Positions 1 to 64,000 of a stretch of DNA of 64,000 nucleotides are shown one piece after another. Made by a program: the position numbers and the translations under genes. The notes under the pieces were generated by a model. That model did not search any database. It had not been told where the DNA came from and saw only the letters and a list, made by a program, of their open reading frames with translations. Origin of the DNA: Bacillus sp. NEB1478 (GTDB lineage Bacteria > Bacillota > Bacilli > Bacillales > Fictibacillaceae); assembly GCF_031582965.1 (NCBI RefSeq), contig NZ_CP134049.1, forward strand, positions 248,001-312,000. The letters are read 5' to 3'. Each line of letters starts with the position of its first letter. Positions within the stretch are counted from its first letter, which is position 1.

Positions 1-2
1 TA

Positions 3-428
3 ATTTTTAGTTTTTCGGCAGTCGTTCTTGTTGTTTTCGGAGCACTAATGTTTGATCTAAAAGCTCCTGCCTATTTAGGAAGTACTTTGATTGCACTCTT
101 TTTAAGCATCGTCTCATTCTTTCCATTCGCGCTTTTTCTAACGTCATTAGCAAAAAACGTAGGAACAGCAGCGGCGATCAGTTCACTCTTTTTAAACTTG
201 ATGCTCTTTTTATCAGGTGCCACGTTTCCACTGGAAATGATGCCTGATGTTCTTCAGTATGTCGCTAAGGTGCTCCCCTTGTACTATGTAATCGAGTTAG
301 TCCGTGCAACGTGGAACACATCACCTATATGGGAAAACATGACGCCCGTAATCGTATTATCGTGTATCTCAGTGGTTTCGATCGTGCTGTCTTCAAAATT
401 TTTTAGATGGAGCGGGAAAGCAGAATAA
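3..428 (+). CDS. ABC-2 type transporter permease, C-terminal part (5' end outside window)
   Basis: The reading frame is open from the first bases of the window, so only the C-terminal part (about 142 residues) of a longer protein is visible; the internal ATG at 48 is probably not the start. The segment has several hydrophobic helices and the typical ABC-2 permease tail: a run around LTSLAKNVGTAAAISSL, then LSGATFPLEMMP and a last helix before a basic C-terminus. ABC-2 permeases form the membrane channel of exporters for drugs, lipids or polysaccharides and pair with a separate ATPase, which would lie upstream. A hairpin terminator at 461-491 ends the unit. The substrate cannot be inferred. 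Confidence 0.8.
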   Translation: MFSFSAVVLVVFGALMFDLKAPAYLGSTLIALFLSIVSFFPFALFLTSLAKNVGTAAAISSLFLNLMLFLSGATFPLEMMPDVLQYVAKVLPLYYVIELVRATWNTSPIWENMTPVIVLSCISVVSIVLSSKFFRWSGKAE

Positions 429-460
429 GGTCTCTATAGAGATGAAAACAGCTGGTGTTG

Positions 461-491
461 GAGTATTGGGAGCTGCCAATACTCTTTTTTG
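461..491 (+). terminator. Rho-independent terminator of the ABC exporter unit
   Basis: A 9-bp perfect stem, GAGTATTGG pairing with CCAATACTC around a 6-base loop, is followed by a run of six T residues. Confidence 0.85.
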
Positions 492-597
492 CTTAAACTA
501 GGCTATAATTTCCATCCGAAAAAAGGGGTATAGTAGTAGATGTGATTGATATGAAATATTTGGAGTTAAACCTTTATTGATATTATCTTGATTTCGC

Positions 598-626
598 TTG
601 AAGTGGATGATGATTTTCTGTACAAT
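598..626 (+). promoter_or_regulatory. Probable sigma-A promoter of upp
   Basis: TTGAAG at 598-603 and TACAAT at 621-626 are separated by 17 bp, about 65 bp upstream of the upp start. The match is by eye only. Confidence 0.5.
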
Positions 627-691
627 TCTAGAGATGCTTTTAGAAATGAACGAAAAGAATAAAAAGATACATAAAGGAGAGGTGCTTTAAC

Positions 692-1321
692 ATGAGTAAT
701 GTATACGTCCTGGACCACCCGTTAATTCAGCATAAATTAACATACATTCGAGACGAACGCACGGGTACAAAAGAATTTCGCGAGCTTGTAGACGAAGTAG
801 CAGGGCTGATGGCATTTGAAATTACGCGTGACCTTCCATTGCAGGAAGTAACCGTGAAAACGCCAGTAGCTGAAGCAACAATGAAAACAATCGCCGGAAA
901 AAAATTAGGGCTAGTACCAATCCTTAGAGCGGGTCTTGGCATGGTTGACGGAATCCTTAAACTGATCCCGGCTGCAAAAGTTGGACATGTTGGTTTGTAC
1001 CGTGACCCTGAAACATTAACACCGATTGAATATTACGTGAAGCTTCCAACTGATGTAGAAGAGCGTGACTTCATCGTAATCGATCCAATGCTAGCAACAG
1101 GCGGATCTGCATCTGCGGCTATCACATCGATTAAAAACCGCGGTGCAAAGAACATTAAGCTTATGTGCCTAGTTGCAGCTCCTGAAGGTGTAAAAGTCAT
1201 TCAGGAAGAGCACCCGGATGTTGATATTTTCTTAGCAGCATTAGATGAAAAATTAAACGACCACGGATACATCGTTCCTGGCCTAGGTGACGCTGGCGAC
1301 CGTTTGTTCGGAACAAAATAA
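692..1321 (+). CDS. upp: Uracil phosphoribosyltransferase
   Basis: Converts uracil and PRPP to UMP in the pyrimidine salvage pathway; cytosolic. The 209-residue length is the normal family length. The PRPP-binding region is clear as [14 protein letters not shown] near residues 127-140, and the C-terminal [11 protein letters not shown] is the uracil-binding end typical of Upp. The ATG has a good ribosome-binding site (AAAGGAGAGG) a few bases upstream. It has its own promoter and a strong terminator at 1330-1367, so it is probably monocistronic. Upp lying just before the atp operon is the arrangement known from B. subtilis. Confidence 0.97.
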
Positions 1322-1329
1322 ATTGTAAG

Positions 1330-1367
1330 AAACCCCTCGGAATATTTTTCAGAGGGGTTTTTATTTT
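1330..1367 (+). terminator. Terminator after upp
   Basis: The arms ACCCCTC and GAGGGGT flank a loop rich in A and T and are followed by a T-rich run. Confidence 0.85.
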
Positions 1368-1378
1368 GAAGATAAATT

Positions 1379-1480
1379 GTCGAAATTTGTCAAAAGACTC
1401 AATTATGATGAAAAGAGACTCAATTCCTTTTCGAAGAGACTCAATTCGATACGAAAGAGACTCAATTACGGAAAATCCTC
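1379..1480. repeat. 21-bp phased repeat array, locus 1a (GACTCAATT word)
   Basis: After a GTCGAAATTTGTC head at 1379, the word GACTCAATT recurs at 1396, 1417, 1438 and 1459, an exact 21-bp period, while the bases between the words vary. The array lies just after the upp terminator in a convergent gap. No coding potential is seen. Confidence 0.85.
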
Positions 1481-1544
1481 ATACTCATCACAAAAAAACT
1501 AGCGATATTCGCATCGTTTTTACGTAAGAAGTGGTCATCGGTTT

Positions 1545-1662
1545 GTCGAACATATTCATTAAAAGTGTGGAATTATGAGCGTTAAATCTGAAATTATCGG
1601 CTAAAAATCTGGAATTATCATCACAAAGTCTGGAATTATGATAACGGGAGCTGAAATTTCGC
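1545..1662. repeat. 21-bp phased repeat array, locus 1b (CTGGAATTAT word)
   Basis: A GTCGAACATATTC head at 1545 is followed by the anchor AATTAT at 1571, 1592, 1613 and 1634 and a decayed copy (AATTTC) at 1655, again an exact 21-bp step. The flanking word is TCTGG or GTGTGG. It is a second array in the same gap, with a different word from array 1a. Confidence 0.85.
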
Positions 1663-1716
1663 TTTGAATAAGCCATTTTTTCGCTCAACATCACTAATGA
1701 ATCTTACTTCCATCAA

Positions 1717-1757
1717 AAAAGCCCTAATTCCAAACTCGGAACTAGAGCTTTTTTCAT
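1717..1757. terminator. Bidirectional terminator between upp region and yqzG-like gene
   Basis: AAAAAAGC on one side pairs with GCTTTTTT on the other, with an imperfect inner stem (ATTCC/GGAAC). It can end the minus-strand lipoprotein gene, and transcripts coming from the upp side. Confidence 0.7.
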
Positions 1758-1762
1758 ATCAA

Positions 1763-2161
1763 TTATGTTCTTTCTTCAAACTTATAATCGATAAGCTTGT
1801 CCTCTGAATGCATAACTCCGACTTTTACGAGATGCTTCCTATTCTTTTGATAAACCGTAAAATCAAACCAATCGGTGATGGTTCCATCAGGTGCTATTCG
1901 GCGTACATCGTATTGATAGTCGCTGATCCGGCTGTTCGGATACTCTTTTTTTGTTTCCTCCAGCGCAAGCTTGCCCCACTTGGCATAATCTTTTCTGCTT
2001 AAATTCGTATCAACGTTCAGTGGTGTATTTCTGTTTTGGGCATCGTACGTACCCATATTTTCTCTTTTCGGCATTGAAGTCTTTTTATCTTCTTTTTTCA
2101 TACAGCCCACGGATAAAAAAAGAGCAAAAATAATCATAAAAATTGTTGCTTTCTGCTTCAT
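1763..2161 (-). CDS. Small lipoprotein of the DUF3889 (YqzG/YhdC) type
   Basis: A 132-residue exported lipoprotein. The N-terminus is a basic-hydrophobic signal ending in the lipobox SVGC, with the cysteine at about residue 20. The rest contains KWGKLALEETKKEYPNS and a C-terminal beta-rich part (FDFTVYQKN), which I associate with the DUF3889 family found in spore-forming bacilli; no biochemical role is known to me. The start is supported by a GGAAGGAG ribosome-binding site. It is a single gene facing upp across the repeat-rich gap, and its terminator is at 1717-1757. The family call rests on motif resemblance, not a search. Confidence 0.7.
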   Translation of the reverse strand: MKQKATIFMIIFALFLSVGCMKKEDKKTSMPKRENMGTYDAQNRNTPLNVDTNLSRKDYAKWGKLALEETKKEYPNSRISDYQYDVRRIAPDGTITDWFDFTVYQKNRKHLVKVGVMHSEDKLIDYKFEERT

Positions 2162-2328
2162 TATAACTAAGCTCCTTCCATATATTTAATGTAAGTATTT
2201 ATCAAATAGGTTTATTTATTCAGATAGAAGCAAAAGATGGAAGAAGATAGTAAACAAAGTGAATAATAAACAAATAAAACAAGCCACAAAATTTCCACAA
2301 TTTATTTAATAAACCGTCCCGTAAGTCG

Positions 2329-2357
2329 TTGACATAGAAATGTCACTATTGTATTCT
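2329..2357 (+). promoter_or_regulatory. Sigma-A promoter of the atp operon with an embedded palindrome
   Basis: TTGACA at 2329-2334 and TATTCT at 2352-2357 are 17 bp apart. A perfect inverted repeat, TGACAT-AGAA-ATGTCA (2330-2345), overlaps the -35 box and could be an operator. Confidence 0.65.
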
Positions 2358-2463
2358 TACAAAGGGAATATGGTAAGGTTTACATTCTTGTCATTTCAAG
2401 GGTTTTTCATAAATTTTCTTGATGAAAATATTACCTATTTCCGAATTGGAAGGAGTCCGCCTT

Positions 2464-2685
2464 ATGAGCAACGGGAAACGCCCCTATAAAGCAATGGCTT
2501 TAATGACTGGCATTCTTTCTCAGCTTGTTGGTTGTATTTTAATTGGACTTTTTGGAGGAAAATGGCTGGATGAAGCCATTGGTACGACTCCACTTTTCCT
2601 TATCATCGGGTTGTTTCTAGGTCTTGGAACAGGTGTTTTCGGAATGATCCGCTTAATATCGAAGTTTTCAGGGGACGGGCAATGA
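2464..2685 (+). CDS. atpZ: AtpZ/AtpI-family small membrane protein
   Basis: A 73-residue protein with two membrane helices, first gene of the ATP synthase operon. An upstream in-frame ATG exists at 2419, but the ATG at 2464 has the ribosome-binding site (GGAAGGAG) at the right distance. In alkaliphilic Bacillus, AtpZ and AtpI have been proposed to form a magnesium/calcium transporter serving the ATPase; that role is family knowledge and not visible here. The protein has the typical sequence TGILSQLVGCILIG and a second helix of Gly/Leu type. Its stop codon overlaps the atpI start (ATGA). Confidence 0.85.
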   Translation: MSNGKRPYKAMALMTGILSQLVGCILIGLFGGKWLDEAIGTTPLFLIIGLFLGLGTGVFGMIRLISKFSGDGQ

Positions 2686-3068
2686 TGAATGAGTACAAAT
2701 CAGTTTTCTTTAGATACATAAAGTACACTTTGTATGTACTCTCAATTTTTTTCCTCGGTTATGCGTTAACGCCCTATAAGTCGATATTTTTAGGACTAGC
2801 TCTCGGTACTGTGTTCAGCCTCTATAACTTATGGAGTATGTATGCGAAGATCGAACGACTTGGACAAGCGGTTATCCAAAAAAGAAAAGTGAAGACGCTC
2901 GGTTCACTTTCCAGACTCATGCTCGCTGGGTTAGCGGTGCTCATCGCGATGAAATACCCAGAACATTTTCATTTATTAAGTGTGGTAATTGGATTGGTCT
3001 CAATCTACATTATCATGTTAATAGATTCACTAACTATTGCTATACGTACTCCAAAGGAAAAGAGGTGA
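2682..3068 (+). CDS. atpI: ATP synthase subunit I
   Basis: A 128-residue protein with four predicted membrane helices, matching the usual length of Bacillus AtpI. It is not part of the catalytic complex; in related bacteria it helps assemble the c-ring and may assist Mg2+ supply. Motif-like features are the pair of central helices around FLGLALGTVFSLYNLWSMYAK and a basic loop (QKRKVKTLG). The start overlaps the atpZ stop, so the two are translationally coupled; a second ATG follows three bases later. atpB begins 6 bp after its stop. Confidence 0.9.
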   Translation: MMNEYKSVFFRYIKYTLYVLSIFFLGYALTPYKSIFLGLALGTVFSLYNLWSMYAKIERLGQAVIQKRKVKTLGSLSRLMLAGLAVLIAMKYPEHFHLLSVVIGLVSIYIIMLIDSLTIAIRTPKEKR

Positions 3069-3074
3069 ACATAG

Positions 3075-3785
<711 letters not shown>

Positions 3786-3801
3786 TCTTGGGAAATATCA
3801 A

Positions 3802-3821
3802 GTTTCTATATACATAGAAAC
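3802..3821 (+). promoter_or_regulatory. Intercistronic hairpin between atpB and atpE
   Basis: An 8-bp perfect stem, GTTTCTAT/ATAGAAAC with a 4-base loop, sits about 48 bases before the atpE start. There is no T-run, so an mRNA processing or stabilising role is more likely than termination. Confidence 0.6.
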
Positions 3822-3833
3822 GAATTTTCATAA

Positions 3834-4083
<250 letters not shown>

Positions 4084-4085
<2 letters not shown>

Positions 4086-4112
4086 TCATAATAAGCATTG
4101 TTTATTATGATT
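4084..4112 (+). promoter_or_regulatory. 11-bp stem-loop directly after atpE
   Basis: AATCATAATAA pairs perfectly with TTATTATGATT around a 7-base loop and begins within the last atpE codons. With no T-run after it, a 3'-end stabiliser or partial attenuator for the atpE message is plausible. Confidence 0.6.
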
Positions 4113-4118
4113 TCTATA

Positions 4119-4160
4119 ATGGCGAAGCAAGTTTCCGTGTATGGGACTACCCTTCGCCAT
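4119..4160 (+). promoter_or_regulatory. Second stem-loop between atpE and atpF
   Basis: ATGGCGAAG pairs with CTTCGCCAT around a 24-base loop, ending about 20 bases before the atpF ribosome-binding site. Confidence 0.5.
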
Positions 4161-4173
4161 TCCTTATGTATGA

Positions 4174-6786
<2,613 letters not shown>

Positions 6787-6861
6787 GTTTTTTATAAATA
6801 AACAACAGGTATGTTTCTTGCAAATTACTGCTTAGAACGTACAACCAGCTTGGAAATTAAG

Positions 6862-7010
6862 AGGGTGTTCAAAGAGAGGACAAACAGGGCGGAGAAGTTC
6901 GAGGCGGTGAAGTTTCGAGGATCGGATTTTAGTTAGCTAAATGAGAACCGGAGAAACAAAACCAACGAAGAAATTCGACAGCAATGTTTTCCGCATTCTT
7001 TGAACTTCCT
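6862..7010. mobile_element. 149-bp element with inverted ends inside the atp operon (MITE-like)
   Basis: It fills most of the atpA-atpG gap. The ends are imperfect inverted repeats: AGGGTGTTCAAAGA at 6862 and, on the other strand, AGGAAGTTCAAAGA ending at 7010 (12 of 14 match). The interior is purine-rich with words such as GGGCGGAGAAGTTCGAGG. There is no open frame. I recall similar sequences in other Bacillus genomes but cannot check. Confidence 0.6.
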
Positions 7011-7031
7011 TTACAAGGGTGGTGAAAATGA

Positions 7032-7886
<855 letters not shown>

Positions 7887-7898
7887 ACTTTTTAATAA

Positions 7899-9332
<1,434 letters not shown>

Positions 9333-9339
9333 TGCCTGA

Positions 9340-9762
<423 letters not shown>

Positions 9763-9764
9763 TT

Positions 9765-9800
9765 AAAAACCTTTCAGTTCTTAGAACTGAAAGGTTTTTT
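9765..9800. terminator. Bidirectional terminator after atpC
   Basis: AAAACCTTTCAGTTC pairs with the complementary arm around a 4-base loop. T-runs on both strands allow it to end both the atp operon and the minus-strand poly-Ala gene unit. Confidence 0.9.
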
Positions 9801-9805
9801 TTATG

Positions 9806-10021
9806 TTATACCAGGGGTGGAGGACCAGAAAGTTTTTTATAACCTGCTCTTATATTATCTCCAGCCGCCGCCGCTGCCGCTGATGCTGCCGCTGAAGAAC
9901 CTCCAGCCGCAGCCGCTGCTGCCGCCGCCGCTGAAGAATCTCCAGCCGCCGCTGCTGCCGCTGCAGCTGCTGCAGCTGAACCATTATTAGAATATTGTTC
10001 CTCTTTATAACTCTTCGGCAT
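9806..10021 (-). CDS. Poly-alanine microprotein of unknown function
   Basis: A 71-residue product that I do not recognise. The ATG at 10021 has a near-perfect ribosome-binding site (AAAGGAGGTG). Layout: a polar N-terminus MPKSYKEEQYSNNGS, then three alanine blocks of about 8-11 residues, separated by GDSS or GGSS and the last followed by GD, and a C-terminal IRAGYKKLSGPPPLV. The alanine codons are a mix of GCT, GCA and GCG (GCC is not used), so the run is not a simple triplet expansion, which supports selection on the protein. It lies 41 bp downstream of another small gene on the same strand. Possible ideas are a surface or spore structural peptide or a peptide precursor, but nothing in the sequence decides this. 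Confidence 0.6.
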   Translation of the reverse strand: MPKSYKEEQYSNNGSAAAAAAAAAAAGDSSAAAAAAAAAGGSSAAASAAAAAAGDNIRAGYKKLSGPPPLV

Positions 10022-10062
10022 AATAATCACCTCCTTTAAAAAAAGGGATAGAAAACTGCTTT

Positions 10063-10287
10063 CTATCTACGGATTAATAATATTCTGCCGTTGTTTTTAT
10101 CAATCTTTTGTCTCCATTTAATTTTAAAGCCACTTTCTTTTAAATACTTCAGGGCGTCATCGAGTGGCATACCAACTGTAAGTTCATTATCTAAGAATCC
10201 AATAACACTTAGTGCCGAAATTTTATATTCTGTTGAATACATCTTTGTGAATGCTAATAAAACAGTGACATTATTAGAAAAATTCAA
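10063..10287 (-). CDS. Small protein of unknown function, first gene of a two-gene unit
   Basis: A 74-residue hypothetical protein with a TTG start at 10287 preceded by GAGGTG at a suitable distance. It has a mixed N-terminus (VTVLLAFTKMYSTEYKISALS) and a basic C-terminus (WRQKIDKNNGRILLIRR). The middle, LTVGMPLDDALKYLKESGF, resembles a short amphipathic helix. It shares strand and tight spacing (41 bp) with the poly-Ala gene, so both are probably cotranscribed and end at 9765-9800. No family was recognised. Confidence 0.5.
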   Translation of the reverse strand: MNFSNNVTVLLAFTKMYSTEYKISALSVIGFLDNELTVGMPLDDALKYLKESGFKIKWRQKIDKNNGRILLIRR

Positions 10288-10302
10288 TGTAAATCACCTC
10301 AT

Positions 10303-10376
10303 TTAGAAGGTATACTCTATTAAATGCTTGTCCTATTAAGGATGTTTGTATCATTGTCACGTTTATAAAAAAAGGG
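10303..10376. repeat. Segment upstream of the microprotein unit, copy 1
   Basis: The segment TATACTCTATTAAATGC through a downstream TTTATAAAAAAAGGGCTC recurs in diverged form at 10663-10728. It contains the region where the promoter of the minus-strand unit should lie. Confidence 0.5.
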
Positions 10377-10501
10377 CTCAAATATCAGTAAAAAACATGT
10401 AAAATTCAAATAGTTTCATTTTGAAGGCTGAATCGTAAAACCTGATAATTACATGAATGAAGACAGTAAACCTCAAAAATGATAGAGATAATAGAAAAGG
10501 G

Positions 10502-10535
10502 CTGCTCAAAAATACTTTTGAGTCAGCTTCATCTT
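10502..10535 (+). terminator. Possible terminator-like hairpin in the 10.3-10.9 kb gap
   Basis: The stem CTCAAAA/TTTTGAG, extended by a bulged CTG/CAG, is followed by a T-rich stretch. No plus-strand gene ends here, so it may be a remnant. Apart from this, the repeats and the MITE-like element, nothing recognisable was seen at 10288-10897. Confidence 0.4.
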
Positions 10536-10662
10536 TTATTTAAGGTTTTGCAAAAAGTAACAACCCCGTCTGCATTCTCTCCGAGTAGAGGATACTACTT
10601 GGAAGGTAAAACAACGTTCATTTCAAAGTAGGGGAAATCAAGATAATTAGCTATATCTTTAT

Positions 10663-10728
10663 AAGCTATACTCGATTAAATGTTCTTCCTGGTATGTGTT
10701 AATATCAAATTATAAAAAAAGAGGCTAT
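10663..10728. repeat. Diverged copy 2 of the segment at 10303-10376
   Basis: CTATACTCGATTAAATG, TTCTTCCTGG and a final TTATAAAAAAAGAGGC follow the same order as copy 1. The copy has no genes behind it, which suggests a decayed duplication of the microprotein locus. Confidence 0.5.
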
Positions 10729-10855
10729 AAAAATGATTTGCTTGAAGACGCAGGAGCACACATGCTTCCACGAATACCGTACGCCCCGCGGAAAGCGAGC
10801 ATCCTTTAACTGAGATCAATCACTTTCAAGAGCAACAATGGTTGCGAAAATAGCC
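10723..10855. mobile_element. MITE-like interspersed repeat, copy A (short form)
   Basis: Begins GGCTATAAAA and ends GCGAAAATAGCC, an inverted-end pair. The interior holds the family core ACGCCCCGCGGAAAGCGAGC and a GACGCAGGAGCACACATGC piece shared with copy G at 50.8 kb. It lies just upstream of glpP. Confidence 0.75.
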
Positions 10856-10897
10856 AATCGAAAAGACAATGTTAAGGGAAGATAAGGAGTGAGCAAG

Positions 10898-11443
10898 ATG
10901 AGCTTTCATGGACAATCGATACTGCCAGCTGCAAGAAAGATGAAAGATTTTGAAAAACTGCTTAAAAGCAAATATACATATATCGTTTGTCTAGACACGC
11001 ACATTAGTCAGTTAAAATTTATGATCAGTATGGCAAACGAAAGAAATAAGAAGGTTTTAATTCATCTTGATCTGGTTAACGGCCTAAAAGCAAATGAATA
11101 CGCAGTAGATTTTATAGCACAGGAAATGAAACCCGCAGGAATCATCTCAACCCGGTCGAACTGTATAATCCGGGCAAAAAGGAAGAACATGATTGCTATT
11201 CAACGTTTATTTTTACTCGATTCATTGGCACTGGAAACGAGTTACAAAGTAATAGAACGTGCTCAGCCAGATTATTTAGAGGTTTTGCCAGGCATTATGC
11301 CGGAAATAATCAAAGAGGTGAGGCAAAAGGCGGAAATTCCGATTATTGCTGGAGGACTCATTCGTACAAAGGAAAATGTTTCTGAAGCGCTTAATGCTGG
11401 AGCTGAAGCAGTAACCACATCAAATCCTCAGCTTTGGATTTAA
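10898..11443 (+). CDS. glpP: Glycerol uptake operon antiterminator
   Basis: RNA-binding antiterminator that, with glycerol-3-phosphate, allows transcription past the leader terminators of glpFK and glpD. The ATG at 10898 (181 residues) has AAGGAG at a good distance; a GTG nine bases earlier overlaps that site. The protein has the TIM-barrel-like pattern of the family: HLDLVNGLKANEYAV, IISTRSNCIIRAKR, DYLEVLPGIMPEII and IPIIAGGLIRTKENV. The targets are visible downstream as hairpin terminators at 11521-11590 and 14205-14259. A MITE-like repeat sits directly upstream, where its promoter should be. Confidence 0.93.
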   Translation: MSFHGQSILPAARKMKDFEKLLKSKYTYIVCLDTHISQLKFMISMANERNKKVLIHLDLVNGLKANEYAVDFIAQEMKPAGIISTRSNCIIRAKRKNMIAIQRLFLLDSLALETSYKVIERAQPDYLEVLPGIMPEIIKEVRQKAEIPIIAGGLIRTKENVSEALNAGAEAVTTSNPQLWI

Positions 11444-11460
11444 TGTTCTTCTAAAATAAT

Positions 11461-11488
11461 TTGACAACGTTTACATCCTTGGTATAAT
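11461..11488 (+). promoter_or_regulatory. Sigma-A promoter of glpFK
   Basis: TTGACA at 11461-11466 and TATAAT at 11483-11488 have a 16-bp spacer, both boxes being consensus. A CcpA operator covers most of the -35 region. Confidence 0.85.
11462..11475. promoter_or_regulatory. cre site (CcpA operator) on the glpF promoter
   Basis: TGACAACGTTTACA matches the cre pattern TGWNANCGNTNWCA at every fixed position and overlaps the -35 box, so glucose repression of glycerol uptake is predicted. Confidence 0.75.
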
Positions 11489-11520
11489 GGAGACAAGTTC
11501 ATAAACGTGACGGAGAACAT

Positions 11521-11590
11521 GGAGATCCACAAGAGGTAACTTATAGCTAAACTATAGGTGTCTTTTGCTGGGTCTCTTTCTGTTTTTTTT
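11521..11590 (+). terminator. Leader terminator of glpFK, predicted GlpP target
   Basis: GGAGATCCACAAGAG can pair with the arm at 11562-11578 (ending GGGTCTCTT). An inner CTTATAG/CTATAGG hairpin is enclosed and an eight-T run follows. It lies in the leader between promoter and glpF. Confidence 0.7.
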
Positions 11591-11655
11591 GATCGCGTTT
11601 ACAAATAAACTATACTACGAAAATATATTTCGTCTGGATATAAGGAGGAGAAGAG

Positions 11656-12483
11656 ATGTCTGCATTTATGGGTGAATTAATCGGTACAATGATTTTAATC
11701 ATATTTGGCGGCGGTGTTGTTGCAAACGTTTCATTGAGTAAATCTAAAGCTCATGGCGGAGGATGGATCGTTGTCGCTCTCGCATGGGGGCTTGCAGTTG
11801 CAATGGCCGTGTATGCAGTAGGTAAATTTAGCGGTGCACATCTTAACCCGGCAGTTACATTAGGACTGGCTGCTATCGGCGATTTTGCCTGGAGTGATGT
11901 TCCAAAATATATAATCGGACAAGTTATTGGCGGTATGCTCGGCGGAATGGTTGTTTATTTTCATTTCCTGCCGCATTGGAAGGCAACGGAAGATCCGGCG
12001 GTTAAGCTTGGTGTATTTTCAACAGACCCAGCGATTCCGCACACGTTTTCGAACTTGTTATCGGAATTTATAGGGACAGCCGTTTTATTAGTAGGAATCT
12101 TATCAATCGGAGCGAATAAATTCACAGAAGGGCTAAACCCATTGATCGTCGGATTCTTAGTTGTCGCAATCGGTCTATCACTTGGCGGGCCGACAGGGTA
12201 TGCTATTAATCCTGCACGTGACCTTGGACCAAGAATTGCTCATTTTATCTTGCCGATTCCAGGAAAAGGCGGTTCAAACTGGACGTATTCTTGGATTCCA
12301 GTTGTCGGCCCAGTGCTTGGCGGAGTTTTTGGAGCGTTATTTTATCAAGCTGTATTCACAGGAAAAGTAACTTCGCTTTTTTGGATATGGACAGCTATTT
12401 CATTAGGAATTTTAGGAATGACTTTCATGTTAGGGAAAAAAGGAACGCATGCACTTCCACATGGAGATAGAATCGAAAACTAA
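11656..12483 (+). CDS. glpF: Glycerol uptake facilitator (aquaglyceroporin)
   Basis: Membrane channel for facilitated glycerol entry. It is 275 residues with six helices and the two half-helix signatures SGAHLNPAVTLG (about residues 59-70) and INPARDLGPR (about 183-192); the aspartate after NPAR is the glycerol-channel version. The ribosome-binding site AAGGAGGAG precedes the ATG. It forms an operon with glpK, 21 bp downstream, under the GlpP-dependent leader and the cre site. Confidence 0.95.
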   Translation: MSAFMGELIGTMILIIFGGGVVANVSLSKSKAHGGGWIVVALAWGLAVAMAVYAVGKFSGAHLNPAVTLGLAAIGDFAWSDVPKYIIGQVIGGMLGGMVVYFHFLPHWKATEDPAVKLGVFSTDPAIPHTFSNLLSEFIGTAVLLVGILSIGANKFTEGLNPLIVGFLVVAIGLSLGGPTGYAINPARDLGPRIAHFILPIPGKGGSNWTYSWIPVVGPVLGGVFGALFYQAVFTGKVTSLFWIWTAISLGILGMTFMLGKKGTHALPHGDRIEN

Positions 12484-14001
<1,518 letters not shown>

Positions 14002-14010
14002 AGAAAACTT

Positions 14011-14030
14011 GGCTGGCACCCAGCCTTTTT
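14011..14030 (+). terminator. Terminator after glpK
   Basis: GGCTGG and CCAGCC pair around a 3-base loop, followed by five T residues. Confidence 0.85.
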
Positions 14031-14140
14031 CCGCCAGTCTTAGCTGCACTTATACGATCTACTTTAACTCGTTTTTGCGTCGATCATCTCCCACTGCAAA
14101 CAAGTTATGATTACTGATCGTGCAAAAGTAGGCAGAAACC

Positions 14141-14168
14141 TTGAAATAAACGGTAAGTGCGTTATACT
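14141..14168 (+). promoter_or_regulatory. Probable promoter of glpD
   Basis: TTGAAA at 14141-14146 and TATACT at 14163-14168 with a 16-bp spacer, just upstream of the leader terminator. Confidence 0.65.
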
Positions 14169-14204
14169 AAATACAAGTTAATAACGGACCGGTTGGAGAT
14201 TAGG

Positions 14205-14259
14205 AGAGACCACAAAACCTCGTACAATAATGCGGGGTTCTTGTGGTCTCTTTTGTTTT
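14205..14259 (+). terminator. Leader terminator of glpD, predicted GlpP target
   Basis: AGAGACCACAA (14205-14215) pairs perfectly with TTGTGGTCTCT (14241-14251), followed by a T-rich run. It lies about 80 bp before glpD and resembles the glpF leader terminator, the arrangement known for GlpP control. Confidence 0.85.
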
Positions 14260-14339
14260 GTTTGCCCTAAGCAATTACGGGAAAACTATAAGTAGCTAAT
14301 GATACTGATCGGTTTAAACAGATAAGGAGTGAAGAGAAA

Positions 14340-16004
14340 ATGGCATCAGCATTTTCGACTTTTAAAAGACAGGAAACGATACAGAATTTGAAGCAGGAAA
14401 AGCTTGATCTGCTTGTAATCGGGGGCGGTGTTACAGGTGCTGGTATTTTGTTAGATGCACAAACGCGCGGGATGAAGACAGGACTTGTGGAGATGCAGGA
14501 TTTTGCAGCAGGTACTTCTAGTCGTTCAACGAAACTTGTACATGGCGGATTGCGCTACTTAAAGCAGTTCGAAATCAAGCTCGTAGCAGAAGTGGGGAAA
14601 GAGCGTGCTGTTGTCTATGAAAATGCGCCACACGTAACAACACCAGAATGGATGCTTCTACCCATCTATAAAAATGGTACCTTCGGAAAGTTTTCCACCT
14701 CGATCGGTTTAAAAGTATATGATTTTTTAGCAGGCGTAAAACGAAAAGAACGCCGGAAAATGCTATCAGCTTCAGAAACATTAAAGCATGAGCCATTGCT
14801 TAAAAAGCGCGGTCTTTTAGGCGGCGGCTATTATGTAGAGTACAAAACAGATGATGCCCGATTAACGCTTGAAATTATGAAAGAAGCCGTTCACCAGGGT
14901 GCATCAGCTGTTAACTATACGAAAGTAACGGGCTTTATTTACGACGGTAAAAAAGTAATCGGGGCCAAAGTTCAAGATCAATTAACAGGTGAAAACCATG
15001 AGATATATGCGAAGAAAATCGTCAATGCGACAGGACCATGGGTTGACTTGCTTCGTGAAGAGGATCGTTCGAAAACAGGCAAAGAAATTCATCATACAAA
15101 AGGTATCCACCTTGTAATTGATGGTTCAAGATTCCCTCTAAAACAAGCGGTTTATTTTGATACAGAAGATGGCCGTATGGCGTTTGCGATCCCAAGAGCA
15201 GGCAAAACTTACGTAGGAACAACGGATACGGATTATAAGGGAGACCTTGCAAACCCTGGTATGACAGAGGAAGACTTAAATTATGTACTGGATGCGATCC
15301 ACTTTATGTTCCCTGACGTAAAAATCACACGTGACGATGTGGAATCATCATGGTCAGGTTTGCGCCCGCTTATCCATGAACCGAAAAAGGGACCATCTGA
15401 GATTTCCAGAAAAGATGAAGTGTTCCATTCGCCGTCAGGATTGCTGACGATTGCAGGAGGCAAGCTTACAGGATACCGTAAAATGGCTGAAAAAGTAGTA
15501 GATATCGTTCGCGATCAGCTTCGTGAAGAAGAAAATGCTAAATTCCCCGACTGCCGAACAGAGCATATGGAATTGTCCGGTGGTAAAATTGGCGGCAGCG
15601 CAAACTTTGCTGACTTTTTCCTATCAAAAGTGCAAGAAGGCTTAGGTTTAGGATTGGAGGAAGCGAAGGCAAGCGAGCTTGTTCGGCGCTATGGAACAAA
15701 CACTGATATCGTGTACGGATATTTAAAAGAGCGCGGAGGTGAAGCGAAAGCTTATAACATCCCGAAGAGTTTATATGCTTCACTTTTATACGCATTGGAT
15801 TACGAAATGGCATCTACGCCTTCAGACTTTTTAATTCGCCGAATCTCTGCACTATATTTCGATATCGACACCGTTTACAAATGGAAAGAAGGCGTCATCA
15901 ACTGTATGACAGACAAATTGAACTGGAATGAAGACCAAAAACGCGAACATTTAGAAGCATTTGAAGAACAATTGATACTGTCTATAGAAGCGATGAAAGC
16001 GTAA
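14340..16004 (+). CDS. glpD: Aerobic glycerol-3-phosphate dehydrogenase
   Basis: Membrane-associated flavoenzyme that oxidises glycerol-3-phosphate to dihydroxyacetone phosphate and passes electrons to the quinone pool. It is 554 residues. The N-terminal FAD-binding motif is LVIGGGVTGAGI (about residues 25-36), followed by GTSSRSTKLVHGGLRYL, a GlpD signature. The C-terminal helical domain is present. The ribosome-binding site AAGGAGTGAAG precedes the ATG. It has its own promoter and GlpP-type leader, so it is a separate transcript from glpFK. Confidence 0.97.
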   Translation: MASAFSTFKRQETIQNLKQEKLDLLVIGGGVTGAGILLDAQTRGMKTGLVEMQDFAAGTSSRSTKLVHGGLRYLKQFEIKLVAEVGKERAVVYENAPHVTTPEWMLLPIYKNGTFGKFSTSIGLKVYDFLAGVKRKERRKMLSASETLKHEPLLKKRGLLGGGYYVEYKTDDARLTLEIMKEAVHQGASAVNYTKVTGFIYDGKKVIGAKVQDQLTGENHEIYAKKIVNATGPWVDLLREEDRSKTGKEIHHTKGIHLVIDGSRFPLKQAVYFDTEDGRMAFAIPRAGKTYVGTTDTDYKGDLANPGMTEEDLNYVLDAIHFMFPDVKITRDDVESSWSGLRPLIHEPKKGPSEISRKDEVFHSPSGLLTIAGGKLTGYRKMAEKVVDIVRDQLREEENAKFPDCRTEHMELSGGKIGGSANFADFFLSKVQEGLGLGLEEAKASELVRRYGTNTDIVYGYLKERGGEAKAYNIPKSLYASLLYALDYEMASTPSDFLIRRISALYFDIDTVYKWKEGVINCMTDKLNWNEDQKREHLEAFEEQLILSIEAMKA

Positions 16005-16023
16005 GCGTAAGAAGGAGAAGGGG

Positions 16024-16050
16024 AAAACCTGTAGAGATACAGGTTTTTTC
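16024..16050 (+). terminator. Terminator after glpD
   Basis: AAAACCTGTA pairs with TACAGGTTTT around GAGA, with a T-run. Confidence 0.9.
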
Positions 16051-16069
16051 TTTGGGATTATTTTGTTAT

Positions 16070-16235
16070 TTCTCTTCATTGACAGGTAGATTGAAGTGAA
16101 AGGTGTGAGACTCCTGCGGGAGCAGCGTGACAGGTGAGACCCTGTAGGTGCAAAGCACATTGTGGCTCACCGCACGCCCCGCGGAAAGCGAGCATCCTGA
16201 AACGGAGATCTACTATTCCACTTTGTTGCACGACG
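16070..16235. mobile_element. MITE-like interspersed repeat, copy B
   Basis: Holds GAGACTCCTGCGGGAGCAGC, GACAGGTGAGACCC, GGCTCACCGCACGCCCCGC and GGAAAGCGAGCATCCTG in the family order. The left flank CTTCATTGACAGGTAGATTG matches copy G. It lies between the glpD terminator and phased array 2. Confidence 0.75.
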
Positions 16236-16236
16236 T

Positions 16237-16350
16237 GTCGGATTTTGTCTGTTCGTGGTTAACTCGATTTTTACGTGGAATTATGGAAAATAACGTGGGT
16301 AAAAATCGTTTGACTGTGGATATATTGAAGATTACCGTGGATATGTTGCC
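16237..16350. repeat. Phased repeat array, locus 2 (ACGTGGAATTAT / GTGGATAT word)
   Basis: A GTCGGATTTTGTCTGTTC head at 16237 is followed 18 bp later by GTGG at 16255, then at 16275, 16295, 16316 and 16337 (20-21 bp steps). It lies in the convergent gap between glpD and the minus-strand DUF1722 gene. Confidence 0.85.
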
Positions 16351-16361
16351 CTTGAAGGGAA

Positions 16362-16411
16362 AAACAAAAGGATGTTCCCGCTCAAATTCGGGGAACATCC
16401 TTTTGTTTTAA
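16362..16411. terminator. Long bidirectional terminator
   Basis: AAAACAAAAGGATGTTCCC pairs with its complement around a loop of about 10 bases, with T-runs possible on both strands. Confidence 0.8.
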
Positions 16412-16517
16412 TAATCCGAAATGCGGAAATGGCTGGTACAGCCCCGACAAGCAAAAGGGGATGGGCTAAGAAGGCGCTTTTTGCCTTCAGGACCATATAA
16501 CTTTTGACCTCGAGGGG

Positions 16518-16913
16518 CTAGACGTTGTAGCTAGACAAAGTAGATTTGTTTAAGTAGTCAGATGGATATTTTTCTAACAAATATTGAAGGAAAAGCATCA
16601 TTTCATACGGAATTTCATCTATTGATTCAGCTTCTAAGTCTTTCATTTGATCCAATAAAGAAAAAAAGTGTTTTTTGTCCTCTTCAGCCGCAGATTTTTT
16701 AAAATAGCCCCAGATGTGCTCAAGTGTATTTACCGTCGCTTTTACGTTATATGGCTCATTTCTATATTTTACGATGAGATGCTGAATTTTTTTATAATCC
16801 TCATCACACAAAGCGTCCCGCATTTTGCTTTGAATGTCCTTATAAAAAGCATAACCCTTTGCCATAATGGCGTATTTCTCACTGGCCCATCGCAATTCGG
16901 TTTCTTTTTTCAC
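16518..16913 (-). CDS. DUF1722 (YbgA-like) protein
   Basis: A 131-residue cytosolic protein. It starts at GTG (16913) with AAGGAG upstream. The family features visible are an N-terminal WASEKYAIMAKGYAFY, the central NTLEHIWGYFKK and a C-terminal IPYEMMLFLQYLLEKYPSDYL, which match DUF1722 as I know it. The function of the family is not established; it is sometimes found with photolyase or DUF523 genes, which is not the case here. It may share a transcript with nothing else, as the next minus-strand gene (16942) lies 28 bp upstream and could be its operon partner. Confidence 0.75.
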   Translation of the reverse strand: MKKETELRWASEKYAIMAKGYAFYKDIQSKMRDALCDEDYKKIQHLIVKYRNEPYNVKATVNTLEHIWGYFKKSAAEEDKKHFFSLLDQMKDLEAESIDEIPYEMMLFLQYLLEKYPSDYLNKSTLSSYNV

Positions 16914-16941
16914 AAGAAATCACTCCTTAAAGGCAGTTGTC

Positions 16942-17139
16942 TTACATATAAACATAAAGAGCAAGTGCGATCAATGAAATCACGATTAAAACTGCATAAA
17001 TAGACGTCAGCCGTACGAGATTTTCTTTCGTAGAGCTGCTGTATTTCTCATCCTGCGTGCGGGAAATCAAGATTGTTCCCACTAAACCGCCTATTGAAAT
17101 GACAACAATTAAAAAATAAGCAATCCACCATAAATTCAT
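16942..17139 (-). CDS. Small two-helix membrane protein
   Basis: A 65-residue protein with two hydrophobic segments (about residues 5-25 and 43-63), separated by a polar loop SRTQDEKYSSSTKENLVRLT. The ATG at 17139 has AGGGGAG upstream. It is directly upstream of the DUF1722 gene on the same strand (28 bp), so the two may be cotranscribed, and is divergent from the nuo operon. I do not recognise the family. Confidence 0.6.
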   Translation of the reverse strand: MNLWWIAYFLIVVISIGGLVGTILISRTQDEKYSSSTKENLVRLTSIYAVLIVISLIALALYVYM

Positions 17140-17283
17140 AAAGATCTCCCCTTACTTTTTTTCCTTTAATCATACTGCTGTTTTTGTAAATAAACCCATT
17201 TAGAATTTACAGGATTGTGAACTTTTCTGTAGAAAAATAAGGTAACAACCTTTTTATAGTGAATAGATTTAAAATAGGTTTCA

Positions 17284-17312
17284 TCGACACAAAATTTGGA
17301 ATTTGTTATAAT
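17284..17312 (+). promoter_or_regulatory. Probable sigma-A promoter of the nuo operon
   Basis: TCGACA at 17284-17289 and TATAAT at 17307-17312 with a 17-bp spacer, about 50 bp before nuoA. Confidence 0.7.
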
Positions 17313-17325
17313 TAAAGCGGTTTCA
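17312..17325. promoter_or_regulatory. Possible cre site just downstream of the nuo -10 box
   Basis: TTAAAGCGGTTTCA fits the cre pattern with one mismatch at position 2. It would put complex I under catabolite control; suggestive only. Confidence 0.4.
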
Positions 17326-17364
17326 CAATTTGAAAAATTCTGAGTTTTTATGGGGGTAGCCAGA

Positions 17365-17739
17365 ATGGAACTTTATCATCTATATCAAAACAATTACCTC
17401 ATCGTGGCCGTATTTCTTTTGTTAGGGATTCTTCTGCCGGTTGTTGCTTTGACAGCAGGTCGTTTATTGCGTCCTTATAAGCCGACGAAAGAAAAATACA
17501 CCACTTACGAAAGCGGGATTGAACCTTTTCACCAAAGCTGGGTTCAGTTTAATGTCCGCTATTATTTGTTTGCACTGATGTTCGTGATCTTCGATGTTGA
17601 AACAGTATTTCTATATCCATGGGCTGTTGCCTATGACAAGCTTGGAATATTTGCACTCATGGAAATGGCAATCTTTGTTGTTCTATTAACGCTAGGACTC
17701 GTATACGCATGGAAAAAGAAGGTGCTTAAATGGACATAA
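17365..17739 (+). CDS. nuoA: NADH-quinone oxidoreductase subunit A
   Basis: Membrane subunit at the quinone-site end of complex I. It has 124 residues from the ATG at 17365, preceded by GGGGGT; an in-frame ATG at 17350 would add five residues but lacks a site. There are three membrane helices, and the conserved loop [11 protein letters not shown] (about residues 43-53) and [14 protein letters not shown] are intact. Its 3' end overlaps the nuoB start by 10 bp. Confidence 0.95.
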
Positions 17740-18245
17740 AATGGGAACTGACAGCAGCAGAACGAGCTGAACTGGATCGCAACGTATTTATGGTCACACT
17801 CGAACAAGTGAAAGCGTGGGCACGCAGTAATTCATTATGGCCGCTGACGTTCGGTCTTGCTTGCTGTGCGATTGAGATGATGGGTACTGGATCCTCACAT
17901 TATGATCTGGACCGTTTCGGCAGTATATTCCGGACATCTCCAAGGCAATCCGATGTGATGATCGTTTCGGGTACAGTAACGAAAAAAATGGCTCCTGTTC
18001 TTAAGCGTTTGTATGAGCAGATGCCAGAACCAAAATGGGTGATCGCAATGGGATCATGCGCGACAGCAGGTGGTCCTTACATAAAATCTTACGCGGTTGT
18101 AAAAGGGGTCGACCAGATCGTTCCTGTAGATGTTTATATTCCAGGATGTCCGCCGAACCCAGCCGCACTCATTTACGGAATCAATAAACTTCAAGAAAAA
18201 ATTCGTTATGAAGCAAAGACCGGCAAGAAGGTGATGAGTGAATGA
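17730..18245 (+). CDS. nuoB: NADH-quinone oxidoreductase subunit B (cluster N2)
   Basis: Carries the last [4Fe-4S] cluster (N2) before quinone. It is 171 residues. The cluster ligands are visible as the double cysteine in [11 protein letters not shown], the cysteine in MGSCATAGG and the cysteine in [12 protein letters not shown]. The start lies within the nuoA end, and the stop overlaps the nuoC ATG. All ligands are present, so the subunit should be functional. Confidence 0.97.
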
Positions 18246-19549
18246 CAAATGAGCGTGATGATCAAAACCCGATCGCAAATGACGGTTTATCAATAGAAGA
18301 GCAAAAAAAGAAAGCAGCCGCAGAAGCAAAAGCAAAGGCGCTCGAGCTCGCGAAACAGCGTAAGGCCGAAAAAGAGGCTGAGGCACAAGCGACAGCCTCC
18401 GCACCAGAACCAGAGCTAACAAAAGAAGAGCTGAAGAAAAAAGCAGCCGCAGAAGCAAAGGCAAAAGCACTCGAACTCGCCAAACAGCGTAAGGCCGAAA
18501 AAGAAGCTGAGGTACAAGCGACAGCATCAGAACCTGAGCTCACAAAAGAAGAGCTGAAGAAAAAAGCAGCCGCAGAAGCAAAAGCAAAAGCGCTCGAACT
18601 CGCAAAACAGCGTAAAGCGGAAAAAGAAGCCGAATCAATTTCACAGGCAGAAGCTCCATCAGAAGAAACAGATGATCTGGCGAAACAAAAGGCACTTGCC
18701 GCAGCTAAGGCGAAAGCCGCTGCAGCCGCAAAAGCAAAGGCCGCCGCAGCTGCCAAAGCAAAAATGCTCAGAGATGCAGGCGGAGTAGAACCTGTGCAAG
18801 AAGCAGGTGCAGGAGACGACGAAAAAGCAAAAGCTGCCGCTAAGGCGAAAGCTGCTGCAGCCGCAAAAGCAAAGGCCGCCGCTGCTGCTAAAGCAAAAGC
18901 GCTGAGAGAAGCAGGCGGAGCAGAAACTACAGATGCAGGCGGAGCAGGTGACGATGAAAAAGCGAAAGCCATTGCAGCAGCGAAAGCGAAAGCTGCCGCA
19001 GCCGCAAAAGCGCGTGCCGCTGCAAACGCAAAAACAGCCGCAGAAGAGCCTGCAGAACCAGAAAAACCATCACCTAATCAGCCAATCCTAGACACCTACG
19101 TAAAAGTCATCAAAGAGCAGCTCGGACCAGATGTTTTAGAGGATGCTTATATCAATAAGCTATCAAAAGATGTGCCGACACTAGTCGCGAAACCAGAGAG
19201 CTATTATAAAATAGCAGATCTTTTAAAAAACAATGAAAAGTTGCGTTTTGACTATCTTTCTGAAATGCACGGCACCGATTTTGAAACACATTTCGAAGTG
19301 TACAACCACCTTTATTCTTATGAAATTCGGCAGTCTGTCGCTTTAAAAGTGAAAATTGACAGAAACAGCGCCACTACCCATTCCATTACCCCGTTATGGG
19401 AGGGTGCAAACTGGCCAGAGCGCGAAACGTTTGATCTATTAGGAATCATCTTTGAAGGTCATCCGAATTTGACGCGCATTATGATGCCAGATGATTGGGT
19501 GGGCTATCCGCTCCGAAAAGATTATGAACCGCACGACGTGGAGGTGTAA
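18242..19549 (+). CDS. nuoC: NADH-quinone oxidoreductase subunit C with long Ala/Lys/Glu repeat extension
   Basis: The C-terminal 155 residues (about 280-435) are an ordinary NuoC (30 kDa) domain, with [17 protein letters not shown] and the closing [12 protein letters not shown]. The first 275 residues are low-complexity: three copies of a unit around [20 protein letters not shown] (about residues 22-47, 65-90, 106-131), then three copies of an [13 protein letters not shown] unit (about 149-180, 194-226, 238-265), each of the first two followed by GGxE. This is predicted to be a highly charged helix. The start overlaps the nuoB stop and the frame is continuous, so the extension is translated. 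Repeat number probably varies between strains. Confidence 0.93.
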
Positions 19550-19552
19550 AGT

Positions 19553-20653
19553 ATGATCCGGACAGAAGAAATGCTCCTCAATGTAGGTCCACAGCACCCT
19601 AGTACACACGGTGTTTTCCGGATCGTACTCAAAATTGACGGAGAAACGATCATTGAAGCGACACCTGTAATCGGTTATTTGCACCGCGGAACAGAGAAAA
19701 TAGCTGAAAACCTGCAATACACGCAGATTATTCCGTACACAGACCGGATGGATTATTTAGCTGCGATGACGAATAACTACGTGATCTGTCATGCTGTTGA
19801 AACGATGATGAGTCTTGAAATTCCGGAACGTGCAGAATTTTTGCGTGTCATCGTTATGGAACTTGGACGAATCGCGAGTCACCTTGTTTGGTTTGGTACA
19901 TATTTGCTCGACATTGGTGCAATGAGCCCGTTTTTATACGCGTTTCGTGAACGTGAAGCCATCATTAATATGCTGAACGAAATTTGCGGTGCACGCCTGA
20001 CATTCAATTACATGCGTGTCGGCGGCGTGAAATGGGATGCCCCAGAAGGATGGATCGAGAAGGTACGCGATTTTATTCCATATATGAGGGAAGAACTTGC
20101 GGGTTATCATGACCTCGTTACAGGAAATGAGATCTTCCTCAACCGTGTAAAAGGAATCGGCTATTATTCGAAGGAAGAGGCGCTGAATTATTCGCTTAGC
20201 GGCGCTAACTTAAGATGTACCGGAACACAATGGGATCTTCGAAAAGATGAGCCTTATTCGATTTATAACCGTTTTGATTTTGATGTTCCTGTCTTTCATA
20301 CAGGAGATGCATGGGCGCGTTATCAGTGCCGTATGCAGGAGATTGAAGAGTCACTGAAAATTTTAGAACAAGCGGTAGAACAGTTTCCTGAAGAAGGACC
20401 AGTCATGGCGAAAGTGCCGCGTATCATCAAGCCTCCAAAAGGAGAGGCGTTCGTCAGAATCGAATCCCCTCGTGGAGAAATTGGCTGTTACATCGCTTCT
20501 GAAGGAAAGAAAGAGCCTTACCGCTTAAAGTTCCGCAGGCCGTCGTTTTATAACCTGCAGATCCTTCCAAAGCTTTTAGTCGGTGAAAACATATCCAACT
20601 TGATTACGATTTTAGGCGGAATTGACATTGTGCTCGGGGAGGTTGATGGCTGA
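19553..20653 (+). CDS. nuoD: NADH-quinone oxidoreductase subunit D
   Basis: The 49-kDa-type subunit, related to the large subunit of NiFe hydrogenases; it forms the quinone-binding pocket with NuoB. It is 366 residues. The opening NVGPQHPSTHGVFRIV and the middle MDYLAAMTNNY contain the His and Tyr residues of the pocket. The C-terminus ends ITILGGIDIVLGEVDG as usual. It starts 4 bp after nuoC and overlaps the nuoH start. Confidence 0.97.
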   Translation: MIRTEEMLLNVGPQHPSTHGVFRIVLKIDGETIIEATPVIGYLHRGTEKIAENLQYTQIIPYTDRMDYLAAMTNNYVICHAVETMMSLEIPERAEFLRVIVMELGRIASHLVWFGTYLLDIGAMSPFLYAFREREAIINMLNEICGARLTFNYMRVGGVKWDAPEGWIEKVRDFIPYMREELAGYHDLVTGNEIFLNRVKGIGYYSKEEALNYSLSGANLRCTGTQWDLRKDEPYSIYNRFDFDVPVFHTGDAWARYQCRMQEIEESLKILEQAVEQFPEEGPVMAKVPRIIKPPKGEAFVRIESPRGEIGCYIASEGKKEPYRLKFRRPSFYNLQILPKLLVGENISNLITILGGIDIVLGEVDG

Positions 20654-21654
20654 TGATGGAAGACCTTTTACACGCACAGCCTGGCTGGACGCACGTAGCC
20701 ATCTTTTTCGCGCTTGGTGCCGCACTGTTAATGACGGTATTAGGATTTGTGACGTATGCTATCTTAGCAGAGCGGAAAGTGCTCGGGTTCATGCAGATGC
20801 GTACCGGACCAAACCGTGTTGGAGGAAAATACGCACTGCTTCAGACGGTTGCGGACGTATTTAAATTATTAATAAAAGAAGATACCATTCCGAAGCTTGC
20901 GGACCGTCCGCTCTTTATTTTGGCACCGGTACTCGCTTTTGCGCCTGCGTTCATGGTGCTTGCAACGATTCCTTTTTCAAAGAACATGCAGTTTGCCGAT
21001 CTTGGTGTTGGTCTGCTGTATTATGTTGCGATCTCGGGGATATCAACAATCGGTATTTTAATGGGCGGTTGGGCTTCTAACAATAAGTATTCATTATTAG
21101 GCGGCATGCGTTCAGCGGCACAGATGATCTCATACGAAATTCCGCTTGTCATCTCGGTGATCGGTGTCATTTTATTTGCGGGCAGTCTGAACTTAAACGA
21201 TATTGTGGAAGGACAGCAAAATATCGCCTATATCTTTTTAACACCGATCGGCTTTATTGTCTTTTTAATATCGTCGATCGCTGAATTGAACCGTACTCCG
21301 TTTGACTTGCCTGAAGCAGAATCAGAGCTTGTAGCGGGATACCATGTTGAATACTCCGGCTTCCGCTGGGCATTCTTCATGCTGACAGAGTACGTGTATC
21401 TGTTCGCGATGGCGTCACTGACGACTGTCTTGTTTTTAGGCGGCTGGAACCCGATTCCGTTTTTAGGTTTTATACCAGGTATGATCTGGTTCGGGTTAAA
21501 GTTCAGCATCGTCGTGTTTTTTATGATCTGGATCCGCGGAACAATGCCTCGTCTGCGAGCCGATCAACTGATGGGCTTCGCTTGGAAAGTGCTTCTGCCG
21601 CTTGCCCTGTTAAATATTTTTGTCAGTGCGGCTGTAAAAGAACTGTTTTTATAG
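20653..21654 (+). CDS. nuoH: NADH-quinone oxidoreductase subunit H
   Basis: Membrane subunit that connects the quinone cavity to the proton-pumping arm. It is 333 residues with about eight helices. The signatures RKVLGFMQMRTGPNRVGG and AELNRTPFDLPEAESELVAG are present. A second ATG follows three bases after the first. After its stop comes a 275-bp interruption made of a MITE-like repeat before nuoI, unlike the overlapping genes elsewhere in this operon. Confidence 0.97.
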   Translation: MMEDLLHAQPGWTHVAIFFALGAALLMTVLGFVTYAILAERKVLGFMQMRTGPNRVGGKYALLQTVADVFKLLIKEDTIPKLADRPLFILAPVLAFAPAFMVLATIPFSKNMQFADLGVGLLYYVAISGISTIGILMGGWASNNKYSLLGGMRSAAQMISYEIPLVISVIGVILFAGSLNLNDIVEGQQNIAYIFLTPIGFIVFLISSIAELNRTPFDLPEAESELVAGYHVEYSGFRWAFFMLTEYVYLFAMASLTTVLFLGGWNPIPFLGFIPGMIWFGLKFSIVVFFMIWIRGTMPRLRADQLMGFAWKVLLPLALLNIFVSAAVKELFL

Positions 21655-21664
21655 ATTACTCTTT

Positions 21665-21900
21665 TAAAATTTGTTTTTCAAAAAGGCTTTTCACTAAAAG
21701 AGTTTGGTTTCAAAACTTCATCGACAAGTTAATAGGAGCGGAAGGGCGAGACTCCTCGAAAATGAACATCGCATTTTCTTCGTGCGATGTATGGCTGTCG
21801 AAGCTTTCCTTGTCCTGCGGAATGAGTGGGCTCACCGCCCGCCCCACGGAAAGCGAGCAGCCTGGAACGGAGATCAACTTCTCTCATAGCTGCAAAGGAA
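21665..21900. mobile_element. MITE-like interspersed repeat, copy C, inside the nuo operon
   Basis: Between nuoH and nuoI. It contains GCGAGACTCCTCGAAAATGA, CGTGCGATGTATGGCTGTCG, CCTTGTCCTGCGG and GGCTCACCGCCCGCCCC followed by GGAAAGCGAGCAGCCTGGAA, in the same order as copies E and G. The ends are decayed. It creates an artefactual N-terminal extension to the nuoI frame. Confidence 0.8.
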
Positions 21901-21929
21901 GACCAAAGCAGAAGGAGCGTGATCAGAGA

Positions 21930-22349
21930 ATGAAAGGTCTTGTAAAAGGATTAGGTTATACCGTTAAAAACCTGACGAAACAAAACGTCACAACAAGCTA
22001 TCCGGATGTACCGATCAACATGCCAGACCGTTTTCGCGGCATTCAAAAGTTTTATCCGGAAAAATGCATCGTCTGTAACCAATGCGCACAGATCTGTCCG
22101 ACAGACTGCATTCAGTTAACGGGCAAGCCGCATCCGGACCCGGCTAAAAAGGGAAAAATCATCGATACGTACGATATTAATTTCGAGATTTGTATTTTGT
22201 GCGACTTATGTACAGAGGTTTGTCCGACAGAAGCAATCGTCATGACCAACCAGTTCGAACTCGCTGAATACAGCCGTGATGAGCTGTTCAAAAATTTGGA
22301 GTGGCTTGACGAGAACGATGAAAACATTCGAAAGGAGAACAAAGCATGA
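21930..22349 (+). CDS. nuoI: NADH-quinone oxidoreductase subunit I (two [4Fe-4S] clusters)
   Basis: Ferredoxin-like subunit passing electrons to NuoB. The start is set at ATG 21930 (139 residues) behind GAAGGAG; the frame is open further upstream to 21582, but that part is repeat-derived and overlaps nuoH. Two intact cluster motifs are seen: CIVCNQCAQICPTDC and CILCDLCTEVCPTEA. The stop overlaps the nuoJ start. It is shorter than some homologues but has all eight ligands. Confidence 0.95.
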   Translation: MKGLVKGLGYTVKNLTKQNVTTSYPDVPINMPDRFRGIQKFYPEKCIVCNQCAQICPTDCIQLTGKPHPDPAKKGKIIDTYDINFEICILCDLCTEVCPTEAIVMTNQFELAEYSRDELFKNLEWLDENDENIRKENKA

Positions 22350-22861
22350 CCGGTGAAATGATTGCATTTTTCCTGCTCGCGCTTGCAGCCATTGCCGGCG
22401 GTGTTCTTCTCATTAATTTGACGAATGTTGTACACATGGTTGTTGCGCTAATTTTTACGTTTCTTGCGATCGCAGGAATTTATATTACATTGTCCGCTGA
22501 ATTTGTTGGGGTCGTGCAGGTTCTGATCTATTCCGGCGCGATAACCATCCTAATGCTGTTTGGGATCATGCTCACAAAGCATCAGGAACAAGAAAAGAAA
22601 GTGCCGCGTTTAAAAGTGTGGCTGACTGCACTGACAATCGGACTTTTCTTCCTGATCATGTACGGGAAGATTAAAGATCTTGATTTTGGACAGCAAAATG
22701 TGGAGCTGCACGTGGATAATACGAAGAAAATCGGAGTGGAGCTCTATTCCCATTATGTGATTCCGTTTGAACTGACTTCCGTATTGCTTTTAGTGGCTCT
22801 GATCGGGGCTATTATTCTCGCAAAACGGGACAGCGACGATGAAAAGGAGGCAAAAAAATGA
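22346..22861 (+). CDS. nuoJ: NADH-quinone oxidoreductase subunit J
   Basis: Membrane-arm subunit, 171 residues, five helices. The conserved middle helix with [20 protein letters not shown] is clearly the NuoJ signature (the pi-bulge helix region). The start overlaps the nuoI stop (ATGA), and its end overlaps the nuoK ATG by the same pattern, so the three are translationally coupled. Confidence 0.95.
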
Positions 22862-23172
22862 GCAGTGTTCCTTTGACAGCTTACTTGATGCTTGCCTTGA
22901 TTTTATTCTGTATCGGTTTGTTCGGTGCACTCACGAAACGAAACGCGGTTATCGTTTTGATTTCGATCGAATTGATGCTGAATGCCGTTAATATTAATCT
23001 AGTAGCTTTTGCAAAATATTCTTTGTTCCCGGGATTAAAGGGACAAATTTTCGCTTTGTTTACCATAACGGTCGCGGCCGCTGAAGCAGCTGTCGGGCTG
23101 GCGATCTTAATTGCGCTCTACCGCAATAGACAGACGGTAAATGTGGACGAAATGGATACGATGAAGCGGTAG
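22858..23172 (+). CDS. nuoK: NADH-quinone oxidoreductase subunit K
   Basis: Small antiporter-like membrane subunit, 104 residues and three helices. The two membrane glutamates important for proton transfer are visible in [16 protein letters not shown] and in [12 protein letters not shown]. The start overlaps the nuoJ stop. nuoL starts 19 bp downstream. Confidence 0.96.
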
Positions 23173-23191
23173 GAGAGGAGATGGCGATAAA

Positions 23192-25072
23192 ATGTTGCAG
23201 ATGAGTTGGCTTATACCGTTGTTCCCGCTTTTATCCTTCATTCTATTATTGCTTTTTAGAAGATCTGCGAAAGAAAGCACCGCGTGGATCGGCATTCTAT
23301 TAACCGGACTTTCTCTCGTTATGTCGATCGGAATCTTTTTATCGGTTTGGCAGGGCGACGGGATAAAAGCAGAAGGAACTTGGTTTCAATTAGGAGAAAA
23401 AATGATAACGATGGGATATGAAGTGAATCCTCTTAACGCGCTCATGCTCGTCATCGTTTCACTTGTCAGTTTCCTCGTTCACGTCTATTCAAAAGGGTAC
23501 ATGCACGGAGACGAGCGTTTCCCTGTATTTTTCGCTTATTTAGGATTGTTTTCATTTGCAATGCTAGGGTTAGTCCTTTCTCCTAATCTATTGCAGCTAT
23601 ATATCTTTTGGGAGCTTGTTGGATTAGGATCATTTCTATTAATCGGGTTCTACTATTTCAAGCCAGAAGCGAAGGCTGCTGCTAAAAAGGCCTTTATCAT
23701 GACGAGGATCGGTGACGTCGGTCTATTTATCGGGATGGTTTTGCTATATTGGCAGGTTGGCAGTTTCGAATACGACGAAATATTCGCTTCTGTAAAAAAT
23801 GGAGAAATCGCACAAAACATGCTGACATTAACAGCGATCTGTATTTTTGTAGGAGCGATTGGGAAATCCGGTCAGCTGCCGCTTCATACATGGCTGCCTG
23901 ACGCAATGGAAGGTCCAACCCCTGTTTCCGCACTCATACATGCGGCGACGATGGTAGCAGCAGGAGTGTACTTAGTCGCAACGATGTACCCATTATTTCA
24001 AGCTTCAGCAACAGCGCTGACCGTTGTAGCGGTTGTGGGCGGGGTTACAGCGATATTTGCAGCTTCAATCGGTCTCATGCAAAAAAACATTAAACGCGTT
24101 CTGGCTTATTCCACTGTGAGTCAGTTAGGCTATATGATGCTTTCACTTGGTGCATCAGGCTATGTAGCAGGCGTTTTCCACTTAACGACACATGCTTTCT
24201 TTAAAGCGCTGCTGTTCTTAGCGGCAGGCAGTGTTATACATGCTGTACATACACAAAACATTGAGGAAATGGGCGGGCTTTGGAAAAGACTGAAATTGAC
24301 AGGACCTCTCTTTTTGATCGGGGCACTCGCGATTTCAGGAGTACCGCTTTTATCAGGATTTTTCAGTAAGGATGAAATATTAGCGAGCACATATGCAGAT
24401 GGCAAGTATGGACTGTTTTGGCTGGCGGTTATCGCAGCATTCATGACGGCTTTCTATATGTTCCGCTTGTTCTTCCTTGTTTTTATTGGGAAACCGCGTT
24501 CAACAGAAAATTCGAACATGGAAAATGTTCACGAATCACCAAGTGTCATGACGTTTCCGATGATCGTGCTCGGCATACTTGCCATTTTAACAGGCTACTT
24601 GAATACAACATGGTTCGGAACCTTTTTGACAGATTACTTGGCGAGGGGTCCAGTCGACCTTTCACACGCTGAACATCATGCACCTGTCTGGATCCCATTT
24701 GTGGCAACGGGCGTGGCTCTTTTAGGTATTTTGCTCGCTTATTTGATCTATCAAAAGAAAACGATCTCCAGAGATTGGTTTACGCGAGTACTGCCGAGTC
24801 TTTCAGACGTTGTATATAACAAATGGTACGTGGATGAAAGCTATGATCAAACCGTTGTAAAGGGAACGCGAGGACTCAGCAAACTCGGTGTTCTTTTCGA
24901 CCGTTTTGTTGTTGAAGGTCTTGTTTCGGCCGTAACTGCTGGCGTTCGGTCTTTGAGCAAAATTGGCTCACGCATTCAGGATGGTCAAGTTCAATCTTAT
25001 GGAACTTTTGCAATCTTTGGCATCGTCCTTTTATTGCTGATCGTGGCATTGACAGGGGGGTACTTCTCATGA
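23192..25072 (+). CDS. nuoL: NADH-quinone oxidoreductase subunit L
   Basis: Distal proton-pumping antiporter-like subunit, 626 residues, with about 15 helices and the long lateral helix at the C-terminal part. Key motifs are FWELVGLGSFLLIG (acidic residue of helix 5), LPLHTWLPDAMEGPTPVSAL and HLTTHAFFKALLFLAAG. Two possible ATGs lie nine bases apart at 23192 and 23201; the first is used here, with GGAGAGGAG upstream. The stop overlaps the nuoM start. Confidence 0.96.
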   Translation: MLQMSWLIPLFPLLSFILLLLFRRSAKESTAWIGILLTGLSLVMSIGIFLSVWQGDGIKAEGTWFQLGEKMITMGYEVNPLNALMLVIVSLVSFLVHVYSKGYMHGDERFPVFFAYLGLFSFAMLGLVLSPNLLQLYIFWELVGLGSFLLIGFYYFKPEAKAAAKKAFIMTRIGDVGLFIGMVLLYWQVGSFEYDEIFASVKNGEIAQNMLTLTAICIFVGAIGKSGQLPLHTWLPDAMEGPTPVSALIHAATMVAAGVYLVATMYPLFQASATALTVVAVVGGVTAIFAASIGLMQKNIKRVLAYSTVSQLGYMMLSLGASGYVAGVFHLTTHAFFKALLFLAAGSVIHAVHTQNIEEMGGLWKRLKLTGPLFLIGALAISGVPLLSGFFSKDEILASTYADGKYGLFWLAVIAAFMTAFYMFRLFFLVFIGKPRSTENSNMENVHESPSVMTFPMIVLGILAILTGYLNTTWFGTFLTDYLARGPVDLSHAEHHAPVWIPFVATGVALLGILLAYLIYQKKTISRDWFTRVLPSLSDVVYNKWYVDESYDQTVVKGTRGLSKLGVLFDRFVVEGLVSAVTAGVRSLSKIGSRIQDGQVQSYGTFAIFGIVLLLLIVALTGGYFS

Positions 25073-26589
25073 ATACATGGCTGTTAACAATTTTGATTTT
25101 CTCCCCTTTATTAGGTGTACTCGTTCTTTTATTCGTACCTTCAAGCGATGAGAAATCGATCAAAACGATCGGCGTATTAGGGACACTGTTTGTACTTGGT
25201 ACGGCATTGGTAACTTTATCGGCATTCGACATAAAAGGTGCTGACCTTCAGCTGACAGAGACGTACCGCTGGATTTCGTATGAAGTGTTTCAGTCAAAAG
25301 GGGAAGTGAGCTATCCGATTTTGTATGAAGTCGGGATTAATGGGCTTTCAATGGTGCTCATTCTTTTGACAGCGGTCGTAAGTTTGCTCGCGGCTATCGC
25401 TTCATTTTCAATCAAGCAAAACTGGAAAAGCTATTTCATTTTGTTTTTCATTTTAGAAGTCGGGATGCTTGGGGTATTTGCGTCTCAAAACTTATTTTTA
25501 TTCTTCATTTTCTTTGAACTCACGCTGATTCCGATGTTTTTCCTGATCGGCCGCTGGGGCTATTTAGAAAAAGAAAAAGCAGCATACAGCTTTTTAATTT
25601 ATAACGGAATAGGATCTGCGATTTTATTGATCGTTTTCGTGGTTCTGTTTATGAAGACGGGTACGATGAATTTTGATAAGCTGGCAGAAACGTTAGCATT
25701 GCCTCAAGCTCAGCTGGATCAAATGTTTATAACAAAGTCGTTCAAAATGGGAATTCTGATCGCGTTGTTGGTCGCATTTGCAGTTAAGCTGCCCGTTGCT
25801 CCGTTACATAGCTGGATGGTGCGTGTGCACGTTCAAGCACCGCCTGCAATCGTAATGATCCACTCTGGAATCCTTTTAAAAATCGGGGCATACGGATTGA
25901 TCAGGTTTGGGGCAGGGATGTTTCCGAAAGAGTTTCATTCGTTAGCCTTTGTCATCGGGCTGTTTGGCGTCATCAACTTGCTTTACGGCGCTTTTTTAGC
26001 GATTACACAAACAGACATCAAACGAGTTCTCGCATATTCTTCTGTCTCGCACATGGGAATCGTGCTGATCGGACTTGCGGCATTAAATGATGCTGGTGTA
26101 ACCGGAGCGGTTTTTCAAGTGGTCTCACACGGTCTCATTTCTGCGCTTCTGTTTTTCTTAGTTGGTGCTTTATATGAGCGGGCTGGAACGTCTGAGATAA
26201 ACGCGTTTGGCGGTATGGCGAAAAACATGCCGATCCTGGCAGGTGTTCTTTTAGCAGGAGGTCTCGCCTCATTAGGTTTGCCTGGAATGAGCGGCTTTAT
26301 CAGTGAATTCATGGCCTTTTTAGGATTGTTTGATAAGATGCCGATCTTGGCTGCTGTCGGAACGCTAGGTCTCATTTTGACAGCTGTATATGTGTTGAGG
26401 GCGGTTTTGGCAATCACGTTCGGAACAGAAAAAGAGCAGCAATCCAAGTTTGCTGATTTATCTTCTGCAGAGCGGATTTCGGCCTTTGTTTTACTCGCGG
26501 CTATCCTTTTTATCGGAATCTATCCGGCTTGGCTAAGCGACATGCTCCGTCCAGCATTGGATGCTATTCTGCTAGGGTTAGGGGGCTAA
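25069..26589 (+). CDS. nuoM: NADH-quinone oxidoreductase subunit M
   Basis: Antiporter-like proton-pumping subunit, 506 residues and about 14 helices. FFELTLIPMFFLIGRWG holds the key glutamate, with KLPVAPLHSWMVRVH and SVSHMGIVLIGLAA being further family motifs. Starts in the nuoL stop (ATGA overlap) and is followed by nuoN after 3 bp. Confidence 0.96.
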   Translation: MNTWLLTILIFSPLLGVLVLLFVPSSDEKSIKTIGVLGTLFVLGTALVTLSAFDIKGADLQLTETYRWISYEVFQSKGEVSYPILYEVGINGLSMVLILLTAVVSLLAAIASFSIKQNWKSYFILFFILEVGMLGVFASQNLFLFFIFFELTLIPMFFLIGRWGYLEKEKAAYSFLIYNGIGSAILLIVFVVLFMKTGTMNFDKLAETLALPQAQLDQMFITKSFKMGILIALLVAFAVKLPVAPLHSWMVRVHVQAPPAIVMIHSGILLKIGAYGLIRFGAGMFPKEFHSLAFVIGLFGVINLLYGAFLAITQTDIKRVLAYSSVSHMGIVLIGLAALNDAGVTGAVFQVVSHGLISALLFFLVGALYERAGTSEINAFGGMAKNMPILAGVLLAGGLASLGLPGMSGFISEFMAFLGLFDKMPILAAVGTLGLILTAVYVLRAVLAITFGTEKEQQSKFADLSSAERISAFVLLAAILFIGIYPAWLSDMLRPALDAILLGLGG

Positions 26590-26592
26590 TCG

Positions 26593-28122
26593 ATGGATTT
26601 AGATACGCTTTTATCATTCGACTGGGGGGCAATGGCTCCAGAATTTATTATTTTAGGTACAGCAACATTGTTATCGGTAATCGATCTTTTTATGAAAAAA
26701 GAGGCGAGCCGAAAGCCGATCGCGTGGCTTGCAGGTGCGGGTGTTATCGCGGCGCTCGTTTCTGTTTTAATGCAACTTGATCACAAAGTAACGTCAATTT
26801 TGTTCGATACGTATCGGCTTGATTCGTTTTCCATTGCCTTTAAGATCTTGATGCTCCTTGGTACGGCTCTCGTTTTAGTTCTGGCATCGAGCTATAAAAA
26901 AGATGATATCGAGGAAAATCGAGGTGAGTTTTACTATTTGCTTCTGACTGCATTATTAGGAGCAATGATGATGGCGTCGAGTGCGGACATGATCACACTA
27001 TTTGTCGGTCTCGAATTGCTTTCACTATCATCTTATATCATGGCAGGGCTTGAGAAACGCAATAAAAGAAGCAACGAGTCAGCCTTTAAATATGTTGTTT
27101 CAGGCGGAATCGCAACAGCGATCACATTGTTTGGAATGAGTTATGTTTTCGGTCTGACCGGAGAAACAAATTTGTTTTTGATTGCACAAAATATGCAGGA
27201 TCCAGAAATATTAAAGCATGGGGTTCTGCTCGTATTCGCATTTTTTATGACATTTGCCGGGTTAACCTTCAAAATTGCAGCAGCCCCACTTCACATGTGG
27301 GCACCTGATGTATATGAGGGAGCACCTGTTCCAGTTACCGCATTTTTGAGTGTTGTATCAAAAACAGCTGGCTTTGTAATCTTGCTTAGGTTCATTATCA
27401 TCACATTTATTGCCGCACCTGGAATCGATGGCGATCCGTTATTGCTGCAAGTTCAGCCATATGTAATGGTACTGGCAGCAGTGACGATGATCGTAGGTAA
27501 CGTTACCGCTTTAAAACAGCGAAACATTAAGCGAATGTTTGCTTATTCATCTATTGCGCAAGCGGGATACATTTTAGTGCCGTTCGTATCCAACTCGTCT
27601 TTATTGTTTGAGCTCATCTGGTTCTACTTGCTGGCTTACTTGTTTATGAATATCGGTGCCTTTACCATTATTCAAGTTTTAACAACACAAGCGAAATCCA
27701 ATGACATCAGCGTGTTCCGGTCACTGTTCAAGCGGTCGCCATGGCTCGCTGTACCGATGACGATCTTCCTCTTATCGCTTGCCGGTATTCCGATCACTGC
27801 AGGGTTTGTCGGAAAGTTTGGAATCTTCATGGGAGCACTCGGCGGACAGCCGGCTCATTACTGGATCGCAGGTGTTATGATGATAGGAACACTGATCTCC
27901 TATGTGTATTACTTTAATGTCATGGCAGTTATGTTTTTCCGTGACGGGGAAGTGGCGAAGATTTCCGTTCCTCCGGGCTTGGCAGCGGTTTTAGCATTTT
28001 GTGCTGTTTCAACAGTCATACTCGGCATCATGCCAGATCTCGCATTGAATTTCTTTTACGGAAACTTCGATATTAACGAATTTTTCATGCGAATTGAAGA
28101 TATCACAGAGCATGTTCATTAA
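26593..28122 (+). CDS. nuoN: NADH-quinone oxidoreductase subunit N
   Basis: Third antiporter-like subunit, 509 residues. LFVGLELLSLSSYIMAG carries the conserved glutamate; FKIAAAPLHMWAPDVYEGAP and FAYSSIAQAGYILVP are family signatures. It is the last gene of the operon; a terminator follows at 28144-28179. No nuoE, nuoF or nuoG is present before or after, so the complex lacks its NADH-oxidising module. Confidence 0.96.
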   Translation: MDLDTLLSFDWGAMAPEFIILGTATLLSVIDLFMKKEASRKPIAWLAGAGVIAALVSVLMQLDHKVTSILFDTYRLDSFSIAFKILMLLGTALVLVLASSYKKDDIEENRGEFYYLLLTALLGAMMMASSADMITLFVGLELLSLSSYIMAGLEKRNKRSNESAFKYVVSGGIATAITLFGMSYVFGLTGETNLFLIAQNMQDPEILKHGVLLVFAFFMTFAGLTFKIAAAPLHMWAPDVYEGAPVPVTAFLSVVSKTAGFVILLRFIIITFIAAPGIDGDPLLLQVQPYVMVLAAVTMIVGNVTALKQRNIKRMFAYSSIAQAGYILVPFVSNSSLLFELIWFYLLAYLFMNIGAFTIIQVLTTQAKSNDISVFRSLFKRSPWLAVPMTIFLLSLAGIPITAGFVGKFGIFMGALGGQPAHYWIAGVMMIGTLISYVYYFNVMAVMFFRDGEVAKISVPPGLAAVLAFCAVSTVILGIMPDLALNFFYGNFDINEFFMRIEDITEHVH

Positions 28123-28143
28123 CAAAGACTATACTTTCTTGGA

Positions 28144-28179
28144 TTTCCCTGTCTGATAGAGATGGCAGGGGAATTTTTT
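28144..28179 (+). terminator. Terminator of the nuo operon
   Basis: TTCCCTGTC pairs imperfectly with GGCAGGGGAA and is followed by six T residues. Confidence 0.8.
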
Positions 28180-28198
28180 GTTTGAAAATAAGTTAATC

Positions 28199-28325
28199 CC
28201 ACACTTTTGATGAGGAATCGCAGACTTTTTTCTCTTAATCCAAGACTTTTTTATAGAGATTCCACACTTTTTCGGTGGAATCCCACACTTTTATTCTTAA
28301 TAACCACGAGACAACAAAATTCGAC
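28199..28325. repeat. 21-bp phased repeat array, locus 3 (minus orientation, GTGTGGAAT word)
   Basis: On the plus strand the anchor ACTTTT (or ACTT) recurs at 28203, 28224, 28245, 28266 and 28287, exactly 21 bp apart. Read on the minus strand, a GTCGAATTTTGTTGTC head (from 28325) precedes the first GTGG by 18 bp. It lies after the nuo terminator. Nothing else was recognised in 28123-28550. Confidence 0.88.
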
Positions 28326-28550
28326 AAACCGAGCATTGAAACATCAGCAAAAAAAACTCATTTTCAAACTCAAAAAAGTGATAAATTCAGCTTTTATAGC
28401 GGGCTACATCCCACAATTATTACAAAAAAATGAACAATGTTTAATAAAGCGTTTTCATAACAAAAAACTAGTGAAAAAGTAACTATCTAATATATGAGGA
28501 AAGAATTAATATTAAGGTTGTCGAAATATGTAATAGGAGGTCTGTACGAC

Positions 28551-28784
28551 ATGGTTCAAATAGGTCAAGAAGCTTTATTGCATATTATCGTACATTTGAT
28601 TTTTTTAGTTATTGTTTGGTGGGCTATGCAAGCTTTCAATTTTGATGCATGGATCAGAAAAGGAAAAGTCGTTCAGGCACGAGTGCTGTATATTTTGTTT
28701 GTTATCAGCATAGCGAGTCTGGTGAGCGATTTCTTTTTAAAGTATTTACAGTTTTCCACGAATTTAAGTCAATTATTTGGATGA
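28551..28784 (+). CDS. ywzB: DUF1146 small membrane protein (YwzB)
   Basis: A 77-residue protein with two membrane helices and an amphipathic stretch between them (FDAWIRKGKVVQARVLYIL). The start at 28551 has AATAGGAGG upstream; the frame is open to 28494 but without a site. Length and pattern match the DUF1146/YwzB family. YwzB lies between the atp operon and murAA in B. subtilis, and the position here fits. Function unknown. Confidence 0.85.
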   Translation: MVQIGQEALLHIIVHLIFLVIVWWAMQAFNFDAWIRKGKVVQARVLYILFVISIASLVSDFFLKYLQFSTNLSQLFG

Positions 28785-28890
28785 TTTTGTTCACTTATAA
28801 GTAAACAGAATTGTCGGAATATGACTACAAGTTCCACGGATATCCTTCATCTCTTTGGCAACAATGAGAAATAGAGAGGATGTGCCGGGG

Positions 28891-29637
28891 ATGAAAAAAT
28901 GGACATTAGCGATTACAGCAATTTTGCTTACAATATGGATAACTTCTGGATATGCGAAAACAGACGATAAAACCAACGAAATTCCACATATAATAGACGT
29001 TTTAATAAAAGATGGTGCAAAGCCTGACAAATGGACGATGTATTTCAGAGGGAAATTAGGTTTTGATTCTAATGGACTAGGGTATTTAAATCAAGCAGAA
29101 GAGCTAAAACGCCAGTGGCCTGAATTTAATTGGGTGGTTTCAGAAGATGCATCTGGACATGAAAAATTATCCGGAGAGCTACGAAACGACGACCTGCAAG
29201 TAACCGAGAAGGTTACGGTTATCACTTACCCCCAAAAACAGCAAATGGAATCGTATTTTATTTATGCGGTTGAAGGACTTGTAAATACAAATCAAAATTG
29301 GAAAGAAATTAAACACTTGATGAATAACCGTACTAAAGACTCAATTGGAGGAAATCCCAATATTTTCTCTTGTGTCACGGGTACATACGGTGATAAAATG
29401 GTGGTTGATTTGTATTTTAAAGCAAATGAGCTGGTACAATCTTTTTCTGGAATTTCTGTAGAAGAACTAAAGGAAGAGACGTTTGTGTCACTGTCTGCAT
29501 ATACTGAGCAGTGGGAACAAGCGATTTACACTGGTCATAACCATAAAATGAATCTTCAGGTGGCGTTGAGAACTGAAGGAATGGGCAGTAAAACTACTGT
29601 CACAATTGGCACACCAATAATTACGTCTGAATATTAA
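28891..29637 (+). CDS. ywmB: YwmB-like secreted protein (TATA-box-binding-protein-like fold)
   Basis: A 248-residue exported protein with an N-terminal signal (MKKWTLAITAILLTIW then an Ala-rich end near residue 22). The start at 28891 has AGAGAGGATG upstream; an earlier in-frame ATG at 28855 is poorer. The position directly before murAA and the general pattern fit the YwmB family (DUF1779), whose function is unknown. The gap to murA is 30 bp, so cotranscription is likely. Confidence 0.8.
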   Translation: MKKWTLAITAILLTIWITSGYAKTDDKTNEIPHIIDVLIKDGAKPDKWTMYFRGKLGFDSNGLGYLNQAEELKRQWPEFNWVVSEDASGHEKLSGELRNDDLQVTEKVTVITYPQKQQMESYFIYAVEGLVNTNQNWKEIKHLMNNRTKDSIGGNPNIFSCVTGTYGDKMVVDLYFKANELVQSFSGISVEELKEETFVSLSAYTEQWEQAIYTGHNHKMNLQVALRTEGMGSKTTVTIGTPIITSEY

Positions 29638-29667
29638 TATACAAATTGGACGCGGAGGGGAATATCG

Positions 29668-30978
29668 TTGGAAAAAATCATTGTCCGTGGTGGTAGGCGG
29701 TTAGAAGGCTCTGTACGAGTTGAAGGAGCTAAAAATGCCGTACTTCCTGTCATCGCAGCATCCATTTTAGCAAGTAAAGGCAAGAGTACGATTACAGAAG
29801 TACCAGCACTCGCTGATGTATTTACTATCAATGAAGTGTTACGTTATTTAAATCTTGATGTTGTCTTTGAAAATGGTCAAATCCATGTGGATGCTACAAA
29901 CGAACTGAAAACAGAGGCACCTTTTGAATATGTAAGAAAAATGAGAGCATCATTCCTAGTAATGGGACCGTTGCTTGCGCGTGTGGGACTATCCCGTATC
30001 GCATTACCAGGCGGATGTGCAATCGGATCACGTCCGATTGACCAGCATCTTAAAGGCTTTGAAGCAATGGGTGCTTCCGTTAAGATCGGGAATGGCTTTA
30101 TCGAAGCTAAAATCGATGGCAGATTGCAAGGCGCGAAAATCTATCTGGACTTCCCAAGTGTAGGAGCTACTGAGAATATCATGATGGCAGCAACACTTGC
30201 AGAAGGAACGACAGTAATCGAAAACGCAGCAAAAGAACCTGAGATTGTTTGCTTAGCGAACTACTTAAATGCTATGGGCGCAACCGTAATTGGTGCAGGT
30301 ACAGGAACAATCCGTATCGTCGGTGCCGAAGAACTTGCAGGCGCAGAGCACGCAGTAATCGCTGACCGTATTGAAGCAGGAACATATATGGTAGCAGCAG
30401 CAATCACACAAGGTGACGTTTTAATCGAGAATGCAATTGCTGAGCATTTACGTCCATTAATTGCCAAAATGGAAGAAATGGGTGTTATGATTCATGAGGA
30501 AGGTCAAGGACTTCGTGTTCGCGGACCTGAAGAATTAAAACCTGTTGATATTAAAACAATGCCACACCCAGGGTTCCCGACAGATCTTCAGTCTCAAATG
30601 ATGGCGCTGTTGCTTCGTGCAAACGGAACAAGCGTTATTACGGAAACTGTATTCGAAAATCGTTTCATGCACGTGGAAGAATTCCGCCGTATGAACGGGG
30701 ATATCAAAATCGAAGGCCGTTCATCAGTAATTAACGGACCTGTTAACCTTCAAGGTGCAGAAGTAGCATCTACTGATCTTCGTGCCGGCGCAGCACTTGT
30801 ACTTGCTGGGCTTGTCGCAGACGGTTACACACGTGTTACTGAATTGAAGCATATTGATCGTGGATATGTTGATTTTACAGGAAAACTAGCAGCATTAGGC
30901 GCTGATATCGAGCGTGTTAATGAAGATGTACAAACAAAACCAGCAAAAGAGCAATCATTAAAAAGTAATTTAGCATAA
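29668..30978 (+). CDS. murA: UDP-N-acetylglucosamine 1-carboxyvinyltransferase
   Basis: First committed step of peptidoglycan synthesis: transfers enolpyruvate from PEP to UDP-GlcNAc in the cytosol. The start is TTG at 29668 with GGAGGGG upstream; 436 residues. The catalytic cysteine (target of fosfomycin) is C117 in [10 protein letters not shown], and AKNAVLP at residues 21-27 carries the conserved Lys-Asn pair. The neighbours (ywmB before, spoIID further on) identify it as the murAA-type copy. A terminator follows at 30999-31043. Confidence 0.96.
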
Positions 30979-30998
30979 TATTCTATTATATAAGAAGG

Positions 30999-31043
30999 AA
31001 CCGGCTCAAAAAGTGGAATTTCCATTGGCGAGGCGGTTTTTTT
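30999..31043 (+). terminator. Terminator after murA
   Basis: AACCGGCTC pairs with GAGGCGGTT (one mismatch) around an AT-rich loop that contains a small inner hairpin, followed by a seven-T run. Confidence 0.7.
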
Positions 31044-31123
31044 GTTTTCATTTGTTATCAGAGCGCAATTTTTCGGTTAAAAAAATGACCTTTTTTCTTT
31101 GGATTATCACCTTATGCGTTTAT

Positions 31124-31176
31124 GTGCGAAACTGGTAGATTTGTGTGCCAAACTCATGCGTTAATGTGGATTCGTG
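31124..31176. repeat. 21-bp phased repeat array, locus 4 (short, GTGCSAAAC word)
   Basis: GTGCGAAAC at 31124, GTGCCAAAC at 31145 and GTGGATTCG at 31166 are exactly 21 bp apart. No head motif was found. It is a weak, short member lying after the murA terminator. Confidence 0.6.
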
Positions 31177-31262
31177 TAACAGATAAAATAACACGTACCG
31201 TAAAATCAACCAAAAAGTAAAGGGACAGGCCATAGCCAGCTTTCAATTATATAAACTGTTGT

Positions 31263-31288
31263 GTTTATTTCAAATCGAGTTCGGGAAT
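31263..31288 (+). promoter_or_regulatory. Candidate sigma-B promoter of the small membrane protein gene
   Basis: GTTTAT at 31263-31268 and GGGAAT at 31283-31288 with a 14-bp spacer resemble the general-stress promoter GTTTAA-N12-15-GGGWAW. Confidence 0.55.
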
Positions 31289-31341
31289 CATAACCGTAAA
31301 CCAATTTTCTATACAAGCAAATTAGAAAGGAAGTCGAACTC

Positions 31342-31488
31342 ATGCTTTGGACAATAATCGGAATTCTGGTCGTACTTTGGTTATTAGGTGTAGTATTTAA
31401 AGTGGCAGGCGGTATTATTCATATCCTTCTCGTAATTGCACTGATTGTATTTTTGATCAACCTTTTTAGAGGCAGGAAGTCGAGATGA
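31342..31488 (+). CDS. Lmo0937-type small membrane protein
   Basis: A 48-residue protein, MLWTIIGILVVLWLLG followed by a second helix and the basic end FRGRKSR. The ATG has AGAAAGGAAG upstream. Length, opening and pattern match the lmo0937/DUF5670 family of short membrane proteins that are common in stress regulons of Firmicutes. A sigma-B-like promoter lies about 55 bp upstream of the start and a clear terminator follows at 31494-31527, so it is monocistronic. Function unknown. Confidence 0.8.
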   Translation: MLWTIIGILVVLWLLGVVFKVAGGIIHILLVIALIVFLINLFRGRKSR

Positions 31489-31493
31489 CGAAG

Positions 31494-31527
31494 CAGCTAA
31501 CCCATTAATAGGGTTAGCTGTTTTTTA
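31494..31527 (+). terminator. Terminator after the lmo0937-type gene
   Basis: AGCTAACCC and GGGTTAGCT pair around a 7-base loop, with six T residues after. Confidence 0.9.
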
Positions 31528-31545
31528 ATTTTTTATAGAATGGCT

Positions 31546-31592
31546 GAGCTGGTTTTTCACCTTAATTTTAGGGTGAGAAGCCGGCTTTTTTA
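31546..31592. terminator. Second hairpin terminator in the same gap
   Basis: AGCTGGTTTTTCACC pairs with GGGTGAGAAGCCGGCT around a 9-base loop, followed by six T residues. It is a backup terminator or the relic of a lost gene. Confidence 0.75.
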
Positions 31593-31789
31593 TTTGAATG
31601 GACGTTTTTCAACGAAACGTTTATTATCTTGTTCTTTTTTACCTAAATATCATTACAGATCCACGCGTTAATTGGCTTTTACTCTTCCCATTGCACTAGT
31701 CAAATATCGAACGAAACTAGCCCTAAAAGCCTATTTTTTAGCAAATCAGTGAATAAATAGTATTAAACTATCAAAATTTTTGAAATAGT

Positions 31790-31817
31790 TTGAAAGTTAT
31801 ATAAATGGTGGTAATAT
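31790..31817 (+). promoter_or_regulatory. Probable promoter of the neutral protease gene
   Basis: TTGAAA at 31790-31795 and TAATAT at 31812-31817, spacer 16 bp, about 55 bp upstream of the start codon. The rest of 31593-31789 is AT-rich and shows no other feature. Confidence 0.55.
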
Positions 31818-31870
31818 AAGTTCACTGGGCTTAAAAAAGCTTAGAATATACAGTGGAGCAAGGGGATTAA

Positions 31871-33544
<1,674 letters not shown>

Positions 33545-33554
33545 ATAAAGAAAG

Positions 33555-33588
33555 CCCTGATCTGTGCAATGCGGATCAGGGTTTTTTT
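33555..33588 (+). terminator. Terminator after the neutral protease gene
   Basis: CCCTGATC and GATCAGGG around an 11-base loop, then seven T residues. Confidence 0.9.
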
Positions 33589-33618
33589 CATCATTGGCTC
33601 TTTTAAATATCGCTGTTG

Positions 33619-33740
33619 AAATGGCAAAGAAAAACTGCGACACTCCTGCGGAAAAACAGGCTGCCGGGACACACAGGAGGTACGACGATGAGACTTGGCG
33701 GTTCGTCCGAGGAAAGGGAATGGATTTTCTGACTTCCAAG
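33619..33740. repeat. Short GC-rich repeat related to the MITE-like family
   Basis: ATGGCAAAGAAAAACTGCGA and CACTCCTGCGGAAAAACAGG resemble the GAGACTCCTGCGGGAG core of the MITE-like family, but the remainder differs. It lies between the protease terminator and copy E. An apparent small frame across it is repeat-derived. Confidence 0.45.
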
Positions 33741-33782
33741 GATTATCAATACAATCAATTAAATGAGCTTTATCATTAAAAA

Positions 33783-34062
33783 TAGCTTTCTTAAAGATAG
33801 TTGTTTTTGGATCGTATTTGTTCCTTTTCATCATAGATAGTTGATTGGAGTGTAAGGTGCGAGACTCCTCGAAAATGAAAATCACATTTTCTTCGTGCGA
33901 TATATCGCTGCCGAAGCCTTCCTTGTCCTGCGGGAGCAGCGGGACAGGTGAGACACATCTGGTGCAAAGTGCCAAGTGGCTCACCGCACGCCCCGCGGAA
34001 AGCGAGCAACCTGGAACGGAAATCAAACACTTACAAGAGCAACAAAGTTTACGAAAACAGCC
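33783..34062. mobile_element. MITE-like interspersed repeat, copy E (about 280 bp, most complete)
   Basis: Begins TAGCTTTCTTAAAGATAG and ends GCAACAAAGTTTACGAAAAC plus AGCC, an imperfect inverted pair. The interior order is GCGAGACTCCTCGAAAATGA, CACATTTTCTTCGTGCGA, CCTTGTCCTGCGGGAGCAGC, GGACAGGTGAGAC, GGCTCACCGCACGCCCCGC and GGAAAGCGAGCAACCTGG. It sits in a convergent gap. Confidence 0.85.
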
Positions 34063-34123
34063 TTGAAAAAAGGTACGGAGCAACTTGTCTTTCATATTCT
34101 GCCTCATTTTTAATAAACTTCAT

Positions 34124-34738
34124 TTATAACCCATTCACTGCCATTTTTCCTAATGGTCCGTTCTCATCGATAATGTCCTGAAGATCAAATACAGATATAA
34201 CAAACATCGGAAACCCAAAAGCATATGCAGTTAAATCATACAACTGAAAGTAAATAACAAGAGCTTTATCCGCAATATAGAAGTCTTGATCCGGATTGAT
34301 GCTTTTAAAAGGTTCGAGTGTGAAGATGTTTAATCTTTTAATTTGTTGTTTAATGTTCTGATTCAGAACCTGCACGTAATTGCTGTTCGTTTTAAATAAA
34401 TCCTTCAAGCTGTACGTTCTTCCCGTCGTCAAATCCCACGTCAGAGACTTAATGTATGTCATGCCATGTGCGGCATGCGGGGTGTAAGCATAATTGCTAA
34501 AACCGATGCTCAGTATATTTTTTTCATTAGTTTTTACAGCGTACTCTCCATACATGCCAGGTCTTGCCTCAGGATTCTGCATCTCACCTAGCTGCTGGTT
34601 CATGTGAATGATTTGCTGATTCACGTGCTGCTTAATTCGCGGATTGATCTGCCCGTCTATTTGCGGATAATAAATCCTCATTTGATTATGCGAATACGTA
34701 TGTGTCTGAACCAAAACAGGAGCTTCGAAATTTGTCAT
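34124..34738 (-). CDS. DUF3298/DUF4163-type protein (RsiV-like fold)
   Basis: A 204-residue protein. The start at 34738 has AAGGGGTGA upstream; a further in-frame codon at 34762 is less likely. The N-terminal half (YYPQIDGQINPRIKQHVNQQ) and the C-terminal half (LKDLFKTNSNYVQVLNQNIK, then DFYIADKALVIYFQLYDL) match the DUF4163 plus DUF3298 pair seen in PdaC and RsiV ectodomains, which in RsiV binds lysozyme. No signal peptide or membrane helix is present here, so it would be cytosolic or released otherwise. The role is unknown; the family call is from motif memory. Confidence 0.7.
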   Translation of the reverse strand: MTNFEAPVLVQTHTYSHNQMRIYYPQIDGQINPRIKQHVNQQIIHMNQQLGEMQNPEARPGMYGEYAVKTNEKNILSIGFSNYAYTPHAAHGMTYIKSLTWDLTTGRTYSLKDLFKTNSNYVQVLNQNIKQQIKRLNIFTLEPFKSINPDQDFYIADKALVIYFQLYDLTAYAFGFPMFVISVFDLQDIIDENGPLGKMAVNGL

Positions 34739-34929
34739 CACAGTCACCCCTTTAATGATCATCCATTTATTTTATGCGATGTTAGGCTTGTAACAGACAC
34801 CGTGTAAACAAAACTCGTAAAAAAATAATAGACCTAATTAAATAATAAAAATACTAGTTTTCATGTTCTAATTCTTAGCTGTCTTGTATAAGTTGTATGG
34901 TAGAAACGTTATAGGAGGGCATCGAAAAA

Positions 34930-35964
34930 GTGAATATGAAAATGAAGCCATTGCTCTGGATCATCGCCATTTTTATTGCTGTTATCGTCCTCATTCCTGC
35001 CATACTTGTCCTGCCATTTTCGTCAGCACCTCCTGATTGGAAGAAAGAAAGCCAGGCTAAACCAGCTGAGAGAATGCTAGCTTTGGAAATCCCGCACTCG
35101 GACATTGTGGTACCTGTCTTTCGTAAATCCATCGATACGGTCGAAAACATTCCACTTGAAGAATACGTGACAGGTGTGGTAGCGAGTGAGATGCCGGCAG
35201 AGTTTGAGCTCGAAGCATTAAAAGCACAAGCCCTGACAGCGAGAACGTATATTGTAAAAACGATGTACGCTCAGTCAAAGGATGATAGCCTGCCAGCAGA
35301 AGCGGTCGTTTCCGATACGGTCATGCATCAAGTGTATAAAGGAAACGAAGAACTCAAAAACATATGGGGCGACGAATATGCTGAAAAGTTGTCAAAAGTC
35401 GTCAAAGCGGTTACCGCAACAAAAGGTCAGATTTTAACGTATGAAGGGCAGCCGATCCAAGCGAGTTTTTTCTCAATGAGCAACGGGTTCACGGTCGATT
35501 CTGAAGACTATTGGAAAAATAAGTACCCTTACTTAAGAAGTGTCGAAAGCCCATGGGATAAAAAAGCACCGAAATTCACACAGACGGTGCAAGTTCCAGT
35601 AACAACGGTAGAGGAAAAGTTAGGCGTTTCATTATCGAAGGATGGGAAGATCGGAAAAGTAGTTTCGTCTACGAGCGGGAAGCGGATCGGTAAATTCACA
35701 ATCGGTAAAAAGGAGTTTACCGGTAAAGAAATAAGAGAGAAGCTAGAACTCCGGTCAACCGATTTTCAGATGACGAAAAAAGGCAAGCAAGTCACGATCA
35801 CCACAAAGGGATACGGCCATGGAGTGGGAATGAGCCAGTACGGTGCGAACGGAATGGCGAAAGAAGGAAAGACGTATAAAGACATACTAAACTATTATTA
35901 TAAAGGAATCGCGATTGCTGACTACAAACCACTCGTGGACAAAGGAGTAGCGTATCAAAAATAA
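34930..35964 (+). CDS. spoIID: Stage II sporulation protein D (lytic transglycosylase)
   Basis: Membrane-anchored peptidoglycan lytic transglycosylase that drives engulfment together with SpoIIM and SpoIIP. The start is GTG at 34930 with AGGAGGG upstream; 344 residues. An N-terminal membrane helix (about residues 6-28) is followed by the SpoIID/LytB domain, with LEEYVTGVVASEMPAEFELE (E residues of the active site), LKAQALTARTYI and GYGHGVGMSQYGANGMA. It is expected to be sigma-E dependent by family. A perfect GGGGTCTGTCCC palindrome terminator follows at 35978-36015. Confidence 0.96.
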   Translation: MNMKMKPLLWIIAIFIAVIVLIPAILVLPFSSAPPDWKKESQAKPAERMLALEIPHSDIVVPVFRKSIDTVENIPLEEYVTGVVASEMPAEFELEALKAQALTARTYIVKTMYAQSKDDSLPAEAVVSDTVMHQVYKGNEELKNIWGDEYAEKLSKVVKAVTATKGQILTYEGQPIQASFFSMSNGFTVDSEDYWKNKYPYLRSVESPWDKKAPKFTQTVQVPVTTVEEKLGVSLSKDGKIGKVVSSTSGKRIGKFTIGKKEFTGKEIREKLELRSTDFQMTKKGKQVTITTKGYGHGVGMSQYGANGMAKEGKTYKDILNYYYKGIAIADYKPLVDKGVAYQK

Positions 35965-35977
35965 AAGAATAGTAAAA

Positions 35978-36015
35978 AAGAAGGGGGGTCTGTCCCGGGA
36001 CAGACCCCCTTCTTT
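35978..36015. terminator. Near-perfect palindromic terminator after spoIID
   Basis: The arm AGAAGGGGGGTCTGTCCC pairs with its complement with almost no loop and is followed by TTTAAAA. The core GGGGTCTGTCCC recurs near 43.3 kb and 45.7 kb. Confidence 0.75.
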
Positions 36016-36065
36016 AAAACCGCATTGTGCCAGGAGGGATGATGCGGTTTTTCTTTTGTGAGTAT

Positions 36066-36198
36066 GTCGGATATTGTCTGTTCGTGCTTATGTTGGACAA
36101 AAGTGTGCCATTATCTATTAAAAGTGTGAGATTGTCCTTCAAAAGCATGGATATGTGATGAAAAAATGTGGATACACAACTAATAAATATGGATATGC
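36066..36198. repeat. 21-bp phased repeat array, locus 5 (AAAAGTGTG word)
   Basis: A GTCGGATATTGTCTGTTC head at 36066 is followed by GTGC at 36084 and then units aligned at 36103, 36124, 36145, 36166 and 36187, an exact 21-bp step. It lies between spoIID and spoIIQ. Confidence 0.85.
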
Positions 36199-36290
36199 CC
36201 ATTTAGGATCACAACAAAGCCCTGTTTTAGCTCTCAAAACAAGGTTTTTCTTTATGTCGAAAAAAACTTTCAAAAAAATTTCCCACTAAA

Positions 36291-36319
36291 GTATATATTT
36301 TCAGAATTCTGTTCAAACT
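36291..36319 (+). promoter_or_regulatory. Candidate sigma-F promoter of spoIIQ
   Basis: GTATA at 36291-36295 and GTTCAAACT at 36311-36319 with a 15-bp spacer fit the forespore sigma-F pattern except for one position in the -10 box. spoIIQ is sigma-F controlled in B. subtilis. Confidence 0.6.
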
Positions 36320-36339
36320 TGTTGCTGAGGTGATGAAAA

Positions 36340-37290
36340 ATGAAAGAAGAAGAAAAACAAACAAAAAAACCAGTTTCTATGAAAGGTAAGAAGATGATGA
36401 AAAAACGTTGGGTATATCCTGCAGTTTATCTTAGCTTTGCCGCAGTCATTTTAACATCTGTTCTATGGTATCAAAACGATGCGAAAAACGAAAAGGAGAA
36501 CACAACTCCGAAAAGTGCATTAGAAGATAATGGAGCAGCTGTACCTGTTTCACTCACAAAGGAAAAATTCCAAATGCCAGTAGCTGACCCTGAAGCCGTT
36601 GAAGTGGTAAAAGATTTCTTCAGCAGTGATTCTACAGCAGAAGAACAAGAAGCAGCTCTAGTATTCTATAACAATATCTACTATCAAAACCGCGGTGTGG
36701 ATCTAGCAGCTGATAACGGAAAAACGTTTGACGTAACTGCCGCTTTAAGCGGGAATGTTGTAAAAGTAGCAAAAGACCCTGCACTAGGCTGGGTAGTAGA
36801 AGTTGAACATGACAAAGGTGTTGTAACACACTATTCATCACTCGCAGCAGCGTCTGTTAAAGAAGGCGACCAAGTAAAACAAGGCATGGTTCTTGGACAA
36901 GCTGGTCAGAATGCATATGACAAGGATTCAAAAATTCATGCTCATTTTGAAGTACGCAAAGACGGTGAAGCAGTTGATCCTATGATGGCTGTAAACCAAT
37001 CCGTTGCACAGCTTGCGAGCGACGTAAACAGTCAGCGTAAGGAAATGAAGAAGCAAGAAGAAAAGAAAGCCGAAGAGCAAAAAGAGCAAAAACCAGCTGA
37101 AGAAAAGAAACCAGCAGAACCAAAAGCTGATGATAAAGGCAGCAAAGACATGAAAGATGAAGGCAAAAGCGGGAAAGATGGCAAAGATGCCAACATGGAA
37201 AAAGAATCTTCATCCCAGTCTTCAGAAGACAGTGACGCTGCACCATCAGATACAAAAACATCTGCAGATGATTCAGGTGCAAATGATTAA
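36340..37290 (+). CDS. spoIIQ: Stage II sporulation protein Q (degenerate LytM domain)
   Basis: Forespore membrane protein that forms the zipper and feeding channel with SpoIIIAH during engulfment. It is 316 residues. A membrane helix lies at about residues 25-44 and the M23/LytM domain at about 105-220. The zinc-binding site is incomplete: the expected HxGxD reads NRGVD, with N117 in place of His, while D121 and H200-A-H202 are present. Loss of one zinc ligand is also known for the B. subtilis protein, so it is a binding domain and not an active peptidase. The C-terminal 90 residues are a Lys/Glu/Ser-rich tail. Confidence 0.95.
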   Translation: MKEEEKQTKKPVSMKGKKMMKKRWVYPAVYLSFAAVILTSVLWYQNDAKNEKENTTPKSALEDNGAAVPVSLTKEKFQMPVADPEAVEVVKDFFSSDSTAEEQEAALVFYNNIYYQNRGVDLAADNGKTFDVTAALSGNVVKVAKDPALGWVVEVEHDKGVVTHYSSLAAASVKEGDQVKQGMVLGQAGQNAYDKDSKIHAHFEVRKDGEAVDPMMAVNQSVAQLASDVNSQRKEMKKQEEKKAEEQKEQKPAEEKKPAEPKADDKGSKDMKDEGKSGKDGKDANMEKESSSQSSEDSDAAPSDTKTSADDSGAND

Positions 37291-37301
37291 TAAAAGACAA
37301 G

Positions 37302-37345
37302 CTGACTCTAATGTGGTTAATCCCGCAATGGAGTCAGTTTTTTAT
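37302..37345 (+). terminator. Terminator after spoIIQ
   Basis: CTGACTC and GAGTCAG around a long loop, then a T-rich stretch. The rest of 37346-37623 holds no gene; the spoIIID promoter must lie there but could not be assigned. Confidence 0.75.
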
Positions 37346-37623
37346 TTTTTACAAGGAATTATGTGGGTTTTTTCACGAAAATGGACATTTCCCCTTGTCC
37401 CAGTTGAGATTTAGGCATATAACGAAAACTTGGTTAATAAGATGTTACAAAACCTACAATTCAATTGAGGGTGAGCGGTGAGAAATCGTACTATGGCTGC
37501 GGTGGAAAAAGGGGAATGGATGTTGTAACTTATAAGCCGAAGATGACAACAAAACTTGTCACGTAGCTTGATCATACAAGTCTCTATCGCATCTCTCACA
37601 TCCATTTTAGGGAGGCGAGTGGT

Positions 37624-37890
37624 GTGCACGATTACATCAAAGAGCGAACCATCAAGATAGGACGGTATATCGTGGAGACAAGAAAGACAGTTCGCATGAT
37701 CGCAAAAGAATTCGGGGTTTCCAAAAGCACGGTGCATAAAGACCTCACCGAGCGGCTGCCTGAAATTAATCCAGATCTTGCAAATAACGTAAAAGAAATC
37801 CTCGAATACCATAAGTCCATCCGCCACTTAAGGGGTGGAGAAGCAACGCGCGTAAAATATAAAAAAGGCGCAGAGGAAGTTGTTCAATAA
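37624..37890 (+). CDS. spoIIID: Sporulation transcription factor SpoIIID
   Basis: Small mother-cell DNA-binding regulator that adjusts the sigma-E regulon and helps turn on sigK. It has 88 residues and starts at GTG (37624) behind AGGGAGG. HDYIKERTIKIGRYIVETRK and the helix-turn-helix VRMIAKEFGVSKSTVHKDL (about residues 24-42) are nearly identical to the B. subtilis protein as I recall it. The C-terminus is slightly shorter. It lies just upstream of mbl, as in B. subtilis. Confidence 0.97.
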   Translation: MHDYIKERTIKIGRYIVETRKTVRMIAKEFGVSKSTVHKDLTERLPEINPDLANNVKEILEYHKSIRHLRGGEATRVKYKKGAEEVVQ

Positions 37891-38080
37891 CCCTACAAGT
37901 ATATGCAAATTGACACTAAAAACGTTAAGTGCCATGTAAAAACGTCTATTTGTTGAATTTTTGACAATTTTTTTCCTTGTTCGACAATCTTATGCTATAA
38001 TGATAAATTGGATAGAACTTCGATTTTTTACTATAAATGTCATTATAATGTATGGACTGTTTAACAGGGAGGATAAAAAA

Positions 38081-39082
38081 ATGCTTACAAGGGACGTTGG
38101 AATTGACCTTGGTACCGCTAATGTACTGATTTACGTAAAAGGAAAAGGGATCGTACTCGATGAACCATCAGTCGTCGCGATCGACACGAACACTGGGAAA
38201 GCGCTTGCTGTTGGAGAAGAAGCACGCCGCATGGTAGGTCGTACACCAGGTAATATCGTAGCGATTCGCCCGTTGAAAGACGGCGTTATCGCAGATTTTG
38301 AAGTAACAGAGCAAATGCTGAAACACTTTATTAACAAAATTAAAGTGAAGGGCGTGTTTGCCAAACCAAGAATCTTAATCTGCACACCGACTAACATCAC
38401 GTCTGTTGAGCAAAAAGCCATTAGAGAAGCGGCGCAAAAGTGCGGCGCGAAGCATATCTTTTTAGAAGAAGAGCCTAAAGTAGCTGCGATCGGGGCGGGG
38501 ATGGATATCTTCCAGCCGAGCGGTAATATGGTTGTGGACATCGGTGGTGGCACAACTGATATTGCTGTCTTGAGTATGGGCGATATTGTCACCTCCTCTT
38601 CTATTAAAATGGCAGGGGACAAGTTCGATGCTGAAATTCTTCAGTACATAAAGAAGGAATATAAGCTATTGATCGGTGAACGTACGGCTGAAAACATTAA
38701 GCTGAACGTGGCGACAGTCTATCCTGGTGCTCGTGAAGAAGAGCTTGAAATCCGCGGACGCGACATGGTTTCTGGATTGCCGCGCACGATCACAGTGCAT
38801 TCAAGAGAGATTCAAAAGGCATTAATGGAGCCTGTAATGGTCCTTGTACAAGCAGCGAAAAGCGTTTTGGAGAAAACACCACCAGAACTTTCAGCTGACA
38901 TCATCGACCGCGGCATCATGCTGACTGGCGGAGGAGCCCTCCTTCACGGAATCGATAAGTTATTTGCCGAAGAGTTAAAAGTACCTGTATTGATTGCAGA
39001 AGAGCCAATGAGAGCAGTAGCACAAGGAACTGGCTTAATGCTTGAACATATGGATAAAATCGCGAAAAGAAAAGTGTTTTAA
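38081..39082 (+). CDS. mbl: MreB-like actin homologue Mbl
   Basis: Bacterial actin that organises lateral-wall peptidoglycan synthesis. The start at 38081 (333 residues) has AGGGAGG upstream; the frame is open 120 bases further but without a site. The phosphate-binding motif is GIDLGTANVLIYVKG (residues 7-21), with DIGGGTTDIAVLS as the second phosphate loop and GGGALLHGID as the adenosine motif. The gene is next to spoIIID, which marks it as mbl and not mreB or mreBH. A terminator follows at 39091-39137. Confidence 0.95.
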   Translation: MLTRDVGIDLGTANVLIYVKGKGIVLDEPSVVAIDTNTGKALAVGEEARRMVGRTPGNIVAIRPLKDGVIADFEVTEQMLKHFINKIKVKGVFAKPRILICTPTNITSVEQKAIREAAQKCGAKHIFLEEEPKVAAIGAGMDIFQPSGNMVVDIGGGTTDIAVLSMGDIVTSSSIKMAGDKFDAEILQYIKKEYKLLIGERTAENIKLNVATVYPGAREEELEIRGRDMVSGLPRTITVHSREIQKALMEPVMVLVQAAKSVLEKTPPELSADIIDRGIMLTGGGALLHGIDKLFAEELKVPVLIAEEPMRAVAQGTGLMLEHMDKIAKRKVF

Positions 39083-39090
39083 TAAAGGGA

Positions 39091-39137
39091 AACTGGCTGA
39101 AACGTGTGGATTTTGCACGAGTTAGCCAGTTTTTTGT
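39091..39137 (+). terminator. Terminator after mbl
   Basis: AACTGGCT pairs with AGCCAGTT around a long loop with an inner CGTG/CACG, then six T residues. Confidence 0.8.
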
Positions 39138-39189
39138 TTATGTAGCTTTGATCCGATCCCAAATTTGATTAAGTGAGCTGTTATGGCCA

Positions 39190-39258
39190 TATATCCACGA
39201 TAAATTCGATTAATTCCACGTTAAATGGGATAAAACCCACGAACTGACAAAATTCGAC
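39190..39258. repeat. 21-bp phased repeat array, locus 6 (minus orientation)
   Basis: On the plus strand CCACG recurs at 39195, 39216 and 39237, exactly 21 bp apart. Read on the minus strand, a GTCGAATTTTGTCAGTTC head starts at 39258, 18 bp before the first GTGG. It lies in the convergent gap between mbl and the S58 peptidase gene. Confidence 0.82.
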
Positions 39259-39280
39259 TCTCGCGCGCAATTTCAAAAAC

Positions 39281-40342
39281 TCACAAATGAATATCAAATT
39301 TCTTTAATAGATCTTGAAACGCAGGTCGTTCATTCCCATCTCTTCCGATGACATGTGCAGCCGTCACTAATGAATTTAACACGGATTCTTCCACCGACTC
39401 TACGACAGCGCGGAAGGTCTCGTCCATATCTTCCTCATGAATGGTTGGGATCGTTAAACAGTGAGATGGCTTGTTATGAGGAATTTTAGTGGCGGTTGAA
39501 AAACTAATAACGACTTCTCCACTGCCATGAGTGATGATCGATCCTGTTCGCGATAACCCAGCAACAGCTCTTTTATTGATTCGATTGAGCTGACGTTCTG
39601 AAACCGGCAGATCGGTAGCAATGATGATCATAATCGATCCTTTATCTTTTTCCTCCCAAGATCTGAGCAGAGCTTCTTTCAGTTCTTGCCCGATCGCTCT
39701 GCCGTTAATCATAAGATCACTAAGAATACCAAAGTTAGATAGCACGAGCACGCCAACTGTATATTCCCCATGTTCAAATGAAAGGCGTCTGGATGCAGAT
39801 CCGATTCCTCCTTTTAAGGAATAACAAAGCATGCCCGTTCCCGCGCCGGCACTTCCTTCCAAAAATTCAGTAGAAGCATTGTGAATGGCTTTGAAAACAT
39901 GCTCTTTTTTAACGAATTGAGCGCGGACATCATTAAGCAGCATGTCGTTACATTCTCCAACAATCGGATTTACGGTTCCGGTTGAACGACCGATTTCCGG
40001 ATTATGCTTAAGCATGTATTGGATCAATGCGTCGGCGGCTGTTCCGATACTTAATGTATTCGTTAAAATGATCGGCGTTTCTAAAACACCTAATTCCTGC
40101 ATTTGAATCGTTCCCATGGTTTTCCCAAAACCGTTGATGACATGACTGGAGGCAATCAATTTTTCCTTAAAGGTGTTGCCGGGGTGGGGAATGATAGCCG
40201 TAACTCCCGTTTGCATGCCGCCTTCACTAAGTGTTACATGACCGACTGTAACGCCTTTTATATCTGTAATTGCATTTAAGGGACCTGTTTTAAGGCGTCC
40301 TATTTTTACTCCATAATCTCGTATTCGTTTTTGATGAAACAT
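39281..40342 (-). CDS. P1 family (S58, DmpA-like) aminopeptidase
   Basis: A 353-residue protein of the DmpA/BapA/NylC class of N-terminal nucleophile hydrolases, which cleave themselves into two chains and act as L-aminopeptidases, D-esterases or beta-aminopeptidases. Motifs seen are NAITDIKGVTVGHVTL at the N-terminus, GVTAIIPHPGN, NPIVGECNDMLLND, GSAGAGTGMLCYSLKGGIG and TVGVLVLSNFG, which lies in the region where family members are processed. There is no signal peptide. The substrate cannot be told from the sequence. It has no operon partner. Confidence 0.85.
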   Translation of the reverse strand: MFHQKRIRDYGVKIGRLKTGPLNAITDIKGVTVGHVTLSEGGMQTGVTAIIPHPGNTFKEKLIASSHVINGFGKTMGTIQMQELGVLETPIILTNTLSIGTAADALIQYMLKHNPEIGRSTGTVNPIVGECNDMLLNDVRAQFVKKEHVFKAIHNASTEFLEGSAGAGTGMLCYSLKGGIGSASRRLSFEHGEYTVGVLVLSNFGILSDLMINGRAIGQELKEALLRSWEEKDKGSIMIIIATDLPVSERQLNRINKRAVAGLSRTGSIITHGSGEVVISFSTATKIPHNKPSHCLTIPTIHEEDMDETFRAVVESVEESVLNSLVTAAHVIGRDGNERPAFQDLLKKFDIHL

Positions 40343-40480
40343 AAAGCAATCACCTTCTAATCAATTGGTAAAAGATTTCTTTTATTCTATCATGAGCAGC
40401 AGCCAATCTTTATGGGAACATTAATTTAGTACAAATTCCTCATTTTAAAAAGGAAATCGTCAATGTTCGCAGAATTGTAT

Positions 40481-40506
40481 TAAGGAATGTAAAAAACTGT
40501 CGATAT
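40481..40506 (+). promoter_or_regulatory. Candidate sigma-D promoter of flhO-flhP
   Basis: TAAG at 40481-40484 and GTCGATAT at 40499-40506 with a 14-bp spacer resemble the motility promoter TAAA-N14-15-GCCGATAT. Confidence 0.5.
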
Positions 40507-40556
40507 TTACGAAGAGACATTTTGTGTCCATATTACGATTACAGGAGGAATACTCC

Positions 40557-41387
40557 ATGTTAAGAGGTTTTTACAACGCTGCATCCGGAATGCTGGCACA
40601 GCAGCGCAAACAAGAGATATTAACAAACAATATGGCAAATGCCAATACACCTGGATATAAAGCGGACACTGCGAGTCTGCGCACTTTTCCTACAATGCTG
40701 CTGCAGCATATGGGAAATACAAAAATGAACGGCAAGTCCATTCCGAACAACTACTCACTAGGGCAAGTCGGGCTTGGAACAGGAGTCTATGTTCAAGAAA
40801 CGACTCCGAACTTCCTGCAAGGCGATCTTAGTGAAACAGGGATCAAAACGGATCTCGCGCTTTTACAAAGCCAAGTACCATTAGATCCTGAAACGAACAC
40901 ACCAGGCGGATTGTTTTTTCGAATAAATGTTAATGGTGAAGAGCGCTTTACCCGTAACGGACATTTTTCCGTTGATGCATCAGGCGATTTAGTGACAGCT
41001 GAAGGCTACTATGTTCTCGGAAAAGATGGAAACCGCATCAACGTAACGAATGAAAATTTTTCAGTGAATAAAGATGGTACAGTTCTCGATAACGGAAGGG
41101 TGGCAGGTCAGATCGATGTTGCCCTTGTAGCAAACCCTAATAATCTTGTAAAAGAAGGAAACGGACTTTTCAAGCTGAACAGCGGAACTGCAGAGAGCGC
41201 GATCGGTAACCCAGGAGCGGCTTTTCAGCTGCAGCAAGGATTTGTGGAGCGTTCTAATGTAAATGTAGAATCTACGATGACAGATATGCTGACGGCGTAC
41301 CGTGCCTTTGAAGCAAATCAAAAAGTTCTGCAAGCTTATGATCGTTCGATGGAAAAAGCAGTAAACGAAGTCGGCCGAATAGGCTAG
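40557..41387 (+). CDS. flhO: Flagellar hook-basal body (rod) protein FlhO
   Basis: Rod/hook-family protein of the flagellar axial structure. The start at 40557 (276 residues) has ACAGGAGGA upstream; the frame is open 33 bases before. The N-terminal signature MLRGFYNAASGMLAQQRKQE and TNNMANANTPGYKAD is the conserved rod motif, and the C-terminal TDMLTAYRAFEANQKVLQAYD is the matching second coil. FlhO and FlhP of B. subtilis are FlgF/FlgG-like and lie downstream of mbl as here. The gap to flhP is 11 bp. Confidence 0.92.
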   Translation: MLRGFYNAASGMLAQQRKQEILTNNMANANTPGYKADTASLRTFPTMLLQHMGNTKMNGKSIPNNYSLGQVGLGTGVYVQETTPNFLQGDLSETGIKTDLALLQSQVPLDPETNTPGGLFFRINVNGEERFTRNGHFSVDASGDLVTAEGYYVLGKDGNRINVTNENFSVNKDGTVLDNGRVAGQIDVALVANPNNLVKEGNGLFKLNSGTAESAIGNPGAAFQLQQGFVERSNVNVESTMTDMLTAYRAFEANQKVLQAYDRSMEKAVNEVGRIG

Positions 41388-41398
41388 GAGGAAAATTC

Positions 41399-42211
41399 AT
41401 GAATCAATCTATGATTTCAGCAGCGGTGACAATGGGGCAGCTTCAGCAAAAGCTCGATACCATTTCAAATAATATGGCGAACAGCAACACAAACGGCTAT
41501 AAACGACGCGATGTTCAATTTTCCGATCTGCTCGTTCAGCAGATTGAAAGTAAGCAGCTGAATGAGGCTGAAGAAGGACGTACGACTCCTAATGGAATAA
41601 GACTAGGAACGGGTGCACGCGCTTCTTCTACTTCTGTAAGTCTAGATGCTGGTACACTTCAGCAAACTGGACGTACACTGGATATCGCGCTGAATCAGCC
41701 GGGAATGTTTTTTCAAATTCAGACTGCAGAAGGTACACAATACACGAGAAATGGTGCGTTTTACTTATCACCTTCTGCAAATAGTCCTGACTCTATGGAA
41801 CTCGTAACATCTGAAGGCAATCGGGTAATGGGTGTAAATGGCCCGATTACGATTCCAGCTGACCACCAGAAAATTTCCATTGGACAAAATGGTCAAGTTT
41901 CGGTAACGTTAAATAATGGAACAGTTGTTGAATCAGGGCAGCTTTCACTCGTAAATATTGTTCGGCCGCAGCTCATGCTTGCAGTTGGGCAAAATTTTCA
42001 AGCTCCGCAAGGTATCCCGTTGAATCAGATGCTTCAGCAAGTAAATGCCGGATCAGGAAACTTTGTGCAGCAAGGAGTTCTGGAGTCATCTAACGTGGAT
42101 ATTTCTAAAGAAATGACTGACATGATTCAAACACAACGTTCTTATCAATTTAATGCGCGTTCTCTTACAATGGCTGACCAGATGATGGGGTTAGTTAACG
42201 GGCTTCGCTAA
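41399..42211 (+). CDS. flhP: Flagellar hook-basal body (rod) protein FlhP
   Basis: Partner of FlhO, 270 residues. It has the same family signatures: MISAAVTMGQLQQKLDTISN, NNMANSNTNGYKRRD and the C-terminal TDMIQTQRSYQFNARSLTMA. The ATG has AGGAGG upstream. It lies 11 bp after flhO and 15 bp before the EpuA-type gene, making a three-gene unit. Confidence 0.92.
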   Translation: MNQSMISAAVTMGQLQQKLDTISNNMANSNTNGYKRRDVQFSDLLVQQIESKQLNEAEEGRTTPNGIRLGTGARASSTSVSLDAGTLQQTGRTLDIALNQPGMFFQIQTAEGTQYTRNGAFYLSPSANSPDSMELVTSEGNRVMGVNGPITIPADHQKISIGQNGQVSVTLNNGTVVESGQLSLVNIVRPQLMLAVGQNFQAPQGIPLNQMLQQVNAGSGNFVQQGVLESSNVDISKEMTDMIQTQRSYQFNARSLTMADQMMGLVNGLR

Positions 42212-42226
42212 ATGAGGTAGGTTTAT

Positions 42227-42520
42227 ATGATGCCGAACGAAATTCAAGATATGAATAAAAATGAAAATAAACCGAAAACACAGCGTTATCAAGAGCGCGA
42301 GAAATCTTCGCGTGACGAGAAAAAGAAGCTGGTCAACAGTGGAAGAAAAAGAAGCTTCCCGATTTGGCTGCGGTTACTGCTATTGGTATGCGGGATTATC
42401 GTATGTTTTGTTGTGGGCACAATGGTAGGGTATGGCGTTCTAGGCGACGGCAAACCAATGAATGTGTTTGAAAAAGAAACATGGACGCATATCGTCGACC
42501 TTGTAGAAAAAGACATGTAA
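42227..42520 (+). CDS. EpuA-type small membrane protein (annotated as RNA polymerase beta-related in databases)
   Basis: A 97-residue protein with a long charged N-terminal tail rich in Lys, Arg, Glu and Asn (about residues 1-42) and one membrane helix (about 46-70, LRLLLLVCGIIVCFVVGTMVG). This plan and the flanking flhP and fabZ match the EpuA family (PF11772), often labelled 'DNA-directed RNA polymerase subunit beta' although it is not a polymerase subunit. The ATG-ATG start has GAGGTAGG upstream. Cotranscribed with flhOP; function unknown. Confidence 0.75.
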   Translation: MMPNEIQDMNKNENKPKTQRYQEREKSSRDEKKKLVNSGRKRSFPIWLRLLLLVCGIIVCFVVGTMVGYGVLGDGKPMNVFEKETWTHIVDLVEKDM

Positions 42521-42533
42521 AGATATAATAGGG

Positions 42534-42580
42534 AAACAATGGCTTTAATGCTTTTCGCACCTGTCATTGTTTTTCTTTTG
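42534..42580 (+). terminator. Terminator after the flhO-flhP-epuA unit
   Basis: AAACAATG pairs with CATTGTTT around a 23-base loop; a T-rich run follows. Confidence 0.65.
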
Positions 42581-42629
42581 ACGTTGAATTAGTACCAGGT
42601 AACAGTACCAAGTTATAATGCGTATCGAT

Positions 42630-42820
42630 AAGCTATGTTGTTTTGGAAGTAGTTGATTTCCGTTGCAGGCTGCTCGCCTGTCCCGCAGGACAAGGAAGGC
42701 ATCGGCAGCGATATATCGCACGAAGAAAATAAGATTTTCATTTTCGAGGATTCTCGCACCTTCCTCTCCAATCAACTAATCAATGAAGAGAATTCACAAA
42801 ATACAACCCAAAACAACTAT
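42630..42820. mobile_element. MITE-like interspersed repeat, copy F (inverted orientation, inner part deleted)
   Basis: Reads in reverse: GTTGATTTCCGTTGCAGG, GCTGCTCGCC, CTGTCCCGCAGGACAAGGAA, CGATATATCGCACGAAGAAA and TTTTCGAGGATTCTCGC. It lacks the GTGAGAC-to-GGCTCACCGC section of the longer copies. It lies between the epuA terminator and fabZ. Confidence 0.8.
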
Positions 42821-42860
42821 ATAAAACATAAAAAAGAAGAAGATGAAAGGTGGAAGAACC

Positions 42861-43286
42861 ATGTTAACGATTGAAGAAATTAAAGAAATTATCCCTCACC
42901 GCTACCCATTTTTGCTGATTGACCGCATCTTAGAAGTAGATGAGGGACAGCGTGCAGTCGGAATTAAAAATGTAACAGCTAATGAAGAGTTCTTTAACGG
43001 ACACTTCCCGGAATATCCGGTCATGCCTGGTGTGCTCATCGTTGAAGCTTTGGCACAAGTAGGTGCAGTGGCTATGCTGAAAAAAGAAGAGAACCGCGGA
43101 CGCCTAGCATTCTTTGCAGGCATCGACAACTGCCGTTTTAAAAAGCAGGTCGTTCCTGGAGATCAGCTTCGATTGGAAGTAGAAATGACGCGAGTACGCG
43201 GATCAATAGGAAAAGGTAAAGGCATCGCAACCGTTGACGGTCAAGTCGCATGCGAAGTGGAAATCACGTTCGCGTTAGGTAAGTAG
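42861..43286 (+). CDS. fabZ: 3-hydroxyacyl-ACP dehydratase
   Basis: Removes water from 3-hydroxyacyl-ACP in type II fatty acid synthesis; cytosolic hot-dog fold. The start at 42861 (141 residues) has AAAGGTGG upstream; an in-frame ATG at 42843 is probably not used. The catalytic pair is H48 ([12 protein letters not shown]) and E62 (VEALAQ), with [11 protein letters not shown] at residues 12-22. Length and motifs identify FabZ and exclude FabA. The position after flhP matches ywpB (fabZ) in B. subtilis. A MITE-like repeat separates it from its upstream neighbour. Confidence 0.95.
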
Positions 43287-43312
43287 GAGACAGACAGGGG
43301 GACAGACCCCAG

Positions 43313-43342
43313 ACAAATACAAAACCAAGAGTTTGTATTTGT
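43313..43342 (+). terminator. Hairpin downstream of fabZ
   Basis: ACAAATACAAA pairs perfectly with TTTGTATTTGT. It is preceded by a half-copy of the GGGGTCTGTCCC palindrome (GGGGGACAGACCCC at 43297-43310). Confidence 0.55.
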
Positions 43343-43374
43343 GGGGTGGACACTGGACACCGAGGAAAGGGAAA

Positions 43375-43410
43375 GAGCCAAAAGTGAATGCACTTTTGGC
43401 TCTTTCTTTT
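43375..43410 (+). terminator. Terminator after fabZ
   Basis: GAGCCAAAAGTG pairs with CACTTTTGGCTC around 4 bases; a T-rich run follows. Confidence 0.9.
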
Positions 43411-43444
43411 ACTTACTTGTTTTGAAGACTGTTTTTACAACACA

Positions 43445-43490
43445 AAAAACCAGCTCCATGATGGTGTTCACCACATTGAGCCAGCTCTTT
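43445..43490 (-). terminator. Terminator of the minus-strand transferase pair
   Basis: On the minus strand an imperfect stem with GAGCTGG ends and an inner TGGTG/CACCA hairpin is followed by six T residues. Confidence 0.65.
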
Positions 43491-43516
43491 TCTTCTATAT
43501 TTCTCTATTAACTAGT

Positions 43517-44560
43517 CTATTTCGCAGCCACACACGGATTTTTACGCATAATCCCTTCAGCCGTCTCCCACAATCGTGGAAGAAACTCCAAAACTTTTTC
43601 GCCTCGGCGCAGTAAGTCATCCGAACTCGTAATGCCAAGGTCTCTCAAAACAGCATCGAAATTAGGATTCAGTTCGCGCTGCAGCTCCGCATCCCCATCA
43701 ACAGCCAATATTTTATGGCAGCGTGCGAATGTCGCGACGATCCAGAACACGACCTCCCGATGATTTCCATTCCGAATTTGTTCACGGCTTCCATCAATCG
43801 CGATCGACCGTGCTTCCGCTGTAATATCGGAACTAAAAAAGAACGGCGTCTTCGCAACGGCGGCTGCTGCATCAAATGTTCGTTCAAGCGCATCAAGATG
43901 TTCTTCCACACGTTCGGCACTCATATCCGCACATCCTAATAAATGAAGCAGCTTCGCGTATACATCTTCGTATCCATATTCCATCAATACTTCCCGTGCG
44001 GCAAGATAGCGCAAGCGGATCGTTGGATTCCTTAGCGCCGCCACTAAAAGGACATGCGTTGTAACCCCAGCAGGGAACATCCAGTTCGTCACTTGATCAT
44101 GCCAAGGTAAAGAAATATCAAAATCGCTCAATCCGTTTTCAACCCTGATTCTAGCATCCTCACAGCGGCGGCGCACCCACACTTTTTCCGCAAAGTGGCG
44201 CGATACGAGTTTATGAAGCTTGCTCAAATGACCAGTCGGATCAGCAATAATTGTATTAACGCGAAAGCTTCCAGCTAAATGATAAGATGATAACACCTCA
44301 TCGACCGACTTCAACTGGTTCCAAGCCAAGTAAGTAACTTCGATTAATGCATCTTGAAAAATAAATTTTCCAAGTTTCAGAGGAGGATCGTCCAGAGCTG
44401 TAACAATCACAACGTCTACGTCAGATCCAACAGGCAGTTCCGCATTTGAAGGCATAGATACAGTAGATCCGCTAAAATAAGCACCGCGAAACCAAGCTTC
44501 ATCACTTGCAAACTGCATCACCCAATCAGATGCGGCCGCGCGCGCTGTTTTAATTTTCAT
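43517..44560 (-). CDS. Nucleotidyltransferase-fold protein
   Basis: A 347-residue protein. The start at 44560 has GCAGGTGATA upstream. The N-terminal domain shows the polymerase-beta-type pattern FSGSTVSMPSNAELPVGSDV followed by DVVIV, that is a GS motif and an Asp-Val-Asp metal-binding pair; the rest is helical, as in antibiotic nucleotidyltransferases. The substrate is unknown; the C-terminal region (about residues 160-347) is helical and not recognised. The gene starts 19 bp after the methyltransferase gene on the same strand, so the two form an operon. A resistance, tRNA or small-molecule modification role cannot be decided. Confidence 0.7.
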   Translation of the reverse strand: MKIKTARAAASDWVMQFASDEAWFRGAYFSGSTVSMPSNAELPVGSDVDVVIVTALDDPPLKLGKFIFQDALIEVTYLAWNQLKSVDEVLSSYHLAGSFRVNTIIADPTGHLSKLHKLVSRHFAEKVWVRRRCEDARIRVENGLSDFDISLPWHDQVTNWMFPAGVTTHVLLVAALRNPTIRLRYLAAREVLMEYGYEDVYAKLLHLLGCADMSAERVEEHLDALERTFDAAAAVAKTPFFFSSDITAEARSIAIDGSREQIRNGNHREVVFWIVATFARCHKILAVDGDAELQRELNPNFDAVLRDLGITSSDDLLRRGEKVLEFLPRLWETAEGIMRKNPCVAAK

Positions 44561-44579
44561 TCGTATCACCTGCACTTTT

Positions 44580-45611
44580 TTATTTCGCTTTTGCCACGAT
44601 TCCGTTATGAACTTTTATATATCCGTGCTTCATAATATCCAATCCGTTCTCGTATAAATAAAGACCCATCTGTTCAAGTGTCATCAGCTCGCGGTACGTA
44701 TGGTTCATCACGTCAGCCATGATCTCATAGTACAGCTTCGACCGCAGCTGTGCGCGCGGTGTCGTCATCACGATATAGCCGCCCGGTTTTAAAAACTTCC
44801 GGTGCCATTCTACGACTTCCGCTTTCATCGAGTCAGGGAAATGTTCGAGCAAGCCGACACTCAGAACAATATCAAATTCTTGGCCAAATGGAAGGTTGCG
44901 AATATCATCCACAACATATGAAATATTAAAATCATCTTTATAATAAACTTTGTCGCCGCCTGTGCTTGGATTTTTTCCTAAAAACGGATAGGAATCAGGA
45001 AACTCACCAAAGCGCTCATCCCTGCAAAACGGATCATAATCAACTAAAACCACTTCTCCTCCAGGATACATTGCTGATAACTGCATTGCTTCATATCCTT
45101 CAGCAGCACCAAGAAAAAGAATACGGGGCCTTTGAACGTCCAATCCCTCAAACAATGCTCGTTTTCCTCGAGGATCCCAAATGCCATCTTGAATGCGATG
45201 AGCATAATTCCAAAGATGGATCCTCGCATAATCACCAAGCGCAGCCTTTACCTCTGAAGGTTTAAAGCTTTTTAAACTATGAAAAAAAGCGCTCTTCTTA
45301 GCATCCATTTCAGCGGGGACATCCTTTATGAACCACTCATGAAACGATTGATTAAACATCGTCCATGAAGTATGAACTGGCAGCATCTCGCCATGCTCCT
45401 TTTCCCACTCCGTTTTTTCTTTTGAAAAACTAGTAACCTCGTAAGGCTTGCCGATATTTTTCCAAGAAACTTGAGACCAATCATTCACCGTATTTACTTT
45501 TACAAATTTGTTGTACTCTTTCTGATTATATTGACGCAAATCCATACGAAAAGAAGGCGTCATTTCCGTTTGGCCGAGCGTTACAGGTCGATTAACAGCC
45601 GTTTCAAGCAT
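44580..45611 (-). CDS. Class I SAM-dependent methyltransferase
   Basis: A 343-residue protein. The start at 45611 has AAGGAGTGA upstream. The SAM-binding core is visible as RILFLGAAEGYEAMQLSA (motif I region), VVLVDYDP (motif II), a Gly-rich loop and FDIVLSVGLLEHFPDSMKAE, then the post-motif PGGYIVMTTPRAQL. The N-terminal 160 residues are unusual for small methyltransferases and are not recognised. It is the first gene of a two-gene unit with the nucleotidyltransferase. Substrate unknown. Confidence 0.8.
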   Translation of the reverse strand: MLETAVNRPVTLGQTEMTPSFRMDLRQYNQKEYNKFVKVNTVNDWSQVSWKNIGKPYEVTSFSKEKTEWEKEHGEMLPVHTSWTMFNQSFHEWFIKDVPAEMDAKKSAFFHSLKSFKPSEVKAALGDYARIHLWNYAHRIQDGIWDPRGKRALFEGLDVQRPRILFLGAAEGYEAMQLSAMYPGGEVVLVDYDPFCRDERFGEFPDSYPFLGKNPSTGGDKVYYKDDFNISYVVDDIRNLPFGQEFDIVLSVGLLEHFPDSMKAEVVEWHRKFLKPGGYIVMTTPRAQLRSKLYYEIMADVMNHTYRELMTLEQMGLYLYENGLDIMKHGYIKVHNGIVAKAK

Positions 45612-45708
45612 ATTTTTCACTCCTTAAGGATCTTACCTTACTAATTCCAAAAAAGTGCGCAAAACCCTTTAATTTTACGGCATCATGCTAAAATATAAGA
45701 AAACTATT

Positions 45709-45742
45709 TAGGGGTCTGACCCGGGACAGACCCCTAAAAAAG
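45709..45742. repeat. GGGGTCTGWCCC palindrome upstream of the SGNH hydrolase gene
   Basis: TTTAGGGGTCTGACCC pairs with its near-perfect complement (one mismatch, no loop) and ends just before the AAAAAGGAG ribosome-binding site of the next gene. The same core is the terminator at 35978-36015. Confidence 0.7.
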
Positions 45743-45751
45743 GAGCCGAAA

Positions 45752-46363
45752 ATGAAAAAAATTATTTTTATCGGAGACAGCATTACAGCTTCTAATAAAA
45801 ATACAGACCCTGATCGACTTGGAAACGGGTACGTGCGGATGATAAAAGAGCATCTTGAAAGAAGCGACCAAAACCTACAGATCATGAACAAAGGGGTGAA
45901 CGGCCATCGAATCACAGACCTTGCTTTTCGTTGGAAGCGGGACGTAATTGACCTTGCGCCTGACCTTGTTTCGATTTCAATCGGAGTCAACGACGTATGG
46001 AGACAGCTCGATGCAGCAAATCTCCCACAAGTCGACATTGAAAAATTTGAGCATGTTTATAGAGATCTTTTAACGCAGCTTACAACTGCAAACCCAAAAG
46101 CAAAAATCGTCCTCATGGAACCTACCATTATCGAGGAAAATCCTGAATCAAAAGGCAACCAAATGCTCATTCCATATGTAGGAATCGTTCAAAAATTAGC
46201 CAAAGAGTTTGATGCCGTTTTAGTTCCAACACACGCTGTTTTTATCACGCATCTGAAAAGTGAACCCGAAAAAGCATTAACAACAGATGGTGTACATATG
46301 AAAGTGCTAGGCAACGAACTTATGGCGAACGCTTGGTTAAAAGCAGCAAATGAAATTTTATAA
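45752..46363 (+). CDS. SGNH/GDSL-type hydrolase (lipase/esterase family)
   Basis: A 203-residue cytosolic hydrolase. The four SGNH blocks are visible: FIGDSITA with the catalytic Ser (residue 10), the Gly of block II in NKGVNGHR, Asn in SIGVNDVWRQ and the DGVHM block with Asp and His near the C-terminus. It is likely an esterase or acyl-hydrolase on a small substrate. The ribosome-binding site AAAAAGGAG overlaps the end of a long palindrome, so its translation might be influenced by that hairpin. It is followed by a GNAT gene 17 bp downstream. Confidence 0.9.
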   Translation: MKKIIFIGDSITASNKNTDPDRLGNGYVRMIKEHLERSDQNLQIMNKGVNGHRITDLAFRWKRDVIDLAPDLVSISIGVNDVWRQLDAANLPQVDIEKFEHVYRDLLTQLTTANPKAKIVLMEPTIIEENPESKGNQMLIPYVGIVQKLAKEFDAVLVPTHAVFITHLKSEPEKALTTDGVHMKVLGNELMANAWLKAANEIL

Positions 46364-46380
46364 GGAATCGGGGATATCAT

Positions 46381-46869
46381 ATGAAAAATTGCTCACTTAC
46401 ATTTTACGATCAAACTTATGATGAAGATTTACTCTCCTTCTATTTGCCTTTAGAACAAGAGAAATTTACAGCGCTGCCGGTAGACGCGATAAGAAAATGT
46501 GAAGAAGACCAGGAGCGGTATCCCATTGTAATTATAAATACCATCGGGAAGGCAGTTGGCTTTTTCGTGCTGCATCAAGGAGAAAACATAAGAGACTATA
46601 CGGCCAACACAAATGCGATGGTGGTGCGCGCGCTCTCCATCAATAATAAAGAACAGGGAAAAGGCTATGCGAAGGAAGCGATGATTCGGCTTCCCGAGTT
46701 CGTTTCAAAAAAATTCCCGGAAATCAACGAGCTGATTCTCTCCGTAAATTTTAAAAATGAAACCGCAAAAAAAGTGTATGAAAAAGCAGGATTTCAAGAT
46801 CGTGGACAGGTCAAACACGGTCCAGCCGGCCCTCAATATGTGATGCATTATGATATTGAAAAACAATAA
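46381..46869 (+). CDS. GNAT family N-acetyltransferase
   Basis: A 162-residue acyl-CoA-dependent transferase. The acetyl-CoA motif A is NNKEQGKGYAKEAMIRL (the QxxGxG/A type) near residues 91-107, and the closing VNFKNETAKKVYEKAGFQ is motif B. It probably shares a transcript with the SGNH gene 17 bp upstream. Substrate unknown. Confidence 0.85.
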   Translation: MKNCSLTFYDQTYDEDLLSFYLPLEQEKFTALPVDAIRKCEEDQERYPIVIINTIGKAVGFFVLHQGENIRDYTANTNAMVVRALSINNKEQGKGYAKEAMIRLPEFVSKKFPEINELILSVNFKNETAKKVYEKAGFQDRGQVKHGPAGPQYVMHYDIEKQ

Positions 46870-46989
46870 TTATACTTTCGTTTTTTCATCCGATTTTAGT
46901 GTCTTTTCTACTAAATTTATGAAAAGGGGAAGGTTTTTTATCATTTCTCTTGTATAGAGGGGGTAACCATACAAGGAGGAATGAATGAG

Positions 46990-48054
46990 ATGAAAAGTCA
47001 TATTTCGATAGGTTTAATTGGATTGGGTGGTATGGCGAATCACCACATGTACCTTTTGTCGCAATTAGAGAACGTATCCGTTGGTGCCATATCGGATGTG
47101 AATAAAGAACAGCTTCAAACGGTTGGCGATAAACTGGATATCCCTTTGCATAAAAGATATGAAGATTACGAGGAGCTGATTAGGGATTCAGAAGTGGATG
47201 CCGTAATCTCGATTGTTCCAAACATCTTACATGCTAGGATTATCAGCTCTTGTATTGAGCATCAAAAGCCGATCATGACAGAAAAACCGTTCACCCTGAA
47301 TTTTGAAGAAGCGAAAGATCTTAAGTCTTTATACGAAAAACAGCCAATTCCATGTATGGTTGGGTTTTCTTATCGTTATGTTTCTGCGTTTCGCTATGCA
47401 AAAAAACTTTTGCACCAAAATACAATAGGAAAACTCAGGCATATTTCCGTACGTTATTTACAAGATTGGGGCATACCAGCGGTGGAAACTCCTTTAACAT
47501 GGCGTTTTAAGAAAGCGCTTTCTGGAACAGGTGCACTCGGTGATCTTGGTTCACACATGATAGATGCTGCGCGGTTTTTTGCAGGGGAATTTAAACAAGT
47601 AAGAAGCCTAAACACAACATTTGTTAAAGAAAGAGCCTCTATCGATCAGCCATCTCAACTTGAAGAAGTAGATGTTGATGATTATTCAGCCTTTATTGCG
47701 CAGCTCGATCATGATATTGTCGGACAGTTCATGACAACACGAAATGCAGTTGGTTTTTCAAACGCTCTGGAAGTGACGCTATTTGGTGAGGAAGGAACGA
47801 TGGAGCTTTCTTGTGAACGTCCAGATGAAATAAACCTCGTACAATTTAATCATGAACAAAAGACAAGAGAGAAGACGACTGTAGAAGTGCCAGTGACTTA
47901 CAGGCGGAATCAGTTGGAAGATTTTATAGATTTAATAAAAGGAAATTCTCAGGAAGACTGTCCGAACTTTTATGATGGCTATGAGAACCAAAAAGTATTA
48001 CATGAAATCATCGAAAGCGCCAAAATGTTCAATGAACGTGAGGCAATAAAATGA
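46990..48054 (+). CDS. Gfo/Idh/MocA family oxidoreductase 1
   Basis: NAD(P)-dependent dehydrogenase acting on sugars or cyclitols. The start at 46990 (354 residues) has AAGGAGG upstream; the ATG at 46981 is too close to that site. The Rossmann motif is IGLIGLGGMANHHM at residues 5-18, and IMTEKPFTL carries the catalytic EKP motif. It is the first gene of the carbohydrate island and overlaps a second paralogue by 4 bp, so the pair is translationally coupled. Substrate unknown. Confidence 0.9.
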   Translation: MKSHISIGLIGLGGMANHHMYLLSQLENVSVGAISDVNKEQLQTVGDKLDIPLHKRYEDYEELIRDSEVDAVISIVPNILHARIISSCIEHQKPIMTEKPFTLNFEEAKDLKSLYEKQPIPCMVGFSYRYVSAFRYAKKLLHQNTIGKLRHISVRYLQDWGIPAVETPLTWRFKKALSGTGALGDLGSHMIDAARFFAGEFKQVRSLNTTFVKERASIDQPSQLEEVDVDDYSAFIAQLDHDIVGQFMTTRNAVGFSNALEVTLFGEEGTMELSCERPDEINLVQFNHEQKTREKTTVEVPVTYRRNQLEDFIDLIKGNSQEDCPNFYDGYENQKVLHEIIESAKMFNEREAIK

Positions 48055-49103
48055 GCAGTGTTAATGTTGGCGTTGTAGGAGCGAGCTGGTTTGCGGATTT
48101 GTGGTATTTGCCCGTTCTTCAAATGCATCCGTCAGTAAAACTTATTGCGATATGCAGTAAGAACGGAGAAAACGCCAAAATGATGGCAGAGAAATATAAC
48201 ATTCCTGCCACATATACTTCTTATGAAGAAATGTTCAACCAAGAAGAATTAGACGGAATTTGCATTATTACTCCGAATAACACACATTCAGATATCGTTT
48301 TAACGGCCGTAAAGAAAGGCTTGCACGTTATATGCGAAAAGCCGCTAGCCATGGATGCTGAAGAATCTGCGAGAATCATAGAAAGTGTGCAAAAATCAGC
48401 CATCGTTCATGCTGTGAACTTTACCTATCGTGAAAACCCTGCTGTTAAACAGATGAAAGATTATTTGAATGATAAAAGAATAGGTTCCATTATAGAAGCT
48501 GATTTTGAATATTCCGGAGATTATGGAATTAAGTCCTCACCTGGCTGGAGAGGAGATGTACATCTTGGAGGAAGGGGCGGAGTGCTGGCTGACTTAGGCT
48601 CGCACCTTATCGATCTGGCACACTATCTATTCGATGGACCAATACAGCCGCAAAGTGCTTCTTATCAAGTTATAAACAGAATCTCAAATGATTTAGACAG
48701 AGCTCCTGATTCGGTCTTTTTTACAGCCTCGCTTCCAAATCAAGCTCCTGCCAGTTTCCAGACAAGCTGGGTTCGGTTTCAAGGTGGAAATGGGCAAACA
48801 ATTAAAATTAATGTCTATGGTGATAAAGGAAAAATGGAGCTGCTTTCCACAGAGTTTGGCATCTCACTCACTGTGCACGATGGGACGAAAAAGACGCATG
48901 TGTGGAATGTAAAAGAAGGCAACTGTGAAGAAAATTTCCGTCCTTGGCGCTTAACGTCACAAAACGAAATATGGAAGTGGGCAGATCGAATGACAGAGCC
49001 ATATGTCCCAGTCAATCAACCCGATTTTTATGACGGTCATGCAACACAAATCGTAATGGAACAAATTCTTGAAAAGGCTGTTTACAGCAAAATTGAAAAA
49101 TAG
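48051..49103 (+). CDS. Gfo/Idh/MocA family oxidoreductase 2
   Basis: A 350-residue paralogue of the preceding gene. The nucleotide motif is VGVVGASWFADLW and the EKP motif is VICEKPLAMDAEESA; HLIDLAHYLF lies in the substrate domain. The start overlaps the previous stop (ATGA). The two dehydrogenases may act in sequence on one sugar, as in oxidised-sugar pathways; this is inference. A hairpin terminator (49112-49160) separates the pair from the binding-protein gene. Confidence 0.9.
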   Translation: MSSVNVGVVGASWFADLWYLPVLQMHPSVKLIAICSKNGENAKMMAEKYNIPATYTSYEEMFNQEELDGICIITPNNTHSDIVLTAVKKGLHVICEKPLAMDAEESARIIESVQKSAIVHAVNFTYRENPAVKQMKDYLNDKRIGSIIEADFEYSGDYGIKSSPGWRGDVHLGGRGGVLADLGSHLIDLAHYLFDGPIQPQSASYQVINRISNDLDRAPDSVFFTASLPNQAPASFQTSWVRFQGGNGQTIKINVYGDKGKMELLSTEFGISLTVHDGTKKTHVWNVKEGNCEENFRPWRLTSQNEIWKWADRMTEPYVPVNQPDFYDGHATQIVMEQILEKAVYSKIEK

Positions 49104-49111
49104 ATAAGCAA

Positions 49112-49160
49112 GATGGTGTATATTTTCTCTTCAATCAGAGAAATTGTACACCATTTTTTA
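49112..49160. terminator. Terminator after the oxidoreductase pair
   Basis: ATGGTGTATATTTTCTCT pairs imperfectly with AGAGAAATTGTACACCAT, with T-run after. Confidence 0.8.
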
Positions 49161-49187
49161 ATTGATCAAAAAAAGATGTGGATGGTT

Positions 49188-49215
49188 TTGGAAGATAGTA
49201 CACCATCCTTGTAAT
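49188..49215 (+). promoter_or_regulatory. Probable promoter of the sugar ABC operon
   Basis: TTGGAA at 49188-49193 and TGTAAT at 49210-49215 have a 16-bp spacer. A cre site begins at the last base of the -10 box. Confidence 0.6.
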
Positions 49216-49228
49216 GAAAGCGGTTACA
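49215..49228. promoter_or_regulatory. cre site (CcpA operator) of the sugar ABC operon
   Basis: TGAAAGCGGTTACA fits TGWNANCGNTNWCA at every fixed position and begins at the last base of the proposed -10 box, so catabolite repression by binding at the transcription start region is predicted. Confidence 0.8.
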
Positions 49229-49280
49229 AATAATGCGTAATTTCTGAATAATGAAAGTAACAATAAAGGGGGAGTGAAAG

Positions 49281-50558
49281 ATGCAAAAGCTGTTTTCAAA
49301 ACTATTAGGTGTACTATCTATTGTGGCATTGCTATTAGTAAGTGCTTGTTCATCTTCTGATAACACATCGGACAAGAGTTCAGGTGATAAAGTAACGATT
49401 GAATATTGGCATACTTACAGTGATCAAGAAGAAAAGGTTTTGAAAGAAAAGATAAAACCTTTGTTTGAAAAAGAACATCCAAATATTAAGTTGAAATTGA
49501 CACGCATGCCTTATGAAGGTTTAAAACAGCAAGTCATTGCTGGCGTATCTGGAAATGCTGCTCCTGACCTAATGAGAATGGACATTATTTGGGTACCTGA
49601 GTTTGCAAAAATGGGAGCTTTAAAGGATGTCAGCAGTTTAAAAGGTTTTGATGAGGTTAAATCCTCAGTATTTGAAGGACCGTTAGCTACGAACCAGTTT
49701 GAAGATAAATATTACGGTGTTCCGGTGAATACAAACACGAAAGTTGCGATTTATGACAAGAAAGTATTAGACAAAGCGGGTGTAACTGAAACACCAAAAA
49801 CGATGGAAGAACTTGCAGCTGCTGCAAAAAAAGCAAAAGATGCAGGTGCTAAAGGCGGAATCACGATCGGCGGCGCAAATGCATGGGGAGTCCTCCCTTA
49901 CTTTTGGAGCTTAGGCGGGAAGTTAACGAACGAAGATTATACAAAGATTGATGGATATGTAAACAGTCCTGAGAGTGTAAAGGCATTGGAACAGCTTATC
50001 CAATGGAAAAAAGATGGAATCCTAAGTCCTACGATCCTTGGAGGAGAGCCAGGTGCATGGGATGGAATCAAAAAACATGAATATATGATGCTCGATGATG
50101 GACCTTGGTTCTACAGTGTCCTGATGAATGAAGAAAAGAAAAAAGAAGATCCATTAGAATATACGGTTCGCGGACTTATTCCTGAAGGACCTGGGGGAAG
50201 CCGTTCAGTTATCGGAGGGGAAGATCTCGTCATCTTTGCCAACTCGAAACATCCTGAAGAAGCATGGACATTTGCAAAATGGATGCTGACAGAAGAGCCT
50301 CAGAAGTTAATGGCAGATACAGGCTTAATTCCAACGAACAAGAATGCCGCACAAGATCCTGAGTTTTTAAAAGTTCCATTTGTAAAAGAATATGTGGACC
50401 AGCTCGAAACGGCATTACCACGTACACCAATTCCTCAATGGTCTGAATTTGAACAAGTGTTTAACTTGAATCTTGAAAAAGCAATACGCGGAAAGATGTC
50501 TGCAAAGCAAGCATTGGATGACACGGCTAAACAAGGTGAAGCCATCCTAAAGAAATAA
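49281..50558 (+). CDS. Sugar ABC transporter substrate-binding lipoprotein
   Basis: A 425-residue extracellular receptor of the MalE/UgpB class. The lipobox is VSAC with Cys at residue 23, followed by a Ser-rich linker. KVTIEYWHTYSDQEEKVL opens the mature domain; PDLMRMDIIWVPEFAKMG and PLATNQFEDKYYGVPVNTNT are typical binding-protein features. The ribosome-binding site AAGGGGGAG precedes the ATG. Two permeases follow after a MITE-like repeat, and a paralogue is encoded at 58003. Expected ligands are alpha-glucan oligosaccharides given the GH66 gene nearby; inference. Confidence 0.93.
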   Translation: MQKLFSKLLGVLSIVALLLVSACSSSDNTSDKSSGDKVTIEYWHTYSDQEEKVLKEKIKPLFEKEHPNIKLKLTRMPYEGLKQQVIAGVSGNAAPDLMRMDIIWVPEFAKMGALKDVSSLKGFDEVKSSVFEGPLATNQFEDKYYGVPVNTNTKVAIYDKKVLDKAGVTETPKTMEELAAAAKKAKDAGAKGGITIGGANAWGVLPYFWSLGGKLTNEDYTKIDGYVNSPESVKALEQLIQWKKDGILSPTILGGEPGAWDGIKKHEYMMLDDGPWFYSVLMNEEKKKEDPLEYTVRGLIPEGPGGSRSVIGGEDLVIFANSKHPEEAWTFAKWMLTEEPQKLMADTGLIPTNKNAAQDPEFLKVPFVKEYVDQLETALPRTPIPQWSEFEQVFNLNLEKAIRGKMSAKQALDDTAKQGEAILKK

Positions 50559-50568
50559 AGAACAATAG

Positions 50569-50596
50569 ATGCACTTCACATTGTGTGGGGTGCATT
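50569..50596 (+). promoter_or_regulatory. Intercistronic hairpin after the binding-protein gene
   Basis: ATGCAC and GTGCAT enclose an inner CACA/TGTG pair. With little T-run, it may stabilise the binding-protein message over the permease part. Confidence 0.5.
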
Positions 50597-50610
50597 TATT
50601 CAATCTAAAA

Positions 50611-50982
50611 GGTTGTTTTCTAAAAGATTGTTGCTTTTGGCGCATCTTGTTTATCCTCTTCATTGAAAAGTTGAATGGAGTGCAAGGTGCGAGACTCCTC
50701 GAAAATGAAAATCACATTTTCTTCGTGCGATATATCGCTGCCGTAGCCTTCCTTGTCCTGCGGGAGGAGCGTGCCAGCCACTTGAGTATTCTTCTCGCAA
50801 GGCATGCGACGAGGAAACCCTTTTCGGCAGGATTTACTTGTAGACGCAGGAGCACACATGCTTCCTCGAATATGGATCTTCATCCATGTTCCACAGTGGC
50901 TCACCGCACGCCCCGTGGAAAGCGAGCATCCTGTAACGGAAATCAACCACTTCCAAGAGCAACAAAGATTGCGAAAACAGCC
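50611..50982. mobile_element. MITE-like interspersed repeat, copy G (372 bp, longest)
   Basis: Inverted ends: GGTTGTTTTCTAAAAGATTG at the left and, reversed from the right, GGCTGTTTTCGCAATCTTTG (about 70% match over 24 bp). The core is as in copy E, but a segment of about 100 bp containing ACGCAGGAGCACACATGCTT, shared with copy A, replaces the GTGAGAC part. It sits inside the operon between the binding-protein and first permease genes. Confidence 0.85.
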
Positions 50983-51006
50983 ATCCAAAAACAAGGGGGG
51001 AGAACA

Positions 51007-51975
51007 ATGGCAATTCCAAAACCAGAGACGCAGCAGCTTAAGCACCCCGTTCCAAATCCAGGACGAAAAGAAAAAAGTGCGTTCACAAAAGGATTAAAAC
51101 AATGGGGAGAAGTGTTTCCTTTTATCATTATTGGATTAATCGGAGCCGCTGTTTTTGTCATCTATCCTTTAATTAAAGGGATTATTATGAGTTTTCAAGA
51201 CTACAACATCATGCCGGGAGCTGATAGTCCTTTTGTTGGTCTTGAGAATTATAAACAAGCTTTTCAAGATGAACAATTCAGATACGCCGTCAGAAATACA
51301 TTGTTAAATACGGTTGTAACCGTACCGATCAACTGGATATTAGGACTCGTATTTGCGGTGCTCATAAACATGCAATTTATTAAATATAAAATAACATTCC
51401 GTACTCTTTATTATTTACCGATCATTACTTCCTGGATCGTAGTCGCCTTTTTGTTCCGTTATTTGTTTGCGGATGGAGAAAACGGTTTGATTAATTATCT
51501 TCTGTATAACAAGCTTGGAGTTATAGATGAACCGATCAGCTGGCTGCAGAATCAATGGACAGCAATGATCGTGATTTGGGCATTTCATATTTGGAAAACG
51601 GTTGGATGGACGATCGTAATTTATTTAGCTGCACTGCAAGGTATACCAAAAGAACTGTACGAGGCGGCAAGCATTGATGGTGCTAATGGTCTGAAATTGT
51701 TCAGAAACATAACCATTCCTTTGCTGGGACCTGTCACAATCTTTGTGTTGATCAATCTCGTAATCGGAGCATTTAATATCTTCCCGCAAGTGTACTTTAT
51801 TACGAATGGCGGGCCGATCGGACAAACAGAAGTTTTACAAAGCATGATCTATAAAGAAGCTTTCAATAATTTTAAATTCGGATATTCTTCAGCATTAGGT
51901 GTCATGATGGGACTTACCATCTTCTTGATCACATGGACACAACAGAAGAAAATCGGAAGACAGCGATTCTTTTAA
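51007..51975 (+). CDS. Sugar ABC transporter permease 1 (MalF/UgpA type)
   Basis: A 322-residue inner-membrane permease. The start at 51007 has AAGGGGGGAG upstream; the same frame is open to 50569, but that stretch is the MITE-like repeat and is not a real N-terminus. There are six membrane helices, and the cytoplasmic EAA loop is clear as ELYEAASIDGANGLKLFRNI near residues 218-237. It pairs with permease 2, 29 bp downstream. Confidence 0.93.
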   Translation: MAIPKPETQQLKHPVPNPGRKEKSAFTKGLKQWGEVFPFIIIGLIGAAVFVIYPLIKGIIMSFQDYNIMPGADSPFVGLENYKQAFQDEQFRYAVRNTLLNTVVTVPINWILGLVFAVLINMQFIKYKITFRTLYYLPIITSWIVVAFLFRYLFADGENGLINYLLYNKLGVIDEPISWLQNQWTAMIVIWAFHIWKTVGWTIVIYLAALQGIPKELYEAASIDGANGLKLFRNITIPLLGPVTIFVLINLVIGAFNIFPQVYFITNGGPIGQTEVLQSMIYKEAFNNFKFGYSSALGVMMGLTIFLITWTQQKKIGRQRFF

Positions 51976-52004
51976 CCATTGATCATTAGAAAGGAGGAAC
52001 GAAC

Positions 52005-52847
52005 ATGTATACAACAAAAACAAGTCTGTTTTGGAAAAGCGTCGTTTACACGATTTTGATTTTAGGTGTGGCGGTGTTCATCATTCCGTTTATTTATATG
52101 ATTTTAACGACTTTTGTCGATAACGCCTATACATTGCCGCGTCCTAGTGAGGTTTTCTCGGTAACACCTAATCTGGATAACTATGAAACGGTTTGGGAAA
52201 AGAATCACTTTTTCCGTTATTTTTTAAATAGTTTATTGATAGCCGGAGTTTCGATGGTAGGCAGTTTATTTTTGGGAGCGATGACCGCCTATGCGTTCGC
52301 CCGTTTTCAGTTTCCGATGAAAGAACTGCTGTTTCGCGTGTTTCTTTTTACGATGATGATTCCTGTTGTACTGGCAATCGTGCCTCAGTTCACAGTAATC
52401 AACAGCCTCGGACTCGTAAACACATATGCAGGACTATGGCTGCTTTATATCGGCGGGGGAGTCGTGGGTTCCACCTTTTTTCTGCGTGGGTTTTTTGAAA
52501 CGATTCCAAAAGAACTAGAAGACTCGATCCGCATGGATGGCGGAGGGAACTGGCGTATCTTCTGGAATATTTACTTGCCGCTTTCAAAACCGGCACTTGG
52601 AACGATGGCGATCTTCTCATTTTCAGGTACGTGGGATGAGTACTTTGTCGCGCTTACGATCATTAAAGATGAAGCAATGAGAACTTTGCCGATCGCACTC
52701 ATGATGTTCCAAGGACAGCATGCAAGCAACTGGGCATGGATCTTTGCAGCCTCCATCATTGCACTGCTTCCGGTTGTATTGGTGTACATCATCTTCCAGA
52801 AGCATTTTGTGAAAAGTGGTTTGAATGAAGGAAGTGTAAAAGGATGA
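52005..52847 (+). CDS. Sugar ABC transporter permease 2 (MalG/UgpE type)
   Basis: A 280-residue inner-membrane permease with six helices. The EAA loop is ELEDSIRMDGGGNWRIFWNI near residues 169-188. The ATG has AAAGGAGGAAC upstream and its end overlaps the GH66 gene start (ATGATG inside the stop). No ATP-binding subunit gene is present; in bacilli such importers usually share the MsmX ATPase encoded elsewhere. Confidence 0.93.
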   Translation: MYTTKTSLFWKSVVYTILILGVAVFIIPFIYMILTTFVDNAYTLPRPSEVFSVTPNLDNYETVWEKNHFFRYFLNSLLIAGVSMVGSLFLGAMTAYAFARFQFPMKELLFRVFLFTMMIPVVLAIVPQFTVINSLGLVNTYAGLWLLYIGGGVVGSTFFLRGFFETIPKELEDSIRMDGGGNWRIFWNIYLPLSKPALGTMAIFSFSGTWDEYFVALTIIKDEAMRTLPIALMMFQGQHASNWAWIFAASIIALLPVVLVYIIFQKHFVKSGLNEGSVKG

Positions 52848-54616
52848 TGAAGAAGCTGGTGCTGTTTGCAGGTGTGATGATATTGCTGGCGGCCTGTTCA
52901 TCAAAAAGTGCAGTCGTTGAAGTGGATGAAAACAAGGAACAAAAAACGTACGTATCATCAATTGAAACCGATAAAGCGGTCTACAAACCAGGTGATACAG
53001 TTCTGCTAAAAGTCAATCTGAAGCGGGATTTAAGCGGTGAGCGACTGCAGATCCGATATCGATTTGGAAACAAAATTGTAAAAGAAGAAGAGAAGAAACT
53101 GGATAAAGGTAAAACGTTCAGCTGGAAGTGGAAACCACCCGCTCAGAACGAAAAAGGATACATGGTTGAAGTCCTTCTAAAAAAAGGAAAAGATTATGTG
53201 GATCATGTAAATGTTGCAGTCGATGTTTCTGAAGATTGGTCTAAATTCCCTCGGTATGGTTATTTAGCTGACTTTGAAGCAATGGACAAAACAGAACAGG
53301 AAGAAATTATGAAGCGGTTAAACCGGTACCATATAAACGGTATACAATTTTACGACTGGCAATACAAGCATCACCAGCCTCTTCCTTCTGAGGGAAGCCC
53401 GCTGCAAAAAGAATGGCCAGATATTGCGAACCGCCCGGTTTCACATGATACAGTTCAAAACTATATTGATCTTTCCCACAAATTCAACATGAAGGCGATG
53501 AATTATAATCTATTATTTGGCGCGTATGAAGGGGCAGAAAAAGAAGGTGTGAAGCCGGAATGGGGGCTTTATCAAGATTCAGCCCATGAGACACAAGACT
53601 TTCATCCTCTGCCGGATTCTTGGGCAAGTAATATTATGCTTCAGGATCCTGCCAACAAAGAGTGGCAATCTTTTTTAATAGAAAAAGAGCAGGAAGTGTT
53701 CAGCAAACTTCCTTTTGATGGCTGGCATGTCGATCAGTTAGGCGACCGAGGAATGCGCTGGAACTATGATGGAGAAATAACTTCCCTTGAAGAAGGGTAT
53801 GTCTCGTTTTTAGAGGAAGCGAAGAAACAATTAAACGTTCCACTTGTTATGAATGCTGTCAACCAGTATGGGCAAATCAACATCAGCCAGAAAGCGCCTG
53901 TCGACTTTTTATATACAGAAGTTTGGGAGCCTTATACGAAATACAGCCATCTTAAACAAATCATCGATCAAAATAATAACTTCAGTGGTTTTAAGAAAAA
54001 TACGGTACTCGCGGCCTATATGAACTATGATCTCTCAAATAGCTTAGGTGAATTTAACACACCAGCAGTCCTTTTAACGAACGCAGTGATCTTTTCATCG
54101 GGTGGATCTCATCTTGAACTTGGAGAGAACATGCTTTCCAAAGAATATTTTCCGCACAAAAAATTAGAGATCACTGAAAAGTTAAAGAAACAATTAATCT
54201 CTTACTATGACTTTTTGACAGGATATCAAAATTTCTTGAGAGATGGAGTGAAACCATCTTCATTGGAAGTGCGCGCTGACTCGTTGAAACTCTCTCCTGA
54301 GTTCAACAAAGTTGAAGTCTATTATTCTGCATATGAAAAAGCAAATAACGAAATCGTGCATCTCATCAATTTTTCGGATGCTTCAACAATGGATTGGCAG
54401 GATAATGAAGGCATACAGGCGGAACCAAAAGAAAAGAAAGAGATCGAGTTGGATATTTTTACTGATAAAAAAGTAGAAAAGGTATGGATGGCCTCTCCGG
54501 ACCAATATTTGGGTTCTCCACTTTCGCTAGATTTCAAGCAAAAGAATGATAAAATGACTGTAACTCTACCATCCCTTAAATACTGGGATATGCTTGTTAT
54601 AGAATACGCGAAATAA
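52844..54616 (+). CDS. GH66-type glycoside hydrolase lipoprotein (dextranase-like)
   Basis: A 590-residue surface-anchored enzyme. The signal peptide ends in the lipobox LAAC (Cys18). An N-terminal beta domain (about 38-130) is followed by a barrel opening with FPRYGYLADF and NGIQFYDWQYKHHQPL, a GH66 signature. The candidate catalytic nucleophile is D297 in DGWHVDQLGDRG and the acid/base is E359 in LYTEVWEP, spaced about as in known dextranases. Family members cut alpha-1,6-glucans or form cyclic isomaltooligosaccharides. As a lipoprotein next to an importer it should deliver short alpha-glucans to it. The start overlaps the permease stop. Confidence 0.85.
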   Translation: MMKKLVLFAGVMILLAACSSKSAVVEVDENKEQKTYVSSIETDKAVYKPGDTVLLKVNLKRDLSGERLQIRYRFGNKIVKEEEKKLDKGKTFSWKWKPPAQNEKGYMVEVLLKKGKDYVDHVNVAVDVSEDWSKFPRYGYLADFEAMDKTEQEEIMKRLNRYHINGIQFYDWQYKHHQPLPSEGSPLQKEWPDIANRPVSHDTVQNYIDLSHKFNMKAMNYNLLFGAYEGAEKEGVKPEWGLYQDSAHETQDFHPLPDSWASNIMLQDPANKEWQSFLIEKEQEVFSKLPFDGWHVDQLGDRGMRWNYDGEITSLEEGYVSFLEEAKKQLNVPLVMNAVNQYGQINISQKAPVDFLYTEVWEPYTKYSHLKQIIDQNNNFSGFKKNTVLAAYMNYDLSNSLGEFNTPAVLLTNAVIFSSGGSHLELGENMLSKEYFPHKKLEITEKLKKQLISYYDFLTGYQNFLRDGVKPSSLEVRADSLKLSPEFNKVEVYYSAYEKANNEIVHLINFSDASTMDWQDNEGIQAEPKEKKEIELDIFTDKKVEKVWMASPDQYLGSPLSLDFKQKNDKMTVTLPSLKYWDMLVIEYAK

Positions 54617-54640
54617 AAATCAACAGAGGGGCTGGAACGG

Positions 54641-56443
54641 ATGATCCGACACATGTGGCAAAAGCAAAGTATTGCGGTTAAATTAATCGCAGCATTCCTT
54701 GTCGTCATCTTGATTCCAGCTTTTTTCCTTAGTTTTTTATATTACAATTCATCTTCATCCATCATTAAACAAAATGTCCGCGAATCATCTCTTCAGATTA
54801 CGAAACAAGCAGCAAACACCCTCTCTTATATTTTTACAATTGGCAGTGACACTTCAGATCTGATCTACGGAGACCCGTCACTTCAGAGTATCGTTAAAAT
54901 GGACAGCAACCCTGATGTTAAGGGTTTGGAAAGACAAATAAACAACAAAAATTTGACGGATAAGCTCAACAACTATGTTTTTTCCAGTTCGTTCGTCAAA
55001 ATCATCTACGTGCTAAAAGAGGAGAATACAAGCTGGGGAAGCGGTACATTCTCGTTTTATAAATGGGATAATGAACGTAAAAATGAGCTTCAGTGGCTGA
55101 AGGATGCTCGAGAAAAAGAGGGCGAACTCGTTTGGATGGGCTTGCAAAAAGACAAATACAGCGGAGGAGGAAGCAACACAGAGATCGTTCTTCCTGTCGG
55201 CCGGGTATTAAAGGATTTTCAAACACTGGAAAACATCGGCTATTGTTTAGTGAATCTGGACGGCAAGAACATTTTAGCCAAGATTAATCAATTGAAACTA
55301 GGGAAGACCGGTAAATTTTTTGTTGTGAACGAACACGGCGAAATCATGATTCACCCCGATCTTTCTAAGGTTGGCACGAAACTGGATAATCAAGAGCTTT
55401 ATCATTCTGTCATAGAAGAGAACAAAGCGGAGTTCGAATTCGTTCAAAAGGATACTGATTATTATGGGGTGAAGCAGCCGTTAAGCAACGGCTGGCTCAT
55501 TGTAGGTACGGTTCCGATCCATGAAATCACCGACCAGATGGATGAGCTGCACCAGCTTATACTTCTTTCTTCGATAGGGCTGACGATTGCAGCAATTCTA
55601 GTGGGACTTTATATCGCAGGCAAAATAACACGCCCGATCAAACAGCTCACGAATCAAATGGAAAGTGTAGGAAAAGGGAATTTAAAAGCTAGAACGAATG
55701 TGTTTTCCTTTGATGAGATCGGCGTCATGAGTGAACAGTTCAATAAAATGATTATCCGGGTAGAGCACTTAATGGAAACTGTGGAAGAGGAGCGAAGCAA
55801 AAAGCAGCGGGCAGAGTTAAGGGCGATCAAACACAGAATCAATCCTCACTTCTTATTTAACACATTAAGCACGATCAAATGGCTGATCCAGTTTAAGCAA
55901 AACGAAAAAGCAAATGAAGCAATAACAGCTTTAACTCGTCTATTGGATGCCAACATGGGCAAGAAAGGGAATTTTATTTCAGTTGCAGAAGAATTAGATA
56001 TTATTGAAAAATATTTAGTTATTTTACAAATCAGATACGATCGTGAATTTCATATTACGGTTGAAGTCGATCAGAAGATTAGCGATTTCACTATACCAAG
56101 AATGCTTTTACAGCCTATCGTTGAAAATGCGATTTTCCATGGCATTGTTCCAACAGAAAAAGATGGCATGATTCATATTAAGGCAGAGAAATGGGACAGT
56201 GCAGTGAAGTTTACGATCTCTGATAACGGCAAAGGATTCGATCCGACTCAACTAAAGCTTGTGAAAAATATGGAAGATTCCATACAACATGGTTTCGTCG
56301 GGATAGGTCTTGCACACGTACATGAAAGCATTCATTTATATTACGCCCCAAAATCTGAGATGCTGATTGAGAGCGAAGAAGGAAAGGGTACAAAGATTAC
56401 TTTGCTTCTCTATTCGGGCAAGGAGGGTGAGGAACATGTATAA
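54641..56443 (+). CDS. Sensor histidine kinase, YesM type
   Basis: A 600-residue membrane sensor. There are two membrane helices, at about residues 13-35 and 307-327, enclosing an extracellular dCache-like sensor domain. After these come a HAMP domain (ITRPIKQLTNQMESVGKGN), the His-kinase domain with the phospho-acceptor in HRINPHFLFNTL near residue 400, and an ATPase domain with PIVENAIFHG and ISDNGKGFDP. The ATG has AGAGGGGCTGG upstream. It overlaps the regulator gene by 8 bp. This class senses carbohydrates, often with a nearby binding protein. Confidence 0.95.
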   Translation: MIRHMWQKQSIAVKLIAAFLVVILIPAFFLSFLYYNSSSSIIKQNVRESSLQITKQAANTLSYIFTIGSDTSDLIYGDPSLQSIVKMDSNPDVKGLERQINNKNLTDKLNNYVFSSSFVKIIYVLKEENTSWGSGTFSFYKWDNERKNELQWLKDAREKEGELVWMGLQKDKYSGGGSNTEIVLPVGRVLKDFQTLENIGYCLVNLDGKNILAKINQLKLGKTGKFFVVNEHGEIMIHPDLSKVGTKLDNQELYHSVIEENKAEFEFVQKDTDYYGVKQPLSNGWLIVGTVPIHEITDQMDELHQLILLSSIGLTIAAILVGLYIAGKITRPIKQLTNQMESVGKGNLKARTNVFSFDEIGVMSEQFNKMIIRVEHLMETVEEERSKKQRAELRAIKHRINPHFLFNTLSTIKWLIQFKQNEKANEAITALTRLLDANMGKKGNFISVAEELDIIEKYLVILQIRYDREFHITVEVDQKISDFTIPRMLLQPIVENAIFHGIVPTEKDGMIHIKAEKWDSAVKFTISDNGKGFDPTQLKLVKNMEDSIQHGFVGIGLAHVHESIHLYYAPKSEMLIESEEGKGTKITLLLYSGKEGEEHV

Positions 56444-57986
56444 AGTGATGATAGTGGATGATGAACCAGTTATTCGGAACGGATTGAAAGCATCGATACC
56501 CTGGGACCGTGAACCCTTTGAATTAACAGGAGCATTTGCGAATGGAAAGGAAGCACTGGCATATTTTGAAGAGCAGCGGCCAGACATCTTAATCACCGAT
56601 ATTAAAATGCCGATCATGGATGGAATTGAGCTGGCCAGGGAAGCATTGCAGATCCATCCTTCGCTAAAAATCATTTTTGTAAGCAGTTACAGCGATTTTG
56701 ATTACGTGAGAGAAGGCCTTAAAATTGGCGCCGTTGATTATTTGCTGAAACCAACATTAGAGCCGGAAGATTTAGTGAATCTATTAAAAAAATGTACCCA
56801 TTTGATTGAACAAGAGCAAAAGATTCAGCAGAATCTAGACGAATATAAGCAAAATCAGCAAGGGTATCATCGAAAAGAGCTCGAACAAAAACTAAAGCTG
56901 CTTTTCACTTCAAAACAGTATGAATATGATGAGGCTGAATGGAATACTTCCTTTCCTGACGGATACACAGTGTGTTATGGCTCGCTAAACAACAAAAAAG
57001 ATTTAGAAGAGAAAAAAGGTGATCTCTATTTGAGTATGAAGTCAGAAGAAGCAGCAGAAACGTTTTATAGACATTTTGACGAAGGTGTCATGTTTTCTTT
57101 ATACAACGCGGATGTTGTTCTTACGATGCCGTATTCAAGTGAAATGAAATCACAGCTTCACCACATTAAGAATGAATTGGAAAATGAAACAGAGATCACC
57201 TTATCGATGGGCTATCAATCTGGAGAATGCATGAACGAATTTCAGACGTGCTTCCTTCAGGCAAAAGAGGCGTGTGACTATCATTTTTATCACCCTGACC
57301 ATGATGAAATTTATCACTTTGAAAACAAATTTGAAATCAATCAGGAGAAAAATAATTTTTCGATTTTGTTTAAAGAAGCCATGAATGAAAGTGATGAAAC
57401 GAGAATTAACATGCTGCAAGAACAATGGCTTAAAGATTGGGAAGCAGGGACAAGACCGCCTGAAGATATAAAGCGTGAAGCAGGAGAACTTCTGAGCAGC
57501 CGTTTTCAAAGGAAGGTAGATATTCCATTACTGATGCAAAAAGTGGATGAACTTGCTCAAACGGAATCATTAGCTGAAATGAAAGAACTGCTATTTAGGA
57601 CCATTGTGGAATGGGAAGAGGGATATCACATTTCGTTCGATTCACTCACGAGCCATCAGCAGCTCATGGAGAAAGCGATCCATTATATCCAACAACATTA
57701 CACATCAGAGATCACGCTGCAAAAAATAGCTGACTACACGTTTATCAGTAAAAACTATTTCAGTATTCTATTTAAAAAATACATGAACCAAAACTTTCTG
57801 GATTATGTCATTTCATTGCGAATAAAAAAGGCGGAGGAACTTTTAGGCAATACTTCATTAAAAGTGTATGAGGTCGCTTATAAATCAGGTTTTAACGATG
57901 TAAAATATTTCAGCAAATTATTTAAAAAACTGACGGGTTACAGTCCAGTGGATTATCGGGAAAAAGCACAGATGACGACGAAATAA
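56436..57986 (+). CDS. Response regulator with AraC-type DNA-binding domain, YesN type
   Basis: Cytosolic transcription factor of 516 residues paired with the preceding kinase. The start at 56436 has AGGGTGAGG upstream; the frame is open 69 bases before inside the kinase gene. The receiver domain spans about residues 1-120, with D55 as phospho-acceptor (ILITDIKMP). A middle region of about 270 residues of unclear fold follows, then the C-terminal AraC domain with KIADYTFISKNYFSILFK and GFNDVKYFSKLFKKLTG as the two helix-turn-helix elements. Probable activator of the island. Confidence 0.95.
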   Translation: MYKVMIVDDEPVIRNGLKASIPWDREPFELTGAFANGKEALAYFEEQRPDILITDIKMPIMDGIELAREALQIHPSLKIIFVSSYSDFDYVREGLKIGAVDYLLKPTLEPEDLVNLLKKCTHLIEQEQKIQQNLDEYKQNQQGYHRKELEQKLKLLFTSKQYEYDEAEWNTSFPDGYTVCYGSLNNKKDLEEKKGDLYLSMKSEEAAETFYRHFDEGVMFSLYNADVVLTMPYSSEMKSQLHHIKNELENETEITLSMGYQSGECMNEFQTCFLQAKEACDYHFYHPDHDEIYHFENKFEINQEKNNFSILFKEAMNESDETRINMLQEQWLKDWEAGTRPPEDIKREAGELLSSRFQRKVDIPLLMQKVDELAQTESLAEMKELLFRTIVEWEEGYHISFDSLTSHQQLMEKAIHYIQQHYTSEITLQKIADYTFISKNYFSILFKKYMNQNFLDYVISLRIKKAEELLGNTSLKVYEVAYKSGFNDVKYFSKLFKKLTGYSPVDYREKAQMTTK

Positions 57987-58002
57987 GAAAAGGATGAGCG
58001 GG

Positions 58003-59301
58003 ATGGCTAAACAGCAAACTTTGAAAATTTTTATGTTATTTCTTTCTCTATGTTTAGCTTTTCTCGTAAATGGCTGTTCGGATCAGATCATTTCAAACAA
58101 CGAAACCGTTTCGTCCCTTAAAAAAGAGGATAAAGTAACAAAAGTTGTTTATTGGCACACATACAGTGATGAAGAAACGAGGGTATTTGAAGAGGAACTG
58201 ATTCCGCTGTTTCAAAAAGAACACCCGGCAATCAAGATCGAATCAGTCCGTCAGCCTTACAACGATCATTTAAAGACAGCCCTCATCTCAAAAGGCTCAT
58301 CCAACCAGGCGCCAGATGTTGTAAGAATGGACATAGCCTGGGTTCCTGAATTTGCTTCCCTTGGACTTTTAGTACCTCTCGATAATTTTGAAGGTTTTAC
58401 CGATAAGAAAAAAACGCTATTTCCTAATGCACTGGAGACGAATTTTTACAAAGGACTGTACTATGGAATTCCTGTAAATCTTACAACGAAAGCGGCTATT
58501 TACAATCGAATTTCTTTAAAACTCGCAGGAGTAAATTCACCGCCAGAAACGATGGAACAATTTCTGAAACTGACGGAAAATATGAAAGGTAAAAGCTTTA
58601 TTGGAATGAAAGGACTCAACGCATGGGACAGCCTGCCTTATTTCTGGGGTCTTGGCGGGAAGCTGACGAATAGCGATTACTCGAAAGCATCCGGGTATTT
58701 AAATAGCCCGGAGAGTGTTAATGCGGTCGCCACGATAAAGAACTGGAACGAAAACGGACTGCTTCATCCGGACTTGCCATCGGGTTCAATTGATACGTGG
58801 AACGCCATCTTGCAGGGACATGCTTTTATGGCAGAAGACGGCCCGTGGTTTTATAGTGTTTTATCGAGTTCCTATTATAAAGTGGATCAGCTCATGAATG
58901 TCACGATTCCATTTCATTTTCCTTTGGATCAAGAAGGGAAAGGCTCCATACTTGGCGGTGAGAACCTTGTTATGATGAAAGGAACGAAGAAAAAAGAAGC
59001 CGCTTGGACTTTCATGAAGTGGATGACCAATGAAAAAATTCAGCAGCACATGTTTAAATCAGGCATTCTTCCAGCAAATAAAGAGGCAGCCAATTCATCA
59101 GCTGTATTGAAAACATCCTATATTAAAGCGTATGTTGACGGATTAGAAAATGCACGCTTACGGCCGCCAGTGAAAAGCTGGTCCCGCATGGAAAACATCT
59201 ATACAAAAGCAATGGAAGCCATGATTTATCGTGATGAAGATATACAAACGACTTTAAACAAAGCCGCCTTTGAAATGGATCAGCTGTTAAATCGTGAATG
59301 A
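58003..59301 (+). CDS. Second ABC-type sugar-binding lipoprotein
   Basis: A 432-residue paralogue of the binding protein at 49281. The lipobox is VNGC after an N-terminal signal (start at 58003; the ATG at 57994 is too close to the ribosome-binding site). VVYWHTYSDEETRVFEEEL, APDVVRMDIAWVPEFASLG and NLTTKAAIYNRISL align with the first copy by eye. No permeases follow, so it may act as a sensing accessory for the YesM-type kinase or as a second receptor for the importer. Genes 54641-59301 are closely spaced and likely one unit. Confidence 0.9.
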   Translation: MAKQQTLKIFMLFLSLCLAFLVNGCSDQIISNNETVSSLKKEDKVTKVVYWHTYSDEETRVFEEELIPLFQKEHPAIKIESVRQPYNDHLKTALISKGSSNQAPDVVRMDIAWVPEFASLGLLVPLDNFEGFTDKKKTLFPNALETNFYKGLYYGIPVNLTTKAAIYNRISLKLAGVNSPPETMEQFLKLTENMKGKSFIGMKGLNAWDSLPYFWGLGGKLTNSDYSKASGYLNSPESVNAVATIKNWNENGLLHPDLPSGSIDTWNAILQGHAFMAEDGPWFYSVLSSSYYKVDQLMNVTIPFHFPLDQEGKGSILGGENLVMMKGTKKKEAAWTFMKWMTNEKIQQHMFKSGILPANKEAANSSAVLKTSYIKAYVDGLENARLRPPVKSWSRMENIYTKAMEAMIYRDEDIQTTLNKAAFEMDQLLNRE

Positions 59302-59480
59302 TTTTTCTAGAAATTGTTAAGCGTCTGTTAATATTATGCAGGGCATGTAAAGCCTTCGTTAGAACTTGGTAAATTCAGTCTTTTCGGTGTTTTTTCGTGA
59401 TATATTCTGAGCAAGGGACAGACAAATCCCGAAACTCATGCATTTAAATCATAATAAACATCCGAAGGGAGCAGTTAGAA

Positions 59481-59633
59481 ATGAGCAAAATCTTTTTAGC
59501 GAAAATCGGAGCATCTCTTATGGCCATTATGTTAATTACTGCATGCGGAAATCAGGACGACGACAAAAAAGACGAATCAAAAACAGAACAATCTTCAACT
59601 GATCAAGGTTCATCTGATGACTCATCTCAATAA
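59481..59633 (+). CDS. Small Asp/Ser-rich lipoprotein
   Basis: A 50-residue protein with a signal segment ending in the lipobox ITAC (Cys at residue 22), then a short polar tail rich in Asp, Lys and Ser. The ATG has AAGGGAGCA upstream, and a clear terminator follows at 59642-59685. It is monocistronic as seen. Such tiny lipoproteins are common in bacilli; the function is unknown. Confidence 0.75.
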   Translation: MSKIFLAKIGASLMAIMLITACGNQDDDKKDESKTEQSSTDQGSSDDSSQ

Positions 59634-59641
59634 TAGATTGA

Positions 59642-59685
59642 AAAGAAGCCGGGCCTCTACCTACCAGAGAGGACCCGGTTTTTTA
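59642..59685 (+). terminator. Terminator after the small lipoprotein gene
   Basis: AAGCCGGGCCTCT pairs with AGAGAGGACCCGGTTT (imperfect) around a loop, followed by six T residues. Confidence 0.8.
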
Positions 59686-59728
59686 AGTTTAAGGTGAGTT
59701 AGTGATAAGCTATGCATGAGCTGCGCGA

Positions 59729-59860
59729 GTCGAATGTTGTCGACTCGTGGTTAAATCGAAAATAACGTGGAATTATCGAAAATAAAGCGGGGAATATCGA
59801 AAATAACGTGGGATTAATTGAAATAACGTGGAATTATTGGACATTACCGTGGAATTAATT
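59729..59860. repeat. Phased repeat array, locus 7 (ATAACGTGGAATTAT word)
   Basis: A GTCGAATGTTGTC head at 59729 is followed 18 bp later by GTGG at 59747, then at 59767, about 59787, 59808, 59828 and 59849 (20-21 bp steps). It lies in the convergent gap between the small lipoprotein and the DUF5667 gene. Confidence 0.88.
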
Positions 59861-59899
59861 AAAAATGATAGCTTCAAAAGGCACTTTATAACAAAAAAC

Positions 59900-59935
59900 A
59901 ACCCAAAAGTGGCTTAATCCACTTTTGAGTAGTTA
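59900..59935 (-). terminator. Terminator of the DUF5667 gene
   Basis: CAAAAGTGG and CCACTTTTG pair around a 6-base loop; on the minus strand a T-rich run follows. Confidence 0.75.
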
Positions 59936-59946
59936 AAATAATCTCA

Positions 59947-61233
59947 TTATTTATCTTTTTTACCTTGATCTTTACCTTTTTCATCATGATTTTCTTTATT
60001 TTTTTGATGATCATCGTTGTTTTGATCATGATTTTCACTGTGATCACGTTCATCTTTGTCTTGATTCTTTTCACCGAGCTCATCTTTTTTATTACGCTGT
60101 TGCGGAGTCTCTGCCTTTTTCGGTTTCTCAATCTTTGGCTGTACATTTTTAGGCTGTTCTTTTTTAACTTCAGGCTTTTTAGGCTCATCTTTTACTGGAT
60201 AAACGTTTTTGTCCTTATGATCCGTTACTTTTTTCACGGGAACAGCGATTGCTGGCGCTGGAGCTTCTTCTGTTTCATCCATTTCATCAGCCGGCTCCGT
60301 AACTACTGGCTCTTCTGAATCTGTTGTTTCAGGTGTTTCAGGTGTTTCAGTTGTTGCTGGGACGTCTGTTGATGTTTCCTCTTCTTTATCTTGATCTTCA
60401 TCTTCAGCTTTTTTATTGTGTCTCATTTCATGCTTTGCGATCTTTTTCTCCAGTTTTCCAAAAGTTTTTGCAATGTTTTTAGACAGTGCTTCTTGGGCTT
60501 TTGGGTTATCGATTTTTTCAAGTGCAGCCATTAGCGACACGATGTTTTGAAAGAATTTTTTCTCTAATTCGGTAGCGGGTTTTTCGCTTTCGTCTGATGT
60601 TGTTTCCTCGTCGTTAGTTGCAGATTCATCATTATTTGTGGATGATTCCTCACTAGAAGTATTCTCATCAGCAGTTTCATCATTTGTTGTTGCTTCATCA
60701 TCCGTTGTCGTTGTTTCTGGATTTGCTTCAGAATCTGTGTCTTTTGCAGCTTCTTCCTCTTTTTTCACTGCTTCTTCTTGCTGTGCGACCGCTTCCTCTA
60801 ATAGTTTGGCAGCATCATCATAGCTTCCTTCTTTTATAAGGGCGTTTGCTTCTTTAATGCGTTCAGCGGCGAAATCGGCCAATAGCTTAGCTTGGTCCAT
60901 ATCATCGGTCGTCATAGCGAGCTGGATTTTTTCCATCATGATTTTAACAAAATAAAAGAAATCTCCAGGAATTAAGTCGGGAGCTTCTTCAGTTGGTGTT
61001 TCCTCTGCTGGCTCTTCAGCATCTGTTGGATCTTCTGCTGTCACATCATCTGATGTATTTTCATCTGTAGTTCCACTTGCTTCAGTTGATGGAGTGTCAA
61101 CTGTATCGTTTACTTCTGTTTCGTCATTCTGTGTTTCTGTAGTAGTCGTTTCGTTTGTGTTCGCGAAAACGGCGGGTCCGAATGATGTTGTTGCTAATCC
61201 TAATGCTAAAAATGAACTCAAAATCTTCTTCAC
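59947..61233 (-). CDS. Large acidic secreted protein with a DUF5667-type domain
   Basis: A 428-residue exported protein. The signal peptide ends around VFA-N (residue 24-25), followed by a Thr/Glu/Asp-rich acidic linker (25-85) and a helical region PGDFFYFVKIMMEKIQ at about 90-160 that I associate with DUF5667. A second acidic linker (160-220) precedes another helical region at 221-275, and a last 150-residue tail changes from acidic to Lys/Asn/Asp-rich. No LPXTG or repeats with an obvious anchor are seen. Its transcript begins with a probable c-di-GMP riboswitch, so it may be linked to surface or biofilm state. Start ATG at 61233, with AAAGGGAG upstream. Confidence 0.8.
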   Translation of the reverse strand: MKKILSSFLALGLATTSFGPAVFANTNETTTTETQNDETEVNDTVDTPSTEASGTTDENTSDDVTAEDPTDAEEPAEETPTEEAPDLIPGDFFYFVKIMMEKIQLAMTTDDMDQAKLLADFAAERIKEANALIKEGSYDDAAKLLEEAVAQQEEAVKKEEEAAKDTDSEANPETTTTDDEATTNDETADENTSSEESSTNNDESATNDEETTSDESEKPATELEKKFFQNIVSLMAALEKIDNPKAQEALSKNIAKTFGKLEKKIAKHEMRHNKKAEDEDQDKEEETSTDVPATTETPETPETTDSEEPVVTEPADEMDETEEAPAPAIAVPVKKVTDHKDKNVYPVKDEPKKPEVKKEQPKNVQPKIEKPKKAETPQQRNKKDELGEKNQDKDERDHSENHDQNNDDHQKNKENHDEKGKDQGKKDK

Positions 61234-61261
61234 TTCTTATTCTCCCTTTCTCAAATAAAAT

Positions 61262-61302
61262 GAAATTAAAAAGACACACTTATGCCGTTTGGCGGAGTGT
61301 GC
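61262..61302 (-). terminator. Riboswitch expression platform: intrinsic terminator with alternative pairing
   Basis: On the minus strand CACACT (61296-61301) pairs with AGTGTG (61275-61280), and TCTTTTTAATTT follows. An alternative stem pairs GCCGTTT (61311-61317) with AAACGGC (61284-61290) and would lock up the terminator arm. The pairing suggests ligand-dependent switching, probably OFF when bound. Confidence 0.65.
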
Positions 61303-61307
61303 TCCGG

Positions 61308-61398
61308 GAAAAACGGCAGCTGGCTGGCAATGCAAAATTGTGCAGAAGCCCCTGTAGCTTTGCGTCGCTATGTTTCCATAGGTTTGCCTTTATCTTTT
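61308..61398 (-). promoter_or_regulatory. Probable cyclic-di-GMP-I (GEMM) riboswitch aptamer
   Basis: The minus strand contains the class hallmarks in order: AAAGGCAAACC (61381-61391 region), GAAA, GACGCAAAGC (61357-61366), then a loop, and GCCAGCCAGCTGCCG (61314-61328). It lies between a predicted promoter (61413-61441) and the DUF5667 gene. Confidence 0.8.
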
Positions 61399-61412
61399 TA
61401 AGTTCCAAATAA

Positions 61413-61441
61413 AATGTATTCAATTCACTTTAAACTGTAAA
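61413..61441 (-). promoter_or_regulatory. Probable promoter of the riboswitch-controlled gene
   Basis: On the minus strand TTTACA (61441-61436) and TACATT (61418-61413) have a 17-bp spacer. Confidence 0.5.
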
Positions 61442-61592
61442 AATATGTCGAACAAGTAACCGTTTTCCTATTTTCTTAAAAGATGAGTTATAAAATATTT
61501 CATTTTAATGGTAATTGATGCCTATTAAAAAATGTAAATCTCAGCCGAAAGTCATATTTTCCATTAAAAGAAAACATGCCATAATATAGGAG

Positions 61593-61606
61593 TGAAAGCG
61601 CTATCT
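61593..61606. promoter_or_regulatory. cre site 1 upstream of the GH13 amylase gene
   Basis: TGAAAGCGCTATCT fits the cre consensus TGWAARCGYTWNCW at all positions. It lies a few bases after a CATAAT/TATAGG region that could be the -10 box. Confidence 0.75.
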
Positions 61607-61616
61607 TTTTTGTTTG

Positions 61617-61630
61617 TGCAAACGCTTTCT
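61617..61630. promoter_or_regulatory. cre site 2 upstream of the GH13 amylase gene
   Basis: TGCAAACGCTTTCT fits the cre consensus with one mismatch (C at position 3) and starts 24 bp after site 1. Confidence 0.65.
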
Positions 61631-61663
61631 CCAATATGGATCAACTTTAAAGGGAGGATTTTT

Positions 61664-64000
61664 GTGAGGAAGAGAAAATCATTTAAATCAGTTTCGTGGC
61701 TTTTACTTTTTACGATGATTTTGCAAACGTTTGCATCAACGATACTATTTCATCCAGCGAAAACGACAGCAGCTGAAAGAACAGTCACACTCGTTGGTGA
61801 TTTGCAATCGGAACTGGGAGCTTCAGGTGATTGGAACCCGGCTGATACAGCGACAAAAATGGAACGGCAGGCAAACGGAAAGTACAAGCTGAAAGGGACA
61901 TTGCCTGCAGGGAATTATGAATATAAAATCGCTATCAATGGCTCTTGGGATGAGAACTATGGTGTGGATGGAAAAGCGGGCGGCGATAACTACAAACTCA
62001 CCGTCGATTCCGATAAGGAGGTGACATTTGTGTATGATGACACGACGCACAAAGTTTCGATTCTAGAACCTCTTCCACAAGAACAAACACCGCGTATTGT
62101 AGGGAGCATTCAACCCGCAATCGGTGCGGGTGGTGAATGGTCACCTGGTGAGTCCACCGCATTCTTAAAAGATGAAGATACAGATAACATTTACACATAT
62201 ACAACACAAGTTCCAAAAGGGAAATACGAATTTAAGATCGTTCTCGGAAACAGCTGGGATGCTCCAGCTTATCCTGGAAACAATTTCGCCTTAAATGTTG
62301 TAAAAGATGCGACTATCACTTTCTTCTACAACCATGACACGAAAGAAGTGTACACAGATTACGATGCAGGTCTGCCAGACGGAAGTGTGAAAGGGGACAA
62401 GCTTTTCCATGACACCTGGAATGAAGCGTACCGTGCACCATTCGGGGCAATCAAGGCTGGTCAAGACGTAACCCTTCGCCTTCAATCTAAAAAAGGCGAT
62501 CTGACGGGAGCTAAGCTCTACCTTAGAAACTACAATTCTGGCAGCACGACTGTAAAAGAGATGGAGAACGCCGGTTGGACAACCATTAACGGCGAGGAAG
62601 TCGAGCTTTGGGAAGCAACTGTAACACCTGACGAAAAAGGTGTTTACGGGTATAAGTTTGAAGCACGTGATGGAGATGCGATAAAAGAATACGGAGAAGA
62701 CACACAAGAAGGCGGAAAAGGCGCTGTTAGCGATACGAACGCAGGTCTATTCCAAATGACCGTCTATGACCCAGCTTATAAAACACCGGACTGGATGAAA
62801 GAGTCGGTCGTTTATCAAATTTTCCCTGACCGTTTTTTCAACGGCAACAAAAAGAACGATGATGACAAAACAACGGCACGTGGAACGGAACCAATCGAGC
62901 ACCGTGATTGGAGCAAGCTACCGGATAACCCGAGATTAGCTGAAAACGAAGGCTATGATGGCGACTTGATCTGGTCAAATGACTTTTTCGGCGGTGACAT
63001 TGCCGGCATTCAGAAGAAGCTCGACTACATTCAGTCACTGGGCGTTAACACGTTATATTTGAACCCAATTGCAAACGCCTCATCGAACCATAAATACGAT
63101 GCGACCGATTATAAAGCAATCGATCCGATGTTCGGGACGCCAGCAGAGTTTAAAGCTTTTACAATAGAACTGAAAAAGCGCGGCATGCATCTTATTTTAG
63201 ATGGCGTGTTCAACCATGTCGGGGATGATTCCATCTACTTTGACCGCTACAGCAAGTACGAAACGGTTGGAGCATACGAATATTGGTCAAGCGTCTATGA
63301 CTTAATGAACAGTCAGGGATTAACAGAAGCACAAGCAAAAAAGAAAACCGAAGATACATTCATAAAAGAAGGCCAGAAATTCAGTCCGTACGGATTTGAA
63401 AACTGGTTCAACATCGAAAACAAAAAAGTGGACGGTGTTTACAAATATCAAGCATGGTGGGGCTTTGACTCACTGCCTGAAATCAAATCGATTCCAGGTG
63501 AAGCAGTAGACTATGATTCTGAACTGAACAACAAATCGTTCGCAGACTATATCATGTATAAAAAAGACTCAGTCGCAAAATCGTGGCTGGACCGCGGTGC
63601 TTCCGGCTGGCGTTTGGATGTAGCGAATGAAGTAGATACAGAGTTTTGGAGAGAATTCAGAAACGAACTGAAAACAGGGAAAAAAGAAGAGCCGCTGATC
63701 TTAGGCGAGATCTGGGATGATGCATCAGAATACTTCCTTGGCGATCTTTACGACTCGGTCATGAACTACCGTTTCCGCGGAGCGATGATTGATTACTTGA
63801 AGAACGGTAATGCAAAAGGTGCCGAAAATCAGCTAAACGCTGTATTTGAAGACTATCCGCAAGAAGCTTTTTACGCATTGATGAACTTAATGGGATCACA
63901 TGATACACCGCGTGCAGCATTCGTTCTAGGGAACGGAACGGATTCATACGAGCGTGCTGAACTCGATCCGAATTACGATTCAGAGCTTGGAAAGAAGCGT
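61664..64000 (+). CDS. Secreted multi-module GH13 alpha-amylase/pullulanase-type enzyme (3' end outside window)
   Basis: The start is GTG at 61664 with AAAGGGAGG upstream; 779 codons are visible and the frame runs off the window. The signal peptide ends near TTAAE (about residue 37). Two similar starch-binding-type modules of the X25 kind follow (about 40-135 and 143-235; GASGDWNPAD and GAGGEWSPGE are equivalent positions). A neopullulanase-like N-domain comes next (about 245-370), then the GH13 barrel with regions I DGVFNH, II GWRLDVANE (nucleophile Asp), III GEIWD (acid/base Glu) and IV NLMGSHD. It degrades starch or pullulan outside the cell; two cre sites predict glucose repression. Confidence 0.9.
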   Translation, partial: MRKRKSFKSVSWLLLFTMILQTFASTILFHPAKTTAAERTVTLVGDLQSELGASGDWNPADTATKMERQANGKYKLKGTLPAGNYEYKIAINGSWDENYGVDGKAGGDNYKLTVDSDKEVTFVYDDTTHKVSILEPLPQEQTPRIVGSIQPAIGAGGEWSPGESTAFLKDEDTDNIYTYTTQVPKGKYEFKIVLGNSWDAPAYPGNNFALNVVKDATITFFYNHDTKEVYTDYDAGLPDGSVKGDKLFHDTWNEAYRAPFGAIKAGQDVTLRLQSKKGDLTGAKLYLRNYNSGSTTVKEMENAGWTTINGEEVELWEATVTPDEKGVYGYKFEARDGDAIKEYGEDTQEGGKGAVSDTNAGLFQMTVYDPAYKTPDWMKESVVYQIFPDRFFNGNKKNDDDKTTARGTEPIEHRDWSKLPDNPRLAENEGYDGDLIWSNDFFGGDIAGIQKKLDYIQSLGVNTLYLNPIANASSNHKYDATDYKAIDPMFGTPAEFKAFTIELKKRGMHLILDGVFNHVGDDSIYFDRYSKYETVGAYEYWSSVYDLMNSQGLTEAQAKKKTEDTFIKEGQKFSPYGFENWFNIENKKVDGVYKYQAWWGFDSLPEIKSIPGEAVDYDSELNNKSFADYIMYKKDSVAKSWLDRGASGWRLDVANEVDTEFWREFRNELKTGKKEEPLILGEIWDDASEYFLGDLYDSVMNYRFRGAMIDYLKNGNAKGAENQLNAVFEDYPQEAFYALMNLMGSHDTPRAAFVLGNGTDSYERAELDPNYDSELGKKR

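Follow-up and report, generated by a model that had tools for sequence, protein, structure and literature searches.

Sequence comparison showed, for a class of intergenic arrays, a defined unit anatomy, spacing, heads, placement, an orientation in two array classes, turnover of the repeated word and partial clustering of word class by genome. As a tentative explanation, whose chance we put slightly below even, these arrays may be rows of direct-repeat sites for one or more sequence-specific proteins with drifting specificity. We infer both a protein that reads the words and its cooperative binding. The class is well supported in Fictibacillus and present in other Bacillaceae; outside Bacillaceae, where samples were small, arrays were not convincingly seen. 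Beyond what an earlier, sequence-only reading had described, there is a second head class, the words co-vary by genome and arrays occur outside the genus.

Arrays of the window and their spread

The window is the whole 64,000-nucleotide stretch that was analysed. A check of its sequence located all eight intergenic arrays that had been claimed. They are listed here with the steps between words, in bp, as matched by regular expression.

1378..1480, + strand: head I (TGTCGAAATTTGTC) and four GACTCAATT units at 21-bp steps, behind upp (array 1379; word steps 21, 21, 21)
1544..1662, + strand: head-I-like TGTCGAA and five GTGTGGAATTAT-type units at 21-bp steps, in the same gap as the 1378..1480 array (array 1545; word steps 21, 21, 21, 21)
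16236..16350, + strand: head I and ACGTGGAATTAT/TGTGGATAT units at steps of 20-21 bp, in the convergent glpD/DUF1722 gap (array 16237; word steps 20, 20, 21)
28199..28326, - strand: head I (leftward from 28326) followed by five GTGTGGGATT-type units at 21-bp steps, behind a nuoN-like gene (array 28199; word steps 21, 21, 21, 21)
31124..31201, - strand: head II (ACGGTACGTGTT..TGTTACACG, leftward from 31201) and three recognisable units, behind a murA-like gene (array 31124; word steps 21, 21)
36065..36198, + strand: head I followed by AAAAGTGTGGAT-type units, between the gene for SpoIID and that for an M23 peptidase (SpoIIQ-like) (array 36066; word steps 21, 22, 21, 21, where the 22 hinges on the choice of anchor in a degenerate word)
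39190..39259, - strand: head I (leftward from 39259) and three TAACGTGGAATTA-type units, in the convergent mbl/S58 gap (array 39190; word steps 21, 21)
59728..59860, + strand: head I followed by six ACGTGGAATTAT-type units, of which the first is degenerate, at steps of 20-21 bp; the array under study (array 59729; word steps 21, 20, 20, 21)

The description of these arrays as combining words specific to the locus with a constant phase and a common head was borne out. A (T/A)GTCG(A/G)A head stands ahead of seven of the eight. Its claimed position 18 bp before the first unit is true for 1379 and 39190, where it was measured, and for 16237, 28199, 36066 and 59729, where it was determined by eye because the regular expression had its first match in the second unit, at +38. 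For array 1545 the distance is 23 bp. Four of the seven gaps are convergent, as claimed, judging from ORF directions and from Pfam assignments for ten flanking genes (with the DUF5667 gene left out). The window also contains a c-di-GMP-I riboswitch at 61312-61398 on the minus strand (72.8 bits). The third gene of a nuo-like operon has long coding repeats, 123 and 135 bp in length, at 18291-19035.

Autocorrelation of the gaps at 20-21 bp against shuffles, the check that had been proposed, revealed an excess at lag 21 (z 7.0 in 30 window gaps, compared with 200 dinucleotide shuffles), and no other lag from 10 to 44 exceeded z 3.1. The source genome, a single contig of 3.93 Mb, was sampled at even intervals in 20 stretches of 20 kb, to which the window was added (464 kb and 232 gaps in all), with genes called by a crude ORF rule. 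A scan over periods of 11-44 bp, whose array sets vary with the thresholds chosen and include some false members, found 37 strong self-similar segments, 26 of them with a period of 20-22 or 41-42 bp; shuffled sets gave 0.6 each. A BLAST search with one array as query matched 53 places in this genome (40 of the 81 candidates scored) and 11 of 41 genomes, all 11 belonging to Fictibacillus, of which 18 genomes were searched, the source genome included. Thus, the absence of further arrays and of conservation in relatives, which had been named as grounds for dismissing the class, was not what we found.

Relatives were collected by SpoIID. Eleven named Fictibacillus records had 76-81% identity, and the next 69 loci, with titles nearly all from other genera of Bacillaceae or Bacillales, had at most 61%, so that the source genome, too, probably belongs to Fictibacillus. 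In the 11 Fictibacillus loci, 32 of 38 strong segments had periods of 20-22 or 41-42 bp and every locus was positive. The 69 other named loci contributed 46 of 107 segments at these periods, spread over 22 loci, with wider scatter of periods and one very repetitive member (L080). The same family or order, sampled by 15 loci, gave 4 of 15 segments in four loci, two of these AT-rich and doubtful; elsewhere in the phylum, 20 loci gave 1 of 17, and one 50-kb stretch of E. coli had no strong segments at all. Outside Fictibacillus, convergent gaps were not enriched in arrays, with 0.06 per kb versus 0.16 per kb in co-directional gaps.

Four loci from Rossellomorea and similar records (L090, L102, L118 and L114) have two successive arrays in one gap, upstream of spoIID, with unrelated words, GGCTGGATTT-type and then TTTATTTTCAA-type. 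A Bacillaceae-like spoIID locus with such arrays was also found in a record titled Pseudomonas sp. ISL-84 (L106), which is probably mislabelled. In Bacillus litorisediminis (L109), very long arrays at 9166-9389 and 19293-19608 comprise 19 and 14 aligned units with CCGAAC-type words.

Unit anatomy, heads and placement

Within-array alignment divided the unit into a conserved word of about 11 bp and a far less conserved spacer of about 10 bp. The alignments took in 23 of 25 arrays from the source genome (a set that includes one coding repeat at 9864), 26 of 26 from the genus and 41 of 42 from other genera. Mean pairwise identities of word and spacer were 0.78 and 0.43, 0.79 and 0.47, and 0.70 and 0.42, respectively, with the spacer values of 0.42-0.47 still above the chance expectation of 0.27-0.28. 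By column permutation, contiguity of an 11-column block was significant at 0.05 in 22% of source, 38% of genus and 32% of other arrays. Because few single arrays reach significance, the word/spacer anatomy is a statement about averages.

The power of A/T content at 10.5 bp was 33% in the source, 32% in the genus and 25% in the other set, against 11% in a null made of noisy copies of random gap 21-mers (p of 4e-20, 3e-15 and 8e-16; 51 of 52, 34 of 34 and 49 of 58 arrays), the source set being non-independent in that 29 of its loci had been retrieved for their resemblance to a single array with a head, and many of its arrays are related ACGTGG ones. The 21-bp harmonic was also raised in the genus and other sets. 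This second harmonic at 10.5 bp, far above the null in all three sets, supports the helical meaning that had been attached to 21 bp.

Head I consists of a TGTCGAA-like box and a second, TTGTC-like box. It resembles the tandem Spo0A (0A) box, a TGTCGAA heptamer that occurs as tandem copies 10 bp apart. Of the 34 arrays in the unbiased genus set, 14 had TGTCGAA in their flanking sequence where 5.6 were expected; the corresponding count for the source genome, 12 of 52 versus 1.7, is biased, as the loci were fetched with a head-bearing query. The heptamer is enriched in gaps at large (57 versus 6.8 in the genus set and 154 versus 28.4 in the other set). It lies within 70 bp of 7 of 25 arrays in the source set, 15 of 26 in the genus set and 4 of 42 in the other set, and is common in array-free gaps too. 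The exact head I pattern stands out only in the source genome among the 18 genus genomes, with 15 occurrences versus 0 for the control there and 0-5 versus 0-5 in the other 17. The main head of the genus is head II, ACGGTACGTGTT(N6-12)TTAC, which is present in 17 of the 18 genomes at 3 (source genome) to 65 copies each, while its control pattern was found in none of the 18.

The head II sample comprises 89 rows from 17 genomes, drawn from 30 loci and 59 of 60 further stretches (one unmatched; two represent the same array). Step statistics cover the 78 rows with at least three words. All 276 single steps between words were of 20 bp (70) or 21 bp (206), with none of 19 or 22. Where a word is missing, 27 of 28 steps of 36-48 bp fell at 41-43. 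The odd distances were ten of 9-12, one of 35 (outside the 36-48 set) and three of 62-63 bp. Three words were counted in 7 arrays, four in 13, five in 26, six in 31 and seven in 1.

The claim that arrays are placed behind terminators is supported at head II loci: in a scan run without a shuffled control, an intrinsic terminator lay between the stop codon and the array in 20 of the 21 loci where a minus-strand gene was at most 300 bp away. In 17 of these 20, head II lay 114-158 bp from the T-run, approximately the room of six units. Beyond the array lies a minus-strand gene in 23 of 29 loci. The word pair of the 1378..1480 array occurs at 11 loci of the source genome, and by our own reading the GACTCAATT arrays are oriented alike relative to transcription in 10 of the 11. 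On the contig, all five loci below 1.9 Mb have these arrays on the plus strand, and all six above 2.6 Mb have them on the minus strand. For the ACGTGG word in co-directional gaps, orientation was 7 versus 5, without bias. In genome G005, 39 of 48 head II copies follow the contig half, the halves being taken as replication arms; gene orientation may be the cause of this bias.

Word turnover and the proposed rows of sites

The gap behind the SpoIIQ-like gene contains head II and in-register units in all 11 named relatives, yet the words are unlike: depending on the record they are CGCTCAA, CACGCAG, GCTCATAGA, or alternating CACCGGT and CACCTGA. In the source genome this gap is only 120 bp, with no room for an array. 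At one orthologous array in close relatives, divergence of head, word and spacer was 0.019, 0.116 and 0.178 among four records and 0.000, 0.111 and 0.375 among three, where 8 of the 28 head columns were fixed by the procedure that found the rows. In the mbl gap, by eye, six of 11 relatives have an array of other words behind mbl and five have none; L058 has TTTATG, versus mostly TTTATA in four others, in five units, and the spacers differ. A GGGGGTCTGTCCCGGGACAGACCCCC-type hairpin behind spoIID (window 35983-36009) is kept in variant form in all 11 named relatives, by eye.

Word class clusters partly by genome. Concordance of array pairs within a genome was 0.606 versus 0.268 when permuted (maximum of 2000 permutations, 0.38), for the 71 of 89 head II arrays with at least four words and with a permutation that ignores relatedness and dispersed copies. 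With 127 alike-spacer pairs left out, word identity was 0.659 within genomes (248 pairs) and 0.521 between them (2110 pairs), values inflated by assigning class from the best of five cores; spacer identity was 0.300 within and 0.289 between. Six of the 12 genomes with at least two classed head II arrays (G001, G002, G005, G008, G011 and G014) hold two or three word classes, so several readers or a loose one would be needed. The head I arrays of the source genome have many words. By our own reading, the class at the SpoIIQ-like locus is also the one most frequent in the rest of the genome for 6 of the 8 genomes that could be decided; two differ, and there is one tie. For a word's cis partner within 21 kb, the mean was 0.56 versus 0.24 control copies, on few counts (12 of 26 arrays testable).

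Of the roles that had been suggested for the arrays, we retain that of DNA-binding sites, as rows of sites for one or more putative proteins. The geometry would be analogous to that of LytTR repeats and the use to that of stoperators, both described below. The word of about 11 bp would be read by a putative sequence-specific DNA-binding protein, and spacing of 20-21 bp would place all sites on one face of the helix, such that copies could bind side by side. The head would fix one end of the array. As the specificity of the reader shifts over evolutionary time, the words would follow, with the geometry and head outlasting the word. The bound row may form an orientation-specific barrier (a roadblock or insulator) against transcription passing or entering the terminator region. 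This function is suggested because arrays lie behind terminators and because head II and GACTCAATT arrays are oriented; taken alone, a barrier role is doubtful.

A wider proposal, possible in our view although well short of probable, is that address arrays linked to terminators number in the tens to hundreds on Bacillaceae chromosomes. Their words would be read by dedicated, fast-evolving DNA-binding proteins, with phase and head inherited and the word rewritten, in all units and loci, as the reader changes. If so, an abundant intergenic class in a large bacterial family would have a function of which we found no description, and a co-evolving reader protein would await discovery. The element offers a direct test of conserved site geometry with replaced sequence, and a test of whether bacteria back intrinsic terminators with protein barriers.

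Known systems and rival explanations

CRISPR arrays have repeats and spacers of some 25-40 bp and are accompanied by cas genes; with a word of about 11 and a spacer of about 10, the arrays differ in size and were rejected as CRISPR. Iterons of plasmid origins, found in one origin per replicon, are direct repeats that have a conserved core and a period close to two turns of the helix. The arrays are like them in direct repeats and core, but are many per chromosome. REP/BIME elements are likewise high-copy and extragenic and, in the source material available, have proposed roles in supercoiling and termination. REPs are palindromic, however, whereas the array units are direct repeats that vary between loci, and 10 folds detected no RNA structure (z -1.5 to +1.4); membership was rejected on the missing palindromic stem-loop units. 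Those folds, at the level of chance, also speak against the suggested 3' RNA structure. Rfam had no match at any array in the window or at 20 further loci, and the RNA structure reading was rejected on the 10 folds and two Rfam scans. A coding origin was rejected by eye, as many arrays mix 20- and 21-bp steps and contain stops.

Closest in use are the stoperators of Cluster A mycobacteriophages, described in the accessible portions of the sources as many asymmetric sites, oriented with transcription, with a consensus that differs between phages along with their repressors (PMC9283540, PMC6550527). They offer an analogue of a roadblock made of many asymmetric sites with variable consensus, although stoperators are there separate 13-bp sites of one phage repressor and the arrays are phased rows with a head. 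Class A flexible patterns, an 11-bp periodic bias proposed to mark protein interaction sites (PMC1242344), are presented in the part of that paper available as statistical, covering the genome and extending up to 50 bp; they have neither heads nor arrays of words at a fixed 21 bp. The portions of the literature covered by our search contained no description of such phased arrays.

Closest in geometry are LytTR sites, which the accessible part of one source gives as asymmetric direct repeats of about 9 bp with 11-13 bp between them, a period of 20-22 bp and repeats that vary by system (PMC6193735). The arrays share direct repetition at about 21 bp, with steps of 20-21, so that LytTR regulators themselves might bind them. 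We consider this very improbable. In that source, LytTR sites are two repeats upstream of a promoter, whereas the arrays mostly have four to six words and stand behind terminators. A LytTR protein was not found in every array-bearing genome: only 0-2 LytTR domains occur per genome, and G010 had no match, yet carries 9 head II copies with arrays of one clean word. LytTR is ruled out for G010 unless its gene falls in an assembly gap (99% complete). The arrays might instead act at the level of RNA, for example as Rho loading sites that halt antisense transcription. All 18 genus genomes have Rho. Read from head to array, the strand of head II arrays is rich in C and poor in G (C 0.283, G 0.162), and this strand is antisense to the adjoining gene in the 23 of 29 loci noted above. 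However, the direction of C>G strands was not fixed over co-directional arrays (sense to antisense 10:6 of 17, 7:6 of 14 and 12:23 of 35), and a Rho loading site was rejected on this ground, with head II alone C-rich antisense. Helical spacing would be unexpected for single-stranded RNA, and the word classes would be left unexplained, making a role at the RNA level improbable.

Two further readings dispense with a protein that reads the word. Gyrase, HU-like and LrpC-like proteins have roles on curved or wrappable DNA, and phased A/T blocks could provide such DNA at gene ends, with the word irrelevant. The 10.5-bp A/T harmonic in all three sets, median detected array lengths of 97 bp (source genome) and 112 bp (genus) and the location near 3' ends are consistent with this. 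Shape alone, however, needs neither conserved words inside arrays nor their partial clustering by genome, and 22-bp steps are absent although their phasing would be about as good as that of 20. We regard a pure shape element as quite unlikely. Alternatively, the arrays could be dispersed selfish repeats copied into safe space behind terminators, their internal likeness reflecting ancestry by slippage and copying. This is unlikely as an account of the class, although several observations favour it. One array has its 53 BLAST places in the source genome, where a longer dispersed element of about 300 bp surrounds ACGTGG arrays, as seen in an alignment of 8 of 29 loci (L003, L008, L009, L011, L014, L016, L019 and L024). 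The two ends of this element carry terminator-like hairpins, and it has a conserved GATAGCTTCA stretch. Arrays within G005, G014 and G009 have spacers in common, and the 36065..36198 array is missing, by eye, from the same SpoIID gap in all 11 named relatives. Against it are the exact 20-21 bp spacing and the SpoIIQ-like gap, which keeps head and register in all 11 relatives while the words are unlike. The lack of recognised viral or plasmid copies is a further point against it: the head I pattern had no match in viral sequences, the single head II match in IMG/VR lies inside coding DNA and was taken as chance, and no plasmid copies of an array were recognised.

Within head II arrays, word identity was 0.744 and spacer identity 0.332, the latter compared with 0.29-0.30 between arrays. 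Since words are alike beside unlike spacers, copying of whole units is excluded as a general explanation, and the simple phased repeat generator that had been suggested does not explain most arrays. Minisatellite or VNTR slippage was rejected on the same averages, with L222, L080 and L103 as exceptions in which whole units were copied, spacer included. Mobility is real for part of the array class; it explains the spread of the arrays, not their anatomy.
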